DNA from: Lentibacillus halodurans
GTDB taxonomy: Bacteria; Bacillota; Bacilli; Bacillales; Amphibacillaceae
Direction of reading: 5' to 3'
Length of the DNA stretch: 64,000 bases
Assembly (NCBI RefSeq): GCF_900112045.1
Contig: NZ_FOJW01000010.1
Span: 1 to 64,000, forward strand
Shown here piece by piece: positions 1 to 64,000 of the stretch. The position numbers were made by a program, and so were the translations under genes. Numbering within the stretch: position 1 is the stretch's first letter; every line of letters starts with the position of its first letter. Under the pieces are notes generated by a model. The model made no database searches. It worked only from the letters and a program-made list of their open reading frames with translations, and had not been told where the DNA came from.

Positions 1-101
1 TTGTTTAATATTATTAAGTCGTCTTCATAGATTTCCCCTTTGTTATCAATAATTGCTACTTGATGTTTATGTTTAGCTACATCAATCCCCACATAAATCA
101 T
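1..101 (-). CDS. IS110-type transposase, N-terminal fragment (runs off left edge)
   Basis: The minus-strand reading starts at an ATG at 101 and gives MIYVGIDVAKHKHQ, then VAIIDNKGEI, continuing past the window edge. The GIDVAK(H) opening with the first acidic residue is the usual start of the DEDD (RuvC-like) domain of IS110/IS1111 transposases. Only 33 codons are visible, so whether the element is intact cannot be judged here. The ATG follows a GAAGGAATTCTA Shine-Dalgarno region. The upstream segment to about 345 is probably the element's non-coding end. Confidence 0.72.
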   Translation of the reverse strand, partial: MIYVGIDVAKHKHQVAIIDNKGEIYEDDLIILN

Positions 102-347
102 TAGAATTCCTTCCTTCGACTTTATTACGCTGTGCTTCAAGCCACGCACTCCTTGTCCTGTATCCTTGTACGAAATCAAACGTCTTGCGTTATCTAACTG
201 ATTAACAGATAAACAAAGAGCTGTGGTTAGATTCTCTAAAAACCAGTTACTAAAAAGTACTGTAGGCTGGGTTACTAATCCACAGCGTTGCTTTTAGTAT
301 AAACTAAAAAAGCACCAGAGGTAGCGAACCTCTAGTACTTAATATAC
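102..347. other. Non-coding end of the IS110-type element
   Basis: No gene is visible in this stretch. It carries two short dyads: TTTTAGT/ACTAAAA at about 294-310 and AGAGGT/ACCTCT at about 317-333. They lie between the transposase start and the AGGCTGGGACA repeat. I infer that this is the 5' non-coding flank of the IS110 element, because such elements carry structured untranslated ends, but the exact boundary was not determined. Confidence 0.4.
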
Positions 348-1010
348 AAGGCTGGGACACAATGAAAACTTTCCACGCTAAAGACGAATGATTACAAGGC
401 AGGAAGTGCAGCATTTTACTTTTTCAACAGTCACATCCTATTCAGTCTTGGTGTAGCTTTCCTTCCATTCTGATGTTAGTTGCGTGCGATCATTTGCTCC
501 GGCAGCATAGTGTTTACCATGGGCACGGCCTCAGCCTCCTCGGAAAGCAAAGACCTCTTCCTGCCGGGTCTTCGGCTCGTGCTGTTCCCATAGGAGTCTC
601 CGAATGCTGCCTCCGCTCATGTTAGGGTGCTGATGGTTGAAAGAAAAGAACTTATAGAACGATATTCATTGAACTTGCTGTTACCTGATGAGAACACGCG
701 ATTCTAAGCTGGGAAAAATGCGGCACGCCTGGAGAACAGCGCGAGCAGAAGATCCACTTTGCCAAGTGTGTTTCTTGGCAACATTAGCTGTGGCTGTGCC
801 CCGGAAAGGGCGTATTTTTCCGTAGCGACAATCATGCATTCACCAACAAAAGAATGGAAGCAAGCAAAACTAAGACCAAGTTACTTCTCCGTTTATCGAT
901 CATTCGCAACAAATTTTCAACAATACTCAAAAGGTAAATCCAAACCGTTCCAATCATAGTGGGATCATCGTTCGGATGTATCTTTGGCTTATATCCTTTT
1001 GTCTCAGCCT
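348..1010. repeat. Non-coding repeat with AGGCTGGGACA inverted ends, copy 1 (interrupted)
   Basis: It begins AGGCTGGGACACAA and ends TTTTGTCTCAGCCT, so the termini are inverted repeats. A second, shorter copy lies at 35192-35464. The two copies align over the first ~147 bp and the last ~106 bp. Copy 1 carries about 410 extra bases (495-904) between two copies of CGATCATT. The extra segment is richer in G+C, with short stretches such as CCGGAAAGGGCG and GGAGTCTCCG, and has no convincing gene. The 66-codon frame at 759-959 has no Shine-Dalgarno sequence and is treated as chance. Copy 1 ends about 10 bp from the end of an IS110 relic. Confidence 0.75.
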
Positions 1011-1019
1011 CACCTTCCT

Positions 1020-1250
1020 ACGGTTAGTGCTGTTTTTTGACAAAACGTTTCTAAAAATTTGGAAATACCCGTAGATTCAAAAACAAACATCAAATCATCA
1101 GGAAGCGTTTGAATTTCATTCATTAGTTCTTGAAAACCAGATTGATTATGAATAATTTCCCCTTCAACCTTCAGATAGACAATTTTGGCCATCGTAAACA
1201 ACCTTATAGCTCTTACCCATGGAGACATCTAAAGCCATTACTGTTCCCAT
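1020..1250 (-). pseudogene. IS110-type transposase relic, frameshifted and truncated
   Basis: From ATG 1250 the reading gives MGTVMALDVSMGKSYKVVYD and stops soon after. The next frame continues with GEIIHNQSGFQELMNEIQ and MFVFESTGIS. This is the layout of an IS110 N-terminal domain (first Asp motif, then the E-S-T-G-I motif), so there is one frameshift at about 1165-1175. It ends at about 1020 against the inverted-repeat element, so the rest of the transposase is missing. It differs from the fragment at the window start and so is a second, older insertion. Confidence 0.68.
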
Positions 1251-1636
1251 TTCATTACCTATCCTCTTTGTTTGTATGAAAGATCTTCACTTATTCATTT
1301 CGATTCCAATTTCCTATACACGAGCTCTATGGCCCCAGCATACTTAAACCTGATTCAAAAATGAAAGTGAATTAAGCCTGGTTTTTTATTCAGATTCGCA
1401 ATCCTCGAGACTTCGGTCGGGCTTTCTTTCACTTCTCACTATAGCTTAAAAAGAAAATAGTGGGTAATCTCACTCGTCGATGACATTACCCACTAATCTT
1501 AGTATGTTTTTTCTTTATCCTGCATCATCACGTTTAGTATGTCATTTTGTTGTGATCATGAAGACTTATTGATTCGTGATCCGAAATAGTTTAATATAGA
1601 AAGAAGATTAAGACAACCTTATAAGGAGGTTACACA
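1251..1636. other. Intergenic region before the S9 peptidase
   Basis: No gene is seen. A dyad AGTGGGTAAT/ATTACCCACT at 1459-1494 could form a 10-bp hairpin, followed by a weak T-run. It is probably a terminator or part of old repeat debris. Promoter-like sequence for the downstream gene is not clear. Confidence 0.35.
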
Positions 1637-3637
1637 ATGAGCGATGAAGCAAAACGTGCATTGACCGCGGAAGACCTGAAACAAATCAGTGTTTACAGCG
1701 ACCCGCATTTTACACCAGATGGAGGTGCTTATACGTTTGTATCGACTACCGCGAATGATGACAATGATTATGCATCACAATTGTTTGTTCACTCCTTAAA
1801 TGAACAAGAACCAAGACAATGGACGTTTGAAAATGCTAAAAACAATCACCCGCGGTTCTCGCCGGATGGCAAACTAGTCGTTTTCCAATCGACCAGAAGC
1901 GGTGTTCCGCAACTTTGGCTATTACATACTGATGGCGGTGAAGCGAAACAGCTGACAACATTTAAACATGGTGCCGTAAACCCGGAATGGTCCAAAGAAG
2001 GTAAATATATCATTTTCAGCGCACCGTTGGAAAAAGATGATGACGTAACAAATCAGCACGAACTATCTGAAAACGAACGCCAAAAAGAGAAAGAAGAAAA
2101 AAACAAACAGCCGTTTATCGTTAATCGTTTGAAGTATAAATCAGACGCTAAAGGATTCCATGATGATAAACGTACACAAATCATCCGGTTTAATGTTGCT
2201 GCTGAAACGTTTGAACAGTTGACGTCTGCCGATACAGATCACCATTTTGAGGACATATCACCGGATGGGAAACAACTGCTGTTCAGTGCTAACCTAAGCA
2301 CCAATGAAGATTACGAATTAAAAAACGATCTCTACCTTTTAAATCTTCCCACAAAAGAAACAATAACTTTAACCGATGGAAACGGTCAATACGGAAATGC
2401 TCGCTTTTCACCAAGCGGAGCAAAAATTGCCTGTTTCGGCCATGAATTTGCCTACCAGGGAGCCACGTTAAATGATTTATTTGTTTTTGACGCTGCAACA
2501 GGGGACAGACGACGCTTGAGCAGTGACTGGGACTTCCAATTAGGGGATGCCATGATTGGTGATACTAGAATGGGACTATCCGAAATAGGCCCTGTATGGA
2601 GTCATGACGAAAACCATTTATTTTTTGTTGGTACCGATTTCGGAGCAACCGGATTATACCAGTCTGATCTGAATGGGGAGCTGACTGTGCTGTACAACAA
2701 TAACAACCACGTTTTCGGTTTTTCCTATAATGGAGAGACATTTATTCTTGGCATCAGCACGCCGACAAACCCTTGTAACTTCCATCGACTGGACAACAAA
2801 GGGCAAATAAACCAACTGACTGACGCTAACAGGAACTTTTTGGATGACGTAAAATTAAGTGAGCCTGAAACACTGACATTTCATACAGATGATGACTGGG
2901 CAATCCAGGGATGGCTACTGCGCCCATATGGGTTTGAAGAAGGCAAAAAATATCCGTTTGTCCTGGAAGTACACGGTGGACCGCACGCTATGTACGGTCA
3001 GACATTTTTCCATGAAATGCAGCTGCTTGCCGCCAAAGGCTACGTCGTGCTGTATACCAATCCAAGGGGGAGCCATGGATACGGTCAAACATTTGTAAAC
3101 GCCTGCCGTGAAGATTATGGGGGAAAGGATTATTCCGACCTGATGCGTGCTGTTGATGGTATACTTGATGAATATAATTTTATCGACAAAGATCGACTTG
3201 GTATAACCGGCGGCAGTTATGGCGGCTTTATGACAAACTGGATTGTCAGCCATACAAACCGGTTTAAAGCAGCCGTAACCCAGCGCTGCATCAGCAATTG
3301 GCTCAGTTTTTACGGCGTGAGTGACATCGGCTATTTCTTCACCAAATGGGAACTTGGCAAAAATTTGCTGGAAGATCCAGCAAAACTGTGGGATTTCTCC
3401 CCACTCAAGTATGTCGAAAATATTGAAACACCTTTATTAATTGTGCACGGAGAAAAAGATTACCGCTGTCCGATCGAACAGGGTGAGCAAATGTTTGTGG
3501 CATTGAAGCATATGCGGAAAGAGGTTGAGTTCGTGCGCTTCCCTGATGCCAACCATGAATTAAGCCGGAGCGGAAAACCGGAAATGCGCATCGAGCGGTT
3601 AAACCATATTACCCGCTGGTTTGACGAATATCTTTGA
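1637..3637 (+). CDS. S9 family prolyl oligopeptidase-like peptidase
   Basis: This is a serine peptidase of the prolyl oligopeptidase family (acylaminoacyl-peptidase/YuxL type), which cleaves short peptides in the cytosol. The first ~400 residues contain WD40-like repeats (for example FSPDGKLVVF and ISPDGKQLLF) that form the propeller. The alpha/beta hydrolase domain follows, with the nucleophile in GGSYGGF (Ser527), Asp608 in HGEKDYRCP and His640 in DANHELSR. At 666 residues the length fits the family and there is no signal peptide. The start has a strong AAGGAGG 8 bp upstream. The gene stands alone and ends at a bidirectional terminator shared with the next, convergent gene. Confidence 0.93.
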   Translation: MSDEAKRALTAEDLKQISVYSDPHFTPDGGAYTFVSTTANDDNDYASQLFVHSLNEQEPRQWTFENAKNNHPRFSPDGKLVVFQSTRSGVPQLWLLHTDGGEAKQLTTFKHGAVNPEWSKEGKYIIFSAPLEKDDDVTNQHELSENERQKEKEEKNKQPFIVNRLKYKSDAKGFHDDKRTQIIRFNVAAETFEQLTSADTDHHFEDISPDGKQLLFSANLSTNEDYELKNDLYLLNLPTKETITLTDGNGQYGNARFSPSGAKIACFGHEFAYQGATLNDLFVFDAATGDRRRLSSDWDFQLGDAMIGDTRMGLSEIGPVWSHDENHLFFVGTDFGATGLYQSDLNGELTVLYNNNNHVFGFSYNGETFILGISTPTNPCNFHRLDNKGQINQLTDANRNFLDDVKLSEPETLTFHTDDDWAIQGWLLRPYGFEEGKKYPFVLEVHGGPHAMYGQTFFHEMQLLAAKGYVVLYTNPRGSHGYGQTFVNACREDYGGKDYSDLMRAVDGILDEYNFIDKDRLGITGGSYGGFMTNWIVSHTNRFKAAVTQRCISNWLSFYGVSDIGYFFTKWELGKNLLEDPAKLWDFSPLKYVENIETPLLIVHGEKDYRCPIEQGEQMFVALKHMRKEVEFVRFPDANHELSRSGKPEMRIERLNHITRWFDEYL

Positions 3638-3711
3638 ACGAAGCGCCGTTTAAAACGGGGCTTCCTAAGAACACCGGAGACTTTTCTTGCCTATTGATGA
3701 TAAAATGACAT

Positions 3712-3755
3712 AAAAAAACGGACGCCCTCTTATAAAGAGAATCGTCCGTTTTTTT
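3712..3755. terminator. Bidirectional terminator between convergent genes
   Basis: The stem ACGGACG/CGTCCGT is flanked by A7 on the left and T7 on the right, so it works on both strands. It lies between the S9 peptidase (plus) and the alpha/beta hydrolase (minus). The hydrolase stop codon sits in the T-run. Confidence 0.85.
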
Positions 3756-4716
3756 ATTGCCAATCTGTATAATGAGCCAAAAACGTATTAAGCCTATCAA
3801 TATATTTTTCTTTGGCGACCACAAATGGCTCCCCATGTCCGGCATTGTTCACTGTCATAAGATCAGCTTTACTTTTCGTATTTTCATATAATGTTTCCGA
3901 CATGCTCGCAGGTACAAATGTATCGGCATTCCCGTGAATATACAAAATCGGAACATCTGCTTTTTTTACTTGTTCAAGAGCTGAAGCTTCTTTCAATGAA
4001 TAGCCTGCCCTTAATTCTGTGACCATACTAGTGGACGGTAGGAACGGAAATGATGGCAAATGAAACATCCGATCCATCTGGTATGCAAACATATCATGAA
4101 CGCTTGTATATGGACTATCAGCGATTACGGCTTTTACATTGTCCGGAAGTTCTTCGCCAGCAGTCATGAGCATTGTTGCGGCGCCCATTGAAATGCCATG
4201 CAAAATAATTTCAGTATCTTTTCCATATACTTTAATAATCCGGTCAATCCAGTCCACATAATCCTTGCGATCATGCCAGCCGAAGCCAATATAGTCACCG
4301 TCGCTTGCACCATGCCCTCGTGCATCAGCTGTAAAAATGTTGTAGCCCTTTTCCTCATAATAATATTGACCAAAAAGACCCATGTCCATCGCATTGCCAA
4401 GGTAGCCATGTGCCATCACAACAACTTTGTTGGATGGCTGTTCCGCCTCAAGAAAGTACCCTTTCAGTTTAATTCCATCATATGAAGTTATTGTCCATTC
4501 ATCAAAGTCCTGTTCGTCAACCCATGTCCGCCAATTACCGTCAGTCAGAACTTCCATCGTTTCAGCAGATACTTCCAGATCCTCGTTCCCCTGCAAAAAA
4601 TCCTTCTCATTGCGGTCAATTGCCAAATTATAAAAATAAAAACTTGCAATCATAACGATAATGAAGCCGACACTTACAATCCCAATAACAATCTTAAGCC
4701 ATTTATTTCGTTTCAC
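3754..4716 (-). CDS. Membrane-anchored alpha/beta hydrolase (YqkD-like)
   Basis: This is an alpha/beta hydrolase of unknown substrate, resembling B. subtilis YqkD. Residues 7-29 form a hydrophobic N-terminal anchor, so the catalytic domain is probably outside the membrane. The oxyanion region is HGYLGN (103-108), the nucleophile is Ser176 in HGISMGAA, and the later motifs HGNADTFVP and NAGHGEPF supply the Asp and His. The start is GTG, preceded by GGAAAGGGG with good spacing. At 320 residues it is full length for the group. It is monocistronic and convergent with the S9 peptidase. Confidence 0.85.
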   Translation of the reverse strand: MKRNKWLKIVIGIVSVGFIIVMIASFYFYNLAIDRNEKDFLQGNEDLEVSAETMEVLTDGNWRTWVDEQDFDEWTITSYDGIKLKGYFLEAEQPSNKVVVMAHGYLGNAMDMGLFGQYYYEEKGYNIFTADARGHGASDGDYIGFGWHDRKDYVDWIDRIIKVYGKDTEIILHGISMGAATMLMTAGEELPDNVKAVIADSPYTSVHDMFAYQMDRMFHLPSFPFLPSTSMVTELRAGYSLKEASALEQVKKADVPILYIHGNADTFVPASMSETLYENTKSKADLMTVNNAGHGEPFVVAKEKYIDRLNTFLAHYTDWQ

Positions 4717-5098
4717 GCCTTTCCCCTTTCCAAAAAAACCTTCTATCTGTATTATACAAGATAATCTCGAAAATTTGGACAGTTTATCTAATAGTAATTG
4801 ATGGAATTGCGGTCTGCTAACCGCTCAAAAACTAGTGTCTACCGTTCAAAAAAACGGACAGAAAACCTGCCCGCATTCCAATAATCATCTATCTTCGCAA
4901 AGGGCAAGACGGCTGCAGGAACAGTTAGCAGACTTATGAGAATATTTTACCATTTTACGAAAATGACAAGCTTTTCCAGTTTATATGTAGTATAATAAAA
5001 GAGACAGGTTATGCGAGTGTGCTTACGGTAAAGGAAGCAGGAAAGATTTTTCCTTGCTTGACGGCTTCAAATCCCTTAAATGAAAGGGGTTGACGTAA
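4717..5098. promoter_or_regulatory. Intergenic region with leader of the holin-like toxin gene
   Basis: There is no gene longer than about 30 codons. A TATAAT box lies at 4991-4996, without a convincing -35 box at 17 bp. Transcription from there would give a leader of about 100 nt before the GTG at 5099. In that leader CCCTT (about 5073) can pair with the AAGGG of the ribosome-binding site (about 5085), which would hide the site. This is typical of type I toxin mRNAs. Structure and start site are inferred. Confidence 0.4.
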
Positions 5099-5185
5099 GT
5101 GATTCCAATTGACAAGACCCTTGAGTTGATGCTCATGTTTGGTACGCTTGTATTGTTAATTGCTGACTTTAACGAAAAAAAGTAA
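5099..5185 (+). CDS. Holin-like small toxin (candidate type I toxin)
   Basis: This short gene encodes 28 residues: (M)IPIDKTLELMLMFGTLVLLI followed by ADFNEKK. It has a short polar N-terminus, one hydrophobic membrane helix containing the LMxxFGxL pattern, and a charged Lys-rich end. This is the shape of the Firmicutes putative holin-like toxin family (Fst/TxpA-like), which insert in the membrane. The GTG start follows AAAGGGG by about 10 bp. The stop codon TAA lies inside a bidirectional terminator, as expected where a convergent antitoxin RNA overlaps the toxin 3' end. A second, related gene is at 52551-52631. Toxicity and the antitoxin are inferred. Confidence 0.68.
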   Translation: MIPIDKTLELMLMFGTLVLLIADFNEKK

Positions 5186-5229
5186 TCCCCCTCCTTAGCA
5201 CAATGAAGATTCCGGGTATTACTTTTTTT
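5175..5229. terminator. Bidirectional terminator overlapping the toxin stop codon
   Basis: A7-GTAAT on the left pairs with ATTAC-T7 on the right, with extra CCC/GGG pairs inside. It would end the toxin mRNA on the plus strand and an RNA on the minus strand, giving overlapping 3' ends. Confidence 0.75.
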
Positions 5230-5467
5230 CAGTCCCTGATCGAAGCCGCCACACTCGAAAGTAACCGTCCTGGCCGCAAGTAGCCGCTTGCGGCCAGTTT
5301 ACGGCCGTATTAAAAAACAGCCAATGTCAGTTTATTTATTTCGGGCAGCAAATATTCATTAAAATGAATTTTTAGTTTTTAGCTAACTGGAGCATGAGTT
5401 CCAACAGCACATTTAACATCATACTTTTGTCTTAACCAAATGATACCATTTCCGGGCGCGAAATTCA
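5186..5467. other. Intergenic region, possible antisense antitoxin RNA
   Basis: No protein gene is visible. A perfect hairpin with arms TGGCCGCAAG/CTTGCGGCCA lies at about 5270-5296. On the minus strand TTGGCT and TAAACT, 17 bp apart (about 5293-5321), form a weak promoter that would fire towards the shared terminator at 5175-5229. That would make an RNA of roughly 100 nt antisense to the toxin tail. The promoter match is only 4/6 in each box. Confidence 0.3.
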
Positions 5468-5962
5468 TCAAATATAGTCTAAAATTTGCTTCCACTCTTC
5501 CAACTTCCCTTTAAAGCTCTTCGTATAACGTCCCGGTATTGGACTGGTTGATGGCAGCTTAATGACATCGACATTTTCTGTCCCAAAATGTCGCATAAAC
5601 GTTTTGTATGACTTTGTTCCATTACAGGCGATTAACCGAATAGCAGGGTATTCCTGCAACAATCTGATGATATCATTCGGCTGTTCATCCACGATATTTT
5701 TGTCAAGACTTCCCTCTCGGCTGCATTTTCCGATGACATCCCACAAAGCAATTTGCCGGCTTTTGACAAAGGTTATTTTTTCATCATAGTGTTCGGGCGG
5801 CACTTGATTGAATAACCCAAAAATAATATGCCAAAAATGGTTGCGCGGATGACCATAGTATTCATTTTTGTCCAAAGATACGCTCCCTGGCATTGACCCC
5901 AGGATCAGCACCTTGGGCTGTTCTGGAAGTACGGGCGGAAATGAAAACAATTGTTGTTTCAC
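5468..5962 (-). CDS. DNA-deoxyinosine glycosylase (UDG superfamily family 6)
   Basis: This is a base-excision repair enzyme expected to remove hypoxanthine (deaminated adenine) from DNA. The N-terminal motif GSMPGSVSLDKNEYYGHPRN matches family 6 hypoxanthine-DNA glycosylases of the uracil-DNA glycosylase fold. LWDVIGKC and the C-terminal LPSTSPIPGRY complete the active-site loops. The GTG start at 5962 follows GGAGG by 8 bp. An ATG 15 bp upstream overlaps that Shine-Dalgarno sequence and was not chosen. The length of 164 residues is normal for the family. It is a single gene, divergent from the next oxidoreductase. Confidence 0.82.
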   Translation of the reverse strand: MKQQLFSFPPVLPEQPKVLILGSMPGSVSLDKNEYYGHPRNHFWHIIFGLFNQVPPEHYDEKITFVKSRQIALWDVIGKCSREGSLDKNIVDEQPNDIIRLLQEYPAIRLIACNGTKSYKTFMRHFGTENVDVIKLPSTSPIPGRYTKSFKGKLEEWKQILDYI

Positions 5963-6080
5963 TTGCAAAACCTCCATTGCTATATGACGTTTTTCTATCG
6001 AATAACCCCGAAAACATGATTGAAAGTATCAATAAATGGGAACAAATAACAGCAACGTACTTTTAGAAAGAAGGGTTAAT

Positions 6081-7016
6081 GTGAAAGCAGTTGTCATTCA
6101 TCAATATGGAGGCACCGATCAGCTTGTAGAAGAGGAAGTTCCCAATCCTGTTATAGCAGATGATCAAGTATTAGTCGAGCTTCATGCAACATCTGTTAAC
6201 CCGATTGACTGGAAAGTGCGGGAAGGGTATTTGCAGGAAAGGCTCCCTTTTAAATTCCCCATCATTTTAGGATGGGATGCGGCAGGCGTTATTGTTGAAG
6301 TGGGGAATCATGTTTCCGGGTTCTCTGCTGGTGATAGAGTCTTTGCCAGACCAGATACAACCGAAAAGGGAACCTATGCGGAATACGCGGCTGTTGACGA
6401 AAATCTGCTAGCGATAATACCGGAAAAGATCTCATTTGAGGAGGCAGCCGCTGCACCGCTTACCGGCCTTACAGCGTGGCAATGCCTGGTGGACTTCTCA
6501 GATATAAAAGAAAATGACAAGGTATTAATACATGCCGGATCGGGTGGTGTTGGGAGCTTCGCCATCCAAATCGCGAAAAGTTTTAATGCTTATGTTGCTT
6601 CGACAGCCAGTGCCAAAAATGAAGCATTCCTGGAAGAATTGGGTGTGGATCGATTCATTGATTATCAAAAAGAGGATTTTGAGGACATTATGGACGATTA
6701 TGACATCGTCCTTGATACCATGGGCGGCGACATCCAGAATAAAAGTTTTAATGTCCTGAAAAAGGGCGGAAAACTCGTCTCCATCGCTCAGCCGCCAAAC
6801 GAAGAAATCGCTGCATCCAAAGGTGTTAAGGCGGGGTTTTTATGGCTGGAGCCGGATGGAAAACAATTAGCCAGACTTGGTGAATTAATGGAAAAAGGTG
6901 ACGTAAAAGCATATATCGGTCATACTTTCCAGTTCAGCGAAGAAGGCATGCGTGAAGCCCATAAGCTAAGTGAAACACATCACGCAAAAGGAAAAATTGT
7001 TATTCACATGAAGTAG
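6081..7016 (+). CDS. NADP-dependent zinc-free MDR oxidoreductase (quinone oxidoreductase-like)
   Basis: This is a medium-chain dehydrogenase/reductase of the quinone oxidoreductase group, which reduces quinones or enones with NADPH. The N-terminus KAVVIHQYGG, the GWDAAGVIVEVG strand and the Rossmann motif HAGSGGVGS are visible, and the catalytic-zinc ligands are absent. The GTG start at 6081 has AAGAAGGG 5-6 bp upstream. An ATG at 6036 would add 15 residues but has no ribosome-binding site. The length of 311 residues is typical. The gene ends at a terminator at 7026-7054. Confidence 0.87.
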   Translation: MKAVVIHQYGGTDQLVEEEVPNPVIADDQVLVELHATSVNPIDWKVREGYLQERLPFKFPIILGWDAAGVIVEVGNHVSGFSAGDRVFARPDTTEKGTYAEYAAVDENLLAIIPEKISFEEAAAAPLTGLTAWQCLVDFSDIKENDKVLIHAGSGGVGSFAIQIAKSFNAYVASTASAKNEAFLEELGVDRFIDYQKEDFEDIMDDYDIVLDTMGGDIQNKSFNVLKKGGKLVSIAQPPNEEIAASKGVKAGFLWLEPDGKQLARLGELMEKGDVKAYIGHTFQFSEEGMREAHKLSETHHAKGKIVIHMK

Positions 7017-7025
7017 GGAATGTTG

Positions 7026-7054
7026 AAAAAACCTGTGATCCATACAGGTTTTTT
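7026..7054. terminator. Bidirectional terminator
   Basis: The perfect hairpin AAAAAACCTGT/ACAGGTTTTTT with a 7-base loop serves the MDR gene and the convergent APH-like gene. Confidence 0.85.
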
Positions 7055-7088
7055 CTTCGCTTACTTTAAGGCATACTAGACATCTAAT

Positions 7089-8087
7089 TCACTCAATATC
7101 ACCGTCCCTCTCTCTCAGATCCTCATCACCCAGCCGGTCAGTCCTCAATTGGCCAATAAAAAGTTTCAATGTCTGTAAGTTAATCCAATTCGTCCCCCAC
7201 ACATCATCATTAGCAAGCATTGTTCCCATCAGCCAGATTCTTCTGGCAGTAATGAACAGCGGAAGGCTTCTTACATCGTCTGCTGCCAGATCTCGTTCTG
7301 CCAAATACCCTTTCAAAAATGCATCCCAGCACGCTTCTTCCATATTTTTATAATTATTTTTCAAATTCCACCAGGATACTGCGATATCGTAGCCCCGATA
7401 CCCAAACGCACAGCAGTCAAAATCAAACACTTCTATTTCGCCGTCATGGATATGCATGTTGTGGTTATGAAAATCTTCGTGGCAGAAGCCTTTTTCCAGA
7501 TCAAGTTCTGCCAAATCAGCCTTAGTGTTCTCCACAACAATGTTTAATATCTCAACTGCGCCGGTTCCGAGATATCTTTCAATCACTGGTGAAATAAAAG
7601 CTGCCGGTTCATCCAGCAAATGTTCGGTGTCAAGTTCAAAACCCCGATCATACTTCACGGAAAATTCGGTTGTCAGTTTGTGCAGCCGGCCAAGCGTTGC
7701 ACCGATCATTTCTGAATTGTCCGCATTAATTTGCGGGCGCTTCCCTTCCGAATACGAAAACAGCACACCATAACGCAAACCTTCAGGTGCATCTATCTCA
7801 TTCAAAAACAGTCCATCCTTCTTTCTAACCGGATATGACGCGGCAAATCCTCGATCATACAGACGAACCAGGGTATCCAATTCAAACAAAATCTTTTGTT
7901 TATCGCGCCAGCCGGACCGGTAAAGCCTGAAAATATATCTGTGTTCATCATCTGTTATGAAGTATGTATCATTCAGACTGCGTGCCAAAAGATCACATTG
8001 AATAAAGTCGCCCAAATCATATTCCGCTGTCATCTGTTTGATTGTTTCCGTATCAACTAGTGAATGTTTGAAGTTTATTTGCAGCAT
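7089..8087 (-). CDS. APH-like phosphotransferase (aminoglycoside phosphotransferase fold)
   Basis: This small-molecule kinase has the aminoglycoside phosphotransferase/choline kinase fold, and its substrate is unknown. The catalytic loop is visible as CHEDFHNHNMHIH, followed by the metal-binding VFDFDCCAFGYRGYD. The N-lobe contains YIFRLYRSGW. The length is 332 residues. The start ATG follows GGAGG by 6 bp. Related Bacillus proteins include spore-coat and homoserine-kinase-type members. Nothing here shows antibiotic resistance. Confidence 0.8.
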   Translation of the reverse strand: MLQINFKHSLVDTETIKQMTAEYDLGDFIQCDLLARSLNDTYFITDDEHRYIFRLYRSGWRDKQKILFELDTLVRLYDRGFAASYPVRKKDGLFLNEIDAPEGLRYGVLFSYSEGKRPQINADNSEMIGATLGRLHKLTTEFSVKYDRGFELDTEHLLDEPAAFISPVIERYLGTGAVEILNIVVENTKADLAELDLEKGFCHEDFHNHNMHIHDGEIEVFDFDCCAFGYRGYDIAVSWWNLKNNYKNMEEACWDAFLKGYLAERDLAADDVRSLPLFITARRIWLMGTMLANDDVWGTNWINLQTLKLFIGQLRTDRLGDEDLRERDGDIE

Positions 8088-8146
8088 ATAAAGCCTCCAG
8101 CAGTAAAGCTTGTCTTGCCATTCTTTAAATGGGTCAATCGTTCTTC

Positions 8147-8668
8147 TTACGTTAAAAACATTACCATATATTCTTCATCATAGTAAATATCACCTAATTT
8201 CACCGCCCGCTTATGAATGCCAAACGGAACAAAACCCAGCGCATAGTAAAGACTCTTAGCCGTATTACTTTTGACAATGACAGATAAACAAATCTGCTCA
8301 ACGCCTTCAAGAGACCTGGCATGATCAACAGCCGTCCGTATTAACTTTTTTCCCGTCCCAAAGCCCCTTCTGTACGATGTAACATAAAGCGCGCTAATGT
8401 TTGTCCGGTGTTCAGCTTTTTTGGCTGTTTCCCGGGCGAGCGTCACGACACCGATCAATTCATTTGCTGCAAATGCGCCAAAGGTAAATACATTGTCGGA
8501 CTGAAATGTAACCTTATACTTATCGAGCGAATTGTCCTGCACTTCATCATAACTGGATGAAAAAGCTTCAGGACTGTTAAGCAGCGCCTCCAGTCGTATC
8601 TTCTTGTATGTCTCGGCATCCTCTGGTTCCAGCAAGCGTATATCGATCTTCATCATCCCCCGTTTCAT
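8147..8668 (-). CDS. GNAT family N-acetyltransferase
   Basis: This is an acetyl-CoA-dependent acyltransferase whose acceptor is unknown. It starts with IDIRLLEPEDAETYKKIRLE, the normal opening of the fold. The acetyl-CoA loop is read in VTSYRRGFGTGKKLI (R/Q-x-x-G-x-G/A type), and the C-terminus has the YYALGFVPFG motif. The length is 173 residues. The start is uncertain: internal ATGs at 8656 and 8653 are close to a GGGGG ribosome-binding site and may be the true start, shortening the protein by 4-5 residues. Confidence 0.85.
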   Translation of the reverse strand: MKRGMMKIDIRLLEPEDAETYKKIRLEALLNSPEAFSSSYDEVQDNSLDKYKVTFQSDNVFTFGAFAANELIGVVTLARETAKKAEHRTNISALYVTSYRRGFGTGKKLIRTAVDHARSLEGVEQICLSVIVKSNTAKSLYYALGFVPFGIHKRAVKLGDIYYDEEYMVMFLT

Positions 8669-8741
8669 CTTTTGGCTGGTTAAAAATGTACTTGCAATGA
8701 ATATATGAATACCGCGACCGATTTCATGAATTATATCACGT

Positions 8742-8773
8742 AAAAACTGCTATTCCCTGCAGAGAACAGCAGC
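8742..8773 (-). terminator. Terminator of the AI-2E family gene
   Basis: Read on the minus strand, the stem CTGCTGTTCTC/GGGAATAGCAG closes on TGCA and is followed by TTTTT. It lies just after the stop of the permease gene at 8792. Confidence 0.75.
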
Positions 8774-8791
8774 CTTATTTGATGGCAATGA

Positions 8792-9940
8792 TTATTTTTT
8801 CTCGTAAGTCCCAAATTCTTCACCGTAAAAACGATTGTAACGTCCCTTAAACTTTTGGAACAAATAAACGACAATCACCTTCAAAATCGCATATCCCGGA
8901 ATACCGAGGATAACACCGACAACACCGAACAAATTTCCCGCAACCAGCAATACAATAATGATGGTAAGCGGATGGACCTGCATAGTCTTTCCCATGACAT
9001 TCGGCGAGACAAAATTTCCTTCCAAAAACTGTACCGCTGCCCAGACAATCCCCAATTTCAACAGCATCACAGGAGAATTAACAATGGCAATAATAATCGC
9101 CGGTGTTATGGCGATCATCGGGCCCAGATATGGCACAACACTAGTGATCGCAGCCACAATCGCCAGTGTGATGGCATAATCCAGACCAATGATTAAATAA
9201 CCGATGTACAGCATCATGCCAATACACGTCGCTACAATAATCTGTCCCTGAATATAGGAGCCGACCTGTACATCCATATTATGAAGGATTTGATTCATTT
9301 CACCTCTGTATTTGGGCGGTAATAATTTCAGACAAAACCGTTTAAAGCGCTCTCCGTCCTTTAACAGAAAAAATAATATAATTGGAAATGTGATAATGAC
9401 AACCAACGCACTGGTAATCGTGCTGGCAACATTTTGGACACCTTCCACGGCACCACCCAAATGTTCGGTCACTCTGCTGGTCAAATCACTCAAATTCGAG
9501 GTGAACCAGACATACCCCTGTTCATAATAAGGCGCGAGAAACGAGTTCTGGATCCAATGATCAATCCCTTCTCCCATCTGTTGCAAATAAATCGGAAATC
9601 TGGATGCCAAATCCTTTATCTGCGACTCAATCGCCGGTGCCGTCAGTAATATCAGTCCTGTAAGCAGCCCGCTAATGCCCAGAATAATAATGATAATACC
9701 CCAAATGCGATTAATATGTACACGTTCCAATAAATCGACAATCGGATTCAATAAATAGAATGCAATAAAAGCCAGAATGACCGGCGGCAATACGGTTGAA
9801 ATGATAGTCAGAACCGGCGTAAAGATGAACGATATTTTTGTATAAATAAAAATCGTAATGCCGATCAAAATTAACAGGATCAGACCGTAAAATAAATCAC
9901 GTCCGCCAATAAATTTCATAAACCGGGTTGGTGTTTTCAT
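8792..9940 (-). CDS. AI-2E family transporter (PerM/YrrI-like)
   Basis: This polytopic membrane protein of the AI-2E/PerM family exports or exchanges small molecules or ions, and its substrate is not known from sequence. Paired hydrophobic segments lie at the N-terminus (residues ~12-85), followed by an amphipathic middle region and a C-terminal cluster containing YLGPMIAITPAIIIA and the NVMGKTMQVHPL motif typical of the family. The length of 382 residues is as expected. The ATG start has AAGGAG about 10 bp upstream. It is monocistronic with its own terminator. Confidence 0.87.
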   Translation of the reverse strand: MKTPTRFMKFIGGRDLFYGLILLILIGITIFIYTKISFIFTPVLTIISTVLPPVILAFIAFYLLNPIVDLLERVHINRIWGIIIIILGISGLLTGLILLTAPAIESQIKDLASRFPIYLQQMGEGIDHWIQNSFLAPYYEQGYVWFTSNLSDLTSRVTEHLGGAVEGVQNVASTITSALVVIITFPIILFFLLKDGERFKRFCLKLLPPKYRGEMNQILHNMDVQVGSYIQGQIIVATCIGMMLYIGYLIIGLDYAITLAIVAAITSVVPYLGPMIAITPAIIIAIVNSPVMLLKLGIVWAAVQFLEGNFVSPNVMGKTMQVHPLTIIIVLLVAGNLFGVVGVILGIPGYAILKVIVVYLFQKFKGRYNRFYGEEFGTYEKK

Positions 9941-10031
9941 AACATGTCACTCCTTGATAATCAAATTATAGACGATATTGCGAAAAATTTCCATAATTGA
10001 TGTGGCATGACATGGGAACTGGCTTTACCTG

Positions 10032-10400
10032 CTATTCCCACTCCAGAAATTCCAGCCGATTTCCGAATGGATCTGAGAGATAAAAACGATTCGCCCCGGG
10101 CAGCTGGTCATCCTCTCTGTAGTCAACACTTTTCCCGGCCAAATACGTCTTTATCATCTCAATGTTTTTCACGCTGAAAGCAGGGTGTGCCTTTTTAGCA
10201 GGAACAAATGCATCTTCCACCCCGATATGCACATGAACATTTCCCGACTGAAACCAAACACCGCCATTCTTCATTAACTGCTCCGGCTTTTCAATTTCTG
10301 CAAAACCCAATAAATCTCGGTAAAATTCACGTGCCTGATCTTCGCTGCCCACTGGTGCCGCCAGTTGGACATGATCAATTCGTTCATAACTAAAAAACAT
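10032..10400 (-). CDS. VOC family protein (glyoxalase fold)
   Basis: This small single-domain protein belongs to the vicinal oxygen chelate superfamily. It opens with YERIDHVQLAAPVGSEDQAR and ends FYLSDPFGNRLEFLEWE, the paired beta-alpha-beta-beta-beta motif with conserved His and Glu ligands. The length is about 122 residues. Several in-frame GTG/ATG codons follow each other at the start. The ATG at 10400 has the best distance (8 bp) from AGGGAG. The function is unknown; it could be a lyase, dioxygenase or resistance-type member. Confidence 0.82.
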   Translation of the reverse strand: MFFSYERIDHVQLAAPVGSEDQAREFYRDLLGFAEIEKPEQLMKNGGVWFQSGNVHVHIGVEDAFVPAKKAHPAFSVKNIEMIKTYLAGKSVDYREDDQLPGANRFYLSDPFGNRLEFLEWE

Positions 10401-10817
10401 CATCATCACTCCCTCTATTCCATCATAGCTTTAAAATTCCAAAAAGAATAATCGTTATTTTGAATTGCGGCCGTAAACTTTTGCTTATCACTTGATCGAA
10501 TCAACAATCTAATTAATCTTTTAAATACAAAATAAAAACCAGCTTCCAAATGGAAACTGGTTTATCACTTAAGTGGTAGACAGCCACAATTGCCGTATTT
10601 TTTAAATAAAAAGTTTTAAAACCACCACTTCACCAAGTGGGTGTTTGCAGGAACTTTCCTGTCTTCCACGCTTAAGGAGGCACGACATTTCAGTTCCGAT
10701 ATAAAACTCCCTATTCATCTGTTAGAGGTTAAAACTTATTTAAATACGAACAACGCAGCCTGTATTTATATAATAAATCTTTATGACACTAAAATCAATG
10801 GGAATTTTAACCTGATT
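10401..10817. other. Intergenic region with a hairpin
   Basis: I see no convincing gene. A plus-strand frame at 10641-11036 is the shadow of the csgA-like gene on the other strand. A terminator-like hairpin AAACCAG/CTGGTTT lies at 10535-10563 and another short dyad, CCACTT/AAGTGG, at about 10624-10640. Confidence 0.4.
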
Positions 10818-11075
10818 TCAGAAAAGCAACGCGTAAATTTCTCTCAATTGTTTGACCCTCACATCATCTTCGGCGTTTCTGGCATAATTCAATTCCTGCT
10901 CAACGACCGAATCCAGATACTCGATCTCCTCTTGGTCCAGGCTTTTCACAAATTCTTCTTCATTTCTAAAATCATTTGTCTGAAGTTTATCCTCAATTTG
11001 TTTCGTCATATCGTTGTCACGATGGTTAACCAGTGACTCACGCAAATAGTTCAATGTAGAATCGATGGTTCTCAC
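10818..11075 (-). CDS. csgA: CsgA-like sigma-G-dependent sporulation protein
   Basis: This small protein of 85 residues has the pattern TLNYLRESLVNH, EEEFVKSLDQEEIEYL and REIYALLF. It matches the family of B. subtilis CsgA, a sporulation-specific protein made in the forespore under SigG. It is acidic and helical with no signal or membrane segment. The GTG start at 11075 has AAGG directly before it with poor spacing, so the start is not fully settled. Presence of this gene supports a spore-forming host. I did not identify a SigG promoter. Confidence 0.72.
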   Translation of the reverse strand: MRTIDSTLNYLRESLVNHRDNDMTKQIEDKLQTNDFRNEEEFVKSLDQEEIEYLDSVVEQELNYARNAEDDVRVKQLREIYALLF

Positions 11076-11104
11076 CCTTATTCGTTAGTTAAACGCTATA
11101 GCGT

Positions 11105-11245
11105 TCAAATTTTGGTATTTTTCTTTTTAGCCCGCTGTTCAAGCTGACTGTCAGGCTGCTGATCGGCCTCATCCTCACTCATCCCTTGTTTATTAACACT
11201 CGTTTTGACCTGACGCTTGCTTCGGTTATCCCTTTTCTCAGCCAT
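11105..11245 (-). CDS. Small charged hypothetical protein
   Basis: This 46-codon gene begins MAEKRDNRSKRQVKTSVNKQ and ends with EQRAKKKNTKI. The first half is basic, the middle acidic (SEDEADQQPDSQ) and the end lysine-rich, so it is probably disordered. It has an excellent ribosome-binding site (GGAGGTG, 5-6 bp before ATG 11245). It is not recognised. It lies just upstream of the csgA-like gene on the same strand, so a spore-associated role is possible but unproven. A perfect 14-bp palindrome (AACGCTATAGCGTT) follows at 11092-11105. Confidence 0.6.
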   Translation of the reverse strand: MAEKRDNRSKRQVKTSVNKQGMSEDEADQQPDSQLEQRAKKKNTKI

Positions 11246-11435
11246 AAAAACACCTCCAAAATATAGTATTTTCAATATCAAGTGTCTTATGCTGAAACTG
11301 CGGCGATTCTCACAAAACCAAAACCCATGGATATTACTGCCGTATGATTAAAGATTTTTACCCCCTTCATTCGACGTTTATTACGGAATATTTGACGTTT
11401 TTTCCGCCGAAATTCGGTATTCTTCTTTAAACTTA

Positions 11436-13040
11436 TTAATCCCCCAACTTTTCATACCGACTACGCAAAGAACGTTTTAAAACTTTACCACTCGGATTTT
11501 TAGGCAGTTCGTCAGTAAATTCCACATGTTTTGGAACTTTGAATGTTGCCAGCCGCTCTCGGCAGAACGCCACAACGGCCTCTTTCGTCAGTTCCGTCCC
11601 CTCTTTCCGCACGATGATGGCCGTCACTGCTTCAATCCAATAGGCATCGGGAATGCCGATGGCAGCCACTTCCGAAACAGCATCCATTTGGTAAATTGTT
11701 TCCTCAACTTCGCGGCTGGATACATTGACTCCGCCTGTGTTGATCATGTCTTTTTTGCGGTCGATAATTGTAATATAGCCTTCCTCGTCCATCACACCTA
11801 AATCACCGCTGTGAAACCAGCCGTTTTTGAACACTTCAGCCGTTTTATCCGGATCATGCAAATAGCCTTTCATCGTATGCGGGGTTCGGTGAACAATCTC
11901 TCCCACTTCTCCGCGCGGCACCTGATCCCCATCCTCATCCACAATTTTTGTCTGCACATTCAGCGTCGGCACACCGGCAGAACCTAGTTTGCGCAGCTGA
12001 TCTTCAGGCTGCAATGCTGTTGCTAGCGGTGCCACTTCAGTTTGTCCATAAAAATTCCAGAATTGCGCTTTCGGCAATCGTTCTGCAAGTTCCTTTAAAA
12101 TTTCCCGTGGCATGATCGCCGCTCCATAATAGCATTTTTGCAATGTTGATAAATCCCGCTCGTCAAACTCCGGGTTTCTCAATAGGGCAATCCAGACAGT
12201 GGGCGGGGCAAATAATTGAGTCGCACCTTCTTCCTCAATTGTTTTTAAAATGACTTCCGGGCTTGCAGCGCCTAAAATTACCCCGCTTGCCCCAACATAG
12301 ATGCTCGGCCCCAAAAAGACATGCAGCTGTGCGCTATGGTAAAGCGGCAAGGCGTGAACGAGCACATCCCCTGCTGCCATCTGCCCATCAACAATACAAC
12401 TGACATATTCACTGACAAGGCTCTTATGGGAAAGCATAACGCCTTTTGGCCGTGATTCCGTTCCACTCGTATACAGCACATGGGCAAGATCATCATCGTC
12501 AATATTCGCATCAACAAAGTCAACCGGCTGTCCTTCACGCACTTCAGACAAGGACACCCACTGAGCGAGATCACCATCATACATACCTAGCGTGTCCATT
12601 AAATAGCGCTGACTGATACTAAGGCTCTCAGCCGACTTATCCAATACCGGTGCATATTCCTCGGAAGCGATTAATGCACTGACCTCCGCATGTTCCAAAA
12701 TGTACTGCACATCCTCAGCCGACAGCATATAATTAATTGGTATCATCACCGCACCTATTCGCGCCAGAGCAAAGTTGACGACAACAAAATCCAGACTGTT
12801 CCTGGACATCACCGTTACCATGTCGCCTTTTTTCATGCCGTCATCGAGAAATGCACGTGCAGTCTGGTTTACCATTTCATCCAATTCCACATAATTTAAC
12901 CGCTGTCCGTTGTATGCAACCGCAAATTTCTCAGGCATCCGATCCCGTGTCCGCACCAATAAATCGCTAAGCGTATTCCGCCGTGCCCTGTCCAACATCC
13001 TGCCAAGCCCACCCGTTACATTTGTTTTCATGCTCATCAT
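11436..13040 (-). CDS. Acyl-CoA synthetase (AMP-forming, class I adenylate-forming)
   Basis: This enzyme activates a carboxylic acid, most likely a fatty acid, through an acyl-adenylate to the CoA thioester. The P-loop motif YTSGTESRPKGVMLSHKSL, the acyl-site motif FYGQTE, the hinge region GWFHSGDLGVMDEEG then IDRKKDMINTGG, and the C-terminal catalytic lysine in KNPSGKVLKR are all present. The length is about 534 residues. ATG codons at 13040, 13037 and 13031 compete; the first two are 4 and 7 bp from GAGGAG. The exact acid cannot be named from sequence. Confidence 0.87.
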   Translation of the reverse strand: MMSMKTNVTGGLGRMLDRARRNTLSDLLVRTRDRMPEKFAVAYNGQRLNYVELDEMVNQTARAFLDDGMKKGDMVTVMSRNSLDFVVVNFALARIGAVMIPINYMLSAEDVQYILEHAEVSALIASEEYAPVLDKSAESLSISQRYLMDTLGMYDGDLAQWVSLSEVREGQPVDFVDANIDDDDLAHVLYTSGTESRPKGVMLSHKSLVSEYVSCIVDGQMAAGDVLVHALPLYHSAQLHVFLGPSIYVGASGVILGAASPEVILKTIEEEGATQLFAPPTVWIALLRNPEFDERDLSTLQKCYYGAAIMPREILKELAERLPKAQFWNFYGQTEVAPLATALQPEDQLRKLGSAGVPTLNVQTKIVDEDGDQVPRGEVGEIVHRTPHTMKGYLHDPDKTAEVFKNGWFHSGDLGVMDEEGYITIIDRKKDMINTGGVNVSSREVEETIYQMDAVSEVAAIGIPDAYWIEAVTAIIVRKEGTELTKEAVVAFCRERLATFKVPKHVEFTDELPKNPSGKVLKRSLRSRYEKLGD

Positions 13041-13167
13041 TCCACTCCTCAACTGATTTTTCGATGACTTATATGCTGAATATTCCTTGTTTTAGTTTAA
13101 TTCAGATATCTAATTGAAACAAGCATGAAAAATATCTTCTTTTACCGGAAAATAGCTGAAATATTTG

Positions 13168-14019
13168 TTATTTGTCGAAAATGGCTGATGGTCCTCCCAT
13201 CCGCCTGAAAAACTCCCCCTCAATAATTAAATCAGGGAGTATATTTTGGAACATAGCAATAATCCCCATAATTCCCGCGATGTCTCCGGGGTTATAAATC
13301 TGAGATAAATAATCGGTATTTATGGTAACCGGGAAAGGCATTCGTTCATGAACCAGTTCAATGGACCTTTGTTTAAGATCAGCACCAAGTAAATGATATT
13401 CATCCGATCCGACATATTGTTTCAAGCTCTCCCAGCTTCTCGCCAAAAACATGGGGTAATGAGCAAGTGCACGATAATCACTCGCAGCATCATATGCACG
13501 ATGTTTTTTGGTGATATCCAAGAGTAAGCTTTGTACATCAGGAGCTGTCCGACATATATCCACTAGGCGAATATCTTCCAATCCCTGAAAAACGCCTGGA
13601 GCAATATATCCATCACAACGTTGGGTACCTTGTATTGGCCGATTGCCTAAACTTTCCGCCCATGCGCTGGCAATCAATAATAACTTTGGATTGACATAGT
13701 TAAATGTGATAATCACGCTTTTTATTTGCTCAATGGTTTGTAAGTCGTAAATTGCCCCCCAATTTATATCAGGAGCTTTTACGCTAATATCAGGATACCT
13801 GAGGTTTTCAGCAGCATTTTCCATGTCCACTGTCAGCATATTTGAACGAACTTGAGTCCAGGCTGTGCCTAAAAATGTTTCATATAAAGCCAATGTTCTA
13901 AACATAAAATTGACAATTGGTACCTTTAAGATCGTCTGAATATCCCGATATATGCCACCCAAATTACCTTTTGCTTCTTTCTCGTAAATTTCCGGAATGC
14001 CATAATCCGTATCTTGCAT
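13168..14019 (-). CDS. DehI-family halocarboxylic acid dehalogenase-like protein
   Basis: This protein resembles DehI, the D,L-2-haloacid dehalogenase fold built of two repeated helical domains. The opening IPEIYEKEAKGNLGGIYRDI then TILKVPIVNFMFRTLA is the family signature, and a second repeat begins at about residue 150 (FQGLEDIRLVDICR). The length of 283 residues fits. The ATG at 14019 follows GGGAGG by 6 bp; an upstream start at 14037 overlaps this site. Activity is not assured, since many family members in Bacillaceae are uncharacterised. It lies next to the acyl-CoA ligase on the same strand with a gap of about 130 bp. Confidence 0.75.
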   Translation of the reverse strand: MQDTDYGIPEIYEKEAKGNLGGIYRDIQTILKVPIVNFMFRTLALYETFLGTAWTQVRSNMLTVDMENAAENLRYPDISVKAPDINWGAIYDLQTIEQIKSVIITFNYVNPKLLLIASAWAESLGNRPIQGTQRCDGYIAPGVFQGLEDIRLVDICRTAPDVQSLLLDITKKHRAYDAASDYRALAHYPMFLARSWESLKQYVGSDEYHLLGADLKQRSIELVHERMPFPVTINTDYLSQIYNPGDIAGIMGIIAMFQNILPDLIIEGEFFRRMGGPSAIFDK

Positions 14020-14204
14020 AATGGAACCTCCCAGCATAATACCTTCTATAAACTTATTCTATGTTCACCGCTAATTGTTGAGACTAACGTACAAAATTTA
14101 ACAATAAAAACAGGCCACCCCCTTAGGATGCCCTGATGTCAAGCACTCATTTTCACATTACTTACAAATGTTGTTCCGGGAACGTATGCTTTCACTGTCC
14201 CATT

Positions 14205-14672
14205 CTACCTGTCAAACACAACCCGTGTGCTGCCGAACATGTCATGTACGCCCTGTTTTTGATCACCAAACGCTACAAACAAATACAACAGATTTGTAAA
14301 CCAGAATACACGATGGATGAATCGTCCAACCACTTCACGGAAGATCAAATCACTCCATTCCAGTGGCCCCCGGTCTTCCCGGACAACCCGCAAACCGAAA
14401 ATCATTTTGCCCAGTGTCTTCCCGTAAAATTTCGTCATGAGCAGAAAGTACAGATACAATACAACCACTCCCACGATTCCGGTCACCGTCCAAAACCCGA
14501 TATCAATCGGGTTTCCATCATTCACAAATTTAAACGGGCTCAGCAGGATGCCGTTAATACTGAATACAATCACCAAATCAACCAGATACGCCCAGAGGCG
14601 CATCCAAAATCCAGCATATCGTTGTTCGTCGACTCCAGCAGTTTCGGTATATGTTTCCTGACTTTCATTCAT
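14205..14672 (-). CDS. yteJ: RDD family membrane protein (YteJ-like)
   Basis: This is an RDD domain integral membrane protein of 155 residues. YAGFWMRLWAYLVDLVIVFS opens the first membrane helix with the conserved Arg and Asp. A second helix (~residues 65-87) follows, then the GKTLGKMIFGLRVV signature. RDD proteins are linked to Na+/H+ exchange or compatible-solute tolerance in some species. Here the position 12 bp after sppA matches the B. subtilis yteI(sppA)-yteJ pair, where the partner counteracts SppA. The start has AAGGAGG 8 bp upstream. Confidence 0.85.
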   Translation of the reverse strand: MNESQETYTETAGVDEQRYAGFWMRLWAYLVDLVIVFSINGILLSPFKFVNDGNPIDIGFWTVTGIVGVVVLYLYFLLMTKFYGKTLGKMIFGLRVVREDRGPLEWSDLIFREVVGRFIHRVFWFTNLLYLFVAFGDQKQGVHDMFGSTRVVFDR

Positions 14673-14684
14673 AACGGCACCTCC

Positions 14685-15680
14685 TTATTTCGAATATAAA
14701 TACATGGCACGCGGTCCATCCGATTGCTGCAGAAGCTCCTGAATCGCCATCAAATTTGCTTCCTCACTGCCGAACATACTTTGCACCGTTCCGCCGAGAA
14801 AACTATTCCATTCAAAGGCAGATTTGTACTCAACCACCTGTGCATTAGGCCATTCAAAATCTTCCCGCATCATAGTAGCCGTATCTTGCAATGAACCCAA
14901 ATCGTCAACCAGACCATTGTCAGCCGCCTGCTTTCCGGTGTAGACCCGGCCATCGCCAAGGTTACGTACTTCTGATTCCGGCATATCCCGGCCATCAACA
15001 ATTACTTGTACGAAATCAGCATACATATCATCAACCATGGTTTGCAGAATATCATGCTCCTCGTCAGTCATTTCCCGAGACTGCGACATAATATCCTTAA
15101 ACTCACCGCTTTTAATCGTGTTGAAATCAACCCCGATATTTTCAGCAAGCTCGGCAAAATTGAAGCTTTGCATGATGACACCGATTGACCCGGTCAATGT
15201 AGCCGGATGTGCAACAATTTTATCGGCAGGCGCAGATATATAGTAGCCGCCTGAAGCCGCTGTATTCCCCATCGAAACATAAACAGGTTTGTTGTGCTCC
15301 TCTTGAACCTCAACGATCTTATCATGAATTTCAGCACTTTCCACAACACCTCCGCCAGGTGTATTCACGCGTAAAATGATCCCGTCTACAGTCGGATCAT
15401 CACCGACATGCTCCATTTTTTTCAAAAATCGCTCATGATTATAGCCGCCTGAATTCAGGAGGGAAGATGTGGAAATATCCTGAATAACCCCGTCGAGCTC
15501 AAGCACTGCAATTTTATTCCCGGTGCCTTCCTCAATTACTTCTTCTTGATATTGCTGCTGGGGTATATCAAACATTGCCTCCAAATCAGAAGAAAAAAGC
15601 GTGCTTATAAATCTGAAACCGATGGAAAACGCAAATAACACGACCGCGATTCCCAGTGCGATCCAACGTTTCTTATTCAA
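14685..15680 (-). CDS. sppA: Signal peptide peptidase SppA
   Basis: This membrane serine protease degrades cleaved signal peptides and also affects resistance to antibacterial peptides. It has an N-terminal anchor (KKRWIALGIAVVLFAF), the Lys/Ser-type core with NTPGGGV, the catalytic region GNTAASGGYYIS and the ATLTGSIGVIMQ segment. It is about 331 residues, like B. subtilis YteI. The TTG at 15680 is chosen because GGAGG lies 8 bp upstream and the product then begins MNKKRWIAL like the family. ATGs at 15713 and 15695 have no ribosome-binding site. It forms an operon with the RDD gene. Confidence 0.9.
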   Translation of the reverse strand: MNKKRWIALGIAVVLFAFSIGFRFISTLFSSDLEAMFDIPQQQYQEEVIEEGTGNKIAVLELDGVIQDISTSSLLNSGGYNHERFLKKMEHVGDDPTVDGIILRVNTPGGGVVESAEIHDKIVEVQEEHNKPVYVSMGNTAASGGYYISAPADKIVAHPATLTGSIGVIMQSFNFAELAENIGVDFNTIKSGEFKDIMSQSREMTDEEHDILQTMVDDMYADFVQVIVDGRDMPESEVRNLGDGRVYTGKQAADNGLVDDLGSLQDTATMMREDFEWPNAQVVEYKSAFEWNSFLGGTVQSMFGSEEANLMAIQELLQQSDGPRAMYLYSK

Positions 15681-15776
15681 TTCAATATCCTCCATTCTGT
15701 CTGTTTGTGTCATATGTATACAACAATGATACTACATTTTTTGCCAAATTATAACTGGAGATACCTGCAAAAAATA

Positions 15777-15998
15777 CTATAGGTCCAGATTGTCCAGGGC
15801 AGCTTTCAAGTTACCCATATCCGGTACCGTCAGGGTGACACCTTTTCCCATTTTCGTCTTGTCGGGCGACCAGTCGCGCAGATCATATTTCGGCTCACGT
15901 CCATTCCAGCTGATTAAATTTAATTCCTTCGTCCATCCCTTTGGTGACTCGGAAAGTACTGCAATGTGTTCGACAATGTCATATTTGATATCGGCCAC
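15777..15998 (-). CDS. YdbC family PC4-like DNA-binding protein
   Basis: This 73-residue protein has the PC4/p15 transcriptional coactivator fold known in B. subtilis and Lactococcus YdbC. The pattern IVEHIAVLSESPKGWTKELN, NGREPKYDLRDW then GKGVTLT is the four-strand sheet that binds single-stranded DNA. A GTG start follows GGAGG by 7 bp. It probably acts in single-strand DNA binding or transcription; the cellular role is unclear. Confidence 0.85.
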   Translation of the reverse strand: MADIKYDIVEHIAVLSESPKGWTKELNLISWNGREPKYDLRDWSPDKTKMGKGVTLTVPDMGNLKAALDNLDL

Positions 15999-16086
15999 GT
16001 CAATTCCTCCTAAAGTATGGAAACCAGTCAGATCCCTCCGTTGAAACGTAAGAGGAGGCTGCTGTCATTCCGTAACGATTTAAACT

Positions 16087-16686
16087 TTAATACACCTTAT
16101 AATTCTGTCCGGTTTGCGCCCCTTCTACACTTTTGACATATGCCCTTGCAACACGAGCAGCCGGTACCGGGTCAAAGCCGGCAAAAAAACCACCAAGTCT
16201 GCTCCAGGACTCCTCAACGATATTCGGACTGACACTATTAATCCGAATTCCTCTTGGGATTTCGATAGAGGCTGCTTTCACAAATGCTTTGACACCGCCA
16301 TTTGCCATTGCAGCTGAGGCACCCATTGGGATAGGGTCATCCATCATCACGCCGGTTGTTAACGTAAAGCTGCCACCGTCATTTACATATTCCTGGCCTA
16401 AAAGTACCAAATTGATTTGCCCTTTCAATTTACTTTCGATCCCTTTCTCGTTCAGCTCCGGTGTCAATTCCGGGACAGTCTTGAAATTCGCTCCGCCTGA
16501 TGCATTGATAACGGCATCCACACGTCCAATTTCTTCATACATGCTGGCAATACTTTCCGGAGAGGTTATATCAACGGAAACATCTGCTCCGTTTCTCCCA
16601 GCTCGAAGAACCACATGTTCAGACGCCAATGCTTCCGTAATCTTTTGTCCGATTGTACCGCTTGCCCCAACTAACAGTATACGCAC
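16087..16686 (-). CDS. Short-chain dehydrogenase/reductase
   Basis: This is an NAD(P)-dependent SDR with unknown substrate. The cofactor loop is GASGTIGQK near the N-terminus, DAVINASGG corresponds to the NAG motif, and the region after IRINSVSPNIVEES is the usual C-terminal loop. The classical YxxxK pair appears weakened (ANGGVKAFVKAAS retains the Lys), as in the short YbbO/YmjA-type subgroup. The GTG at 16686 has AGGGAG 9 bp upstream. The ATGs at 16695 and 16692 are too close to it. The product is about 199 residues. Confidence 0.8.
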   Translation of the reverse strand: MRILLVGASGTIGQKITEALASEHVVLRAGRNGADVSVDITSPESIASMYEEIGRVDAVINASGGANFKTVPELTPELNEKGIESKLKGQINLVLLGQEYVNDGGSFTLTTGVMMDDPIPMGASAAMANGGVKAFVKAASIEIPRGIRINSVSPNIVEESWSRLGGFFAGFDPVPAARVARAYVKSVEGAQTGQNYKVY

Positions 16687-16752
16687 ACACATCATCTCCC
16701 TTTTTATTCCTTTAAATTTATTACCATGTCATAATGTAATACACACTAAACA

Positions 16753-17364
16753 CTAAAAATATATTTTCCTGCTTCGCTTCGTTTGCTCCCTTTTCGGCGG
16801 AACATAACCCCGATCATAAATCCTGCCTTTTGATATACCACACTTCCCTAGAAATATATCCATTTGATCCGTTTCATATGTCTTAAAAGCTTCGATTAAA
16901 ATTTTCGCAGCAACCCGTGCATCTTCCAATGCATGGTGATGGTCAAATCGAATACCATGATATGAAGCAACTGTATTCAGTTTATGATTTGTGAGGTCCG
17001 GCCATACACATCTTGAAATATTTGCTGTACAAAGATAATCCATTTCAGGGTATGTAAAATTAAAGTAATCCAGCGTATGCCGAATGACACTCATATCAAA
17101 ACTGGCATTATGAGCCACAACCATATGGTTGGACAAATAACTGTCAAGTGTCAGCCACAACTGCGCAAAGGTCGGAGCATCCGACGCATCTTCTGCAGTA
17201 ATACCATGTACCCGTGTGTTAAACGGGCTGAAATCCATCATTGGATTAATCAGGCTATAGAATTCATCGACAATCTCTTCCCCGTCGACAACGGCAATTC
17301 CTACCGCACAAGGACTATTTCGTCTCTCGTTTGCCGTTTCAAAGTCAATCGATACAAATTGCAT
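16753..17364 (-). CDS. DnaQ-like 3'-5' exonuclease
   Basis: This is an exonuclease of the DEDDh family (DNA polymerase III epsilon-like). FVSIDFETAN supplies the first Asp-Glu pair, VVAHNASFDMSVIR the second Asp, and DHHALEDARVAAKI the final His-Asp. The length is 203 residues. The C-terminal tail (FLGKCGISKGRIYDRGY) and a Lys/Arg-rich end are also seen in Bacillus relatives. The ATG at 17364 follows GGGGGAGGAAG by about 4-8 bp and gives the standard start MQFVSIDFE. It acts on DNA or RNA ends and is not the main replicative proofreader. Confidence 0.85.
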   Translation of the reverse strand: MQFVSIDFETANERRNSPCAVGIAVVDGEEIVDEFYSLINPMMDFSPFNTRVHGITAEDASDAPTFAQLWLTLDSYLSNHMVVAHNASFDMSVIRHTLDYFNFTYPEMDYLCTANISRCVWPDLTNHKLNTVASYHGIRFDHHHALEDARVAAKILIEAFKTYETDQMDIFLGKCGISKGRIYDRGYVPPKREQTKRSRKIYF

Positions 17365-17521
17365 AACTTCTTCCTCCCCCATTTTCCTGTAGTACGTTTG
17401 ATAGATCCATATTGATTCACCTTTTGATTTCGGAAAAACTCAAAATCCCCCATTCCGCCTTAGAACGAGTACTTCTGTTTTTCACAGCAGGTCTACCATT
17501 TTTTTCTATTCGACGTTATAA

Positions 17522-17566
17522 AAAAAGGCTGCTGTCAACTTAATAATAATTGACCAGAAGCCTTTC
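17522..17566 (-). terminator. Terminator after the MFS gene
   Basis: The stem AAAAGGCT..GTCAA/TTGAC..AGCCTTT lies just past the stop of the transporter at 17583, followed on the minus strand by a T-run. Confidence 0.6.
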
Positions 17567-17582
17567 ATGAGTATTTTTATGC

Positions 17583-19001
17583 CTAAGCAACGTTTTTGTT
17601 ATGTTCCGGATTTTTGATAAAAAAGGCCATAATCAGTCCGACAATAGCTATAAAGCCAACAACAAGAAATGATATGTTAACACCATGGACTGCTCCTTCG
17701 AGACCCTGCTCGGGTATTGCACTGTTGGACATAACCGTAACCATCATCGCGGTTCCAACTGCCCCGGAAACCTGTCGCATCGTATTGTTCATGGCCGTTC
17801 CATGTGGCATCATTTTATTTGGCAGTTCATTCAGTCCAGCTGTTGTGACAGGCATCATCACCATCGCCACACCAAGCATTCGAAACGCATTGACAGTCGC
17901 AATATAGGCAAATGTTGTTTCGGTCGTCATCGTGGTGAACATGAACGTTGTGGCTGACACAATAATCAAACCGATAACGGCAAGCCATTTAGCACCGAAC
18001 TTATCAAACATTCTTCCAGTTATCGGGTTCATTAGACCCATGACAGCAGCACCCGGAAGCAGTGCCAGACCTGAATCAAATGCTGAAAAACCCAGCATAT
18101 TCTGCATCAAGATCGGTAATACAGTTGCAGCACCAATCATGGCCATAAACACAACCATTCCGAGAGCAGTTGACAGTGTAAACATTTTATACTTAAATAT
18201 CCTGAATTCAAGAATTGGCTCTCGAAGCTTTAGCTGTCTAAAGATAAACCATGTTACCGTTACAGCACCTATAACCATCGAAATGATGACATGACTGCTG
18301 CCCCAACCTTCGGGATCCGAGCCTGCTAAACTGAAGCCATACAGCAAACCGCCGAAACCAAATGATGACAGGATGATGGACAGAACATCCACTCTTGGGT
18401 AAGTCCGTTCCGTCACATTTCTTAATAGAAAGTAAGCAATAATGATATCAACTACAACAATCGGAAAAACGACATAAAATAGACTTCTCCACGGTAAATG
18501 TTCAACCAGCCAGCCTGATAACGTTGGACCGATGGCCGGCGCAAAAGCTATAACCAGACCAAACATTCCCATCGCGGACCCGCGTTTCTCCACTGGATAA
18601 AGGAGCATCAGAATCGTCTGCATCAACGGCATGATAATACCTGCCCCGGATGCCTGGACAACTCTTCCTACCATTAATATGCCAAAGTTTGGTGCAAAAG
18701 CACAAATAACAGTACCTAATCCAAAAAGACCCATTGCCGTGAGAAACAAACCTCTTGTGGTGAAACGCCCAATCAACAATGCTGTCACTGGTATCATGAT
18801 TCCATTAACAAGCATAAAAATGGATGTCAGCCACTGAGCGGTGCTTTCCGAAAGATCTAGATCACTCATAATGTGGGGAAGCGCCGTTGCCAATAAAGTC
18901 TGATTTAAGATTGCTGCAAACGCCCCAGAAATGAGCACAAGCATAAGTGTCGTTCTTTTTGCCTGATTTTTTTGTTGTTGATTTTCCTGACTATCTCCCA
19001 T
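17583..19001 (-). CDS. DHA2 family MFS multidrug exporter (EmrB/QacA-LmrB type)
   Basis: This proton-driven drug exporter has about 14 predicted helices across 472 residues. It carries DHA2 family signatures: ILNQTLLATALPHIMSDL in helix 1, SIFMLVNGIMIPVTALLIGR in loop 2-3, and GAGIIMPLMQ with the antiporter motif C region APAIGPTLSGWL. The start has AAGAAGG before ATG. A terminator follows. The substrate is unknown. The nearest named relatives I recognise are LmrB/YhcA-type proteins. Confidence 0.88.
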   Translation of the reverse strand: MGDSQENQQQKNQAKRTTLMLVLISGAFAAILNQTLLATALPHIMSDLDLSESTAQWLTSIFMLVNGIMIPVTALLIGRFTTRGLFLTAMGLFGLGTVICAFAPNFGILMVGRVVQASGAGIIMPLMQTILMLLYPVEKRGSAMGMFGLVIAFAPAIGPTLSGWLVEHLPWRSLFYVVFPIVVVDIIIAYFLLRNVTERTYPRVDVLSIILSSFGFGGLLYGFSLAGSDPEGWGSSHVIISMVIGAVTVTWFIFRQLKLREPILEFRIFKYKMFTLSTALGMVVFMAMIGAATVLPILMQNMLGFSAFDSGLALLPGAAVMGLMNPITGRMFDKFGAKWLAVIGLIIVSATTFMFTTMTTETTFAYIATVNAFRMLGVAMVMMPVTTAGLNELPNKMMPHGTAMNNTMRQVSGAVGTAMMVTVMSNSAIPEQGLEGAVHGVNISFLVVGFIAIVGLIMAFFIKNPEHNKNVA

Positions 19002-19785
19002 TGATGAACCTTCTTTCTATTTGATAAAGCGAAATCCTACCATAAATGCAGGAACTTTTCTTAACACATATTTATTTAGTATAACAGAATGTATTTAGTT
19101 ATGGAATCATTCTGCACCATCTTTTATAGATTAACTTTAATGTTGCAGCAGAACCGGTTCCGAACTGAATGTCTAGCAGGCCATATTTTGCTCATCTCGG
19201 CAGATATTATGAAGAATTGTCACTCCTGCCGCACGTTCAAAAGAGACCGGTTTTTGCAAGAACGGCCATTGTTTCATTTTGACATGACAGCTATACAAAA
19301 ACATTTATACATGCTCAGCTCAACAGTAATCACAATAACCAATACATCGCCTCAAACATTATAACCAAGGGTGAACCACCAATACCCATGACAATCCATT
19401 GAAGGAATGACTGATTATATTCTTCCAGACTCCATGGCAAAACATGCAGATATCCGTTTTCATCCGAGCGCTGAAAACCGGCGGCTATAGCCGAATAAAC
19501 GTATATCGCTACGACAATGTCAATTTGAAATATAGATCATTGACAAACATGAGAAATGACAAGGTCTTGATTAGCAATGCATTTCCAATCCTTGTGTACA
19601 GAACCACCTTATTTTTACTTGAGGACGATTTACTGCTTTCTATTTATTTTTGCACGCCATTGATCGAAGTTTGAATTCTACAGCTCAAGTGCAGATCCCC
19701 CACTCATATTATAATAGCTAATCAATGCTTTTGCTTGGAACTTCCATTTCAACAGGATATAATGAAATAAAAAGGTTTGTTAACC
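19002..19785. other. Long intergenic region with a possible decayed gene
   Basis: Besides the membrane-protein remnant listed separately (19330-19535), I see no supported gene here. The plus-strand frames at 19089-19364 and 19444-19674 lack ribosome-binding sites and biased codons. Codon-like stretches end in stops, which suggests decayed coding sequence. Confidence 0.4.
19330..19535 (-). pseudogene. Remnant of a small membrane protein
   Basis: The minus-strand reading from about 19535 gives SIFQIDIVVAIYVYSAIAAG, then FQRSDENGYLHVLPWSLEEY, NQSFLQWIVMGIG and GSPLVIMFEAMYWLL before TGA at 19330-19332. It looks like two membrane helices joined by a polar loop. An in-frame stop lies just upstream and there is no start codon or Shine-Dalgarno sequence. 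It could be a decayed gene or a small protein with an unusual start. No family was recognised. Confidence 0.35.
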
Positions 19786-20550
19786 ATGTGTCTGATCAAT
19801 TTTCATTTTCAGGATCACCCGAATTACAAATTAATCATCGCCGCCAACCGGGATGAATTTTATAAGCGCCCAACTGCACCTGCCCAATTTTGGAAGGATA
19901 GCCCGGACATTTTAGCAGGCAGGGATTTAGTCGGGATGGGCACCTGGCTCGGTATTACGAAAGGTGGTCGTATTGCAGCGTTAACCAACTATCGGGATCC
20001 AGCCCAGGAGCAACATAATCAAAAATCCCGAGGTCATATCGTGAGAAACTTTCTGGAAAGTGGCATGGCAGCTGCAGATTTTTTCTCCAGACTGCAAAAA
20101 GAAAAAGATCTGTACACCGGATTCAATGTCATTGCCGGGACACCAGAACAACTATTTTATTACAATAACATTCAAAACGTTATATCACTGATTCATCAGG
20201 GCACGCACGGATTAAGCAACAAATTCTTGAACACCGCCTGGCCAAAAGTGACAAAAGGGAAAGAAAAACTCGCGGAATATATCAATCAAAACGCAATCAT
20301 TAAGACAGATCCGCTTTTTGATATCATATCTGATGTGGAAGAAGCACAGGATGCGCATCTGCCTGAAACAGGTGTCGGTTTGGACCTAGAGCGAAAACTG
20401 TCACCCATGTTCATCCAGACACCAGATTACGGCACACGCTCCTCAACGGTGCTGCTCGTTGACAGGAATAATCAGGTTACATTCGCGGAACGGACCTATG
20501 AAAATGCCACACTTGAAAATGAAAATCGGTTTACGTTTAAAATCGAATAA
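19786..20550 (+). CDS. NRDE family protein (TANGO2-like)
   Basis: This is an NRDE (Ser-rich/TANGO2) family protein of 254 residues. The product begins MCLINFHF with a conserved Cys2, as in Ntn-hydrolase-like members, followed by the name-giving AANRDEFYKRPT and GRDLVGMGTWLGI. Later motifs are LTNYRDP and YGTRSSTVLLVD. Biochemical function is unsettled; eukaryotic homologues are linked to heme and lipid handling. ATG 19786 is chosen because it makes Cys the second residue and has AAAGG 10 bp upstream. It ends near a terminator shared with the PTS operon. Confidence 0.87.
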   Translation: MCLINFHFQDHPNYKLIIAANRDEFYKRPTAPAQFWKDSPDILAGRDLVGMGTWLGITKGGRIAALTNYRDPAQEQHNQKSRGHIVRNFLESGMAAADFFSRLQKEKDLYTGFNVIAGTPEQLFYYNNIQNVISLIHQGTHGLSNKFLNTAWPKVTKGKEKLAEYINQNAIIKTDPLFDIISDVEEAQDAHLPETGVGLDLERKLSPMFIQTPDYGTRSSTVLLVDRNNQVTFAERTYENATLENENRFTFKIE

Positions 20551-20710
20551 TGATTATTGTGGGGTTTGATTATAGGATCGCGAAGAATATTCATTTAATC
20601 AGGGTTTTTCCTAAGTCATCAGCACTTTTTCACATTGTACACGGCATTTCAAAATGTATCGGCAATCTAAGATTTTTTAACTAATGTGCAATCCAGTCCT
20701 AATCATCAAC

Positions 20711-20744
20711 AAAAGCGAACAGCACCGCCGCACTGTTCGCTTTT
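20711..20744. terminator. Bidirectional terminator
   Basis: The perfect 12-bp hairpin AAAAGCGAACAG/CTGTTCGCTTTT, with a 10-base loop, lies just after the PTS IICB stop. It also faces the NRDE gene. Confidence 0.87.
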
Positions 20745-20751
20745 AGTTTTC

Positions 20752-22233
20752 TTAATCTTTTTTCCGTATTTTCCGGATTTCATCGGCAACAAATTGTACT
20801 TGTGTTCCGACAACTACCTGGATATTATGCTTGCCGACAACGTTGACGCCTGGTACACCGGTTGCTTTAATTTTTTCCTGATTCACTTTATCCATATCTT
20901 CAACCTCAAGTCTCAGACGAGATACACAATTGTCAACGGTAAGGACGTTTTCATCTCCGCCAAGACCTTCGTAAATTTTTTCCGCCATAACGGCTGTTTC
21001 ATCTTTCTCGGAAGCCGGCGCATCATCAGCTTTTTCGTCTGCCGTTTCCGTCACTTTCGCTTCATCACCTTGTACGTCTTCGTCACTTTCCCGTCCTGGT
21101 GTTTTCAAATTGAATTTAACAATCAGGAAGCGGAACAGGAAGTAGTAAATCACTGCAAAAACAAGCCCCTGCAATATCAGCATGAGTGGTTGATTGGCAA
21201 TCGGAACACCCAGACTCAAGGTGTAGTCAACCAAACCAGCACTGAAACTGAAACCGGCCGTCCATTCAAACATTGCTGCAACTGCCAGTGATAGTCCTGT
21301 CAATGCAGCGTGTACAACATACAGCACAGGTGCCACGAACATAAAGGAGAATTCAAGTGCCTCCGTTACACCAGTGAAAAATGATGCGAAAGCGGCTGCC
21401 AGTAACAGGGATGCAGCTTGCTTTTTGCGTTTTGAATTAGCTGTATGATACATCGCAAGTGCCGCTGCAGGCAGACCGAACATCATGATCGGGAAAAAGC
21501 CGGCCAAATAGCGTCCGGTAATCCCTTTTTCGCCCTCGCTGGCCCAGAAACTGGCAATATCATCAATCCCGGCCACATCAAACCAGAAAACTGAGTTCAG
21601 GGCATGGTGCAGACCCGTTGGAATGAGTAAACGGTTAAAGAAGCCGTATATACCGGCACCAATGGCCTCCAGATTAATGATTGCCTCACCGAATGAAACC
21701 AGTGCTGAATAAACAACAGGCCAGACAAAGAATAGAACAGCAGAAACAACCATCATGGATGCTGCACTCATGATCGGCACCAGTCGCTTGCCGCTGAAGA
21801 AAGCGAGCGCATCCGGTAATCTTACATGACTGAACCGATTGTACATGATCGACGCTACAATACCGGAAAGAATGCCGATAAACACGTTTTCGATATTTTC
21901 AAAAGCTGGATTGACCGCGTTTTCTTCAATACTTTGAAGCCCGGCAACCCCACTGACACTAAGAACAGTGGTTCCAACCAGCCAGGCAACAAGACCGCTT
22001 AAACCGGCAGCACCATCCTGCTCCTTTGACATCCCAATAGCGACACCAACCGCAAATAGAATGCCGAGATGACTGAGAATGGCATCACCACCGCTTGTAA
22101 GATAATTGCCAATAACACTGCTCTCATTAACATTTAAAATCCAATTCCCAATACCCATCAGAATCGCGGCAGCTGGCAATACTGCAACTGGCAGCATCAA
22201 GGAACGACCGAGATTCTGTAAATATTTCATCAT
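20752..22233 (-). CDS. PTS transporter subunit IICB, N-acetylglucosamine/glucose type
   Basis: This membrane permease phosphorylates its sugar during uptake. The IIC domain (residues 1 to ~380) has GRSLMLPVAVLPAAAILMGIG, LHHALNSVFWF, GFFPIMMFGLPAAALAM and the helix-end motif FNLKTPGRE, as in NagP/NagE and PtsG. The IIB domain (~410-493) has the phosphorylated cysteine in TVDNCVSRLRLEVED. A Glu/Asp-rich linker joins them. The overall layout resembles B. subtilis NagP, so N-acetylglucosamine is the first guess and glucose the second. ATG 22233 follows AAGGAGG by 8 bp. It is the last gene of a three-gene operon with its own IIA and antiterminator. Confidence 0.86.
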   Translation of the reverse strand: MMKYLQNLGRSLMLPVAVLPAAAILMGIGNWILNVNESSVIGNYLTSGGDAILSHLGILFAVGVAIGMSKEQDGAAGLSGLVAWLVGTTVLSVSGVAGLQSIEENAVNPAFENIENVFIGILSGIVASIMYNRFSHVRLPDALAFFSGKRLVPIMSAASMMVVSAVLFFVWPVVYSALVSFGEAIINLEAIGAGIYGFFNRLLIPTGLHHALNSVFWFDVAGIDDIASFWASEGEKGITGRYLAGFFPIMMFGLPAAALAMYHTANSKRKKQAASLLLAAAFASFFTGVTEALEFSFMFVAPVLYVVHAALTGLSLAVAAMFEWTAGFSFSAGLVDYTLSLGVPIANQPLMLILQGLVFAVIYYFLFRFLIVKFNLKTPGRESDEDVQGDEAKVTETADEKADDAPASEKDETAVMAEKIYEGLGGDENVLTVDNCVSRLRLEVEDMDKVNQEKIKATGVPGVNVVGKHNIQVVVGTQVQFVADEIRKIRKKD

Positions 22234-22370
22234 TGTGTTTTCCTCCTTCTATCATTTTTGAAAATTTGCTAAGGGACTCGCCTTCATCATCAGAAGCAAA
22301 CAGTAAATAGGGCAATGTCTGAATTCGTTTACAAAATAAGTCCAACATGCTCATGAACAGGCATGTCCCG

Positions 22371-23189
22371 TTAATGTGTCCGTAATCGTTCAATATGAAG
22401 CGTAATGTACCCGAGTTCTTCCTCTGGCAAGGTAATACCATACGAGGCAGATGCTTCTTCTGCCACCCGTTTCGCACATTGGTACGAAACATCGTATTTC
22501 TGTTTAATCATGTCAAACATCTCTTTATCCATGACATGACTGTCATGATACTTTGCCCGCGTTAAGGCAAACTGAAGGTGTGTTACCAGCCGTTCATAAG
22601 ATATGTCTGCCTCGTCAATCGCAATGTTTAAGTAGTCCCTGATTCGCTGAACCATTGTCTGTACCATTGTTGTCTGCCGGACTGTTTCGTGTATATCACC
22701 CCCTTGAACTTTCATCGTGTGAATATACAGCGCAATAAACGCCGCTTCATCTACAGGCATTTTAACTCCAATTTCAGTTTTAAGACGTTCTAGTGCCCAC
22801 ATACCGATTTCAAACTCTTGCTGATAGAGAACTTTAATTTCACGCAGCAAAGCATTTTTCAGCTGGATTCCATTCTGTTCTCGTTCAATAGCAAACGAAA
22901 TATGATCGGCAAGCTGCACCCGGATATGGTCATTCAGCTCAGTACGAAGCTGTTTTTCAGCATAAGTGATAATTTCTTCGGATAGGGTAAAATGTTCTTC
23001 CGGTATTCGCAGTAAAAGCTGCTGCAGTTTCTTATTTTCTTTTAAAACAAATAACTTTTCGATTTTTTTCGCGTTCACTAGGTCATTTTTCTGTTTGTCG
23101 AACCCCACCCCCGAACCGATCGCTATTTTTTCTTCCGCTTCATCAACAACAATGACAGCATTATTGTTCAATTTCTTTCTGATCTTCAT
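22371..23189 (-). CDS. BglG/LicT-family transcription antiterminator
   Basis: This RNA-binding regulator controls the PTS operon it lies in. Residues 1-55 are the CAT RNA-binding domain (MKIRKKLNNNAVIVVDEAEE, GSGVGFDKQK). PRD1 (~65-170) includes LADHISFAIERE and DEAAFIALYIHT. PRD2 (~175-272) includes YERLVTHLQFAL and ELGYITLHIERL, with the His residues that are phosphorylated by PTS proteins. When active it should bind the RAT element at 23841-23866 and stop terminator formation. The ATG follows AAGGGAG by 10 bp. The length of 272 residues is normal. Confidence 0.88.
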   Translation of the reverse strand: MKIRKKLNNNAVIVVDEAEEKIAIGSGVGFDKQKNDLVNAKKIEKLFVLKENKKLQQLLLRIPEEHFTLSEEIITYAEKQLRTELNDHIRVQLADHISFAIEREQNGIQLKNALLREIKVLYQQEFEIGMWALERLKTEIGVKMPVDEAAFIALYIHTMKVQGGDIHETVRQTTMVQTMVQRIRDYLNIAIDEADISYERLVTHLQFALTRAKYHDSHVMDKEMFDMIKQKYDVSYQCAKRVAEEASASYGITLPEEELGYITLHIERLRTH

Positions 23190-23216
23190 CAGAAAGCACT
23201 CCCTTCACACCGGAAA

Positions 23217-23711
23217 TCATTTATCTGAAGCCGTTATGATCACGGTTTCTCCGGCCTTGCCTTCTTTTTCATTCGTCATCGTATATTGTTTTCCGGTTTC
23301 CTGTGCATTCGTAATCACAATTGGTGTCATATCACTTGAGGCATTATCCCGAATATATTCCAGATCAAACGCCATCAGTGGCTGACCCGCAGAAACGTTA
23401 TCTCCTGTTCTGACAGAAACTGTAAAACCCTTCCCTTCCAAGGAGACAGTTTCAAGCCCAATGTGCACCAGAACTTCAGTACCATCTTTCGCACGCAGTC
23501 CAATGGCATGCTTCGTATCTGGAATTTGAACAACTTCTCCATCAACCGGTGAATAAATTTTCCCCTCTGACGGTTTAACGGCAACACCGTCACCCATCAT
23601 CTTTTGGCTAAAAACCGGATCAGGAACCTCCTCCAGCGAGACAATTTCACCATTAACTGGTGTGTATATCTCTGTTTGGGAATTACCTTTTTTAAATAAA
23701 TTTTTAAACAT
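23217..23711 (-). CDS. PTS sugar transporter subunit IIA, glucose type
   Basis: This is the soluble phosphocarrier of 164 residues (Crr/IIA-Glc family). The active His is in TEVLVHIGLETVSLEGKGF, and IYTPVNGEIVSLEEVPDPVF and GDGVAVKPSEG are family motifs. The ATG at 23711 has AAAAGGAG 9 bp before it. An upstream reading of 41 extra codons crosses the leader hairpin region and is not used. It is the first gene of the operon and would pass phosphate from HPr to the IICB protein encoded two genes later. Confidence 0.88.
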   Translation of the reverse strand: MFKNLFKKGNSQTEIYTPVNGEIVSLEEVPDPVFSQKMMGDGVAVKPSEGKIYSPVDGEVVQIPDTKHAIGLRAKDGTEVLVHIGLETVSLEGKGFTVSVRTGDNVSAGQPLMAFDLEYIRDNASSDMTPIVITNAQETGKQYTMTNEKEGKAGETVIITASDK

Positions 23712-23752
23712 GGCATTAAACTCCTTTTCAATGATTTCGATAATTTTAACCA

Positions 23753-23772
23753 GTGCATGCGTTAGTATGCAC
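23753..23772. promoter_or_regulatory. Inverted repeat in the PTS leader
   Basis: The dyad GTGCAT/ATGCAC with an 8-base centre lies between the leader terminator and the IIA ribosome-binding site. It could be a hairpin or operator. No regulator can be assigned. Confidence 0.3.
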
Positions 23773-23787
23773 CAAACACTGTCAATT

Positions 23788-23848
23788 AAAAAGGCATGGC
23801 GGTACAAAGGAGGTCTGCTTTCTCTCCTTCTCAAATACCACCATGCCT
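23788..23848 (-). terminator. Leader terminator of the PTS operon (antitermination target)
   Basis: On the minus strand AGGCATGGTGGTA pairs with TACCGCCATGCCT across a ~30-base loop, and the stem is followed by TTTTTAATT. It sits in the 5' leader of the IIA gene, about 80 bp before the start codon. The upstream arm overlaps the RAT element, so the two structures exclude each other. Confidence 0.82.
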
Positions 23849-23866
23849 GATCAAGTCAGTAACATG
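23841..23866 (-). promoter_or_regulatory. RAT element for the BglG/LicT-type antiterminator
   Basis: Read on the minus strand it contains TGTTACTG and, 8 bases later, CAGGCA. These are the two conserved blocks of ribonucleic antiterminator elements bound by LicT/BglG proteins (TTGTTACTG..CAGGCAAAACC in the known ones). The second block is shared with the 5' arm of the leader terminator. The cognate regulator is encoded in the same operon. Confidence 0.75.
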
Positions 23867-24127
23867 TGACGCAATATTCACGATAACCTATTCTTATCCT
23901 ATCACGTCATAAACATGAACACAATAATGATTGCTCTGGAAGGTACTCAGACATAAGGCAAACCTCAAACGATTTAAAGGTTTGCATCCATTAATCATGA
24001 GGCCAAAGAAATTTGGTTCTTTTTACCTGCATTTTCAGGAATTTTGGCCCGTTTTATGACAAGGATCTTCGGAAATAGAATAAGAAACATATAATAAAAA
24101 TAGGTTTTATTTTAGGAGGGAGAAATA

Positions 24128-25099
24128 ATGGCAAAAATACATTTGATTCCTTATCAGGTGGATGAAGTGGAAGATACAGCTGCAGAAATTCCCCAAGGTG
24201 TTCAAATGATACAAGCTCCGGATGTTTGGGAGCAATCAGACGAAGGCAGTGGCAATGTGATCGCTGTTATTGATACGGGCTGTGATACAAATCACCCTGA
24301 TTTGGAAGGACAAATCATAGACGGTAAAAATTTCACAAATGATTATAACAGTGACGAGAACAATTACGAGGATAACAATGGACACGGAACACATGTGGCA
24401 GGAACGGCCGCAGCTGCTGCAGGAGAAGAAGGGATAGCGGGTGTTGCCCCAAATGCTAAACTGCTGATTGTCAAAGTATTGGACGGTAATGGCAGCGGCG
24501 AATACCAATGGATTATTGATGGCATCAACTATGCAACTGACTGGGAAGGCCCAAATGGTGAAAAAGTGAGAGCCATTTCCATGTCCCTCGGCGGACCGGA
24601 GGATATTCCGGAATTATACGAAGCTGTTAAGCGGGCGATAGATTCAGGTATCCCGGTTGTTTGTGCTGCCGGTAACCAAGGGGATGATCGGCCTGAGACC
24701 GACGAATATGCCTTCCCCGGCGCTTATAATGAAGTTCTTCAGGTCGGTGCTATCAATTTTGACCGGGAAATCGCCCCTTTCAGCAACACGAATAACGAAA
24801 TTGATGTGGTTGCCCCCGGGGTTGAGATCTTATCAACTTACACCGATCAGAAATATGCGAGATTGTCCGGTACATCAATGGCCACACCACATGTATCAGG
24901 GGCACTTGCATTGGTCATAAGTATCGCCGAAGAGCAATTCGACCGGAAACTAACAGAAGCAGAACTGTATGCTCAGCTGGTGAAACGCACTGTTCCATTA
25001 GGGTATCCAAAATCAGCTGAAGGGAACGGCCTGATCGCACTCGATATTCTGAATCAATTCGAGCAGTTATTCCAAACATTTAACACCGTCTTTAAATGA
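24128..25099 (+). CDS. ispA: Intracellular serine protease (subtilisin family, ISP)
   Basis: This is an S8 subtilisin that stays in the cytoplasm. There is no signal peptide, and the first ~18 residues contain the LIPYQV motif, the short N-terminal pro-segment that blocks the active site in ISPs. The catalytic Asp is in IAVIDTGCDTNHPDL, the His in NGHGTHVAGT and the Ser in GTSMATPHVSG. The length of 323 residues is close to B. subtilis IspA. A strong AGGAGGGAGAAATA ribosome-binding site precedes the ATG. It probably works in protein turnover in stationary phase or sporulation. Confidence 0.92.
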   Translation: MAKIHLIPYQVDEVEDTAAEIPQGVQMIQAPDVWEQSDEGSGNVIAVIDTGCDTNHPDLEGQIIDGKNFTNDYNSDENNYEDNNGHGTHVAGTAAAAAGEEGIAGVAPNAKLLIVKVLDGNGSGEYQWIIDGINYATDWEGPNGEKVRAISMSLGGPEDIPELYEAVKRAIDSGIPVVCAAGNQGDDRPETDEYAFPGAYNEVLQVGAINFDREIAPFSNTNNEIDVVAPGVEILSTYTDQKYARLSGTSMATPHVSGALALVISIAEEQFDRKLTEAELYAQLVKRTVPLGYPKSAEGNGLIALDILNQFEQLFQTFNTVFK

Positions 25100-25110
25100 T
25101 AGCTTGATTG

Positions 25111-25155
25111 GGCAGCGGGATCCTGTTTTAAGGAGACTTTCAGGATGCCACTGCC
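25111..25155 (+). terminator. Hairpin after ispA
   Basis: The long imperfect stem GGCAGCGGGATCCTG/CAGGATGCCACTGCC lies 12 bp past the stop codon. The T-run after it is weak, so it may stabilise the 3' end as much as terminate. Confidence 0.55.
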
Positions 25156-25476
25156 TTGTAATTGGTCGTCTGATAAGATACGCTCTTGTTAAATAACGTT
25201 ATATTTGAAAAGTAGCCGAATTAACAGTGTATCCATCCGAATCATACCAAAAACTGACTCGATTGAATTAGAGTGTGACTTGATCGACTTCTAACTAGGC
25301 GCCCAAGGTCTATTTGGTGTCATGGTCGCCATTCTTATTCCTTCTAAAATGTTTAAAAATCATTACAGAATGATAATCTGAATCAGATGTGCTTTCCCTT
25401 CAAGATGAATTTCCTTCACATCCAATTTAAGTGAAAAGACCACCTCATCTCTGAAATGGCCTTATTTAGGTTTCTA
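25156..25476. other. Intergenic region
   Basis: No gene was recognised. On the minus strand a hairpin GGCCA/TGGTC followed by TTTT at about 25432-25463 is a plausible terminator for the lipoprotein gene. The rest has no clear feature. Confidence 0.35.
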
Positions 25477-26076
25477 TTAAATATCCGAACTACTAATTTC
25501 CCACATGACTTCAGCATTTTCTTTCAGCGTAAACGTAGGCTCGTAGTATATTTCATAAAATTCCGACTCAGCTACATCGAATTCCAGCACTGCACTCGCC
25601 TTTTTACCCTCCTTCAAATCATGGGAAAACATATTGGCGTCCATATCTTCACCGCCAAAGTATTCGTTGATGGCATTTCCCTCAGCATCATAAGCAGAGA
25701 ATTCTGTATTATCAACAAATCCGTTATCAGCAGAATCATTATGAAAATTAACTTCCAGTCGTAAAACATTACCATTTTCAGCCGGTGTGAATTCACCTTG
25801 CTCTCCCCAGGATACATTCTCAATTGTCACTTCCATACCATCAATTGTAACAGTATCACCTACTCCGTAAACTTTTTCTTTCTCCTCAGAATCCTGTTCC
25901 GCATCTCCATCAGATTCACCTGCTGCTTCTTCAGAACTGTTTTTGTCCCCTGATGAAGCGTCTGTACGCTCGCTTTCTGGATTATCATTTTCAACTTCCT
26001 GTACCTAGGACTCGCCACAAGCAGTTAATATTAACACAAAAATCACGATTAACAGTAAACTGACAAATTTTTTCAT
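25477..26076 (-). pseudogene. DUF4352-type lipoprotein interrupted by an amber codon
   Basis: From ATG 26076 the reading gives MKKFVSLLLIVIFVLILTAC, a lipoprotein signal with lipobox LTAC (Cys20), then GES and an in-frame TAG at codon 24 (26005-26007). The same frame stays open for 175 further codons. It first shows an acidic low-complexity linker (residues ~25-65). It then shows a DUF4352-like beta domain with VYGVGDTVTIDGMEVTIENV and VLRLEVNFHNDSADNGF. The ribosome-binding site AAGGGGG is intact. The rest of the frame has no damage, so the mutation is recent or the base is a sequence error. If translated only from the internal ATG at 25836, the product would lose its membrane anchor. Confidence 0.8.
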
Positions 26077-26099
26077 GACAATTTTCCCCCTTTTTCGTA

Positions 26100-26459
26100 T
26101 TAAACACTTTTTGATTCTGTTTTAACGGTTGATTGATCTTTTTTGAATATGCCCATCAACCCTGCAATACCAATTAATATAAATGAAATCAGGTAAAACA
26201 TCGAGATACTGATCAATCCGCCGATAGCCGAAACAATTAAAAGAATACCCCCAACTTTAGCTTTTGATCTGACTACAACGGATCCGACAATGGCCATTCC
26301 AGAAAATAAAAATGCTGACCAGCCAAGTCCTGTCAATGTACTGGTCCCCCTCTCACTGAAAGCTGCGTCCACACCTCCTATAAATAAAGCGATGATCGCT
26401 GCAAAAAATCCAAGAATACCACCGATTAGACCAAGTACAAATTCCGTCGTACGGTTCAT
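26100..26459 (-). CDS. DUF4064-type small membrane protein
   Basis: This 119-residue protein has about three to four membrane helices. The opening RTTEFVLGLIGGILGFFAAI is typical of DUF4064 proteins of Bacillaceae, and the end is a short charged tail. ATG 26459 has AAGGAG 8 bp upstream, while a GTG 9 bp earlier overlaps that site. It lies just upstream of the broken lipoprotein on the same strand with a 23-bp gap, so the two are probably co-transcribed. Function unknown. Confidence 0.75.
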   Translation of the reverse strand: MNRTTEFVLGLIGGILGFFAAIIALFIGGVDAAFSERGTSTLTGLGWSAFLFSGMAIVGSVVVRSKAKVGGILLIVSAIGGLISISMFYLISFILIGIAGLMGIFKKDQSTVKTESKSV

Positions 26460-26649
26460 ACGCCACACTCCTTATGTTTTTTGTTTCAATAGGAATTGTA
26501 GCAGAAGGGGTAGACATAAAAGTGCACACCTTTTAAGTCAAAAATGCCATGATACACAAGCAATACTTGCATAACATGACTTGCAAAATCAGATGATCAT
26601 GTACCGGATTGCTTTGAGCTAACCCCCCATCACCAGAAGACACGTTTTA

Positions 26650-28083
26650 TCACCACAAATAGTAAGCTGACAGCATGCCACTGCCCATTATCGCAATCAA
26701 TAAAACAGTCCCCAATATAGCATAATCTTTCATTGTCAAAACACCAGACTGATAAGCAATAATCGTCGTATTTGAATATATCGGTAATATCATTAAACTT
26801 CCAATAACGAGAATCGTTAACAATGCAACCGACAAAACCGGCAATCCTAAAGTATGACCAAATGAAATGGCTAATGGCAATATCACCGCAATGGCACCGG
26901 TTGGACTTGTGAAAAACATTCTTAATAGCAGAACCATGATCATTAAAAAAAATAAAGCCATTAAGCTTGGATAGGTTGGAGAAATCCAGCCGAATAATAC
27001 ATTTGCCAGCCAGTCCGCCGTTCCAGTTCTTTGAACAATATTTGACAAAGATATCGCTGAGCCGATCAACAAAAATGTCTCCCACTCGAAGTTCCGAAAA
27101 TCCAGGTCCGAAAATAACCGAATTCCTGGCAGTGATAATATGGTTAGTACCAGGATAGGAGGCAAAATGGTTGGAATGCCAGTGCTGCTCCCCAATAACC
27201 AGGCCATTAACATCAGAATGATTAGCATGAATACAATCCGCACTTTTGGGTTATCGGCAGCATATTCAGTATATTGACTATTCATTGAATCCGGCAACTC
27301 AAACAACACTTTTTTGCTGCGAGATATTTTACGCAATTCTTCCCGAATGCCAAAATAAAAAAAGGCAAACGTAACGGTGACTACAGTCGCGAGATAAATA
27401 GGCGGCATCATATACAAAAACCAGGAGACCCAGGTCATGGAATAACCAGCCTCATCGAGTAGTTCCGATGCCAATATTGGATAACCACCACCTGTTAAAA
27501 CGATCATGGTTAAAAATTGATTTCCCCCACTAAACAACCAATTACAAAAGCGCCTAAACGAGCTCTGTTCCTGCAAATCATAAAAACGATTTACAGAATC
27601 AATCAAAGGATGAAACATTCGAAATCGGGCTACAGCAGATGGCATCAATATAGGCAGTACCATAGCAGCAACAATAAATCCAAACAGCACCTTTATCATA
27701 TTTCCTGATGAATGACGCAGGATAAAACCGGCGATTATTTTATCCAATCCAACTTTTACCATCACCTTACTGATCATGGAAACGATTAAAACGAAATAAA
27801 GAGCCGACGCTATAAAACCGGATATTGCAGATGAAAAGGAATCAGCAAGGTTGAAAATCATCATAACAGCTATGATAAACAATGAGCTGATACCCAATGG
27901 AAGAAGGTTTGATGACCATAGAAAAATAGATATGACCAACAGCAGAAGTGTTTTCCACTGTTGATCATCCAAACCGGTAACCGGGGCAGGAGAAAGTAAA
28001 CCTGTTACAAAAATAATAACGACAAAACATATTTGCAGCCATTTTGTGTTAAGAAGATAATGTCTTTGCGTCCATTCGTCCAC
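26650..28083 (-). CDS. DASS/SLC13 family anion permease
   Basis: This sodium-coupled transporter of the divalent anion symporter family moves di- or tricarboxylates or sulfate. It has about 12 hydrophobic segments over 477 residues, with LLPLGISSLFIIA near the N-terminus, LPILMPSAVARFRM in the first half and MFFTSPTGAIAVILPLAIS in the second. These two are the SNT-like substrate loops in somewhat divergent form. The GTG at 28083 has AAGGGTGG 7 bp upstream; an in-frame TTG at 28110 is not used. It lies downstream of the tctCBA genes, which suggests carboxylate uptake. Confidence 0.78.
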   Translation of the reverse strand: MDEWTQRHYLLNTKWLQICFVVIIFVTGLLSPAPVTGLDDQQWKTLLLLVISIFLWSSNLLPLGISSLFIIAVMMIFNLADSFSSAISGFIASALYFVLIVSMISKVMVKVGLDKIIAGFILRHSSGNMIKVLFGFIVAAMVLPILMPSAVARFRMFHPLIDSVNRFYDLQEQSSFRRFCNWLFSGGNQFLTMIVLTGGGYPILASELLDEAGYSMTWVSWFLYMMPPIYLATVVTVTFAFFYFGIREELRKISRSKKVLFELPDSMNSQYTEYAADNPKVRIVFMLIILMLMAWLLGSSTGIPTILPPILVLTILSLPGIRLFSDLDFRNFEWETFLLIGSAISLSNIVQRTGTADWLANVLFGWISPTYPSLMALFFLMIMVLLLRMFFTSPTGAIAVILPLAISFGHTLGLPVLSVALLTILVIGSLMILPIYSNTTIIAYQSGVLTMKDYAILGTVLLIAIMGSGMLSAYYLW

Positions 28084-28275
28084 ACATAATCCACCCTTCA
28101 GGAAGCGCAATCATGAGAGCATCTTTATGAAAAAACTATGATCAGTTCAAATCGTCAAAGCAAGTTAGCACTGGTTTTCTGAGCTATATTCCTCTTCTTC
28201 ACTGCCACTTTGATGAATGAATCCATCTTTTTAACCTTTATTAATCGTTCTGTCTTTTTCCCATTAAGGGTTGCT

Positions 28276-29760
28276 TTACCTTTTACGCTTTCTATCTCTT
28301 AAAAATGGATACGCAAATGATAGAATCGAGACAACAAATAATCCAATTGCAATCGGACTTTCCAAGAAAATCATATAGTCACCGTTTGAAATAGTTAATG
28401 CCTGCCTTAATGATTGCTCCATCATTCCACCCAGCACAAAAGCAAGGATGAACGGAGGTGCCGGAAAGGAATAAATACGAAACAGGTATCCAATCACACC
28501 AAAAATAAGCAGCAAGTATAAATCAAAAATGTTAAAGCTTATCGAATAAACGCCAATTATACAAAACATCATGACCAATGATATTAATAACGGACGTGGA
28601 ATCTTTAATATTTTAGCAATGTAAGGGATCAACGGCAGATTTAAAACGAGTAAGAAAAGATTTCCGATATACATACTTGCGACAATACCCCAAAACACAA
28701 CTGGATGATCTTGAAATAAAAGTGGACCGGGGTTTATGCCAAGTACGAGAAGCGCCCCAAGCATAACAGCGGTTGTACCGGACCCTGGAATACCCAAGCT
28801 TAATAACGGGACAAACGAACCGCTTGTCGCAGCATTGTTAGATGCTTCAGGTGCAGCTAAACCTTTAACGGAGCCTTTTCCAAATTCCTCAGGTTTTTTT
28901 GTAAATCGCTTTTCTATAACATAACTGATAAATGATGATATGGTTGCCCCCGCCCCAGGCAATACGCCCATGATAAAGCCGAATGGTGAATGCCTTAATA
29001 AGGGGCCCTTCATTTCTTTAAAATCTTGTTTTGTCAATTTTAAACTTCCAATATTTTGTGTTTTCGCCAAACTATCGTCATGACGTTTTTTGATTAAAAA
29101 AGCAACTTCTGCCAAGGCAAATAGGCCGAGCGCAACAATAAGAAAGTCAATTCCTTCCAATAAATTGGGATTGCCAAATGTAAAACGTGGCGTCCCAGTT
29201 TGAGCATCAATGCCTATTGTAACGGCCATGAGTCCCAACACACCTGAAATCAATGCCTTAATGACAGATCCCTCTGAAAGACTGGATATGGCCACTAATC
29301 CCATAAACATAAGTGCAAAATATTCCACTGGGCCAAATGAAACTGCAACAGACGCTAAAGTCGGTGCAAATAACATTAATAACACGATACTTACCGTTCC
29401 ACCTGTAAAAGAGGAGATGGCAGCTATCGCAAGGGCCTGGCCAGCTTTACCCTGTTGAGCCATTGGATAACCATCAAAAGCTGTGGCGACTGTACCGGAG
29501 ATACCCGGGGCATTTAATAATATTGAAGCAGTAGAACCTCCGAATACCGCCCCATAATAGACACCAGCCATTAATACCATGGCGATCGTAGGATCCATAC
29601 CATAAATCATTGGTATCATAATCGCAATAGCCGTAATCGGCCCCAAACCAGGCAGCATACCAATTAATGTCCCGGCTGTAACGCCAATTAAAACAAAAAA
29701 TATACCTTCCAGGCTGAAAGCTACTTCAAATCCTTGCATGATACCTTGCATCGCATTCAT
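28276..29760 (-). CDS. tctA: Tripartite tricarboxylate transporter large permease TctA
   Basis: This is the large membrane subunit of the TTT carboxylate transporter, 494 residues with about 11-12 helices. LIGVTAGTLIGMLPGLGPIT is the family signature, and GVYYGAVFGGSTASILLN and LGIPGSGTTAVMLGALL are also conserved. It works with the small subunit TctB and the binding protein TctC, which are encoded just upstream. The ATG has GGGAGGG 10 bp before it. The substrate is inferred as citrate or another tricarboxylate or dicarboxylate; the family also takes other carboxylates. Confidence 0.9.
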   Translation of the reverse strand: MNAMQGIMQGFEVAFSLEGIFFVLIGVTAGTLIGMLPGLGPITAIAIMIPMIYGMDPTIAMVLMAGVYYGAVFGGSTASILLNAPGISGTVATAFDGYPMAQQGKAGQALAIAAISSFTGGTVSIVLLMLFAPTLASVAVSFGPVEYFALMFMGLVAISSLSEGSVIKALISGVLGLMAVTIGIDAQTGTPRFTFGNPNLLEGIDFLIVALGLFALAEVAFLIKKRHDDSLAKTQNIGSLKLTKQDFKEMKGPLLRHSPFGFIMGVLPGAGATISSFISYVIEKRFTKKPEEFGKGSVKGLAAPEASNNAATSGSFVPLLSLGIPGSGTTAVMLGALLVLGINPGPLLFQDHPVVFWGIVASMYIGNLFLLVLNLPLIPYIAKILKIPRPLLISLVMMFCIIGVYSISFNIFDLYLLLIFGVIGYLFRIYSFPAPPFILAFVLGGMMEQSLRQALTISNGDYMIFLESPIAIGLFVVSILSFAYPFLRDRKRKR

Positions 29761-29779
29761 ATGACCTTATCCCTCCCTC

Positions 29780-30250
29780 TTAAATTGGTAAGATACCGCT
29801 TGGCAGCCTAATCTGTAATAAGTAGTTGAAAATATAAAATAAAACAACTGGGAACAAAATGGATACGGTTATATTCACTTTATAGTTTTTGTAGCCAAGA
29901 ACCAGTGAACATATAAAGATAAAAAACACCGTCGTAATTACAAATCCTATAATCTCCAGCAAAGAAATGTACAATATCACTAAAGCTGTTACCATCAAAA
30001 GTAAAAACATTTCAGACGCTGATCTACTATCGACTTTTGTTTCTTTTTCGGCATCATTATTTCCACTAAAAAACAAAACAATAGATAAAATAATCAATAA
30101 ATATCCCAAAGCTTTTGGCATCAAATCTGAGTCGACCGGTACAAATGGATAAGGGGGAAGCTGATAACTTAATATCAAGTAACCAATTGCCAATGCTATT
30201 AAGATAAGACTTATTTTTCGATTGGAAGATCTCAGCATACTTTTCACCAC
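29780..30250 (-). CDS. tctB: Tripartite tricarboxylate transporter small permease TctB
   Basis: This 156-residue membrane protein has four helices, as in TctB. The opening ILIALAIGYLILSYQLPPYP with SDLMPKALGYLLIILS is typical. It lies between tctC and tctA, 19 bp from tctA. The GTG at 30250 is adopted, but a second GTG and an ATG (30238) follow within four codons and the true start is uncertain. Confidence 0.85.
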   Translation of the reverse strand: MVKSMLRSSNRKISLILIALAIGYLILSYQLPPYPFVPVDSDLMPKALGYLLIILSIVLFFSGNNDAEKETKVDSRSASEMFLLLMVTALVILYISLLEIIGFVITTVFFIFICSLVLGYKNYKVNITVSILFPVVLFYIFNYLLQIRLPSGILPI

Positions 30251-30316
30251 ACTTTCTCAATTAAAATGATTCGAGCCAATGTGTTATGGTACATTGGCTC
30301 TCGATATTTCATATAT

Positions 30317-31318
30317 TTATTGAGACAGACCAAGTTCTTCCATTAATCCTTGTAATTCTTCTGTTTGTTCTGCTAAAAAGTCTTTATATTCTTCATGACC
30401 AATGAATTGCTCGCTCCAGCCGTATTGACTGCGAATCTCTGCAAACGCTTCCGAATCACTGAGTTCTTTAAACTTTTCCTCGTAATATTGGAGAGCGCGC
30501 TCATCCATATTAGGCGGTCCAAAAAAACCTCTCCAGTTCACGAATGTCGCATCAATTCCCTGTTCTTTTGCAGTCGGGAATGTGGATAAAACATCGCCTT
30601 CCAGCCGTTCTGGTGATGTAACACCCAACACTTTAATTTTATCTGCCTTAACCTGTTCTACTGTTTCGGCAACACCAGTGGAATATACGTCAACGCTTCC
30701 ATTAAGCAGATCCGTCAGAGCCCCGCCTTCCTGGTTGGATACGTATTTAATCTGTGTGACATCTACTCCAGCCTCTTTAGCGATTTTTACAAATTGCATA
30801 TGGTCCATACTGCCTGGTGATGAAGCACCTACAACAGTAATACTTGATGGATCCTCTTTCATATCTTCAAAAAGTTCATTTAAATTATCCCATTCAGCAT
30901 CGGCCCTAACAGCAAAAGCAGCATAATCAGCGATCAAGTTTGCAATCGGTGTAAAATCCTCATATGTTAATTCTGTTTGACCATTAAGTGGCACAAATAT
31001 AAGCGGTGGTGATGCTACAAAGAGGTTATAAGGGCTTCCTTCCTGACTATTGATATAAGACCAGCCGACTGATCCGCCTCCACCTTCTTTGTTCACAACA
31101 CCGATATCCTGATCAATAATCCCCTCTTCATCGAATACCTGGGCTGCTGATCTAGCGGTCGTATCCCAACCACCCCCGGCACCGGCCGGCGCAACAAATT
31201 CAATAGATTCTTCAGGCGTCCAATTTCCTTCTTCACTGGAAGCTTGCTGCTGATCACTGCACGCCGAAACAACAACCATACCAAGTACCAATAAAGACAA
31301 AAATAAAAGCTTTTTCAT
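30317..31318 (-). CDS. tctC: TctC-type substrate-binding lipoprotein
   Basis: This extracytoplasmic solute-binding protein of the TTT system is 333 residues long. The N-terminus MKKLLFLSLLVLGMVVVSAC is a lipoprotein signal with the lipidated Cys20. The binding domain carries EFVAPAGAGGGWDTTAR near residue 40 and DYAAFAVRADAEW. It captures the carboxylate and hands it to TctAB. ATG 31318 follows AAGGAGG by 7 bp, so longer readings are not used. A cre box and a dyad lie in its promoter region, and it is preceded by a two-component system. Confidence 0.92.
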   Translation of the reverse strand: MKKLLFLSLLVLGMVVVSACSDQQQASSEEGNWTPEESIEFVAPAGAGGGWDTTARSAAQVFDEEGIIDQDIGVVNKEGGGGSVGWSYINSQEGSPYNLFVASPPLIFVPLNGQTELTYEDFTPIANLIADYAAFAVRADAEWDNLNELFEDMKEDPSSITVVGASSPGSMDHMQFVKIAKEAGVDVTQIKYVSNQEGGALTDLLNGSVDVYSTGVAETVEQVKADKIKVLGVTSPERLEGDVLSTFPTAKEQGIDATFVNWRGFFGPPNMDERALQYYEEKFKELSDSEAFAEIRSQYGWSEQFIGHEEYKDFLAEQTEELQGLMEELGLSQ

Positions 31319-31415
31319 AATAAACCTCCTTAAATGTTTAAAATGCTTCTTCAAGAATACGAAATCACACAAAGTTTTATTGTGTGTTCATTATGTTACA
31401 ATACAAACTCCCTTT

Positions 31416-31429
31416 TGCAAGCGTTTTCA
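31416..31429. promoter_or_regulatory. cre site (CcpA binding) upstream of tctC
   Basis: TGCAAGCGTTTTCA matches 13 of 14 positions of the Bacillus catabolite-responsive element (TGWAARCGYTWWCA). It overlaps the weak -35 region (TTGCAA on the minus strand) of the tctC promoter. Binding there would repress carboxylate uptake when glucose is present. Confidence 0.72.
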
Positions 31430-31443
31430 AAATAATTTGTATA

Positions 31444-31475
31444 AACAAAATAAACAAGTTTTTGTTCATTTTGTT
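31444..31475. promoter_or_regulatory. Dyad operator, probably for the adjacent response regulator
   Basis: The arms AACAAAATAAACAA and TTGTTCATTTTGTT pair at 13 of 14 positions across a 4-base centre. The site is about 130-160 bp before the tctC start and just upstream of the cre box. CitB/DcuR-type regulators bind AT-rich repeats in such positions. Assignment to the encoded regulator is inferred. Confidence 0.6.
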
Positions 31476-31538
31476 CACCAAAGATATTACCTACAGATAT
31501 TGAATGAATACGCCTGATTTAGTCCTCATCAAAGCAAT

Positions 31539-32219
31539 TTAAGAAATGATATATATCCTTTCCGGCCTGCCGACTATACCGTATTCTAGTTCTGCTTTAA
31601 CTTCTCCGGTTGATGTCAAATATTCTAAATATCTTCTTGCCGTTGTTCTTGAAGCCCCCATTTTTTCACCTGTTTCTTCCGCTGTTACACCACTATTCTC
31701 AGCACGGATTATATCTTTAACTTTTTCAAGCGTAAGGGGATCAACGCCTTTAGGTAACTCATGATTAGAACTTTGTCTGGAATGATGTGATTTGGACATA
31801 AGAATTTGATCAACTTCCTCCTGTCTGACTTCAGGATATGCATCTAATAAATCCTTTTTATGTTTATATTTCTTCATTGTTTCTAAAAATCGTTCCATTT
31901 TTAGTGGCTTTATTATGAAATCAAAAACACCATAACCTAATGAATTTTTCACCATTTCAACATCCGTTGCGGCAGTGATGACAATGATATCCATGGAAGG
32001 ATAACTGCTTCTTATTTCAGGTAATAAATCGGTTCCGAGTATATCTGGCATGTAAATATCAAGCAGTAATAAGTCTACTTCTGTTTCGTTTAATAGTTTA
32101 AGTGTATCTTTACCATTCATAGCCTTTCCGACAACCTGTAAGTCATCTATTTGTGACAAAAACTTTTCATGGATTCCGGCAACACGGAAATCGTCTTCTG
32201 CGATGGCAACCCTTATCAC
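31539..32219 (-). CDS. CitB/DcuR-like response regulator
   Basis: This two-component regulator has 226 residues. The receiver domain has the acidic pair (EDD near residue 8-10), the phosphorylated Asp54 in LLLLDIYMPD, and Lys ~105 in FIIKPLK. The C-terminal HTH (SGVTAEETGEKMGASRTTAR) is the form found in CitT/DctR/MalR-type regulators. The GTG start follows GGGGGAG by 7 bp and overlaps the kinase stop by 4 bp, so the pair is translationally coupled. It most likely activates tctCBA. Confidence 0.9.
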   Translation of the reverse strand: MIRVAIAEDDFRVAGIHEKFLSQIDDLQVVGKAMNGKDTLKLLNETEVDLLLLDIYMPDILGTDLLPEIRSSYPSMDIIVITAATDVEMVKNSLGYGVFDFIIKPLKMERFLETMKKYKHKKDLLDAYPEVRQEEVDQILMSKSHHSRQSSNHELPKGVDPLTLEKVKDIIRAENSGVTAEETGEKMGASRTTARRYLEYLTSTGEVKAELEYGIVGRPERIYIIS

Positions 32220-33820
32220 GCTAATTCTCCCCCTTCACCTTCATGATTTTTTGGTACAAAAACCGTAACAATTGTACCCTTCGTGTTATCACTTTTTATC
32301 TCGAATGAACCACCTAACTTTTTAACGGTATCCTGAACAATCGTCAATCCATAGCCTCGATCACCCCCGGTCTTTGTGGAAAAACCCTTTTTCAAAATAT
32401 TTTCATCTTCGTCTATACCTTCACCAGTGTCAGCGACTTCAAAAATGATGTCATTTCCTATATCCGTCGCAAAAAGTTGCACTTCCTTTTGTTCTTTTGA
32501 ATCAACAGCTTCAAACGCATTGTCAATAATGTTCCCTAGAATTGCAATTAAGCTTGAGATATCTATATGATCAGGCAGCTGATCAAGCGAACTGTTTTGA
32601 TCAATAGAAAAATTAATTTTCTTTTCAGATGCTTTCCCTATTTTGCCTAATAAAATTGCTTGAACTTTACTATCTCGAATTTGATCAAATAAAATATGAT
32701 TTTGCATACCATTGGTCTTCACTTCAGATTGAATCATATCAACAGCCTCCTCATATTGTCCAAGCTGTATCAAACCAGACAATACATAAAGTTTGTTGAT
32801 GTATTCATGCGTCTGTGCTCTTAAATCTTCTGAATACTGTCTGACTTCAGAAATTGTTTCAACCATTTCCTGGATTTCTGTTTTATCTCGAAAACTTGCA
32901 ACCGCACCAATAACTTTTTCGTTTTCCTTTATTACTTCTCTATTCACAATAACCCAACGATTGTTAAGGTACATCTCTTGGTTTTGTTCATTTTCTCCTG
33001 ATTCTAATACGCGATACATGAGTGTATTAGGAAGAATTTTTTCAATTGGTTCATGAAGATAATTTTTGTATAATCCTAACATATCACTGGCAGGTTGATT
33101 CATCATGGTTATTAAACCATTCTCATCAACAGCTATAACACCTTCCCTGATCGAATGTAGGATAGCACTTCGTTCACGGTAAAGATTGGCAATCTCAAAA
33201 GGCTCCAAGCCAAGTGTATCTTTTCTGATATTTTTCGTAAGCAGCATACCGCCAATTGCACCCAATATTAATACAATAAGGGAAATTTTGCTGATATCCC
33301 AAACTTTTTGATAAATAGCAGCATGGATATCCTCTAACAAAAAACCTACCGATACAATCCCCATAATATTACCATCGTCATCAAAAATTGGAGATTTGCC
33401 GTTCAAGGCTGGTCCAAGTACACTTTCGGATTGAGATATATAATACTGTCCAAAAATGAGAGCTCTGTAATTATCATGACCATTCATAGTCCTTCCAAGC
33501 AATGACGGATTAGGGTGAGAATAGCGAATACCATCTGCATTTGAGATGACAATATAGGCAGCACCAACCTGGAGCCTTATATTTTCTGCAATGGATTGCA
33601 ATGAGCTTGACGGATTCTCCGAGTTAAATGCCTCTCTGACTGAAGGCATAAACGAGACAGTCTTCGATACTTGCAGCGCCCGCTCTCCCTTATTCTCCTC
33701 AGTCTGCTGTTTTTCAAGAACAACATAGATACCCGATAATAATAGAATAACAACTAGAATTAAAGATATAATAAGGGTTAATATTTTTGTCTGCAGCGAT
33801 ATATGTTTAAATTTGGTCAT
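32216..33820 (-). CDS. CitA/DcuS-like sensor histidine kinase
   Basis: This membrane kinase of about 534 residues senses a carboxylate outside the cell. It has a first helix at ~15-40 (ILTLIISLILVVILLL), an extracellular PDC domain (LQVGAAYIVISNADGIRYSH, GRTMNGHDNYRALI), a second helix (ISLIVLILGAIGGMLL) and a PAS domain (SAILHSIREGVIAVDENGLI). The HisKA_5-like box is ..LRAQTHEYINKLYVLSGLIQ and the ATPase has NIIDNAFEAV, DTGEGI and GYGLTIVQ. ATG 33820 is adopted; the AAGGGAG is 13 bp away, so the start is only fairly certain. It is paired with the regulator at 31539-32219. Confidence 0.9.
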   Translation of the reverse strand: MTKFKHISLQTKILTLIISLILVVILLLSGIYVVLEKQQTEENKGERALQVSKTVSFMPSVREAFNSENPSSSLQSIAENIRLQVGAAYIVISNADGIRYSHPNPSLLGRTMNGHDNYRALIFGQYYISQSESVLGPALNGKSPIFDDDGNIMGIVSVGFLLEDIHAAIYQKVWDISKISLIVLILGAIGGMLLTKNIRKDTLGLEPFEIANLYRERSAILHSIREGVIAVDENGLITMMNQPASDMLGLYKNYLHEPIEKILPNTLMYRVLESGENEQNQEMYLNNRWVIVNREVIKENEKVIGAVASFRDKTEIQEMVETISEVRQYSEDLRAQTHEYINKLYVLSGLIQLGQYEEAVDMIQSEVKTNGMQNHILFDQIRDSKVQAILLGKIGKASEKKINFSIDQNSSLDQLPDHIDISSLIAILGNIIDNAFEAVDSKEQKEVQLFATDIGNDIIFEVADTGEGIDEDENILKKGFSTKTGGDRGYGLTIVQDTVKKLGGSFEIKSDNTKGTIVTVFVPKNHEGEGGELA

Positions 33821-33940
33821 TTCAGAAAAGTAACTCCCTTTAAAATATATGTATTTGCTATGATTATATATAGGCACCTATTTGAAATACAAGGGTACAA
33901 TAGAATGTACTATACTAAACGTTAAATTCGATAGCTTTAA

Positions 33941-33990
33941 ATAAAAAAACCCGTTTTGAGATGCTCTGATTCCCAAAACGGATTTTAAAA
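33941..33990 (-). terminator. Terminator after the ring-cleaving dioxygenase gene
   Basis: The stem CCGTTTTG/CAAAACGG has flanking A- and T-rich runs. It lies 25-75 bp past the dioxygenase stop on the minus strand and upstream of the kinase gene. Confidence 0.65.
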
Positions 33991-34017
33991 ACCTATTCGT
34001 TACATTGATCCTCTTAC

Positions 34018-35001
34018 TTATTCATACGCTTTTTCAAAATGTTTCGTACTTCTCACCGTATCGATCGGGCGAACCATTTGTTCAATTTGTGCACGCTGTG
34101 GCTCAAGCATTGGCGGCAAAGCCAATTTTTCACCTAATGTTTCATATGGTTCATCACCCATGAAGCCAGGGCCATCTGTTGCAAATTCAAATAAGATCTG
34201 CGGTGCTACATTGGCATATAATGACTCAAAATAAAATCGATTCACATAACCTGATGTCCGGAATCCGAAATGGTCCATCCGCTCGATCCATTCTTCCAGT
34301 ACAGAGCGGTCTTCAACGCGAAATGCGGCATGGTGAACTGTTCCATAACCTTGCCGTGCACTTGGCATGACGGTATTATACTCAACAACGACCCGCGCAC
34401 CATTTCCGCCTTCACCGACTTCGAACAGATGACGACCCTCTTCCTGATCAATTTCCTTAAATTGCAGGACCTTCTCCATCATCTCTTTAAAATAAGCAAA
34501 ATTGGCAATACGCACATGAATCGGTCCAAGTCCGGTAATGGCATACGCCAATGGGATTGGACCATCCTGCCATGGGATTCCCGCTTCCACACCATCATTA
34601 TTTTCATCAGAAACCAATTGATATTTCTGGTCGTCAAAATCAGCGAATGAAAGTGTTTTGACACCGAATTCTTCTTTGATCCCCTCGTGTTTTACTTCAA
34701 GCCGGTCAAAACGTTTCACCCAGTATGTCAATGCTTCGTCACTCGGCACTCTAAAAGCAGTTTTGGCAATTTCATTCGTGCCATGCGCACCTTGTGGAAT
34801 TCCTGGAAAATCAAAGAACGTCATATCTGTTCCGGCATTTCCTTCATCATCGGCAAAAAATAAATGATATGTTCGGATGTCGTCCTGGTTGACCGTTTTT
34901 TTGACAAGACGCATACCCAAAACATACGTAAAAAATTCATAATTCTTTTCTGCACTGCTTGTGATTGCTGTGACGTGATGCATTCCTTTTATGCCATTCA
35001 T
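34018..35001 (-). CDS. Ring-cleaving dioxygenase (VOC family, MhqO-like)
   Basis: This extradiol-type dioxygenase of 327 residues has two VOC modules (GMHHVTAITSSAEKNYEFFT and, in the second half, TVHHAAFRV). The metal ligands are the His residues in these motifs and a Glu near ILFEFATDGPGF. B. subtilis MhqO/MhqA homologues break down hydroquinones and catechols under quinone stress, and the same role is likely here. ATG 35001 has ATGGAGGAA about 6 bp upstream. It is monocistronic. No MhqR-type operator was identified. Confidence 0.83.
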   Translation of the reverse strand: MNGIKGMHHVTAITSSAEKNYEFFTYVLGMRLVKKTVNQDDIRTYHLFFADDEGNAGTDMTFFDFPGIPQGAHGTNEIAKTAFRVPSDEALTYWVKRFDRLEVKHEGIKEEFGVKTLSFADFDDQKYQLVSDENNDGVEAGIPWQDGPIPLAYAITGLGPIHVRIANFAYFKEMMEKVLQFKEIDQEEGRHLFEVGEGGNGARVVVEYNTVMPSARQGYGTVHHAAFRVEDRSVLEEWIERMDHFGFRTSGYVNRFYFESLYANVAPQILFEFATDGPGFMGDEPYETLGEKLALPPMLEPQRAQIEQMVRPIDTVRSTKHFEKAYE

Positions 35002-35191
35002 GAAAATTCCTCCATATAATCGATCCAAATTACACTAAATTTATTTATTTTGAATTCAAAATAATAATAAGGTATCCACCTTATTGATGTCAATTTATCC
35101 GTTTAACTTGGCATCTGCCTTAAACAGATGAAGTTTTTATGTATCACGCTATCCCTGCATTTACACGAATTTTTAATCCAGCAAAAACAAA

Positions 35192-35464
35192 AGGCTGGGA
35201 CACAATTAAAACTTTCCGCTAAAGACGAACGATTACAGGGCAGGAAGTGCAGCATTTTACTTTCTCAACGTCACATCCTTATTCATCGTTGATACCGACT
35301 GCGAACGTGTGACAATGCAGCCTTCCTTCCATTCTGATATTAGTTGCTTGCGATCATTCGCAACAAATTTTCAACAATACTTCAAAAGATAAATCCGAAC
35401 TGTTCCCATCATAGTGGAATCATTTCGGATTTATCTTTGGCTAATATCCTTTTTGTCCCAGCCT
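35192..35464. repeat. Non-coding repeat with AGGCTGGGACA inverted ends, copy 2
   Basis: This 273-bp copy begins AGGCTGGGACACAA and ends TTTTTGTCCCAGCCT, so its ends are inverted repeats of about 13 bp. It matches the outer parts of the element at 348-1010, including GGCAGGAAGTGCAGCATTTT and CGCAACAAATTTTCAACAAT, but lacks that copy's 410-bp insert. It lies between two minus-strand genes and has no open reading frame of note. Such ends could also form a long hairpin and act as a terminator. Confidence 0.82.
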
Positions 35465-35481
35465 CCTGCCAATTTATCTCA

Positions 35482-35874
35482 TCATGTACCAATGACACCT
35501 TTAAATACCATTCCCTGATCAAAATCAATCACTTTAACCAAATGACGATGTTTTTGAAAAATACTTTTATATTGGGCATGTCCATTTTCATCTTTTAAGA
35601 CGATAATCCGTATGTTCTCATTATTCTCAACAACCTGCATCTGATAATGGTCAGCATCCACCTGTTCATCCAATATGTCACTTTCAGGATACATACCGTT
35701 AGCAGCATCATCATAGGCAACATTCCGATTTTGCCTGTCCGTCTGTATCATCTTTGTATCTTCTCCCGGCTTATGATTCGCTCCTGCTGCACCAGTAACT
35801 TTGGCGGATTCAGTGCCGGCTGCTGAAGCAAATAACAAAGCACCTGCCGCTGTACTCAAAAACAATGATCTCAT
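35482..35874 (-). CDS. Hypothetical secreted protein
   Basis: This protein of 130 residues starts MRSLFLSTAAGALLFASAAG, a signal-peptide-like N-terminus with no lipobox. The mature part is polar (VNNENIR-type acidic stretches) and contains VVENNENIRIIVLKDENGHA and a basic KHRHLVK patch. ATG 35874 has GAAAGGGG 8 bp upstream, so a longer reading of 27 codons is not used. Family not recognised. The stop lies 18 bp from the end of repeat copy 2. Confidence 0.65.
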   Translation of the reverse strand: MRSLFLSTAAGALLFASAAGTESAKVTGAAGANHKPGEDTKMIQTDRQNRNVAYDDAANGMYPESDILDEQVDADHYQMQVVENNENIRIIVLKDENGHAQYKSIFQKHRHLVKVIDFDQGMVFKGVIGT

Positions 35875-36101
35875 TCTGATACCCCTTTCTTTTAAGGTTA
35901 TCACCAGCATAGTGTAGAGATATGAAAAAAAGATTGGAGATACATTAGAAATCACTGAGAAAATGATGGAAAATGTGCGGCAGTCATGTCATCAATCTGT
36001 TATATTCATACAGTCGTCTATACACTTAAACTTAACTTAAAGAAGCTATATCATTAACCGGACAATTCTCCAATTTCAAGATGCTTTCATTGCAGCGGCC
36101 C

Positions 36102-37112
36102 TTATCCCTTTTTCTTCGCCAATTCATCACGATCCAGTGCCCTTGGCGGTTCTTCCAACCAGCCGTGCTTAATCATAATATTCGCCCCATCTTCAGCGTA
36201 TTTCAAAATTTCATTTAACAGTCTGTTATACGTTGTTCCCAAATCTCTTCTCGGACTCGCCGACATGCTCGTGCCATAATAGCCGACGCTCAAGGCTATT
36301 AATCCAGTACTGTAATACATCATCAGCTTGTCGGAAAATGTATAGCTGGTGGAATCAGTTACCAGATCATCCATCCTTGTCGCGGCGGGGATATCATCTT
36401 CACTGAGGATGGAACCAAATATCTCACAATGTTTTTGAGCCATTTCCTTTCCTCTGATCATAAATTTTCGGACATCCGTGTTTGTTGCAACTTGACTGAA
36501 TCCGATCAACGTTGCCGAACCCAGTGCATTACGATGGTAGTTCGCAAACAGATTATTAATTTCCGTACCTGCTAATGGGCGTCTCTCACCGAAATACCCT
36601 GTCAGAAAGCTTTGGTTCTGTACGAAATCATAGCTTTCCGGTTTAGGAAGATATGGGAATATTACATAAAGCCCTTTAGATTGCAATACAGTATTAACCA
36701 TTTTAAGCCATTCATCCTGCTCTTGCAGGCATTCCGAAAAGTAATTGTAGACATCTTCCCTCCCGGCTAACGATAAGTTAATACTATATGCTTGTATGGC
36801 CGTTTGCGCACCCTGCTGAAGGTAGTATAAAATATAAGCATCAGAGTATAATCTTGGTGCATTGATATCGACATCTTCGTCCAGCTTGAATCCATATGGA
36901 ATTGGATAACGCTCACTATTAAATATTTCCGTTATCTTTGGTATATGCGATTGAGTTAAGTTCAAACCATGCTGCACAAGCGATTTAATATCTTCATCCT
37001 TAACGATTTCCGAAAAGTATTGTAATTGACATTCCAATGCGCAGTCATTCATGTAAACTGCCCAAAGCTGGGTAATGTCTGCGGATGTCAGTCCCTGACT
37101 TTTATCATTCAC
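36102..37112 (-). CDS. DUF3231 family protein (two ferritin-like repeats)
   Basis: This 336-residue protein of the DUF3231 family is made of two similar helical bundles related to spore coat protein CotF. The first half has TSADITQLWAVYMNDCALEC, and the second begins near LAGTEINNLFANYHRNALGS, with matched Cys/Glu-rich helix starts. The GTG at 37112 follows GGAGGTG by 6 bp. Function is unknown; a spore or envelope role is suggested by CotF. Paralogues are at 40952-41512 and 47401-48388. Confidence 0.85.
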   Translation of the reverse strand: MNDKSQGLTSADITQLWAVYMNDCALECQLQYFSEIVKDEDIKSLVQHGLNLTQSHIPKITEIFNSERYPIPYGFKLDEDVDINAPRLYSDAYILYYLQQGAQTAIQAYSINLSLAGREDVYNYFSECLQEQDEWLKMVNTVLQSKGLYVIFPYLPKPESYDFVQNQSFLTGYFGERRPLAGTEINNLFANYHRNALGSATLIGFSQVATNTDVRKFMIRGKEMAQKHCEIFGSILSEDDIPAATRMDDLVTDSTSYTFSDKLMMYYSTGLIALSVGYYGTSMSASPRRDLGTTYNRLLNEILKYAEDGANIMIKHGWLEEPPRALDRDELAKKKG

Positions 37113-37357
37113 GTTTTGCACCTCCAAATGCTGCAGTAATCATATTTTTTTCCAATAGAAAAGATTATATGTAATAAATCGAAAATCATTTTCGCTGAAA
37201 AATATGACTTGGCTTCTCTCTAAGCCTAGGTTAAACTTATGCCAATAAGAAAGTTATATACTTCTAATGTACCAATAGAAATACCGATCAAATGAGCGCC
37301 GGCTCTTTTACTGCTTATGTGAATTTAACCCCGAAACAATTAAAAAGGCTTTTGCCT

Positions 37358-38899
37358 TCACGATTCACTTCTGAGTGTACGAATAACGCCTTCTAATTCA
37401 GAGGTTAGGTTATTCAATTTATTTGACACCTCAAGTGTTGTTTCCGTCAGTTCATACTGTTTGTCAGTAGAATGAATCCCATCCCTGGTACCCGATACAG
37501 ACTCCCGGGCAGATTGCGTAACTTGTTGCATCGCCGCATTTACCCTCTCAGAATAAGAAGTCAAATCTTCGGTTAGTGATGAAACACCCTGAACCTGTGA
37601 AGCAACATCGCCTGATGTTTCCGAAATATGGTGAAATACTTTATTTGATTTTTGAGCAACTTCCAGCCCTTCCGTTGTGGAACTTTTCACGTTTTCCATC
37701 GACTCAACGGACTCATTGGTCACAACCAAAATTTGCTGAATGATCTCTGAAATATTTTTTGATGATTCCAATGACTGCTCAGCTAATTTTTTCACTTCAT
37801 CAGCTACGACTGCAAACCCCTTTCCATATTCTCCAGCTCTTGCCGATTCGATCGAGGCATTTAATGACAATAAATTCGTTTGATCAGCTATATCCGAAAT
37901 CACCTCAACAATGCCCTCAATTGCCTGTGACCGTTGATGAAGTTCTTTAACCTTGGCATAAGAATCATCGACATCCTCATTAATTCCTTTTATTTGCATC
38001 AGTAGATTTTCAATGAGTTCACTTCCATGCCGGGCCTCCTTTGCTGATGCGTCCGAATTTGCTGAAACCTCTTGGGCTGTTTGGTTAATACTCTTAATTC
38101 CTTCATCTATTTGCGTTATAACATTCATATGATCCTGAACGATTTCCAGCTGCTGTTCGGTACTGCCTGAAGCTTCTTTCATTGAGGCGGCAAGTTTTCC
38201 ACTAGCCTCATATGATTGTTTCGCATTATCTGAAAGAGTTTTCGATACAGTTGAAATTTGATCGGATGTCGTGGATAAACGGCCAACAATATCCTCTACA
38301 ATATTTTTGCGCTGCTCCTGCTGCTTTTGCTGATAGTAAGCTTCTATTTTTTTGCCGCTGTATACCTGCCAACTAACTGCACTTGATGTAAGAATCAAAA
38401 AGACAGCATGCCATAAAAACATGGAAAACATATATTGCTCCATGCCAAAAACCAATTCCGGAACATATATCAGGCCGATAATATGCTGAATAGCAAAAAT
38501 CGTCGTCATCAAAGCAATTAATTTAATTTCCTGATAGTAACCTAAAGCAGCAACAACCATAAATATGCTAAAGTGAAATTCTATTCTGCCGCTTCCGCCG
38601 GATATGATCGCAACGCTCCCAAACGCAAGTGCCAGCGTCAGCAGGTTGGGAATGAATCGATGGTTTTTATTTTTAAGATATATCATGATACTGAACAGAA
38701 AAAATACGATCGGAATCATGAATAATATATTCAGTGTCAAACCAAACTGAGATTCAATATCAGCTGATGGAACCATGTCACCAGTGCCATGTGAATAATC
38801 AAACATGTGAAAATATCTTCCCATAATATTCACGATGATCGTCAGCAGGATGACCGCTCCTGTTATAAAATGCATGAGTTTATTCCGTTCTTTTTTCAT
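37358..38899 (-). CDS. Methyl-accepting chemotaxis protein
   Basis: This 513-residue chemoreceptor has an N-terminal membrane part of about six helices (residues ~10-180) instead of the common two helices with a periplasmic domain. It therefore probably senses a membrane, redox or energy signal. The signalling domain begins at ~200 and carries the CheA/CheW tip [20 protein letters not shown]. Several Glu/Gln methylation helices flank it. The ATG has GGAGAGC upstream with good spacing. It is single and not linked to other che genes here. Confidence 0.9.
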
Positions 38900-39042
38900 A
38901 TACCGTCCGCTCTCCTCCCCCGAAGTGTCTAAAGCTCTCTCTTTCTAAGTCACCGTTTTCCTTTATTATCGGTAAATATTCACAAACACTTTAAATGAGT
39001 GATGTAAAGCCCGTCATGGAGCAGGCCACCAAGGAGAAAATG

Positions 39043-39082
39043 AAAAAGAGCACAACACGTTTATTGGTGTCATGCTCTTTAT
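39043..39082 (-). terminator. Terminator after the BCCT gene
   Basis: The stem AAAGAGCAxxACAC/GTGTxxTGCTCTTT is followed on the minus strand by a U-rich stretch, 12 bp past the BCCT stop codon. Confidence 0.75.
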
Positions 39083-39094
39083 TCAGCAGGATTA

Positions 39095-40669
39095 TTATTT
39101 ACTTTGCTGCTGCTTGTTCCGCTTACGCACATTATGGACCCACGCCCTGTCTTCATCCATCATTTTTTTAGCGGCATAAATGGTCAAAAACTGTATGATA
39201 ATGATCGGGATTCCCATAAGACCGGAAAGAACTTCCAACGGAGGCAGGCCACCGATCCGCATTAATAGCAATGCCAGTACAGTTATGATTGCAGCGACAA
39301 TAATTCTTAATGCCCTTGATGGCTCTGCCTGACTCATGTTTTTAGTGCCTGTATAGGATGCGATTGTATAAGTCGTCGAATCCAATGTCGTCGTTAAAAA
39401 GATCGTTGCAATAACGATAAAGATGACCAGAACGATAGACGATAAAGGCAATGAGGACAATATAGCCGGTATAGCTGCCATCGTATCCTCCTGTACAACA
39501 TCCAATACAGGAACTTCACCGGTCAAATACTGATGTACACCAAGACCTCCTAAAACACCTGTAGCGACCCAGGATAGGAGCGTAGGCGCTAACAAATACG
39601 TCAGGATCATTTCTTTAACAGTTCTTCCCCGGGATATTTTAGCGGCAAACACACTGTGCAGCATCGCCCATGTTGCACTGTAGGCAAACCAGAATACCGT
39701 ATTGCTGACAACATATGTGGAACCTTCCATATTGACAGAGTCCGTATAAATGGACAAATCAACATAATTAGCCAATAAATGACCAAGACTGTCTGTAAAA
39801 AAGTTAAGAATAAAAATACCAGGACCAATGATCATAATAAACAAAGCAAACGCACCAGCCAGATACATATTAAAGGTGCTTAATCGTTTAATGCCCCTTT
39901 CAATCCCCAAATAAGCACTCAAGGAAAATAAAAACACCCAAACCACTGTTACAACTAGCGTTAGCCCGAACGTAATATCAATATTGAATAGTTCAGCTAA
40001 ATTGTAGGTGACAATCGGTGCGCCCAATCCTAACGTAACCGCTGCTCCTGCAAGAATGCTGACGAGAAAAATGATATCCAGTATTTTACCGCCGATACCA
40101 TCCGTAAATTGATCCCCAAAGATGACACGACATGCTTCGGATATCCGCATAAATGGTTTCTTGCGGACATGCAAAATATACGCCATAGCGGGGGCTGCCA
40201 TCACAAAGATCGCAAACACCTGGAAACTCCACATAAACATACTGTAGGCATTTCCCCACAGCAATGCTTCCGCCGACTGGGCTTCAGCACCAAACGGGGG
40301 ATCCACTGCCACATTCGCCCATTCGGTCATACCAGTCCGCATAATCGTAGAGCCCAGCCCCATAGCAATTAAAATGGAAGCATATTCAAATAAATTAAAG
40401 CGTGGCTTCTCTGCCGGATCGCCCAAAACAACATTCCCGTATTTGGAAAATGACAAAAAAAGACCTGCCGCAACCAGAATGATCGCATACCATATGTAGC
40501 CCCAAGTGAACATTCCCACAATCTGATCGAAAATGGTGTTCAAGACTTCCAGCGATTGATCCTCATACAACGCAAAAGGAATACAAATTAAAATAACAAT
40601 AACTAAAGATGGAGCAAAAATTCTATGGTCAATTAGTCTTCCACTTAACCCTTTACTTTCCTTCTCCAT
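39095..40669 (-). CDS. BCCT family transporter (compatible-solute uptake)
   Basis: This sodium-coupled betaine/choline/carnitine-type transporter is 524 residues long with 12 helices. The core aromatic segment reads FWFAYSATWAMLHSVFAAKI, and GMGLGSTIMRTGMTEW-like sequence opens the fold (observed MGLGSTIMRTGMTEWANVAV). The conserved core tryptophans are partly altered relative to OpuD, so the substrate may not be glycine betaine. ATG 40669 follows GGAGG by 7 bp. Uptake of osmoprotectants fits a salt-tolerant host. Confidence 0.87.
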   Translation of the reverse strand: MEKESKGLSGRLIDHRIFAPSLVIVILICIPFALYEDQSLEVLNTIFDQIVGMFTWGYIWYAIILVAAGLFLSFSKYGNVVLGDPAEKPRFNLFEYASILIAMGLGSTIMRTGMTEWANVAVDPPFGAEAQSAEALLWGNAYSMFMWSFQVFAIFVMAAPAMAYILHVRKKPFMRISEACRVIFGDQFTDGIGGKILDIIFLVSILAGAAVTLGLGAPIVTYNLAELFNIDITFGLTLVVTVVWVFLFSLSAYLGIERGIKRLSTFNMYLAGAFALFIMIIGPGIFILNFFTDSLGHLLANYVDLSIYTDSVNMEGSTYVVSNTVFWFAYSATWAMLHSVFAAKISRGRTVKEMILTYLLAPTLLSWVATGVLGGLGVHQYLTGEVPVLDVVQEDTMAAIPAILSSLPLSSIVLVIFIVIATIFLTTTLDSTTYTIASYTGTKNMSQAEPSRALRIIVAAIITVLALLLMRIGGLPPLEVLSGLMGIPIIIIQFLTIYAAKKMMDEDRAWVHNVRKRNKQQQSK

Positions 40670-40951
40670 TTAGAAACCTCCAATCACAAATTTGCGGTCA
40701 GGGAGAGGATAGTAAACTTATCCCTTCGTCCCAATTACAGATAAAGAAATATATTGTACCTATTACCACGTGATGTCATTTATAAACTTAGGTTAGCTTT
40801 GAAAAATTATACAAAAAGGATATTTGTATTGATATCCTTCTCATGTTTGTTTAGTCCTTATATTCCCTAAAACCCAAAAATGACGATGTATATTTTCATG
40901 AAGATGATCCAAAATATCAAGAAGGAACATAGCATAACGGAGGATATTAAA
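40670..40951. other. Divergent promoter region, BCCT and DUF3231 genes
   Basis: The 282-bp region lies between divergent genes. AT-rich, with no clear operator or promoter pair seen by eye. Frames upstream of 40952 lack a ribosome-binding site. Confidence 0.35.
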
Positions 40952-41512
40952 ATGCCTAACTTTGAGCAGCTCTTTGAATCAGCATCGACTATTCTTCAAT
41001 CTTTGACAGATAACAAAAAAGATCCGTTGCACGTGGGTGAAGCCATGGCTTGCTGGACATGCCTTGCTTTTGTGAACAATATCATCACTTATGAAGAAAT
41101 AGGCCTTAATACAACAACAGATCCAGGTGTCAAAGAACTTTATCAGGACGGATTTAAAATAGCAAATTCCCACAAAAAGCAGTTAACGAAACTGATGCAA
41201 GAAGAAGGCGTGACTTTGCCAGCTTCCCCGGAAAGCAAGCCGAATTCCGATCCCAGTACTGTTCCGGTTGGTACAAAATTCACAGATAACGAACTGGCAA
41301 ACACGATTAATATCAACTTTGTAGTAGCAGCGAATATGTGTGCAGCCGCTGCAAGTCAGTGCCTTCGTACGGATGTTGGCCTTATGTTCATCAAATTCCA
41401 GGCCGAAAAATTATCCTTAGGGTACAAAGCAAAAGAATTAATGCAACAAAAAGGCTGGCTGATAGTCCCGCCCTATTACCAGCCACCAGGGACTCCCCAT
41501 CCTAAAAAATAA
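40952..41512 (+). CDS. DUF3231 family protein, single-domain
   Basis: This 186-residue protein corresponds to one DUF3231 (CotF-like helical) unit. It has AMACWTCLAFVNNIITYEEI near the N-terminus, KIANSHKKQLTKLMQEEGVT in the middle, and FVVAANMCAAAASQCLRTDV before GWLIVPPYYQPP at the end. The ATG at 40952 is preceded by GGAGGA with a 7-bp spacing. Earlier in-frame ATGs (40880 onward) have none. Short, Cys-bearing helices suggest a spore-coat-like or metal/redox role, but this is inference. Confidence 0.8.
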   Translation: MPNFEQLFESASTILQSLTDNKKDPLHVGEAMACWTCLAFVNNIITYEEIGLNTTTDPGVKELYQDGFKIANSHKKQLTKLMQEEGVTLPASPESKPNSDPSTVPVGTKFTDNELANTININFVVAANMCAAAASQCLRTDVGLMFIKFQAEKLSLGYKAKELMQQKGWLIVPPYYQPPGTPHPKK

Positions 41513-41535
41513 TGTTCATATGGGTAAAAAAATAT

Positions 41536-41568
41536 CCCTCTTGTGCTTTGGCAGCAAAGCTGTGAGGG
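41536..41568. terminator. Terminator after the single-domain DUF3231 gene
   Basis: The two-part stem CCCTC..GCTTTG/CAAAGC..GAGGG lies 24 bp past the stop codon. The run after it, TTATTCCTT, is only moderately U-rich. Confidence 0.6.
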
Positions 41569-41644
41569 TTATTCCTTCATGACGTTCTTCCTGTTGGAGC
41601 TGTTCTACCAATTCCAACAGTTGGCATGAGATATTCAATTGGTT

Positions 41645-42211
41645 CTAAAAATTGTATGCCGCTTCTTTCGCTTCACGGATTTTAGTAAAGGTTTCCGTTA
41701 ATTTGACTGTATCTTCAACCAGTCGATCAATCCGAAACAGCACATCATCATTTGTAATTTCTTTTCGATAGAAATCTTTTTCCTCGATAAAAACATACGT
41801 CCCGACAATTTGTGCCTTCATATAAGTTAAAATAGGTTTTAATTGCTGTTCTGCAATTAAGAAATGTTTGGGTGAACCCGCTGTCACAATCATGCTGACA
41901 ACTTTATTCCGAAACGCATTGACAGGAAGCAGATCAAATATATTCTTCAATGTCGCCGGTATAGATGCCTGAAAAATGGGTGTTCCGATCATGATAGCGT
42001 CTGTTTCCATGATCGTTTTTGCAACATATTTTGTATCACCTTCATACTCCAAATAGTTACGCCCATCACTAAACTGTACGTCATACTCGGCCAAATCAAT
42101 TGTTGTCACATCAGCGTCCGGATATTTGTCATGAATAGCTTTTACTGTATAATCCATAGCTGTTTTTGTTTTTGATCCGACTTTAGAACCGGATAGAACG
42201 ACAATCTTCAT
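41645..42211 (-). CDS. NADPH-dependent FMN reductase
   Basis: This flavodoxin-like reductase of 188 residues is expected to supply reduced FMN. VLSGSKVGSKTKTAMDYTVK carries the phosphate-binding loop and DAIMIGTPIFQASIPATLKN the conserved flavin loop. The ATG follows AGGAGG by 8 bp. It lies 12 bp after the LLM monooxygenase gene on the same strand, so the two form a two-component flavin monooxygenase system. The substrate is unknown. Confidence 0.86.
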   Translation of the reverse strand: MKIVVLSGSKVGSKTKTAMDYTVKAIHDKYPDADVTTIDLAEYDVQFSDGRNYLEYEGDTKYVAKTIMETDAIMIGTPIFQASIPATLKNIFDLLPVNAFRNKVVSMIVTAGSPKHFLIAEQQLKPILTYMKAQIVGTYVFIEEKDFYRKEITNDDVLFRIDRLVEDTVKLTETFTKIREAKEAAYNF

Positions 42212-42223
42212 GCGCTGTGCCTC

Positions 42224-43282
42224 CTAGTTTTTTGCCGTGTATTTTTTAATTGCTGGTAAAATGTCTTTACCAATCAGCTCAATATTTTGCTTTAATTGAT
42301 CAAATGAAACGCCACCGAAATCCATTTGGGCGATATACCGCTGATGGCCGAATTGTTCATGCTGATACAGAATCTTTTCAATGATTTGCTGCGGGCTGCC
42401 GACATTGATAATACTGCGTGTATCCGCTGCCTGTGCAAAACCCTGCTTCGGAAATCCCTGTCCGTTCGTTTTTTTCATCCCTTCATTAATATGGGGATAA
42501 TACTCTTTCAGCGCCTGCTGTGTTGTTTCAGCCGTATAGAAAAAACCAGCCGTAGAAACGGGCAGCTCTGATGGGTCGAATCCGCTTTGCTGCGCCGCTT
42601 CACGATAAGCATCAATCGTTCGCTTAAATGCAGAAACCGGTCCGCCTAAATGAGCCATGAACATTGGAACACCTGCATAACCGGCCTTAATCGCACTGGC
42701 AGGTGTGCCACCAACGGCACGCCAAATCGGCAACGAACCATTTTGTGGACGCGGAAGAACCCTGGCATTTTTCAATGGCGCACGGAATTCCCCGTTCCAA
42801 TTGACAACTTCCTCTTCATTGATCTTCCTTAAAAGATCAAATTTTTCTTCGTACAGTTCTTCATAATCACGAAGATCATATCCCAATAAATCATAAAGCC
42901 CTACCCTTGACGCACGACCGGCAACAATCTCCGCACGACCCTTTGAAATCAGATCAATCGTTGCGAAGTCCTCATATACACGTACAGGATCCAGCGTACT
43001 GATAATCGTCGAGGAGCTGGCGATTTTTATTTTGTCTGTTGCCTGAGCAATTGCTGACAAGACAACCGAGTGCGCCTGCGTTGCGAAATATTCCTGATGA
43101 CTTTCCCCAACACTAAAGAAATCAAGACCTGCTTCTTCAGCAAGCTTAGCCAGTTCAATGATTTCATGAAGGCGCTGCTGGGCAGAAATCCGCTCACCTG
43201 TTGATGGATCAGGCAAATGATCTCCCAGCGTATAAAGGCCAAATTCCAGACCTTTGCTTGGATCAATACGGTATTTTTCCAT
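42224..43282 (-). CDS. LLM class flavin-dependent oxidoreductase
   Basis: This luciferase-like monooxygenase (bacterial luciferase fold) has 352 residues. It has the opening GLEFGLYTLGDHLPDPSTGE, AEEAGLDFFSVGESHQEYF, and ATDKIKIASSSTIIS then RVYEDFATIDLISKGRAEIV. It needs reduced FMN from the neighbouring reductase. Its target could be an aldehyde, sulfur compound or xenobiotic; the sequence does not say. The ATG has AAAGGTTGAG upstream. It is the first gene of the operon, divergent from an HxlR regulator. Confidence 0.87.
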   Translation of the reverse strand: MEKYRIDPSKGLEFGLYTLGDHLPDPSTGERISAQQRLHEIIELAKLAEEAGLDFFSVGESHQEYFATQAHSVVLSAIAQATDKIKIASSSTIISTLDPVRVYEDFATIDLISKGRAEIVAGRASRVGLYDLLGYDLRDYEELYEEKFDLLRKINEEEVVNWNGEFRAPLKNARVLPRPQNGSLPIWRAVGGTPASAIKAGYAGVPMFMAHLGGPVSAFKRTIDAYREAAQQSGFDPSELPVSTAGFFYTAETTQQALKEYYPHINEGMKKTNGQGFPKQGFAQAADTRSIINVGSPQQIIEKILYQHEQFGHQRYIAQMDFGGVSFDQLKQNIELIGKDILPAIKKYTAKN

Positions 43283-43447
43283 TTATATCTCAACCTTTCA
43301 TTTCTAAATGATTTATATTGTCTCACCTTGCATTATCACCTTCATTGTTCCCCATCAATATGTTATTATGAACTATAATAAAAAATAATGGAAGTACGCA
43401 CTTTCATGTCATATAGTATACAAAAAGATACTACTGGAGGGATTAAC

Positions 43448-43795
43448 ATGGACATAGAGCCGGAATTATGCCGTGTGGAGGATGCTTTAGGTATATTAGT
43501 CGGCAAGTGGAAGCCGATTATTCTGCTGCATTTGCTGAAGGAAGGTACGCAGCGATTCAGTGAACTGAAACGAAATGTGCCCGGAATTACCCAGAAGATG
43601 CTGACAAAGCAGTTACGGGAATTGGAAGATGAAGATATTATTGAACGGGTTGTATACCCTCAGGTTCCGCCAAAAGTGGAGTATTCCATCACCGAATATG
43701 GCAAGGGCCTGGAACCCATATTGGCAGCCATGCATGAATGGGGAAAACAGCACGTGATGCATAAGAAGCAAAAAATAAAAGCAGAAAATCGTTAA
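43448..43795 (+). CDS. HxlR family transcriptional regulator
   Basis: This winged-helix regulator has 115 residues. CRVEDALGILVGKWKPIILL is the HxlR/DUF24 opening, with the conserved Cys near residue 7 that senses electrophiles in YodB/CatR-like members. GITQKMLTKQLRELEDEDII is the recognition helix region. ATG 43448 follows GGAGGG by 7 bp. Divergence from the LLM/FMN-reductase pair makes it the likely regulator of that pair. Confidence 0.88.
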   Translation: MDIEPELCRVEDALGILVGKWKPIILLHLLKEGTQRFSELKRNVPGITQKMLTKQLRELEDEDIIERVVYPQVPPKVEYSITEYGKGLEPILAAMHEWGKQHVMHKKQKIKAENR

Positions 43796-44287
43796 CCGGG
43801 ACCTATCTGCTTAGAAAACGATAGGCCCAATTAAAACAAATGTATAGATCTTATTAGAGTCTTTAAACGACATTTTATTTGGTTTTACAGGCAATCTATT
43901 TCTTCTGTTAATTCACAGTTTCCACACTTTATCTCTGATTTGCAATAATCATTTTATAAACTTCATAAGATTCTATTCTAACTGCATCCTCCTCAATGAA
44001 CCCAATTAAGTTTCCAAATCATTCATAAGTGATGTTACCTATCCATTGTATAATAATGCAACAGTCAAACCACCTATTAAATTTTTCATACTCCTATTCT
44101 ACTATGACAAACAAGATATTCCAAAATAATACATTTTTCTGACCCTATGCAATAGGCGTTCATTCAGTATCAATAACTCTTTCGTCCCAGTAGTTAAAAA
44201 GCCTGTACAAACGCTACGTTCGAACTATTGTACAAATTAATGTGAGTAGTAAAATTATTCATAACACGATTAGGAGGAGGAAATTTT
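43796..44287. other. Intergenic region before the dipeptidase
   Basis: No gene is supported here. An inverted repeat TGTACAA/TTGTACA with a 17-base centre lies at 44204-44234, about 50-80 bp before the dipeptidase start, where an operator would be expected. The rest is AT-rich with no clear feature. Confidence 0.4.
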
Positions 44288-45703
44288 ATGCAGCGGAAAT
44301 TTTTATATTTAGTTGTCGCTATTTTGTTCCTATCTTTCACCTCTACATCAGTCTTGGCACAACCTGTCGAGGTGCAGGATACTGAGTCGATCCATTTCGA
44401 TGCTACAGTTATCGATGGCCACAATGACACAATGATGAAGGTGATCAATGAGGATACATGGCTTCCTGAAACAGATATCGGAGACGAAACATCATTTCAG
44501 CTTGATATCCCTAAACTGCAGACAGGCGGAATCGACGCACCCTTCTTTGCGGCATATACTTCGGGGTATTACGACAATAATCCTCGCAGTATAAGCAGGA
44601 CATTAGCCTTGATTAATGCTTTGTATTGGACAGAAGAACAAAATCCTGATGACCTCAACATCTCTTCCACTACCAAAGAAATCAGACAAGCAGTCAAAGA
44701 TAATAAAATTGCAGCTATCCCGACAATCGAAGGTGCCTACTCCCTGCAAGAACACAATGCATTGGGGCTTCTGCATCAATACGATGACCTTGGCGTAACA
44801 GTCCTCGGTTTTAATTGGAATTATTCCAATGCCCTGGGAGAAGGTGCTGACAGAGTATATGGCGACTCTGAAAGAACGCCCTCTGAAGGTGGCCTGACAG
44901 CGTTGGGTGCTGAGGTCGCTCAAGAAATGAATGATATTGGTATGGCTATTGATGTCTCACATATGTCCAGAAACACCTTCTGGGATGTCATGGAAGTCAC
45001 TGAGGCTCCCGTCATTGCCTCCCATTCAGGTGTTAATGGAATGAAAAATCACCAGCGAAACCTTACTGATGAACAGCTGCTGGCACTTGAAGAAAATGGC
45101 GGGTTGATCAACATCGTATTTTATCCTGCATTTTTGACAGACGACTCAGAAGGATATGTTAAAGATGTCGTCGACCATGTCGAATATGCTGTTGATTTGA
45201 TTGGCATTGACCATGTCGGACTTGGCTCTGATTTTGACGGTGCCTCGATGCCGTCTGATCTTCAGAATGCATCAGAAATGCCTGGAATTACGGAGGAACT
45301 AGCAAGCAGAGGATATTCAAAGCAGGAGATTGAAAAACTGCTTGGCGGAAATGCACTGCGTGTACTTAAAGAAGTCGAAAAAGCGGCAAAGTACGATCCA
45401 TATGAACGCGGTGTTAGCCCTGTCATAAAGCCGGATTATGAGATGGGCGAGATCATTGACGTCAGGACACCACTTCTGAAAGCAGACATCGCGACGAAAA
45501 AAGGACCAGCTGTTGATGAAAACAGTTTAAAGGTTATTGTAGATGGCATCACCTACGAACCTGATTATAATGAAGAAACATCAACATTATCACTGCAGCT
45601 TGAAGAAGACTTGCAGGAACGTTTCCATGTGGTAACCTTTGAAGCTGCTAACAAAACAGGGAAAGTTACAAGAGAGACAAGGATATTTTATATTGGTGAT
45701 TAA
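44288..45703 (+). CDS. Exported dipeptidase, M19 (membrane dipeptidase) family
   Basis: This is a zinc-dependent dipeptidase of the renal-dipeptidase family. Residues 1-25 (RKFLYLVVAILFLSFTSTSV) form a signal peptide. The catalytic core includes DGHNDTMMKVI (metal ligands), IPTIEGAYSLQEHN, IDVSHMSRNTFWDV, VIASHSGVNGMKNHQRNLTD and HVGLGSDFDG. After about residue 375 there is a C-terminal extension of ~95 residues with beta-rich sequence (KVIVDGITYEPD), longer than the usual ~310-400-residue members. It probably releases amino acids from dipeptides outside the cell. The ATG has AGGAGGAGG 8 bp upstream. A terminator follows. Confidence 0.87.
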   Translation: MQRKFLYLVVAILFLSFTSTSVLAQPVEVQDTESIHFDATVIDGHNDTMMKVINEDTWLPETDIGDETSFQLDIPKLQTGGIDAPFFAAYTSGYYDNNPRSISRTLALINALYWTEEQNPDDLNISSTTKEIRQAVKDNKIAAIPTIEGAYSLQEHNALGLLHQYDDLGVTVLGFNWNYSNALGEGADRVYGDSERTPSEGGLTALGAEVAQEMNDIGMAIDVSHMSRNTFWDVMEVTEAPVIASHSGVNGMKNHQRNLTDEQLLALEENGGLINIVFYPAFLTDDSEGYVKDVVDHVEYAVDLIGIDHVGLGSDFDGASMPSDLQNASEMPGITEELASRGYSKQEIEKLLGGNALRVLKEVEKAAKYDPYERGVSPVIKPDYEMGEIIDVRTPLLKADIATKKGPAVDENSLKVIVDGITYEPDYNEETSTLSLQLEEDLQERFHVVTFEAANKTGKVTRETRIFYIGD

Positions 45704-45746
45704 ATGAATTTGGATCATCTACAATTGTAATACCCAGCAAATTTTT

Positions 45747-45784
45747 AAAGGGCAGGATTATCAATTGAATCCTGCTCTTTTCTA
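45747..45784 (+). terminator. Terminator after the dipeptidase gene
   Basis: The stem AAAGGGCAGGAT/ATCCTGCTCTTTT has about 11 paired bases and ends in a T-run. Confidence 0.8.
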
Positions 45785-46075
45785 TTCGTTTGAAAAAGAA
45801 GTTACTGCTCTATGATTATTATCAAGCCTATACCGAAAGAAAGACCGCAAATACATGGTATAATAAAAATTATAATATATTGGCTTTACATGAGGGGTCA
45901 GGTACACTTTCTTTCCTTCTCGGAGCCTTCCTGTGGAGGGAAGTGCTACCTATGGGTATGGTGAATGTTTTAACGCTAATGGTTAATAGCATTAAATCAT
46001 GTCCGACAAAAATAACAAAGGCCCCCTCAATGGCTCGAGCCAATCACTGCGTACGGTTCATGTCATTGAACTGAC
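45785..46075. other. Intergenic region before the YhfP gene
   Basis: A 94-codon plus-strand frame (45790-46074) starts with TTG, lacks a ribosome-binding site and has no family-like motif. I regard it as noise. No other feature is clear. Confidence 0.35.
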
Positions 46076-47065
46076 CTACTGCAATTTAACAAGTGTTCTC
46101 CCACGTACGTTACCATTCAAGATATCCCTTAATACATTAGGAAGTTCGTTTAATGAAATTTCTTCAACCAAGTCTTCATGCAGCATGGCCGGTTTAAGAT
46201 CATCGCCAAGACGATGCCAGATGTTTACCCGCTGATCCATTGGGTACTCAACTGAGTCGATACCAAGCCAATTAATGCTTCTTGAAATGAAAGGAATTAC
46301 TGTTGTTGAAACCTCTGTCCCACCTGTTAAACCACATGTAGCGACAGACCCGCCATATTTCAATGTGCTCAGAATGTATTGAAGTGTTTTACCGCCTACA
46401 GGATCAACAGCTCCAACCCATTTTTCGTCACGCACTGGCGTCTGATCTGTATCAACGATCTCCTCGCGATTAATAACATCTTTTGCTCCTAACCTTTTTA
46501 AATAATCCGTTTCACGGGATTTACCTGTACTGGCTGTAACGTCATAACCTCTTTTAGCCAGCATATTGACGGCAATACTGCCCACGCCGCCTGTAGCACC
46601 TGCAACCAAGACAGGACCCTGACCGGGTTTCAAGCCATTATCTTCAAGCCTTTGGACGGATAACCCTGCGGTAAAACCAGCTGTCCCAAGGATCATAGCT
46701 TCTTTTAGAGACAAGCCTTTTGGCAGGGGAACTACCCAATCTGCAGGTACTCGGGCCACTTCGCTAAACCCTCCAGAATGGCCTGTGCCTAATTGGTAGC
46801 TCGTCACAATGACCTCATCACCCACTTCAAACCGACCATCTTGTGAATCAATTACGGTGCCTGCTAAATCAATGCCTGGTATTAAAGGGTAAGATTCGAC
46901 AAATTGTTGATTGATGGCTACTATTCCGTCTTTAAAATTAACACTGGAATAAGCAACACGAATGGTTAAGTCGCCTTTCGGTAAATCACCCATGTGCAAT
47001 TGTTTGACATTTAAATTCGTCTGATCACCGATTTGATCGAGTACTAGTGCTTGAAACGTATCCAT
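46076..47065 (-). CDS. yhfP: YhfP/AcuI-type acryloyl-CoA reductase-like MDR protein
   Basis: This zinc-free MDR enzyme of the YhdH/YhfP/AcuI group reduces acryloyl-CoA or quinones with NADPH. It has LVLDQIGDQTNLNVKQL at the start, VAYSSVNFKDGIVA, the Rossmann motif GATGGVGSIAVNML and GGTEVSTTVIPFISRSINWLG. At 329 residues the length is as expected. The start is at ATG 47065 with AAGGGAG upstream at longer spacing. It is single; the reading on the opposite strand is a shadow. Confidence 0.87.
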   Translation of the reverse strand: MDTFQALVLDQIGDQTNLNVKQLHMGDLPKGDLTIRVAYSSVNFKDGIVAINQQFVESYPLIPGIDLAGTVIDSQDGRFEVGDEVIVTSYQLGTGHSGGFSEVARVPADWVVPLPKGLSLKEAMILGTAGFTAGLSVQRLEDNGLKPGQGPVLVAGATGGVGSIAVNMLAKRGYDVTASTGKSRETDYLKRLGAKDVINREEIVDTDQTPVRDEKWVGAVDPVGGKTLQYILSTLKYGGSVATCGLTGGTEVSTTVIPFISRSINWLGIDSVEYPMDQRVNIWHRLGDDLKPAMLHEDLVEEISLNELPNVLRDILNGNVRGRTLVKLQ

Positions 47066-47400
47066 ATTTTAAACAAACTCCCTTCATAACAGCTAGTCAT
47101 CTAAAAATTTAATGATGGTATTCACAAATACAAGTACTGTTGTTTATTGTAGCAATCAATTGAGGCGTTTATAAATTAATATGCTTTATAGGAAAGCAGC
47201 GCAGTGAAATTCACGAATCCATTTCTGTTAGACTTGCGATAACAACTGGATATATCCCAGTATTTAAGCCAAGTCCTAAGGGATCATTATTTTAAAAATG
47301 CTAACCTTTTTGTTAGGGCGTTCAATTGGAGACGTTTCAAACTCACATGGCACAATAATTGTTCCTGCCGTTATTACCTTGTTCTTTCCGCAGACGACGA

Positions 47401-48388
47401 TCACCTTTCAGTTTTTTTCGCCAATGGCATCTGATTCAAAAAACCCATTTTAATCATCAAGTTCAAAGTATCTTCACCATATAAACCTATTTCCGACATC
47501 AGTCTTCCAAAATCAACACCGATATCCTTTCTCATGACGGTTGAAAGCGCTGTCGCATAATGCCCCATGATCATTGATACAAAAACAGATATTTTGAACA
47601 GCATTAAACGATCTGAGAATGGGGGAACTGTACTATCCGTCACATCACTTTCCAGTGTTTGCAGATGAGGCAAGTCATGCCTGTCCAACAAGTCCTGCAT
47701 GACTTCAAGATGTTTTTTTGTGAGTTGCTCACCACGCTTAAAATGTTTTTGTAGCTGTTTTGATGACGTAATTTGGACAAAGCTGTTCAGCAATTCTTTT
47801 TTCACTTCCACATGCCGGAAACATGCTGTAATCCTTGTAATCTCCATAGTATTTAACGGACGGTTCCCTGAAAACCATCCGCCTACAAACGATTGGTCCT
47901 GAACCTTCTCAATACTGCCAGGCGTTGGGACTTGAATTTTCGGGTTTAACAGCCCCTTTTTGTCCATAAGGCCAGTGAGTTCCTCAATCAAATCAACTGT
48001 ACGCGTCAAACACGTATAATAGTACTGACGCACATCAGCATGTGTCGATTCGGCCAGAGCGACAGTGTAAAGTGTACCGGCATCTTCCGCCAGCGAATAT
48101 TTCAATAACAGGATAAACGAGTCATTATATAGGGGGGGGTGCTGTCATATTAAAATCTTCACCCGAAAAACCTTGCGGAAGCGGGTGATTATAGTGGCGA
48201 AATAATTCCCTAGCCCCATCCACTTCGTATGTAGCTAAACTTAGTGCATGTTCAAATGAATGTTTTATATCTGTATCATTGGCAATTTTGATCAAATATT
48301 TGGTGAATCCGACTGCCATCGTATTACCAAGGTAAGAACTCCAAAGATTTGTAACTTCCTGTGCCGTTAATTGTTCTGTATTATCCAA
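47401..48388 (-). pseudogene. DUF3231 family gene with a frameshift in a G8 tract
   Basis: This is the third DUF3231 gene of the window. The first segment (from the TTG at 48388, 8 bp after GGAGG) reads TEQLTAQEVTNLWSSYLGNT up to NMTAPPPI and stops. The second frame continues with YNDSFILLLKYSLAEDAG to the end at 47401. The break is at an 8-base G run (C8 on the coding strand), 48132-48139. Removing one base restores APPLYNDSFILL, which lines up with NAPRLYSDAYIL in the paralogue at 36102-37112. It may be a real mutation, a slippage-prone tract or a base-call error. Confidence 0.8.
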
Positions 48389-48482
48389 TGATAACGCCTC
48401 CAGCATTTAAAAGTCTAATTTATTTTTCCCTTCAGTTCATGAATGTATTCAAGCAGCTAAAAGGTCTAAGTATAATAATGAG

Positions 48483-48511
48483 TTGACGTCGTAAAAGCTA
48501 TCCGCTATAGT
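48483..48511 (+). promoter_or_regulatory. SigA promoter of the GntR-ABC operon
   Basis: TTGACG (48483-48488) and TATAGT (48506-48511) are 17 bp apart, a near-consensus sigma-A promoter. The -10 box overlaps the left arm of an inverted repeat. Confidence 0.8.
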
Positions 48512-48527
48512 TATATACATAACTATA
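48506..48527. promoter_or_regulatory. Operator of the GntR/YtrA-type repressor
   Basis: The perfect dyad TATAGTTAT/ATAACTATA with a 4-base centre overlaps the -10 box. Another CTATATAAC copy follows at about 48543. It lies 45-65 bp before the GntR gene, so autoregulation is likely. Confidence 0.7.
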
Positions 48528-48571
48528 TAACCGTAATACTATATAACCATTATCAAGGTGGTGATTGCCCA

Positions 48572-48940
48572 TTGATTAAGCCGTTTAATAATCATAAACC
48601 TATTTTCCTGCAGGTTCGCGAACAAATTGAAGATCAAATTTTAAACAACCAGCTGAAGGAAGATGATCAGGCTCCTTCAACAAATCAATTGGTTAATGTT
48701 TATAAAATCAATCACGTTACAGTTTCAAAGGGGATAACACAGCTGGTTGATGAAGGGATATTGTACAAAAAACGAGGGGTCGGCATGTTCGTCACTGAAG
48801 GTGCAAAAAGAAAACTTATTCAAAAACGAAAGAAAGCTTTTGTGGATGATTACGTTGTCAGGCTCATCCAGGAAGCGAATAAGCTGGAAATATCGGAAAG
48901 CGAAATCATTTCGCTCATCAAACACGTAAAAAGGAAGTGA
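48572..48940 (+). CDS. GntR family regulator, YtrA/YhcF subfamily
   Basis: This short GntR repressor has 122 residues. The winged helix occupies the first ~75 residues (PIFLQVREQIEDQILNNQL, STNQLVNVYKINHVTVSKGI, LVDEGILYKKRGVGMFV). Only a short helical tail follows, which is typical of the YtrA group that controls adjacent ABC transporter genes. The start is TTG, 8 bp after AAGGTGG. Its stop is 5 bp before the ATPase start. Confidence 0.88.
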   Translation: MIKPFNNHKPIFLQVREQIEDQILNNQLKEDDQAPSTNQLVNVYKINHVTVSKGITQLVDEGILYKKRGVGMFVTEGAKRKLIQKRKKAFVDDYVVRLIQEANKLEISESEIISLIKHVKRK

Positions 48941-48945
48941 TCAGT

Positions 48946-49818
48946 ATGAAGCTTGAAGTGGAAGTGAATAACGTGTCATTATACTATAACGGTTTTGCAG
49001 CATTGAAAGATTGTTCTTTTAGAATGGAAAGCGGAAAAATCTATGGTCTGCTTGGACGAAATGGTGCGGGGAAAACGTCCCTCCTTACATTGCTCGCATC
49101 CTTCCGGAAAGTAACGGAAGGTTTCATTGAAATTGGTGGTGAAGATCCCTTTGAAAATGCCAAAATCATGCAGCATGTAGCATTTCATTACGAAACCGAC
49201 TACAAAGAGGAATGGGAAAATGTCAAGGGTATGCTTAAAAATGTTGAACGGTACCGTCCATATTTTGACCGGGATTATGCCCTATATCTGGCGGATCGTT
49301 TTAAACTGCCATTGAAAAAACCGATTAATAAACTTTCCAAAGGGATGCAATCCGCACTTGAGGTAACGATGGGGCTAGCAGCACGGGCACCAATCACGAT
49401 TTTTGATGAGACCTATCTCGGCATGGATGCACCAGCACGAGAAATTTTTTATCAAGAACTGCTGGAAGATCAGACAAATCATCCGCGCACCATGATTTTG
49501 TCAACACATCTTGTTTCAGAAATGGATTATTTATTTGATGACGTCATTATGATTGATCAAGGATTATTCGTACTGCACGAAGACTACGAAACACTGGTGT
49601 CTAAAGGCGCATCGATTACCGGTCCTGCAGAGGAAGCAGATAAATTTGTCAGTGGTATGACCCAGCTCAACGAACAGCATTTAGGAAATACAAAAGCCAT
49701 TATGGTTTATGGTGAGTTGGATGATGCACGCAGAAGCGAAGCACAGCGAAGAGGTTTGGAGGTTGGTCCTATTTCCCTGCAGGACTTATTCATTCATTTA
49801 ACAAGTGAGGAGGTTTAA
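48946..49818 (+). CDS. ABC transporter ATP-binding protein (YtrB-like)
   Basis: This is the ATPase of an ABC-2 exporter, 290 residues. Walker A is GLLGRNGAGKTSLL, the signature is LSKGMQSALEV, and Walker B is ITIFDETYLGMD with a Glu in the catalytic position, followed by STHLVSEMDYL (switch His). The usual LSGGQ is replaced by LSKGM. It is coupled to the upstream GntR regulator and the downstream permease (gap 1 bp). ATG 48946 has AAGGAA 9 bp upstream. Confidence 0.9.
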   Translation: MKLEVEVNNVSLYYNGFAALKDCSFRMESGKIYGLLGRNGAGKTSLLTLLASFRKVTEGFIEIGGEDPFENAKIMQHVAFHYETDYKEEWENVKGMLKNVERYRPYFDRDYALYLADRFKLPLKKPINKLSKGMQSALEVTMGLAARAPITIFDETYLGMDAPAREIFYQELLEDQTNHPRTMILSTHLVSEMDYLFDDVIMIDQGLFVLHEDYETLVSKGASITGPAEEADKFVSGMTQLNEQHLGNTKAIMVYGELDDARRSEAQRRGLEVGPISLQDLFIHLTSEEV

Positions 49819-49819
49819 T

Positions 49820-50592
49820 ATGAGTCAAAGATCTTTTTTCTCTAAAATTGCGATTGATATGTTTACCTTACAAATGAAGTGGACCTTGTGGTTTTTATTT
49901 TTTGTTGCATTGGCCCATATCATTTTCATTTTCATAAATTCTGGGAACTCAATGATGGACTTTATGGCGTTTTCACACGGTTCCGCCAAAATTTATATGC
50001 TCGTGATTGGGCTTCTTTCAGTATACGCATTTCTGACATATTATGTCCATCATGGTTTAACCAGAAAAGATTATTTTATAGGATCAGCTATTTCCGCAGC
50101 CGGAATTGCCCTTGTAATGACATTTGCTGTAACGCTATTAACCGGTTTGGAATATCCCTTTTGGGAATAATTGATTCACCGGTAACACTGGATCGATCGT
50201 TAACTGGAAATGGCGATAACAGTATTGGTATCTTTTTGCCAAAAGACATTATGGATTCATCCATACTTGTTCATAGCAGCAGCTGGTTAGTATCATTTTT
50301 TATGTATGGTTTAAACACACTTGCTTATTATGTTGTCGGCTGGATGATTAGTGCAGGCTTCTATCGATTTGGCTGGTTTATCGGATTAGGATTTATCGTA
50401 TTGTCGTTCGTATTTATCACGACTGGTGATTTGCTTTGGGGAACTGAATTGGATGAACCGTTATCTCATTGGCTGCCATTCGATTCGATCAGCCTCCCGC
50501 TTTATGGATCATTTATTGGTACCATCATGATTGTAGGGGTTATGCTTTGGCTTATTCGAATGTTCACCCGAGACGTGACGATTAAAATGTAA
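49820..50592 (+). pseudogene. ABC transporter permease with a frameshift
   Basis: From ATG 49820 (after GAGGAGG) the reading gives FFVALAHIIFIFINSGNSMM and ends at LLTGLEYPFWE and TAA. Another frame continues directly with LGIIDSPVTLDRSLTGNGDN and runs to TAA at 50592, with SWLVSFFMYGLNTLAYYVVG and LPLYGSFIGTIMIVGVMLWL. Adding one base near CCCTTTT at about 50157-50163 joins the frames (EYPFLGIIDSP). The product would be a ~257-residue, six-helix permease. The partner ATPase is intact. Either the permease is broken or there is a sequence error. Confidence 0.78.
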
Positions 50593-50612
50593 AGCCATAA
50601 CACCCAATATTT

Positions 50613-50643
50613 AATTGGCAGGAGGGGGGCTTCCTGCCAATTC
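50613..50643. terminator. Bidirectional terminator
   Basis: AATTGGCAGGA pairs with TCCTGCCAATT with a 9-base loop. It lies between the ABC operon (plus) and the aldehyde dehydrogenase (minus). Confidence 0.75.
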
Positions 50644-50679
50644 AATTTTCATCAAATCTCCAAGGTCTTCTCAGAAGTT

Positions 50680-52176
50680 TTAATCACTTTCTCCGCCTTC
50701 TGGAATATAAGGTAAACTTAACGTATCCGGTAAATTGATGACATGTGTTTCGATATAGGCCAGCAGCCCTTCTTTTCCATATTCCCGTCCAATCCCGGAT
50801 TGTTTCACACCACCGAACGGGAAACGGACATCCAAGCCTTGAACGGCTGCTGTATTAATCATTGTCGTGCCAGCCTGTATGCGTCTGGCAATTTTAACAG
50901 CGTGCTCTTCTTTACCCCAAACAGAACTGGTTAAGCCATAAATGCTGTCATTGGCCAATTCAAGTGCATGCTCATCATCATCAAATGGCAAGATCGGCAC
51001 AGTTGGTCCGAATTGCTCTTCCACAACGATCGGGTCTTTATAGTCAGCGCCCAGTACTACGGTAGGCTGCATAAAATAGCCTTTGTCATATAAATCCTGA
51101 TCAAGTACTTTTCCAAGTTTTATGACCTCTGCACCTTTACGTTCGGCATCGTCAACCAAGTCTTGAACAACCTCCGTTTGCTTCTTGTTGTTGACAGCTC
51201 CAATCGTGACATTCTCATCGAATGGATCACCGACACGAATCCACTTGTTGGCGGCTTCAATGTATTTTTCCACGAACTTATCATATATTTTACGGTCAAC
51301 ATAAATTCGCTTAGCAATCATACAAATTTGGCCTGCTGTCAAAAAGTTGGAGATGACTAACCGGTGCATCGCTTCTTCATCATCAACATCAAAATCATCC
51401 AACACAACCGCAGCATCGTTGCCGCCCAATTCCAGCGTCATATTCTTAATCGTGTCAGCGGCGGATTTCATAATATCTTTTGCTGTTTCAGTGCCACCCG
51501 TAAAAGCAATTTTAGCGACTTTTTCATTTGATGTCAGCTCAACCCCTACATCCGCTTCACCGTGCACCAGATTCAAAACACCAGGCGGAAATTCATCCGC
51601 AATGATTTCAGCTACTTTGCTGACGGCTAATGGGGCCAAAGGACTTGGCTTGAGAACCATAGTGTTGCCGGCCAACAAAGCGGGGGCAATTTTTATCGTT
51701 GACAGTGAAATAGGATAGTTCCATGGCGAAATAGCGGAAACAACGCCAATCGCATCCCTGGCAATAATCGTTTTGCCGCCACCATCATGTTCGTTGATCT
51801 CACTGCTCAGTACATCTTTCACATTATCACACGCAAATTCCATCCAGGCTAACGAAACACCAATTTCACCTTCTGAATCATAAACCGGCTTCCCATGTTC
51901 CCTGGAAAGAAGCTGGGCAATCTCGGGTGTCTTATCTTTAATGGTTTGAATAGCTTTTCGCATTCGTTCGATACGCTCGTCAAGCGCTGACTTCCGCCAG
52001 CTGGCAAAAGCATCATTTGCCGCATCAATCGCCTTGATCGTATCTTCCTTCGTATTAACCGGTGCATACCCAACGACTTTATCCGGATGTGCCGGGTTTT
52101 CCCTTGGTTCCTGCTTTTCAGCCTTGTATTTTTCGCCATTGATAATCGCATCAATGACGACTGGCTTGTCTGACAT
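50680..52176 (-). CDS. NAD(P)-dependent aldehyde dehydrogenase
   Basis: This aldehyde dehydrogenase superfamily enzyme has 498 residues. It has the cofactor loop AFTGGTETAKDIMKSA, the catalytic Glu in LELGGNDAAVVLDD and the catalytic Cys in TAGQICMIAKRIY. WNYPISLSTIKIAPALLAGN and PTVPILPFDDDE are conserved. The substrate is not settled; succinate-semialdehyde or a general aldehyde are possible. The ATG has AAGGAAGG upstream at good spacing. It is single, with a bidirectional terminator after it. Confidence 0.9.
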   Translation of the reverse strand: MSDKPVVIDAIINGEKYKAEKQEPRENPAHPDKVVGYAPVNTKEDTIKAIDAANDAFASWRKSALDERIERMRKAIQTIKDKTPEIAQLLSREHGKPVYDSEGEIGVSLAWMEFACDNVKDVLSSEINEHDGGGKTIIARDAIGVVSAISPWNYPISLSTIKIAPALLAGNTMVLKPSPLAPLAVSKVAEIIADEFPPGVLNLVHGEADVGVELTSNEKVAKIAFTGGTETAKDIMKSAADTIKNMTLELGGNDAAVVLDDFDVDDEEAMHRLVISNFLTAGQICMIAKRIYVDRKIYDKFVEKYIEAANKWIRVGDPFDENVTIGAVNNKKQTEVVQDLVDDAERKGAEVIKLGKVLDQDLYDKGYFMQPTVVLGADYKDPIVVEEQFGPTVPILPFDDDEHALELANDSIYGLTSSVWGKEEHAVKIARRIQAGTTMINTAAVQGLDVRFPFGGVKQSGIGREYGKEGLLAYIETHVINLPDTLSLPYIPEGGESD

Positions 52177-52550
52177 CTAAATCCCTTCCTTTCCTATCGT
52201 TTGTTCGGTATTTATCAACTAACAATTCTGCTATTATTTTAACTGCGATAAAAAATATCATACAAGAAATGTGTTTGCATGAAACTGAAACACACACCTG
52301 GTAACACATAATCATATAGTGAACACATAACAAGAATGCGGCATAATATGATACAAGTGATCAAATATGGCTTTACAGCAAAATGAAATTTTTCCATCTG
52401 GGATTATTAAAAATGTCTTCATTAAACGTATGCAGGAAAAGAGCCGTAATGCTTACACCACATTCAAACCCATTCCCGTAATGAGAATGGGTTGACCCAT
52501 TTTGAAAGGAGAGCTAACCACCCTATTCACGAGCAAGATTGATGGAGTGG
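52177..52550. other. Intergenic region next to the second toxin gene
   Basis: No longer gene is seen. A hairpin AACCCATTC/GAATGGGTT lies at 52467-52493. It could be a structured part or end of an antitoxin RNA from the plus strand or an unrelated terminator. Confidence 0.4.
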
Positions 52551-52554
52551 TTAA
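52514..52554. terminator. Bidirectional terminator overlapping the second toxin stop
   Basis: CTAACCACCCTATTC pairs with GATGGAGTGGTTAA with a few mismatches, and the toxin TAA codon (52551-52553) is part of the stem. On the plus strand it is followed by TTCTTT. This arrangement is the same as at the first toxin locus. Confidence 0.6.
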
Positions 52555-52631
52555 TTCTTTCGGTTTGACAAGATCGCAGCCACTAATGACCCAAAGGAAA
52601 TCATTAGAACCAGCGATTCAAATACTGTCAT
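52551..52631 (-). CDS. Holin-like small toxin (candidate type I toxin), second copy
   Basis: This gene encodes 26 residues: MTVFESLVLMISFGSLVAAI followed by LSNRKN. It has the same build as the product at 5099-5185: a short polar start, one membrane helix with the LMxxFGxL pattern, and a positive tail. It matches the Firmicutes holin-like toxin family. ATG 52631 has GGAAGGA about 9 bp upstream, and a TTCC/GGAA pairing in the leader may hide it. The stop codon lies in a terminator hairpin that can also serve an RNA from the opposite strand. Toxic action and antitoxin are inferred. Confidence 0.7.
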   Translation of the reverse strand: MTVFESLVLMISFGSLVAAILSNRKN

Positions 52632-52815
52632 GTGTTGTCATCCTTCCCTTTTGAATCAGGAATTTTCAAAGGTCACCCTTTACAGAAACATTAACCATAA
52701 ATTCAGATTTGCTGGAGTAATCATGTCTAATACATAATGTTTTTGATATCCTTTTTATATTGCGATGATGTTTAAGGCTATGCAGATGCCGGCTTGTCCT
52801 ATGACAATGCTTGTA

Positions 52816-52853
52816 AAAACCAAAAGAAGACCAAGCGTCAGAGCTTAGTCTTC
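52816..52853 (-). terminator. Terminator of the HTH gene
   Basis: On the minus strand GAAGACTAAGC/GCTTGGTCTTC is followed by TTTTGGTTTTT. The stop codon of the HTH gene lies in the stem. Confidence 0.8.
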
Positions 52854-53261
52854 CTCAATATATATACATTCGTGCAATGGTGGGCGTCCTAACACAAGCC
52901 ATAATTTGATGAATAACTCAAGCCTGGGCTGTGAGACGTTATTGAATATTTTACTGATATTTGGCGGCTGCATGTCTAATTGCTCGGCAATATCCTTTAT
53001 GTAAATATTTTTCTTTTTGGCTATTTCTTTAAACCGGTTTTTAATGACCGGCTGCTGGCTGTTTTCCATGAATGGATTGATAGCATCAAAATGGCTGATC
53101 TGTTCCATTTTATCAATAACAGAACCCACCACAAAATCCTCAATTTTATAATTGTCATGTCTGTTTTTATCTCGATGGCGGTTGATTAAATTTTCTAACT
53201 CAGTCAGTTCTTTAAGCTGGTTATACGTTTCATCTTTCAGTTGGATTGTTATTTCTTTCAT
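52845..53261 (-). CDS. HTH (Cro/CI-type) DNA-binding protein
   Basis: This 138-residue protein starts with a ribbon-helix-helix-like region (EITIQLKDETYNQLKELTEL, residues ~1-50), followed by a linker. A helix-turn-helix of the XRE type follows (RFKEIAKKKNIYIKDIAEQL, DMQPPNISKIFNNVSQPRLE, residues ~77-125). The end has PPLHECIYIEED. The target is unknown. The ATG has AGGTGAT just upstream. A small plus-strand open frame with a strong ribosome-binding site lies directly upstream on the other strand. Confidence 0.78.
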   Translation of the reverse strand: MKEITIQLKDETYNQLKELTELENLINRHRDKNRHDNYKIEDFVVGSVIDKMEQISHFDAINPFMENSQQPVIKNRFKEIAKKKNIYIKDIAEQLDMQPPNISKIFNNVSQPRLELFIKLWLVLGRPPLHECIYIEED

Positions 53262-53313
53262 GTATAGATCACCTCAGAGCCGGACAAGCTATAGCTGAAA
53301 GGAGGATAACCGA

Positions 53314-53405
53314 TGGCAGACCTTAAATTCGCGCTTCAAAATGATAAAGAAGAAGATGTGATTAATGTTATACACGAAACATTTGATAAAGGCAGAAATG
53401 GATAG
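53314..53405 (+). pseudogene. Small open frame with a likely one-base frameshift
   Basis: An ideal AAAGGAGGATAACCG site precedes ATG 53314, but the frame ends after 15 codons (ADLKFALQMIKKKM). The adjacent frame continues with NDKEEDVINVIHETFDKGRN and stops at 53405. One extra A at the AAA of 53339-53341 would give a continuous 30-residue acidic protein, starting ADLKFALQNDKEED. The family is unknown. It may instead be a 15-codon leader peptide. Confidence 0.4.
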
Positions 53406-53839
53406 GGTTCTGACGGACAATTGAACCCATCCGTTTTAAAGAAAGCTCTCTTTATTTATATTCCCTGCCTTAACGAAAAATACCTTTTTTGGTACGATTC
53501 CCCTTCCCCCTTACCATAAGGCTGTAGCACAGAGCAGTCCGAACATCAATTTTCTCCCGCTTTTATACAGATTTATCCAGTTCACCAGCACGATAAACTT
53601 ATACTAAGATTTTATCCGCTAAACGATTTATTTCTATGCTTCTATGATAAATAAATAATTATAAAAATATTCATTTTTTAAGGTATGTAAAAAGTGGCGA
53701 CACTTTCGCCACGCTATGAAGGAACTTTTGGCATTTGCTATTAAATTAATTTCTAATAAAAGCATTTTTCTATATTCTTCTTCCATAGACGTTTATAATA
53801 AAAGTTGTCATTTATAATACAGAAATAAGGAGAATGGCT
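53406..53839. other. Intergenic region before the hydroxyacyl-CoA dehydrogenase
   Basis: No gene is visible. Two TATAAT-like boxes lie at about 53791 and 53813, before the AAGGAG of the downstream gene; a matching -35 is not clear. Confidence 0.4.
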
Positions 53840-54742
53840 ATGGATTATCAGAGTATTACTGTCGCGGGCAGCGGCGTATTAGGAAGTCAGATTGCCTACC
53901 AAATTGCGTTCGAAGGATTTGATGTATCCGTATACGACATTAATGATGACGCAATAAAAGATGCAAAAGAAAGAATCGCGAATTTGAAGCCACGTTATCA
54001 GAAAGCTGCGAAAGCAAGTGAAGCAGATGTCAATGCAGCATATAACCGTATTTCCTTCCATACTGATTTATCAGAATCAGCTCGTAATGCAGATCTCGTG
54101 ATTGAAGCGATTCCTGAAGTTGTCGATATTAAAACTGATTTTTATAAAGAATTAGGGCAAGTGACTCCTGAAAAGACTGTTTTTGCAACGAATTCTTCTA
54201 CGTTAATGCCAAGTCAATTTGCAGAAGCAACTGGCCGTCCGGCGAAATTTTTGGCATTACACTTCGCCAATGAAATCTGGAAAAACAATACAGCGGAAAT
54301 CATGAAACATCAAGGAACAGATCCAGAAGTATTTGATGACGTGATTAAATTTGCAAAAGCTATTGGAATGGTTGCTTTGCCATTACATAAAGAACAGCCT
54401 GGCTATATTTTGAATTCGTTATTAGTCCCGCTTTTGGAAGCCGCTCAAAAGCTTCTGGTGAAGGAAGTTGCTGATGTGGAAACAATCGATAAAACATGGA
54501 TGCTGGCAACAGGAGCACCTCAGGGCCCATTTGCCATCCTGGACGTTGTAGGGATCAAAACCGCCTATAATATTACACTTGCAAAAGCGGAAAAGACAGG
54601 CGATCAGGAGTTCAAAAAATTAGCCGAGTTATTGAAAACAGAGTATATCGACAAAGGAAAACTTGGAAAGGAAACGGGAGAAGGGTTCTACACATACCCT
54701 GAGCCGAATTTCATGGAAGAAGATTTTTTAAAAAATGAATGA
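53840..54742 (+). CDS. 3-hydroxyacyl-CoA dehydrogenase (3-hydroxybutyryl-CoA type)
   Basis: This NAD-dependent dehydrogenase of the HCDH family has 300 residues. The Rossmann loop is VAGSGVLGSQIAYQIA, DLVIEAIPEVVDIK and FATNSSTLMPSQFA are typical, the catalytic His-Glu pair is in LALHFANEIW, and GEGFYTYPEP closes the C-terminal domain. The usual hydroxybutyryl-CoA HFFNP stretch reads HFANE, so the specificity may differ. ATG 53840 has AAGGAG 7 bp upstream; the ATG at 53834 is only 1 bp from it. It is monocistronic with a terminator. Confidence 0.86.
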   Translation: MDYQSITVAGSGVLGSQIAYQIAFEGFDVSVYDINDDAIKDAKERIANLKPRYQKAAKASEADVNAAYNRISFHTDLSESARNADLVIEAIPEVVDIKTDFYKELGQVTPEKTVFATNSSTLMPSQFAEATGRPAKFLALHFANEIWKNNTAEIMKHQGTDPEVFDDVIKFAKAIGMVALPLHKEQPGYILNSLLVPLLEAAQKLLVKEVADVETIDKTWMLATGAPQGPFAILDVVGIKTAYNITLAKAEKTGDQEFKKLAELLKTEYIDKGKLGKETGEGFYTYPEPNFMEEDFLKNE

Positions 54743-54805
54743 ACATGTCTTTAAACACTAAGAAACAATCATAAACGGTGAAGACATAGAAACAGCCTAT
54801 GTTTT

Positions 54806-54844
54806 AAAAACAGTCCGTTTCGAATAAATTGGACTGTTTTTTAA
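54806..54844 (+). terminator. Terminator after the dehydrogenase gene
   Basis: AAAAACAGTCC pairs with GGACTGTTTTTT across a 15-base loop. Confidence 0.82.
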
Positions 54845-55033
54845 TGCAAAGAGCTTTCCGGACGTTGAGAGGTCGGATAAATAATGAAGACAAAATATTG
54901 AAAGGGGTTATTTATGAAGAAATGAGATACGTCTCATCTCTTCATGTGAGTGGAACAAATCGGTCATTTACAGGCGCACATTTCCCCTCTTCCAGGAATA
55001 CATTAGGCGCATAACCAGGAAAGGGTGAATAAA

Positions 55034-55654
55034 GTGCCGACATCATTACCTGTTCATATTGAGCCAGCAAAAATAACCAGCGGACCGGACATTGAGGTGG
55101 TTTATCCAATGGTGTTCGATATGCGGGATCAGTTAATGGAAGCGTTCATCAACCAATCAATTATGTATGAAACGCAACATATGATTAACAAGCAAATTAA
55201 TGATATGCCGACCTCGCTTGCGGAAATGGACGGTTCATTTGAAATCAAAAATAATCAGCGTGATATCTTGAGTTTATCCTTATCGAATTATGCCTATCAT
55301 GATCAAGCTGCACATGGCATGACTTATATCATATCCCTGACTTTTGACCTACAGCAACGAAAACGCTGCAATTTAAGTGATTTGTTTAAATCAGGAAGCA
55401 ATTACGTTGAACGGCTATCTGACCTGATAAATGGGCAAATCCTGCAACGTGATATCCCAACCTTCGACGATCAAGTCGATATTCAGCCTGAACAGGATTT
55501 TTATATCGCCGATAAATCGCTTGTCATCTATTTTCAGCTGTATGAAATAACGCCTTATGTTTTCGGATTCCCAATGTTTCCGATATCTGTCTATACCATC
55601 GAGGATATAATTGATAAAAACGGTCCGCTCGGGCGTATGGCCGTTCATCAATAA
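55034..55654 (+). CDS. DUF3298/DUF4163-type protein
   Basis: This 206-residue protein corresponds to the extracellular DUF4163-DUF3298 module of RsiV and PdaC relatives, but no signal peptide or membrane helix is visible. FDMRDQLMEAFINQSIMYET lies near the start, SLSNYAYHDQAAHGMTYIIS and FDLQQRKRCNLSDLFKSGSN in the middle, and IYFQLYEITPYVFGFPMFPI at the end. The latter pair is typical of DUF3298. The GTG at 55034 follows AAAGG by 9 bp. It may be a cytoplasmic or leaderless relative; the role is unknown. Confidence 0.75.
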   Translation: MPTSLPVHIEPAKITSGPDIEVVYPMVFDMRDQLMEAFINQSIMYETQHMINKQINDMPTSLAEMDGSFEIKNNQRDILSLSLSNYAYHDQAAHGMTYIISLTFDLQQRKRCNLSDLFKSGSNYVERLSDLINGQILQRDIPTFDDQVDIQPEQDFYIADKSLVIYFQLYEITPYVFGFPMFPISVYTIEDIIDKNGPLGRMAVHQ

Positions 55655-56181
55655 TGATTTCAATAAAAGTAACTTACCCTTGAACCTTACGTGATTCTAT
55701 GTTTTATCGTTTACCTAACAAATGACAAGAAGACACAGCTGGACGATATGAAAGATTACTATAATCATGTTGATGTTCATACATTAAAAGAGACAGCATA
55801 TGAATTCAACATGATTCTTGAAAAAATCCGGTCAGAAAAGGAAAAAGGGACCTATCCCAACAGTTCCGAAGTACGGAATTGGCAAAGAAATTCACAAGAA
55901 ATGATCCGGCTCTGCTGAAACTCCCGACAATACACTGTGATATGGGATTAATGATGAATTATATAAGTATATTAGAGATCGAATGCAATGGATAAGCAAT
56001 ATCTCTTTACACCCCTTGCAGAACATTAGAATATGATAAACAGATATGGCTGTTGAAAACAATGATAACGACAGTCGGCCTGATTCTTTAAATTTTCCAT
56101 TAATCGATTTCTGCCGGTGATGTTCATGTTATACTACATTTATGTTGAATCGATTTCACTTTTGAACAGGAGTTTGTATGA
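55655..56181. other. Intergenic region with one doubtful small gene
   Basis: Apart from the doubtful frame at 55691-55918, there is nothing clear. The sequence before 56182 has TTCATGTTATACTAC-like AT-rich stretches but no good promoter pair. Confidence 0.35.
55691..55918 (+). CDS. Doubtful small hypothetical protein
   Basis: This is a 75-codon frame with GTG start. From codon 10 on it looks protein-like (TQLDDMKDYYNHVDVHTLKE, EKIRSEKEKGTYPN) and is charged and helical, but no ribosome-binding site precedes 55691. An ATG at 55748 would give 56 residues, also without a good site. It lies between the DUF3298 protein and the LytTR gene on the same strand. No family was recognised. Confidence 0.3.
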   Translation: MILCFIVYLTNDKKTQLDDMKDYYNHVDVHTLKETAYEFNMILEKIRSEKEKGTYPNSSEVRNWQRNSQEMIRLC

Positions 56182-57129
56182 ATGGCACCTTTTAAATTAG
56201 ATCTTAAGATGATAAACAGTGAGATACTTCCATCGTTTTCTCTTACCATAGAAGATTCCTATATCACCACCATTTACAGTGACACGGATATGCAGGGTGA
56301 ACTGGTACAAGCACTCCAAAATAATGGCAGTATGACAGTATTTGATCAGCAGGATGGGTTATACAAACGACTGACAGTTAGGTCGAATATCGCATTCTAT
56401 CGTAAGTGGTTTGGCTGCCAGACACCTTTAGCGGAAATTCTCGTCCTGTTTGAACTGCACACCTACGCAACCGTACCTCTTCACAAGTGCTCGGAATTTG
56501 AAATCCGCCGAGTATACTATGCCAAATATTTTATGTCGGGTGTGTATCCGATGATATTCCAGGAGCCGATCCATGGAGCTGATATCAGGACAATAAATAC
56601 CTTTATCAATATGCTGCAAAAACTCACAGACAATAACACGCCAGTTCTTGTCATAGTATCCAACATGGAACATGCCCTGCTGCTTGGTGATGTGGCGTAT
56701 AAACTGCAGGAAAAAGGCCTGCATCAGATTGAGATCGATAACGAAGACAACGATACAACGGAAACCGAAACATCCACACTGGCGACTAAAAATTTATTTA
56801 AAATACCAGCAAAAGTGGATGATAAAGTGATTTTATTTGATCCCCCGGAAATCGACTACATTGAAAGTCAGGGCGGAAAAGCGATGATCGTTATCAATGG
56901 TGAATCCTATGCGATGGATTCCACATTGACGGAAATTGAAAAAAAATTGGAGATATACGGTTTTTACCGATGTCACCGATCCTATATTGTCAACCTGCAG
57001 AAAGTACGCGAAATCATCACATGGTCCAAAAATACGTATTCACTCAGGATTGACAACCAGATCCAATCAACCATTCCGCTGTCACGTACGAAAATTCAGG
57101 ATATCCAGGAGAAATTCAGCCTGAAATAG
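56182..57129 (+). CDS. LytTR regulator fused to a degenerate ABC ATPase domain
   Basis: This protein has 315 residues. Residues ~1-200 look like an ABC ATPase that has lost its catalytic motifs. The P-loop position reads ITTIYSDTDMQGELVQALQ, the Walker B region MIFQEPIHGADIRTI keeps the Glu (127-129 is QEP) but not the preceding Asp, and VLVIVSNMEHALLLGDVAYK is the switch/end region. Residues ~210-315 are a LytTR DNA-binding domain (IPAKVDDKVILFDPPEIDYI, YGFYRCHRSYIVNLQKVREI). The ATG has CAGGAG 9 bp upstream. It precedes an ABC exporter operon, which it most likely controls. Confidence 0.85.
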   Translation: MAPFKLDLKMINSEILPSFSLTIEDSYITTIYSDTDMQGELVQALQNNGSMTVFDQQDGLYKRLTVRSNIAFYRKWFGCQTPLAEILVLFELHTYATVPLHKCSEFEIRRVYYAKYFMSGVYPMIFQEPIHGADIRTINTFINMLQKLTDNNTPVLVIVSNMEHALLLGDVAYKLQEKGLHQIEIDNEDNDTTETETSTLATKNLFKIPAKVDDKVILFDPPEIDYIESQGGKAMIVINGESYAMDSTLTEIEKKLEIYGFYRCHRSYIVNLQKVREIITWSKNTYSLRIDNQIQSTIPLSRTKIQDIQEKFSLK

Positions 57130-57282
57130 GTACAATTCATCCCGATTGCGGTTTTTTCTGATGTGGAATTAACGCAAAACCGGTACACTTCACCCTTCTT
57201 TTAGTACATTCCGACCTGATATGACTGCATTCGTCAGCGATATTAATTACGATTGATACAATACATTGAAGGAGGTATTCAG

Positions 57283-58131
57283 GTGGAAAATACAATCGAA
57301 GTAAAGGGAATGCGGAAAGTATTCGGTCAAAATGCTGCCATCAAACATGTTAGCTTCAATGTGAAAAGGGGAGAAATTTTCGGGCTCCTTGGACCGAGCG
57401 GATCTGGGAAAACAACAACCATCAAAATATTAACCGGAGAGCTCGGACAAACAACGGGTGACGTAAAGGTACTCGGGATTGACTCAAACCGTTTTGGGAC
57501 AGCTGATTTTAAAGCACGAATCGGGATATTATCCGACAACAGTTCACTGTATGAACGTTTAACTGTCTACGATAATTTAAAACTGTTCTGCAGACTTTAC
57601 AACGCCCCTTTGGCACACATTGATGACATGCTGCGAGAAGTGAATTTGGAGGATGAGCGGTCGAAAACAGTCTCGAAATTGTCTAAAGGGATGAAACAGC
57701 GGGTTCTGCTCGCAAAGGCACTTATGCATAAACCTGATCTTGTTTTTCTGGACGAACCGACATCTGCGCTTGACCCCGGGAATGCAGCACAAATCCATCG
57801 CGGGTTGCAGAAATTAAATGAAGCCGGAACAACCATATTTATAACAACACACAACATGGAAGAAGCGACGGTGTTATGCGACCGTGTTGCATTTCTGCAC
57901 AATGGTGAACTGCAGGAATTGGACAGTCCCAATGTACTTCGCTACAAGTACTCCACCCATGCTTTTCATGTGGAAACATTTGCCGGTGATAAACTGGTCA
58001 TTGAAAACGAGCGTGGCAATGCCGATCAAATTAGAGATCTGATTGCAAGCGGACAAGTAAAAACAATGCATACTGATAATCCGACACTTGGTCAGATCTT
58101 TTTAAAAGTGACCGGAAAGGAGCTGGTATAA
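57283..58131 (+). CDS. ABC exporter ATP-binding protein
   Basis: This is an ATPase of an ABC-2-type exporter, 282 residues. Walker A is GLLGPSGSGKTTT, the signature LSKGMKQRVLLAKAL, Walker B LVFLDEPTSALDP, and the switch His is in TTHNMEEATVL. The GTG at 57283 has AAGGAGG 7 bp upstream; a longer reading lacks this. The stop codon overlaps the permease start (TAATG). It could export a drug, peptide or lipid-like compound. Confidence 0.91.
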   Translation: MENTIEVKGMRKVFGQNAAIKHVSFNVKRGEIFGLLGPSGSGKTTTIKILTGELGQTTGDVKVLGIDSNRFGTADFKARIGILSDNSSLYERLTVYDNLKLFCRLYNAPLAHIDDMLREVNLEDERSKTVSKLSKGMKQRVLLAKALMHKPDLVFLDEPTSALDPGNAAQIHRGLQKLNEAGTTIFITTHNMEEATVLCDRVAFLHNGELQELDSPNVLRYKYSTHAFHVETFAGDKLVIENERGNADQIRDLIASGQVKTMHTDNPTLGQIFLKVTGKELV

Positions 58132-58826
58132 TGAACATTCAACGTATAAGTGCTATTTTTGAAAAAGATATAAAAGACTTCATGAAAAACATGATGCTGC
58201 TGACGATGCCGATCATCCCTGTCGTACTGGCGTTAATTTACGATCGGATGGGTGATGGTGAGGAACTTCCACTTATGCTAATATATCTGATTGTCGGGGT
58301 GACTTTTTCGGCGGTCACAGCAAGCTGCATGATGACAATGATGGCTGAGGAGAATGAAAAGAAAACATTGCGCGGACTTATTTTGTCACCTGCTTCCTTT
58401 TTCGACATTATTATTGGAAAAAGTCTAGTAACAGGACTGATAACCATGATATCCCTTGCTGTATCTTTAATGATCATTGGTATAGAACCCTTCCTCAATG
58501 TCCAGGCGATCATAGGGTTAATTTTATTATTTCTGTTCTTTCTGCTGCTTGGTATTGGTATCGGACTATTTTCAAAGTCGATTGCGGCTACGTCTGCCTA
58601 TCTGATGCCGGTTATGTTTTTGTTCGGTTTTACACCGATTATTTATTCTCTTGGGCTTAATGAAGGCGGTATGACCATTGCCATTGCCGAAACATTTCCG
58701 ATCATGAAGGCCGTTGAGGCGCACGATAACAACTCCTGGTCTTCCATCGGCATCATAGCACTTTGGGTCGTAGGTGCCGCCTTGTTCATGTATATCTGTT
58801 TTAAAAAGACAGCAACCGATGATTAA
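58131..58826 (+). CDS. ABC-2 type permease
   Basis: This membrane permease has 231 residues and six helices. Its first helix reads MLLTMPIIPVVLALIYDRMG, the core is FSAVTASCMMTMMAEENEKK and TLRGLILSPASFFDIIIGKS, and it ends KKTATDD. It is coupled by a one-base overlap to the ATPase. Together they form an exporter of unknown substrate, probably under the LytTR protein upstream. A strong terminator follows. Confidence 0.87.
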   Translation: MNIQRISAIFEKDIKDFMKNMMLLTMPIIPVVLALIYDRMGDGEELPLMLIYLIVGVTFSAVTASCMMTMMAEENEKKTLRGLILSPASFFDIIIGKSLVTGLITMISLAVSLMIIGIEPFLNVQAIIGLILLFLFFLLLGIGIGLFSKSIAATSAYLMPVMFLFGFTPIIYSLGLNEGGMTIAIAETFPIMKAVEAHDNNSWSSIGIIALWVVGAALFMYICFKKTATDD

Positions 58827-58856
58827 AAAAGCCTTGGTATCTTTTATTCCGGCGTG

Positions 58857-58895
58857 CAGCCGCATTTTCAAATGAGAATGCGGCTGTCTTTTTTT
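58857..58895 (+). terminator. Terminator after the ABC exporter genes
   Basis: CAGCCGCATT pairs with AATGCGGCTG, followed by TCTTTTTTT. Confidence 0.88.
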
Positions 58896-59097
58896 GAAAT
58901 TTTTCTGAAATCGATTTTCCTGTCAAGGCCGTTTCTAAATATTTTATGAACAAAGTATCACAAATTCATGACCAATTTTCAACGAATGATTGACAGCCAG
59001 CCAAAACGGGAAACTGTCTGATACAATGGTTCATACGATAAACACTAGATTCATAGTGAATACCAAATCACTAACTTAATAGCTGGGGTGTTGCCTC

Positions 59098-60027
59098 TTG
59101 AGAGATACACGGAAGCATCTGAACAAATGGATTGTCTTGATACTCCTTGGAATTATATTGCTGCTTAGCGGCTGCAGTGAATTAACTGTTCTAGACCCTA
59201 AAGGTCCGGTTGGTGAAAGCCAGAAAGATTTGATCCTGTATTCACTGGTATTTATGATGGGAATCGTCGTTGTTGTATTTTCCCTGTTTGCCTTTATGGT
59301 CATAAAATATCGGGATAAACCAAACCGGAAAGAAAATGACTACAAACCGGATTTGCACGGTAATCGGACGCTCGAAATCATTTGGACGATCATCCCCGTC
59401 ATGATCGTAACAGCGCTGTCCATTCCAACTGTATCAACATTATTTGACCTGGAAAAACCACCAGAATCGTCAAATGATCAGGAACCGCTTGTCATTTATG
59501 CGACGTCCGCTGATTGGAAGTGGTTTTTCAGTTATCCGGAACAAGGCATCGAAACCGTCAATTATTTGCACATTCCAACGAATCGGGCCATTGAATTCCG
59601 ATTATCCTCGGCTGATTCAATGGCTTCATTATGGATTCCTGCTTTAGGCGGCCAAAAGTACAATATGACCGGTATGGAGACGATACTCTATCTGCAGGCT
59701 GATGAACCAGGTATTTACGATGGGCGTAACTCCAATTTTAACGGTGAAGGCTTTGCTAGACAGACATTCAAAGTCCATGCCGAAAACAGTGCCGAATTCC
59801 AGAATTGGGTGGCATCGATACAAAACGAAGCACCTGAATTAACGCAAAATCAATATGATTCACTGCTAAAACCAGGGCTAGAGGGTAAAATGGCATTCTC
59901 ATCAACGCATCTTGCGTGGGTCGACCACGGCACGAATGAAGGCAGAGATTATTCAGTCGTACGGCATTGGGATGCTTTTGGTGAATTACTGCATCTGGAG
60001 AATGGTGAAAACCATGAACATAAGTGA
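59098..60027 (+). CDS. qoxA: Cytochrome aa3 quinol oxidase subunit II
   Basis: This is subunit II of the proton-pumping menaquinol oxidase. The N-terminus has a lipoprotein signal ending LLSGC (LIPO-Cys), and two helices follow (LILYSLVFMMGIVVVVFSLF and IIWTIIPVMIVTALSIP). The CuA-binding residues of cytochrome c oxidases are missing from the cupredoxin domain (DWKWFFSYPEQGIETVNY, MASLWIPALGGQKYNMTGME), as expected for a quinol oxidase. The TTG start follows GGGGTG by 8 bp. It is the first gene of qoxABCD. At 309 residues it is typical. Confidence 0.93.
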   Translation: MRDTRKHLNKWIVLILLGIILLLSGCSELTVLDPKGPVGESQKDLILYSLVFMMGIVVVVFSLFAFMVIKYRDKPNRKENDYKPDLHGNRTLEIIWTIIPVMIVTALSIPTVSTLFDLEKPPESSNDQEPLVIYATSADWKWFFSYPEQGIETVNYLHIPTNRAIEFRLSSADSMASLWIPALGGQKYNMTGMETILYLQADEPGIYDGRNSNFNGEGFARQTFKVHAENSAEFQNWVASIQNEAPELTQNQYDSLLKPGLEGKMAFSSTHLAWVDHGTNEGRDYSVVRHWDAFGELLHLENGENHEHK

Positions 60028-60050
60028 GCCTAAAAAGAAGGTGAATATGA

Positions 60051-61985
60051 ATGCAGCTGGATGAATTTTTCGTTACTGGAGAACCGCTTATCTATGCAGG
60101 AATGGTTGCCATTGTACTTGTAACAAGTGCCATCATCTTCCTGCTGACCTATTTTAAAAAATGGCAATGGCTGTGGCGTGAATGGCTGACCACCGTTGAC
60201 CATAAAAAGATTGGAATCATGTATATCTTAAGTGCACTTGCAATGTTGTTCCGCGCCGGTATGGATGCACTGATGATGCGGACACAGCTTGCTTTCCCAG
60301 ATATGAATTTTTTGAATGCACAACATTATAATGAAGTTTTTACAACACATGGAACGATCATGATTATTTTCATGGCGATGCCGTTTCTAATTGGTTTGAT
60401 GAATATTGTTGTGCCGCTCCAAATTGGAGCGCGTGACTTTGCATTTCCATTCGTCAATGCATTGAGTTTCTGGTCTTTTTTCTTCGGGGCACTGTTATTC
60501 AATATTTCATTTGTCATCGGCGGATCACCTGATGCCGGCTGGACTAGTTACACTCCGTTATCAGGAGCTGCGATGAGTCCGGGACCGGGCCAAAACTTTT
60601 ACCTGCTCGCCTTACAACTGTCAGGTATTGGAACATTAGCAACCGGTATTAACTTAATGGTCACGATTATTAAAATGCGTGCTCCAGGCATGACACTATT
60701 TAAAATGCCGATTTTTACGTGGTCAACGCTGATCACATCGTTCATTATTGTGTTTGCATTTCCAATTTTGACGATAGCACTGGCGCTGTTGACCATTGAC
60801 CGAATATTTGGCTCTCAGTTCTTTACTGTGACCGGTGAAGGGCTGCCAATGATGTGGGCTAACTTATTCTGGATGTGGGGTCACCCGGAAGTCTATATTG
60901 TAATACTCCCGGCATTCGGTATCTTTTCGGAAGTCATCTCAACATTTGCCAAAAAGCGATTATTCGGGTACAACGTTATGGTCTGGTCGATTATCTTAAT
61001 CGCAGGCCTGAGTTTCCTTGTCTGGGTCCACCATTTCTTTACGATGGGAGCAGGCGCATTTGTCAACTCCGTGTTCTCGATTTCGACGATGGCAATCGCC
61101 GTTCCGACCGGAGTCAAGATTTTCAACTGGCTGGCTACACTGTATAAATCCAAGATACAGATGACAACAGCGATGATGTGGGCTCTTGCCTTTATACCGA
61201 GCTTTGTTATCGGCGGTGTAACAGGCGTCATGCTGGGGATGGCAGCGGCCGATTATCAGTTTCACAACTCATACTTCCTGATCGCCCACTTCCATTATGT
61301 CTTGATTGCAGGTACTGTATTTGCTTGCTTCGCCGGTCTTGTATACTGGTATCCGAAAATGTTCGGGCACAAACTTAATGAACGAATCGGCAAATGGAGC
61401 TTTTGGCTTTTCGTCATCGGCTTTCACGTGTGCTTTTTCCCGCAATATTTCCTGGGTCTGGACGGAATGCCGCGCAGAGTTTTCCATATCATACCAGAAT
61501 GGATGCCGCTGAATCAAATCGCAACAGTCGGCGCATTTGTGATGGGAATAGGTTTTGCCGTCTTTGTTTTCAACATTTATTACAGTTACCGTCACAGTGA
61601 ACGTGAAAAAACGGGCGACCCTTGGGATGGCCGGACGCTTGAATGGGCGACACCGACACCGGTGCCTCATTACAATTTTGCCATTGTACCGCATGTTGAG
61701 TCGCATGATGCCCATTGGGATATGAAGCAAAAGGATAAAACCATTTATAACGAGTCGAAACTTGAACCGATTCACATGCCGAACAGTACCGGCCAGCCGT
61801 TTATCATGATGGCCATCTTATTCTTTGCCAGTTTCGCGCTTGTTTTCGAATGGATATGGCTTGCAGTTGCCGGACTGATCGGTGCACTTGTGATGATGGG
61901 CATCCGTTCATTCGACTATGATGAAGGCCACCATGTTGAAGTGGATGAAATTAAGCAAACAGAACGCTCGGCGAGGAGGTTATAG
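60051..61985 (+). CDS. qoxB: Cytochrome aa3 quinol oxidase subunit I
   Basis: This is the catalytic heme-copper subunit of 644 residues with about 14-15 helices. The CuB/heme ligands are visible: HPEVYI with WMWG before it, the paired VHHFFTMG, and the heme-ligand region IAHFHYVLIAGTVFACFAG. TTHGTIMIIFMAMPF carries the low-spin heme His. It reduces oxygen to water with electrons from menaquinol and pumps protons. The ATG has AAGAAGGTGA 6 bp upstream. Confidence 0.95.
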   Translation: MQLDEFFVTGEPLIYAGMVAIVLVTSAIIFLLTYFKKWQWLWREWLTTVDHKKIGIMYILSALAMLFRAGMDALMMRTQLAFPDMNFLNAQHYNEVFTTHGTIMIIFMAMPFLIGLMNIVVPLQIGARDFAFPFVNALSFWSFFFGALLFNISFVIGGSPDAGWTSYTPLSGAAMSPGPGQNFYLLALQLSGIGTLATGINLMVTIIKMRAPGMTLFKMPIFTWSTLITSFIIVFAFPILTIALALLTIDRIFGSQFFTVTGEGLPMMWANLFWMWGHPEVYIVILPAFGIFSEVISTFAKKRLFGYNVMVWSIILIAGLSFLVWVHHFFTMGAGAFVNSVFSISTMAIAVPTGVKIFNWLATLYKSKIQMTTAMMWALAFIPSFVIGGVTGVMLGMAAADYQFHNSYFLIAHFHYVLIAGTVFACFAGLVYWYPKMFGHKLNERIGKWSFWLFVIGFHVCFFPQYFLGLDGMPRRVFHIIPEWMPLNQIATVGAFVMGIGFAVFVFNIYYSYRHSEREKTGDPWDGRTLEWATPTPVPHYNFAIVPHVESHDAHWDMKQKDKTIYNESKLEPIHMPNSTGQPFIMMAILFFASFALVFEWIWLAVAGLIGALVMMGIRSFDYDEGHHVEVDEIKQTERSARRL

Positions 61986-61986
61986 C

Positions 61987-62592
61987 ATGAATGCAGACGG
62001 ATCGAACGCCAAACCGCTGGAATATCAGACAAAAGAAGGTCAACTAAACATTCTGGGCTTTTGGATTTTTCTGGCGGCGGAAATCGTGCTGTTTTCAACA
62101 TTATTTGCCACATATGCCGTACTGTTTAACCGTACTGCAGATGCCCCGCCACCAGCAGAGCTATTTGAACCGGGAACTGTCCTTGTCATGACGTTCATCC
62201 TGCTGACGAGCAGTTTTACATGCGGAATTGCGATTCATGGAATGCGGCGCGGCTCGGTAAAAGGCTTAATGACGTGGCTGATCATCACATTAATCCTCGG
62301 TTTAAGCTTTCTTGGCTTTGAAATCTATGAATTTGTTCACTATGCAGGTGAAGGTGCTACACTGCAGTCGAGTGCATTCTGGTCTGCATTTTATATCCTT
62401 GCAGGTACACACGGCGTGCACGTGACACTTGGGATCGGCTGGGCCACGCTGCTGCTTGTCCAGCTTGCTCAAAGGGGCATCACTTCTGTCACAAGCAGAA
62501 AAGTATTCATTATCGGTCTGTACTGGCACTTTTTAGACGTAATCTGGATATTCATCTTTACCGGTGTTTATCTGATCGGGATGGTGGTTTAG
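61987..62592 (+). CDS. qoxC: Cytochrome aa3 quinol oxidase subunit III
   Basis: This membrane subunit has 201 residues and five helices. GFWIFLAAEIVLFSTLFATY with the conserved Glu opens it, AGTHGVHVTLGIGWATLLL and IGLYWHFLDVIWIFIF are typical of subunit III. The ATG at 61987 follows GAGGAGG by 6 bp and is 1 bp after the qoxB stop. Longer readings overlap qoxB and are not used. Confidence 0.93.
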   Translation: MNADGSNAKPLEYQTKEGQLNILGFWIFLAAEIVLFSTLFATYAVLFNRTADAPPPAELFEPGTVLVMTFILLTSSFTCGIAIHGMRRGSVKGLMTWLIITLILGLSFLGFEIYEFVHYAGEGATLQSSAFWSAFYILAGTHGVHVTLGIGWATLLLVQLAQRGITSVTSRKVFIIGLYWHFLDVIWIFIFTGVYLIGMVV

Positions 62593-62593
62593 T

Positions 62594-62944
62594 ATGGCAA
62601 ATCGTTCCAAACGGATTCCGATTCAGCATGTTGTAGGCTATGTGATGTCGATCGTCCTGACAGTGCTTGCAGCCTGGGCAGCACTTAACTCCAACTTGCC
62701 CGTGATATGGATCATTATTTTGATTCTGGCGCTGGCTGTCATTCAGGCAGGCATTCAGCTGTTCATGTTCATGCATATCATTGAGCGCGGAACAGGCCAC
62801 GCACCATGGCAAATGATCTTTCATGGATTTATACTTGCAGCCATTGTCGTTGCAGGATCTTTGTTTACCATGTCATTCGGGTTTAATCATGATCATAACG
62901 ATGATGGCGGGCATGAGCAGCATGAACAGCACGAACAGGAATAA
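62594..62944 (+). CDS. qoxD: Cytochrome aa3 quinol oxidase subunit IV
   Basis: This is a small three-helix subunit of 116 residues (VVGYVMSIVLTVLAAWAALN, VIWIIILILALAVIQAGIQL, FHGFILAAIVVAGSLF) with a His/Glu-rich tail (HNDDGGHEQHEQHEQE). The His-rich tail may bind metal or be a chance of the clade. It starts 1 bp after qoxC, so the four genes are translationally linked. Confidence 0.92.
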   Translation: MANRSKRIPIQHVVGYVMSIVLTVLAAWAALNSNLPVIWIIILILALAVIQAGIQLFMFMHIIERGTGHAPWQMIFHGFILAAIVVAGSLFTMSFGFNHDHNDDGGHEQHEQHEQE

Positions 62945-62962
62945 AGATACATCACCAGCGTT

Positions 62963-63000
62963 AAAAAACCTCTTCCGAATATGATGGAAGAGGTTTTTTA
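62963..63000 (+). terminator. Terminator of qoxABCD
   Basis: AAAAAACCTCTTCC pairs with GGAAGAGGTTTTTT across a 9-base loop. Confidence 0.9.
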
Positions 63001-63067
63001 AATACCTGCATCCCGCTTTTCTGATCGGACTTCCGGGAATCGAGGCATGAGAGTGATGAGCGAATAG

Positions 63068-63343
63068 TCAAGATGAGTAGCTTTCCTTGAATTTTTCAGA
63101 AGTGTTGACGATTTTGATAATAAACATGACCCATGCCACTTCCGCTACAATAAGGCTTGCATAGAGCATGATCCATGTAATGGAAAATGCAGCAGGAACT
63201 GCAATGAACATGACCTGAATAAAATAAATCCACATTCCCGCTAAAAGAATGGATTGAATCAATGCCAGCGTTTTCTTTTTAAGCTGAACGAAGATAAATG
63301 GTGTGACTGTCGCCAGAAGCATAAACATTAATGTGACACCCAT
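63068..63343 (-). CDS. Small membrane protein, function unknown
   Basis: This 91-residue protein has three predicted helices (VTLMFMLLATVTPFIFVQL, LIQSILLAGMWIYFIQVMFI, AFSITWIMLYASLIVAEVAW) and a short charged tail. The ATG has AAGGAGAGG about 6 bp upstream. It is convergent with qoxD and followed by a glycosyltransferase gene on the same strand upstream. No family was recognised. Confidence 0.72.
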   Translation of the reverse strand: MGVTLMFMLLATVTPFIFVQLKKKTLALIQSILLAGMWIYFIQVMFIAVPAAFSITWIMLYASLIVAEVAWVMFIIKIVNTSEKFKESYSS

Positions 63344-63495
63344 TAAAATCCTCTCCTTGAAATGTAAACGTCTTCTTACTATTATTGTAACAAATTTGTT
63401 TTAATTTTGACACGCAATGTTCACAAATTGGTTTATTTTTTCCCATTTTAATTTGCAATCAAATACGCCCACAGCTTAAACCGCTTACTACATAG

Positions 63496-64000
63496 CTAAC
63501 TGCTCACATGATACAGATCATTGAAAAAGCCCAAAAGCTGTTGACTTGGAGCCGACCAGCTGAATGCTTTGGCTGTTTCGCGTGCCTGCTTGCCAATCCT
63601 TTCCCGCAAGGCTGTGTCCTCCAGTTTCATGATCGTATGGATTAAGTTATCTTTGTGACCCGGATCATAGTGCAACCCATTTTCACCATCCGTTACCTGT
63701 TCTGCAGTCGGTCCTGAATTGGCTACAATAACTGGCAGCCCCGAGGCCATTGCTTCAAGTATAACTAAACCGAGTGTTTCAGTTTGCGACGGAAAAACAA
63801 AGATATCAGACGATGCATAAGCCTTTGCCAGCTCTTCCCCATGCATAAAGCCAGTAAACACAGTCGGTGTCCCTTCGAAATAAGATTCGAGTTTTTCCCG
63901 GTGCGGACCATCACCAACAATCGCCAGACGGAATTGATCGGAATAATGTAAGACATGCCGGATTTTTTCAATTTCTTTTTCCACCGCCAGACGCCCGACA
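63496..64000 (-). CDS. Glycosyltransferase, GT4 family, C-terminal part (runs off right edge)
   Basis: This is the C-terminal ~168 residues of a retaining GT-B glycosyltransferase. The donor-binding region shows VGRLAVEKEIEKI, FRLAIVGDGPHREKLESYF, FTGFMHGEELAKAYASSDIF and VFPSQTETLGLVILEAMASG, the EX7E motif of family 4. The N-terminal acceptor domain lies outside the window. It probably adds a sugar to a lipid or surface polymer (for example a diacylglycerol glucosyl- or mannosyltransferase), but the exact acceptor cannot be read here. Confidence 0.87.
   Translation of the reverse strand, partial: VGRLAVEKEIEKIRHVLHYSDQFRLAIVGDGPHREKLESYFEGTPTVFTGFMHGEELAKAYASSDIFVFPSQTETLGLVILEAMASGLPVIVANSGPTAEQVTDGENGLHYDPGHKDNLIHTIMKLEDTALRERIGKQARETAKAFSWSAPSQQLLGFFNDLYHVSS

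Follow-up and report, generated by a model that had tools for sequence, protein, structure and literature searches.

The LytTR regulator and the two exporter genes that follow it at 56182-58826 of the window (the whole 64,000-nucleotide stretch of Lentibacillus halodurans DNA that was analyzed) are best explained as a three-gene module, in which the regulator carries a dead-ATPase sensory domain and has the exporter under its control. The N-terminal domain of the regulator is an ABC ATPase fold without the motifs of an active ATPase, and this is a trait of its family. On balance, sequence comparison favors a mechanism in which the dead domain binds the permease in the manner of a motor subunit, as a decoy through which LytTR-driven transcription is coupled to the state of the transporter; the docking, the sign and the signal of this regulation are what we infer.

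An ABC ATPase fold without active-ATPase motifs

The regulator (56182-57129, 315 aa; this and all features below lie on the + strand) is built from a dead ABC ATPase (NBD) domain (residues 1-186, 56182-56739), an acidic flexible linker (residues 187-204, 56740-56793, pLDDT <50) and a LytTR DNA-binding domain (residues 205-315 with the stop codon, 56794-57129). The LytTR C-terminus of the original prediction is borne out by a Pfam match to PF04397 over residues 214-312 (E 6.5e-26) and by alignment of residues 205-315 with the LytTR structure 3d6w_B (VIA-align Z 16.6, rmsd 1.9). The N-terminus has no ABC_tran match in Pfam, and its NCBIfam matches to CcmA (E 4.3e-6) and DrrA (E 6.2e-6) are weak and far under the cut-offs. 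When the window regulator and 64 relatives are combined into a profile, solved ABC ATPases are matched across the entire N-domain (best ABCA3, E 5.4e-26), and an AlphaFold2 model fed an alignment of the same proteins, whose pLDDT averages 87.6 and mostly lies at 93-97 in the blocks of the N-domain, superimposes on ABC ATPase 4yer_A over residues 1-188 (Z 18.5, rmsd 3.0) and on LptB 6mbn_A over residues 1-203 (Z 18.1, rmsd 3.9). By these measures the NBD fold is complete with its helical subdomain, which answers the structure-prediction check proposed earlier for this domain. The Pfam, profile and VIA matches, together with the family-wide motif loss described below, rule out a fusion by chance or annotation artefact. 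Pfam finds no receiver domain in the protein and its N-domain is an ABC fold, so it does not classify as a response regulator.

The former P-loop (residues 32-41, YSDTDMQGEL, 56275-56304) aligns with GPSGSGKTT of the cognate exporter ATPase and with LptB residues 36-44, and the former Walker B end reads Q127-E128-P129 in the alignment (56560-56568), with the Asp lost and the Glu kept; both losses had been claimed from the sequence and both are confirmed. The signature has become CSEFE and the H-loop His is replaced by S160, so that these two motifs are gone as well. Across the family, none of the 153 unique members whose alignment covers the P-loop has its Gly-Lys, and none of the 155 unique regulators has the H-loop His, with the Walker B Asp kept in three of the 155 (L151, L159, L232). 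P-loop-like pattern matches in L174 and L235 were discarded because their start, residue 142, is nowhere near the P-loop. The catalytic Glu is retained in 138/155 unique regulators and the D-loop Asp in 127/155, and the former signature has common residues of its own (a Ser in place of the second Gly in 135/155, followed by Glu in 104/155). R110, D134, P17, F72, E163 and Y173 are also conserved in the dead domain, the last four being peculiar to the regulators. The wide retention of E128 and the D-loop Asp, and the three regulators with a Walker B Asp, could be read as a domain that binds nucleotide without a P-loop and serves as an ATP/ADP sensor, but the complete loss of Gly-Lys and of the H-loop His, along with a Q-loop residue that is not conserved, makes this very improbable.

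Of 398 sampled genomes of the class, 63 carry the ABC ATPase-LytTR fusion, and an ABC-2 ATPase and permease come after it in nearly every case. A same-strand ATPase follows the regulator in 38/40 hand-picked loci (as two overlapping frames in L048), and 36 of these 38 ATPases have a recognized permease after them; L059 reaches a contig end and L053 has an unmatched 248-aa ORF. ATPase then permease are found in 75/80 loci of a second set (the permease of L094 being in two frames) and in 50/50 fusion loci of a third, from which 24 further loci (L175-L198) with LytTR-only matches were not counted; the three sets overlap. In a tree rooted by midpoint only, with long branches and with four intended outgroup rows (L163, L164, L166, L004) absent, 28 regulator rows form one side of a branch with SH-aLRT 100, in line with one origin of the dead domain. 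This clade and the absence of Gly-Lys from all 153 members rule out the recent decay of a single gene. Repeated tandem duplication of the cognate ATPase is not supported, as the regulators group together outside the cognate ATPases, again with a midpoint root and long branches.

The exporter genes and operator-like repeats

The gene next to the regulator (57283-58131, start GTG at 57283) encodes a DrrA-like exporter ATPase with all motifs present (GPSGSGKTT, LSKGMKQR, FLDEP and the H-loop His), matching PF00005 at E 3e-33 and drrA at E 8.7e-64, which is under the cut-off of the drrA model. The start of the ABC-2 permease gene (58131-58826; PF12698 E 5e-9, PF01061 E 1.4e-7) overlaps the ATPase stop by 1 base. 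By motifs and families the pair is predicted to form an ABC-2 exporter with a live ATPase, in agreement with the functional ATPase of the original prediction. Permease residues 70-98 (MMAEENEKKTLRGLILSPASFFDIIIGKS, 58338-58424), a putative coupling element by analogy with the coupling helix of ABC-2 exporters, contain E73, E74, E76, T79, R81, L83, G96 and K97, each invariant in 75/75 permeases from ATPase-bearing loci. A terminator-like hairpin of 14 pairs and a T-run was found by scan behind the permease (58856-58887); such scans gave 3 sites against 2.8 expected in shuffles, and this is the only long one.

The region between regulator and exporter contains a series of operator-like repeats. 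Copy 0 (GTACAATTCA, 57130-57139) lies right after the regulator stop, followed by copy 1 (GTACACTTCA, 57183-57192) and, 21 bp further, by copy 2 (GTACATTCCG, 57204-57213). The distance from copy 0 to copy 1, 53 bp in the window, is 62-67 bp (~3 x 21) in several orthologues. Counted by eye, a weak third in-phase copy (CTGCATTCGT, 57225-57234) agrees with copy 2 at 6/10 positions and reaches the putative -35, and lag-42 repeats in relatives accord with such a copy. A putative extended -10 (TGATACAAT, 57254-57262) was read by eye and is not among the promoter-scan matches, and the hexamer at the putative -35 position (TCAGCG, 57234-57239, also read by eye) is poor. The exact pair at 57183-57213 occurs once in the genome, with no further site at 1 mismatch and 12 at 2 mismatches (5 for the reversed pattern).

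Lag-21 repeats are found in 15/35 intergenic regions (mean 1.2, maximum 5 in 500 single-base shuffles) and in 42/75 regions of a set that overlaps the 35 (mean 2.7, maximum 8 in 300 such shuffles), the other 33 of the 75 having none at the threshold used. Published LytTR sites consist of 9-bp direct repeats, in most cases with 12 bp between them (PMC6193735), and the 21-bp period in the window and its relatives fits that spacing. From the sequence, the repeats between regulator and exporter are a probable LytTR DNA landing site. Upstream of the regulators there is no lag-21 excess (6/80), and LRS-type repeats before the regulator's own operon were rejected on this count. Two repeat copies were seen by eye ahead of the regulator gene of L039. 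In the L158 group the repeats ahead of the regulator are borderline, with shuffles as good in 14/300 (L158), 11/300 (L249) and 56/300 (L248), and for longer stretches in 8/300 (L158) and 23/300 (L244). Activation rather than repression is what we infer from the position of the repeats and the habit of the family.

The retained groove and the probable partner of the dead domain

While the ATP site has been lost, one surface of the dead domain is retained. Conservation relative to live ATPases (81 regulators against 75 ATPases, being the window's and those proteins of the second locus set that exceed 270 aa, with L151 left out) is down to 0.36 in Walker A and to 0.23 at the Q-loop residue, but averages 0.96 for Y-R-L-T-V within a candidate permease-docking groove motif (residues 59-66, GLYKRLTV, 56356-56379), the variable position after Y being excluded; with that position counted, the six-residue window starting at Y is still the best conserved of the domain. 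In an alignment of the window regulator with every third regulator and every sixth ATPase, LptB F90/R92/L93 map to Y61/R63/L64. Two other LptB residues weigh against the docking proposal, R91 mapping to the variable position (K62 in the window regulator) and R150 to a position that is R or K in only 19/28. The groove residues are kept in 145 (Y), 140 (R) and 143 (L) of the 155 unique regulators. In LptB, F90 and L93 belong to a cluster that binds the coupling helices of LptFG (PMC5082905). LptB, an LPS exporter ATPase, shares with the regulator its fold and these groove positions; it is itself live and has no DNA-binding domain, whereas the regulator joins a dead ATPase fold to LytTR. Groove conservation may in part be structural, E128-P129 being nearly as well kept (0.88).

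The dead domain as a whole shows weaker conservation than the ATPase (mean information 1.90 vs 3.13 bits over 160 columns), and with its own conserved residues (P17, F72, E163, Y173) it might be a mere dimerization scaffold, or a small-molecule sensor that binds the substrate of the exporter, making no contact with the transporter; ordinary one-component regulators work in these ways. A groove motif about as conserved as in live ATPases is hard to reconcile with this, as is the existence of loci in which the regulator and an ABC-2 permease remain paired after the ATPase is gone, with the repeats now before another gene, and we regard this explanation as unlikely.

These motorless loci encode a dead-ATPase regulator and an ABC-2 permease with no ATPase gene adjoining, the permease being directly behind the regulator rather than, as elsewhere, behind the ATPase. 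In 15/15 motorless loci tested, two of them without a recognized permease, repeats precede a transporter-like PF06695 gene; over 18 positions these repeats show 0-5 mismatches, whereas the sequence upstream of the 15 regulators themselves gives 6-10. Most motorless permeases are changed at A72, S86-P87-A88 and G96 of the coupling element, which weighs against the docking proposal. With the ATPase of L111 as single query, and with several of the genomes in many contigs, G857, G1189 and G1182 yielded no ATPase that reached E 1e-47, and the best ATPase reached 37% in G146 and 36% in G149. Other ATPases in motorless genomes sit in complete regulator-ATPase-permease modules (L162, L163, L286, L287, L288), have a permease beside them and no regulator seen in the flank (L285), or have no recognized partner (L165, L289, L290); L284 is a complete module in G1188, a genome that (by L273) is not a motorless case. 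A motorless permease may borrow one of these ATPases.

The permease is the likelier partner because some loci keep it without an ATPase. Pairing of the dead domain with the live exporter ATPase, in a heterodimer that senses the nucleotide cycle and for which permease contact is secondary, would account for the ATPase being the immediate neighbor of the regulator in nearly all loci, for the retained D-loop Asp and catalytic Glu, and for the common residues of the former signature. It is rather unlikely, however, given the motorless loci, the weak or absent ATPase matches in the five genomes just named, and the loss of the signature Gly and the P-loop, which build the ATP sandwich of such a dimer. 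Sensing of the exporter gains indirect support from the repeats, the groove and the motorless pairs, and of the two partners first suggested for the dead domain the permease is better supported than the ATPase.

In the docking mechanism that we favor, the retained groove of the dead domain would grip the permease at its coupling helix, where a live ATPase subunit would otherwise sit, so that the state of the transporter (idle, substrate-loaded, or filled by live ATPases) holds or releases the tethered LytTR domain. The freed regulator would bind the 21-bp-phased repeats, which lie upstream of the weak -35, and switch on the genes of ATPase and permease, until fresh permease recaptures it. In the motorless branch the regulator-permease pair would act as a pure sensor, with the transporter-like PF06695 gene as output. 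Extended to the family, with a transcription factor plugged into the permease by way of a dead ATPase acting as decoy motor, and with the motorless permease, its motor lost altogether, as a pure membrane sensor passing ligand or state through the dead NBD to LytTR-driven expression of the unrelated PF06695 gene, the proposal is tentative, and we would not presume it to hold.

Relation to known systems and significance

A family of ABC ATPases joined to LytTR is presumably described by InterPro entry IPR012046 / PIRSF036612, which is said to go back to Nikolskaya and Galperin in 2002. This would be the same fusion as in the window regulator, which would then be known to curators; to our knowledge the entry contains no mechanism, operator, dead-ATPase statement or motorless branch. 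The accession was not found in open-licence papers, and no paper on an ABC ATPase-LytTR fusion was found among the open-licence papers listed, by title or abstract start, or in passages of PMC2674652, PMC6193735, PMC13384398 and PMC11237479. The operator-like repeats, the groove as the best-conserved stretch and the motorless branch are new in this analysis.

In Bce-type and other transporter-linked two-component systems the transporter helps to sense the signal for its own expression. These systems signal through a histidine kinase that phosphorylates a response regulator, whereas the window regulator has no receiver and may dock directly. In the E. coli maltose system transporter state controls an activator by direct contact, a contact that in the window system is putative: the idle transporter anchors MalT at the membrane via the ATPase MalK, and transport frees it (PMC10427625). 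MalT, however, belongs to the STAND proteins, responds to a sugar inducer of its own and binds live MalK, whereas the window regulator carries a dead ATPase and would more likely contact the permease. The LRS of Streptococcus mutans (HdrRM/BrsRM) are LytTR regulators that, like the window regulator, lack a receiver domain and have a membrane-protein gene behind them, in their case for a protein that controls them, and some LRS operons include ABC transporter genes; they are drawn without an ABC domain, with membrane proteins as inhibitors and with repeats before their own operon (PMC6193735), in contrast to the ABC domain of the window regulator and to repeats that lie behind its gene and before the exporter genes. 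With the MalK-MalT (PMC10427625) and LRS (PMC6193735) precedents, and with the fusion being a large family, the earlier view of the design as outside the textbooks was partly overstated.

If the proposed mechanism is correct, it would provide a direct route from transporter state to promoter without a kinase, second messenger or separate sensor, through a regulator clothed in the motor fold of the transporter itself. A large regulator family of the Bacilli, found in 63/398 sampled genomes, would gain a function, and the keeping of a pseudo-ATPase for grip and not for chemistry would be explained. The general question of how transporters inform the genome of their work would become testable, and the motorless branch would represent a transporter evolving into a receptor.

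Fold of the regulator and loss of its ATP site

The LytTR regulator (315 aa; 56182-57129, + strand) heads a three-gene row in the 3.67 Mb genome of Lentibacillus halodurans, followed by an ABC ATPase (282 aa; 57283-58131, +, GTG start at 57283) and an ABC-2 permease (231 aa; 58131-58826, +) and closed by a terminator-like hairpin (58856-58887). Pfam assigns the C-terminal part of the regulator to the LytTR domain (E 6.5e-26) and recognizes no family in its N-terminal domain; in a relative, L159, the N-terminal domain falls barely below the ABC_tran cut-off (23.3 vs 25 bits). An AlphaFold2 model of the regulator, with 64 relatives as alignment input, has a mean pLDDT of 87.6, the two domains being predicted well and the acidic 18-residue linker between them (residues 187-204) with low confidence. 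In this predicted model residues 1-188 superpose on the ABC ATPase 4yer_A (Z 18.5), residues 1-203 on LptB (Z 18.1) and residues 205-315 on the LytTR domain 3d6w (Z 16.6). A regulator-family profile, which spans the LytTR part too, matched ABC ATPases among solved structures (ABCA3, E 5.4e-26; best 60 of 528 matches). Structure prediction thus returned an ABC fold, and together with the profile match and the lost ATP-site motifs it bears out the original prediction that the N-domain is a dead ABC ATPase.

Judging from the alignment, the dead ATP site is a trait of the whole regulator family and not of the window's regulator alone. The family set comprised 171 regulator sequences, 155 of them with a unique core and 153 aligned through the P-loop. 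The P-loop Gly-Lys is found in 0 of these 153, the former Lys position being Arg in 63, Gln in 38, Ile in 17 and Lys in 13. Among the other motifs, Ser stands in place of the second signature Gly (135/155), Glu in place of the Walker B Asp (104/155) and Ser, Gly or Asn in place of the H-loop His (126/155; His in 0/155). The Walker B Asp persists only in L151, L159 and L232 (3/155), the first two being motorless loci, that is, loci with a dead-ATPase regulator and an ABC-2 permease and no cognate ATPase gene beside them. Retained are the catalytic Glu (138/155), the Pro that follows it (145/155) and the D-loop Asp (127/155). In a quick 62-row tree with a midpoint root the dead domains (28 rows) form one side of a branch (SH-aLRT 100). 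In the alignment, the subgroup of the window's regulator is also missing ~23 residues between the former P-loop and the Q-loop.

Gene company and repeats ahead of the exporter genes

At E 1e-45 or better, 63 of the 398 genomes sampled from the class and 26 of 146 genera match the fusion; genomes G519 and G594 matched the profile partly, and their loci (L226, L233) carry the full fusion. A sample of the phylum gave matches at E 1e-30 or better in 33/299 genomes, 27 to the LytTR side only and 6 to both domains. Named genomes hold at least 468 relatives, LytTR-only ones possibly included, and the best 80 of these, which were retained, come from Bacillaceae, Planococcus and kin, Paenibacillus, Exiguobacterium, Salinicoccus, a Clostridium and an Anaerocolumna.

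The ATPase lies 3' of the regulator in 38 of 40 hand-picked loci, with a permease recognized behind it in 36 of the 38; in the other two the contig ends (L059) or the next ORF, of 248 aa, is unmatched by the window's permease (L053). In two further sets, all three overlapping, ATPase and permease follow the regulator in 75/80 named loci (L094 with the permease in two frames) and in 50/50 fusion-bearing loci. Some copies are split or interrupted: the cognate ATPase of L048, counted among the 38, is split over two overlapping frames (4026-4888; sequencing error or decay), a regulator is split over two frames at G070:C10:16774-17717, and that of L245 (1498-2505; the same locus as L272) has an internal stop. 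L097, on a contig named Roseburia sp. 1XD42-34, carries a module whose regulator is 69% identical to the window's, and looks like a Bacillaceae contig inside a Roseburia-labelled assembly. A DUF3298 protein resembling the anti-sigma factor RsiV (55025-55654; E 3e-14, below cut-off) lies 5' of the regulator in the window, as do its relatives in L059 and L062-L065. Putative terminal oxidase (qox) subunit genes, named from their sequence, lie 3' of the module (59098-62592), with relatives after the module in L062-L064 and on its opposite side in L059; this adjacency is probably only synteny.

Two direct repeats, GTACACTTCA (57183) and GTACATTCCG (57204), stand between the regulator and ATPase genes with a 21-bp period, and a weak third copy follows at 57225. 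An additional copy directly 3' of the regulator stop codon (57130) is out of phase in the window, as it lies 53 bp before the first, a spacing that is 62-67 bp in several orthologues. The repeat is GTACAnTTCA in the window's group and CTCCATTCA-like in most other groups. When intergenic regions were matched to themselves, assuming no motif and shuffling single bases, the 21-bp lag appeared in 15/35 regulator-ATPase regions (500 shuffles: mean 1.2, max 5) and in 42/75 of an overlapping set (300 shuffles: mean 2.7, max 8), where a 42-bp lag was likewise prominent (18/75); 5' of the regulators it appeared in 6/80, with no peak. The exact pair occurs once in the genome, in the regulator-ATPase gap; near-matches number 0 with one mismatch and 12 with two, against 5 for the reversed pattern. 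Published LytTR repeats, as described in an excerpt of PMC6193735, consist for the most part of 9-bp units separated by 12 bp, directly 5' of the -35, and share the 21-bp period. By eye, a putative extended -10 (TGATACAAT, 57254-57262), not among the promoter-scan matches, follows a poor -35 that adjoins the third copy, an arrangement consistent with activation. We infer that the 21-bp repeats are a candidate operator of the exporter genes, with activation as the presumed sign.

Loci without a cognate ATPase

Five of the 80 named loci (L146, L151, L152, L158, L159) lack a cognate ATPase behind the regulator; L151 has an ATPase of a different type 1.2 kb further on. The exceptions in the hand-picked set are L047 (regulator and permease) and L045 (regulator alone), and additional motorless loci include L244-L249 and L264-L267, with some genomes represented by two handles. 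Regulator and motorless permease share a 4-bp overlap or are 8-20 bp apart (~200 bp in L146, with operator-like repeats in between). Pfam places each of the five motorless permeases tested in ABC-2 families, that of L159 below the curated cut-off. Within the coupling element (permease residues 70-98), E74, E76, T79, L83 and K97 are kept in 6/6 motorless permeases (the five named and L047), and A72, S86-A88 and G96 are altered in most of the six. The motorless genomes G857, G1189 and G1182 yielded no ATPase match reaching E 1e-47, and the best is at 37% in G146 and 36% in G149; other genomes of the branch contain one of 42-61%, which in five fetched cases (L162, L163, L286, L287, L288) sits within a complete regulator-ATPase-permease module.

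Most motorless loci encode a PF06695 membrane protein (putative small multi-drug export protein; assigned by Pfam for four proteins and by BLAST likeness for the others), 3' of the permease in some and 5' of the regulator in others. LytTR-like repeats precede this gene in L159 (5645-6139), L152 (2854-3351), L158 (5848-6201), L045 (4089-4640), L246, L247 and L265-L268. Searching with the motif of the ordinary modules located a pair in 21-bp phase 5' of the PF06695 gene in 15/15 loci (0-5 mismatches per 18 positions), including L045 and L268, with no recognized permease, and L245, with its broken regulator. Equally good pairs arose in at most 1/300 shuffles for 13 loci, 2/300 for L047 and 8/300 for L152; in the control, 200 bp 5' of the same 15 regulators, the best pair had 6-10 mismatches and was equalled in at least 11/300. 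The weakest positive (L152, 8/300) and the best control (L158, 8/300 on a longer stretch) are therefore close. L047 and L152 encode an identical PF06695 protein and several of the 15 loci are near-copies, so that they represent perhaps five independent lineages. L244, outside this test, has no PF06695 gene within its short flank.

In the PF06695 loci, then, the permease accompanies the regulator and not the gene that bears the repeats, the behaviour expected of a sensor. Orphan dead-ATPase regulators with PF06695 nearby and no recognized permease occur in L045 (4959-5966) and L268 (1582-2556). In L151 (5671-7654) the repeat pair lies 3' of the permease and precedes a 102-aa membrane-protein-like ORF, a different-type ABC ATPase and a probable permease; a target switched to another exporter is possible. 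Two of four PF06695 proteins tested show weak VTT-domain similarity (E 0.003, 0.008), and the substrate of the PF06695 proteins may hint at the signal.

Retained groove and proposed coupling of transport to transcription

Conservation was compared between 81 regulators and 75 live cognate ATPases. The regulator/ATPase ratio falls to 0.36 at Walker A and 0.23 at the Q-loop residue, and to 0.54-0.59 at the D-loop, signature, Walker B and H-loop, whereas for Y, R, L, T and V, the five positions of YxRLTV other than x, it stays at 0.96. With x included, YxRLTV is the best-conserved six-residue window of the dead domain. Its start, Y61-K62-R63-L64, aligns with E. coli LptB F90-R91-R92-L93. According to an excerpt of PMC5082905, F90, R91, L93 and R150 form the contact site for the LptFG coupling helices, and F90 cross-links to LptF/G, its aromatic nature being required for assembly. 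Tyr (145/155), Arg (140/155) and Leu (143/155) are retained at this groove, which suggests that the dead domain has preserved its hold on a permease. Several points weigh against this: position 62 (equivalent to LptB R91) is variable, the R150 equivalent is R or K in 19/28, E128-P129 is likewise well conserved (0.88), and P17, F72, E163 and Y173 are conserved in dead domains and not in live ATPases. These last four perhaps form a surface for a regulator-specific contact.

In the mechanism that we consider most likely as a whole, the dead domain would substitute for the live ATPase, its presumed competitor, by docking on the coupling helix of the permease; the state of the transporter, as the presumed signal, would set whether the flexibly tethered LytTR domain can reach its repeats, and the freed domain would bind them and activate. 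Among the sources excerpted, the closest working precedents are MalK-MalT, in which an idle transporter keeps the activator tethered to the membrane until transport releases it (PMC10427625), and LRS, where a membrane protein restrains a LytTR regulator (PMC6193735). We do not claim LRS membership, because repeats sought 5' of the regulator's own gene showed no excess.

Among the matches listed from open-licence full texts no paper on the ABC ATPase-LytTR fusion was found; the fusion is probably familiar to database curators, since it presumably has an InterPro/PIRSF entry. The literature examined describes neither permease docking nor the candidate operator nor the motorless branch, and all three appear new. 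The regulator-exporter module would be a form of transporter-coupled transcription control, already known as a principle; in a bolder reading, the permease may act as a receptor.
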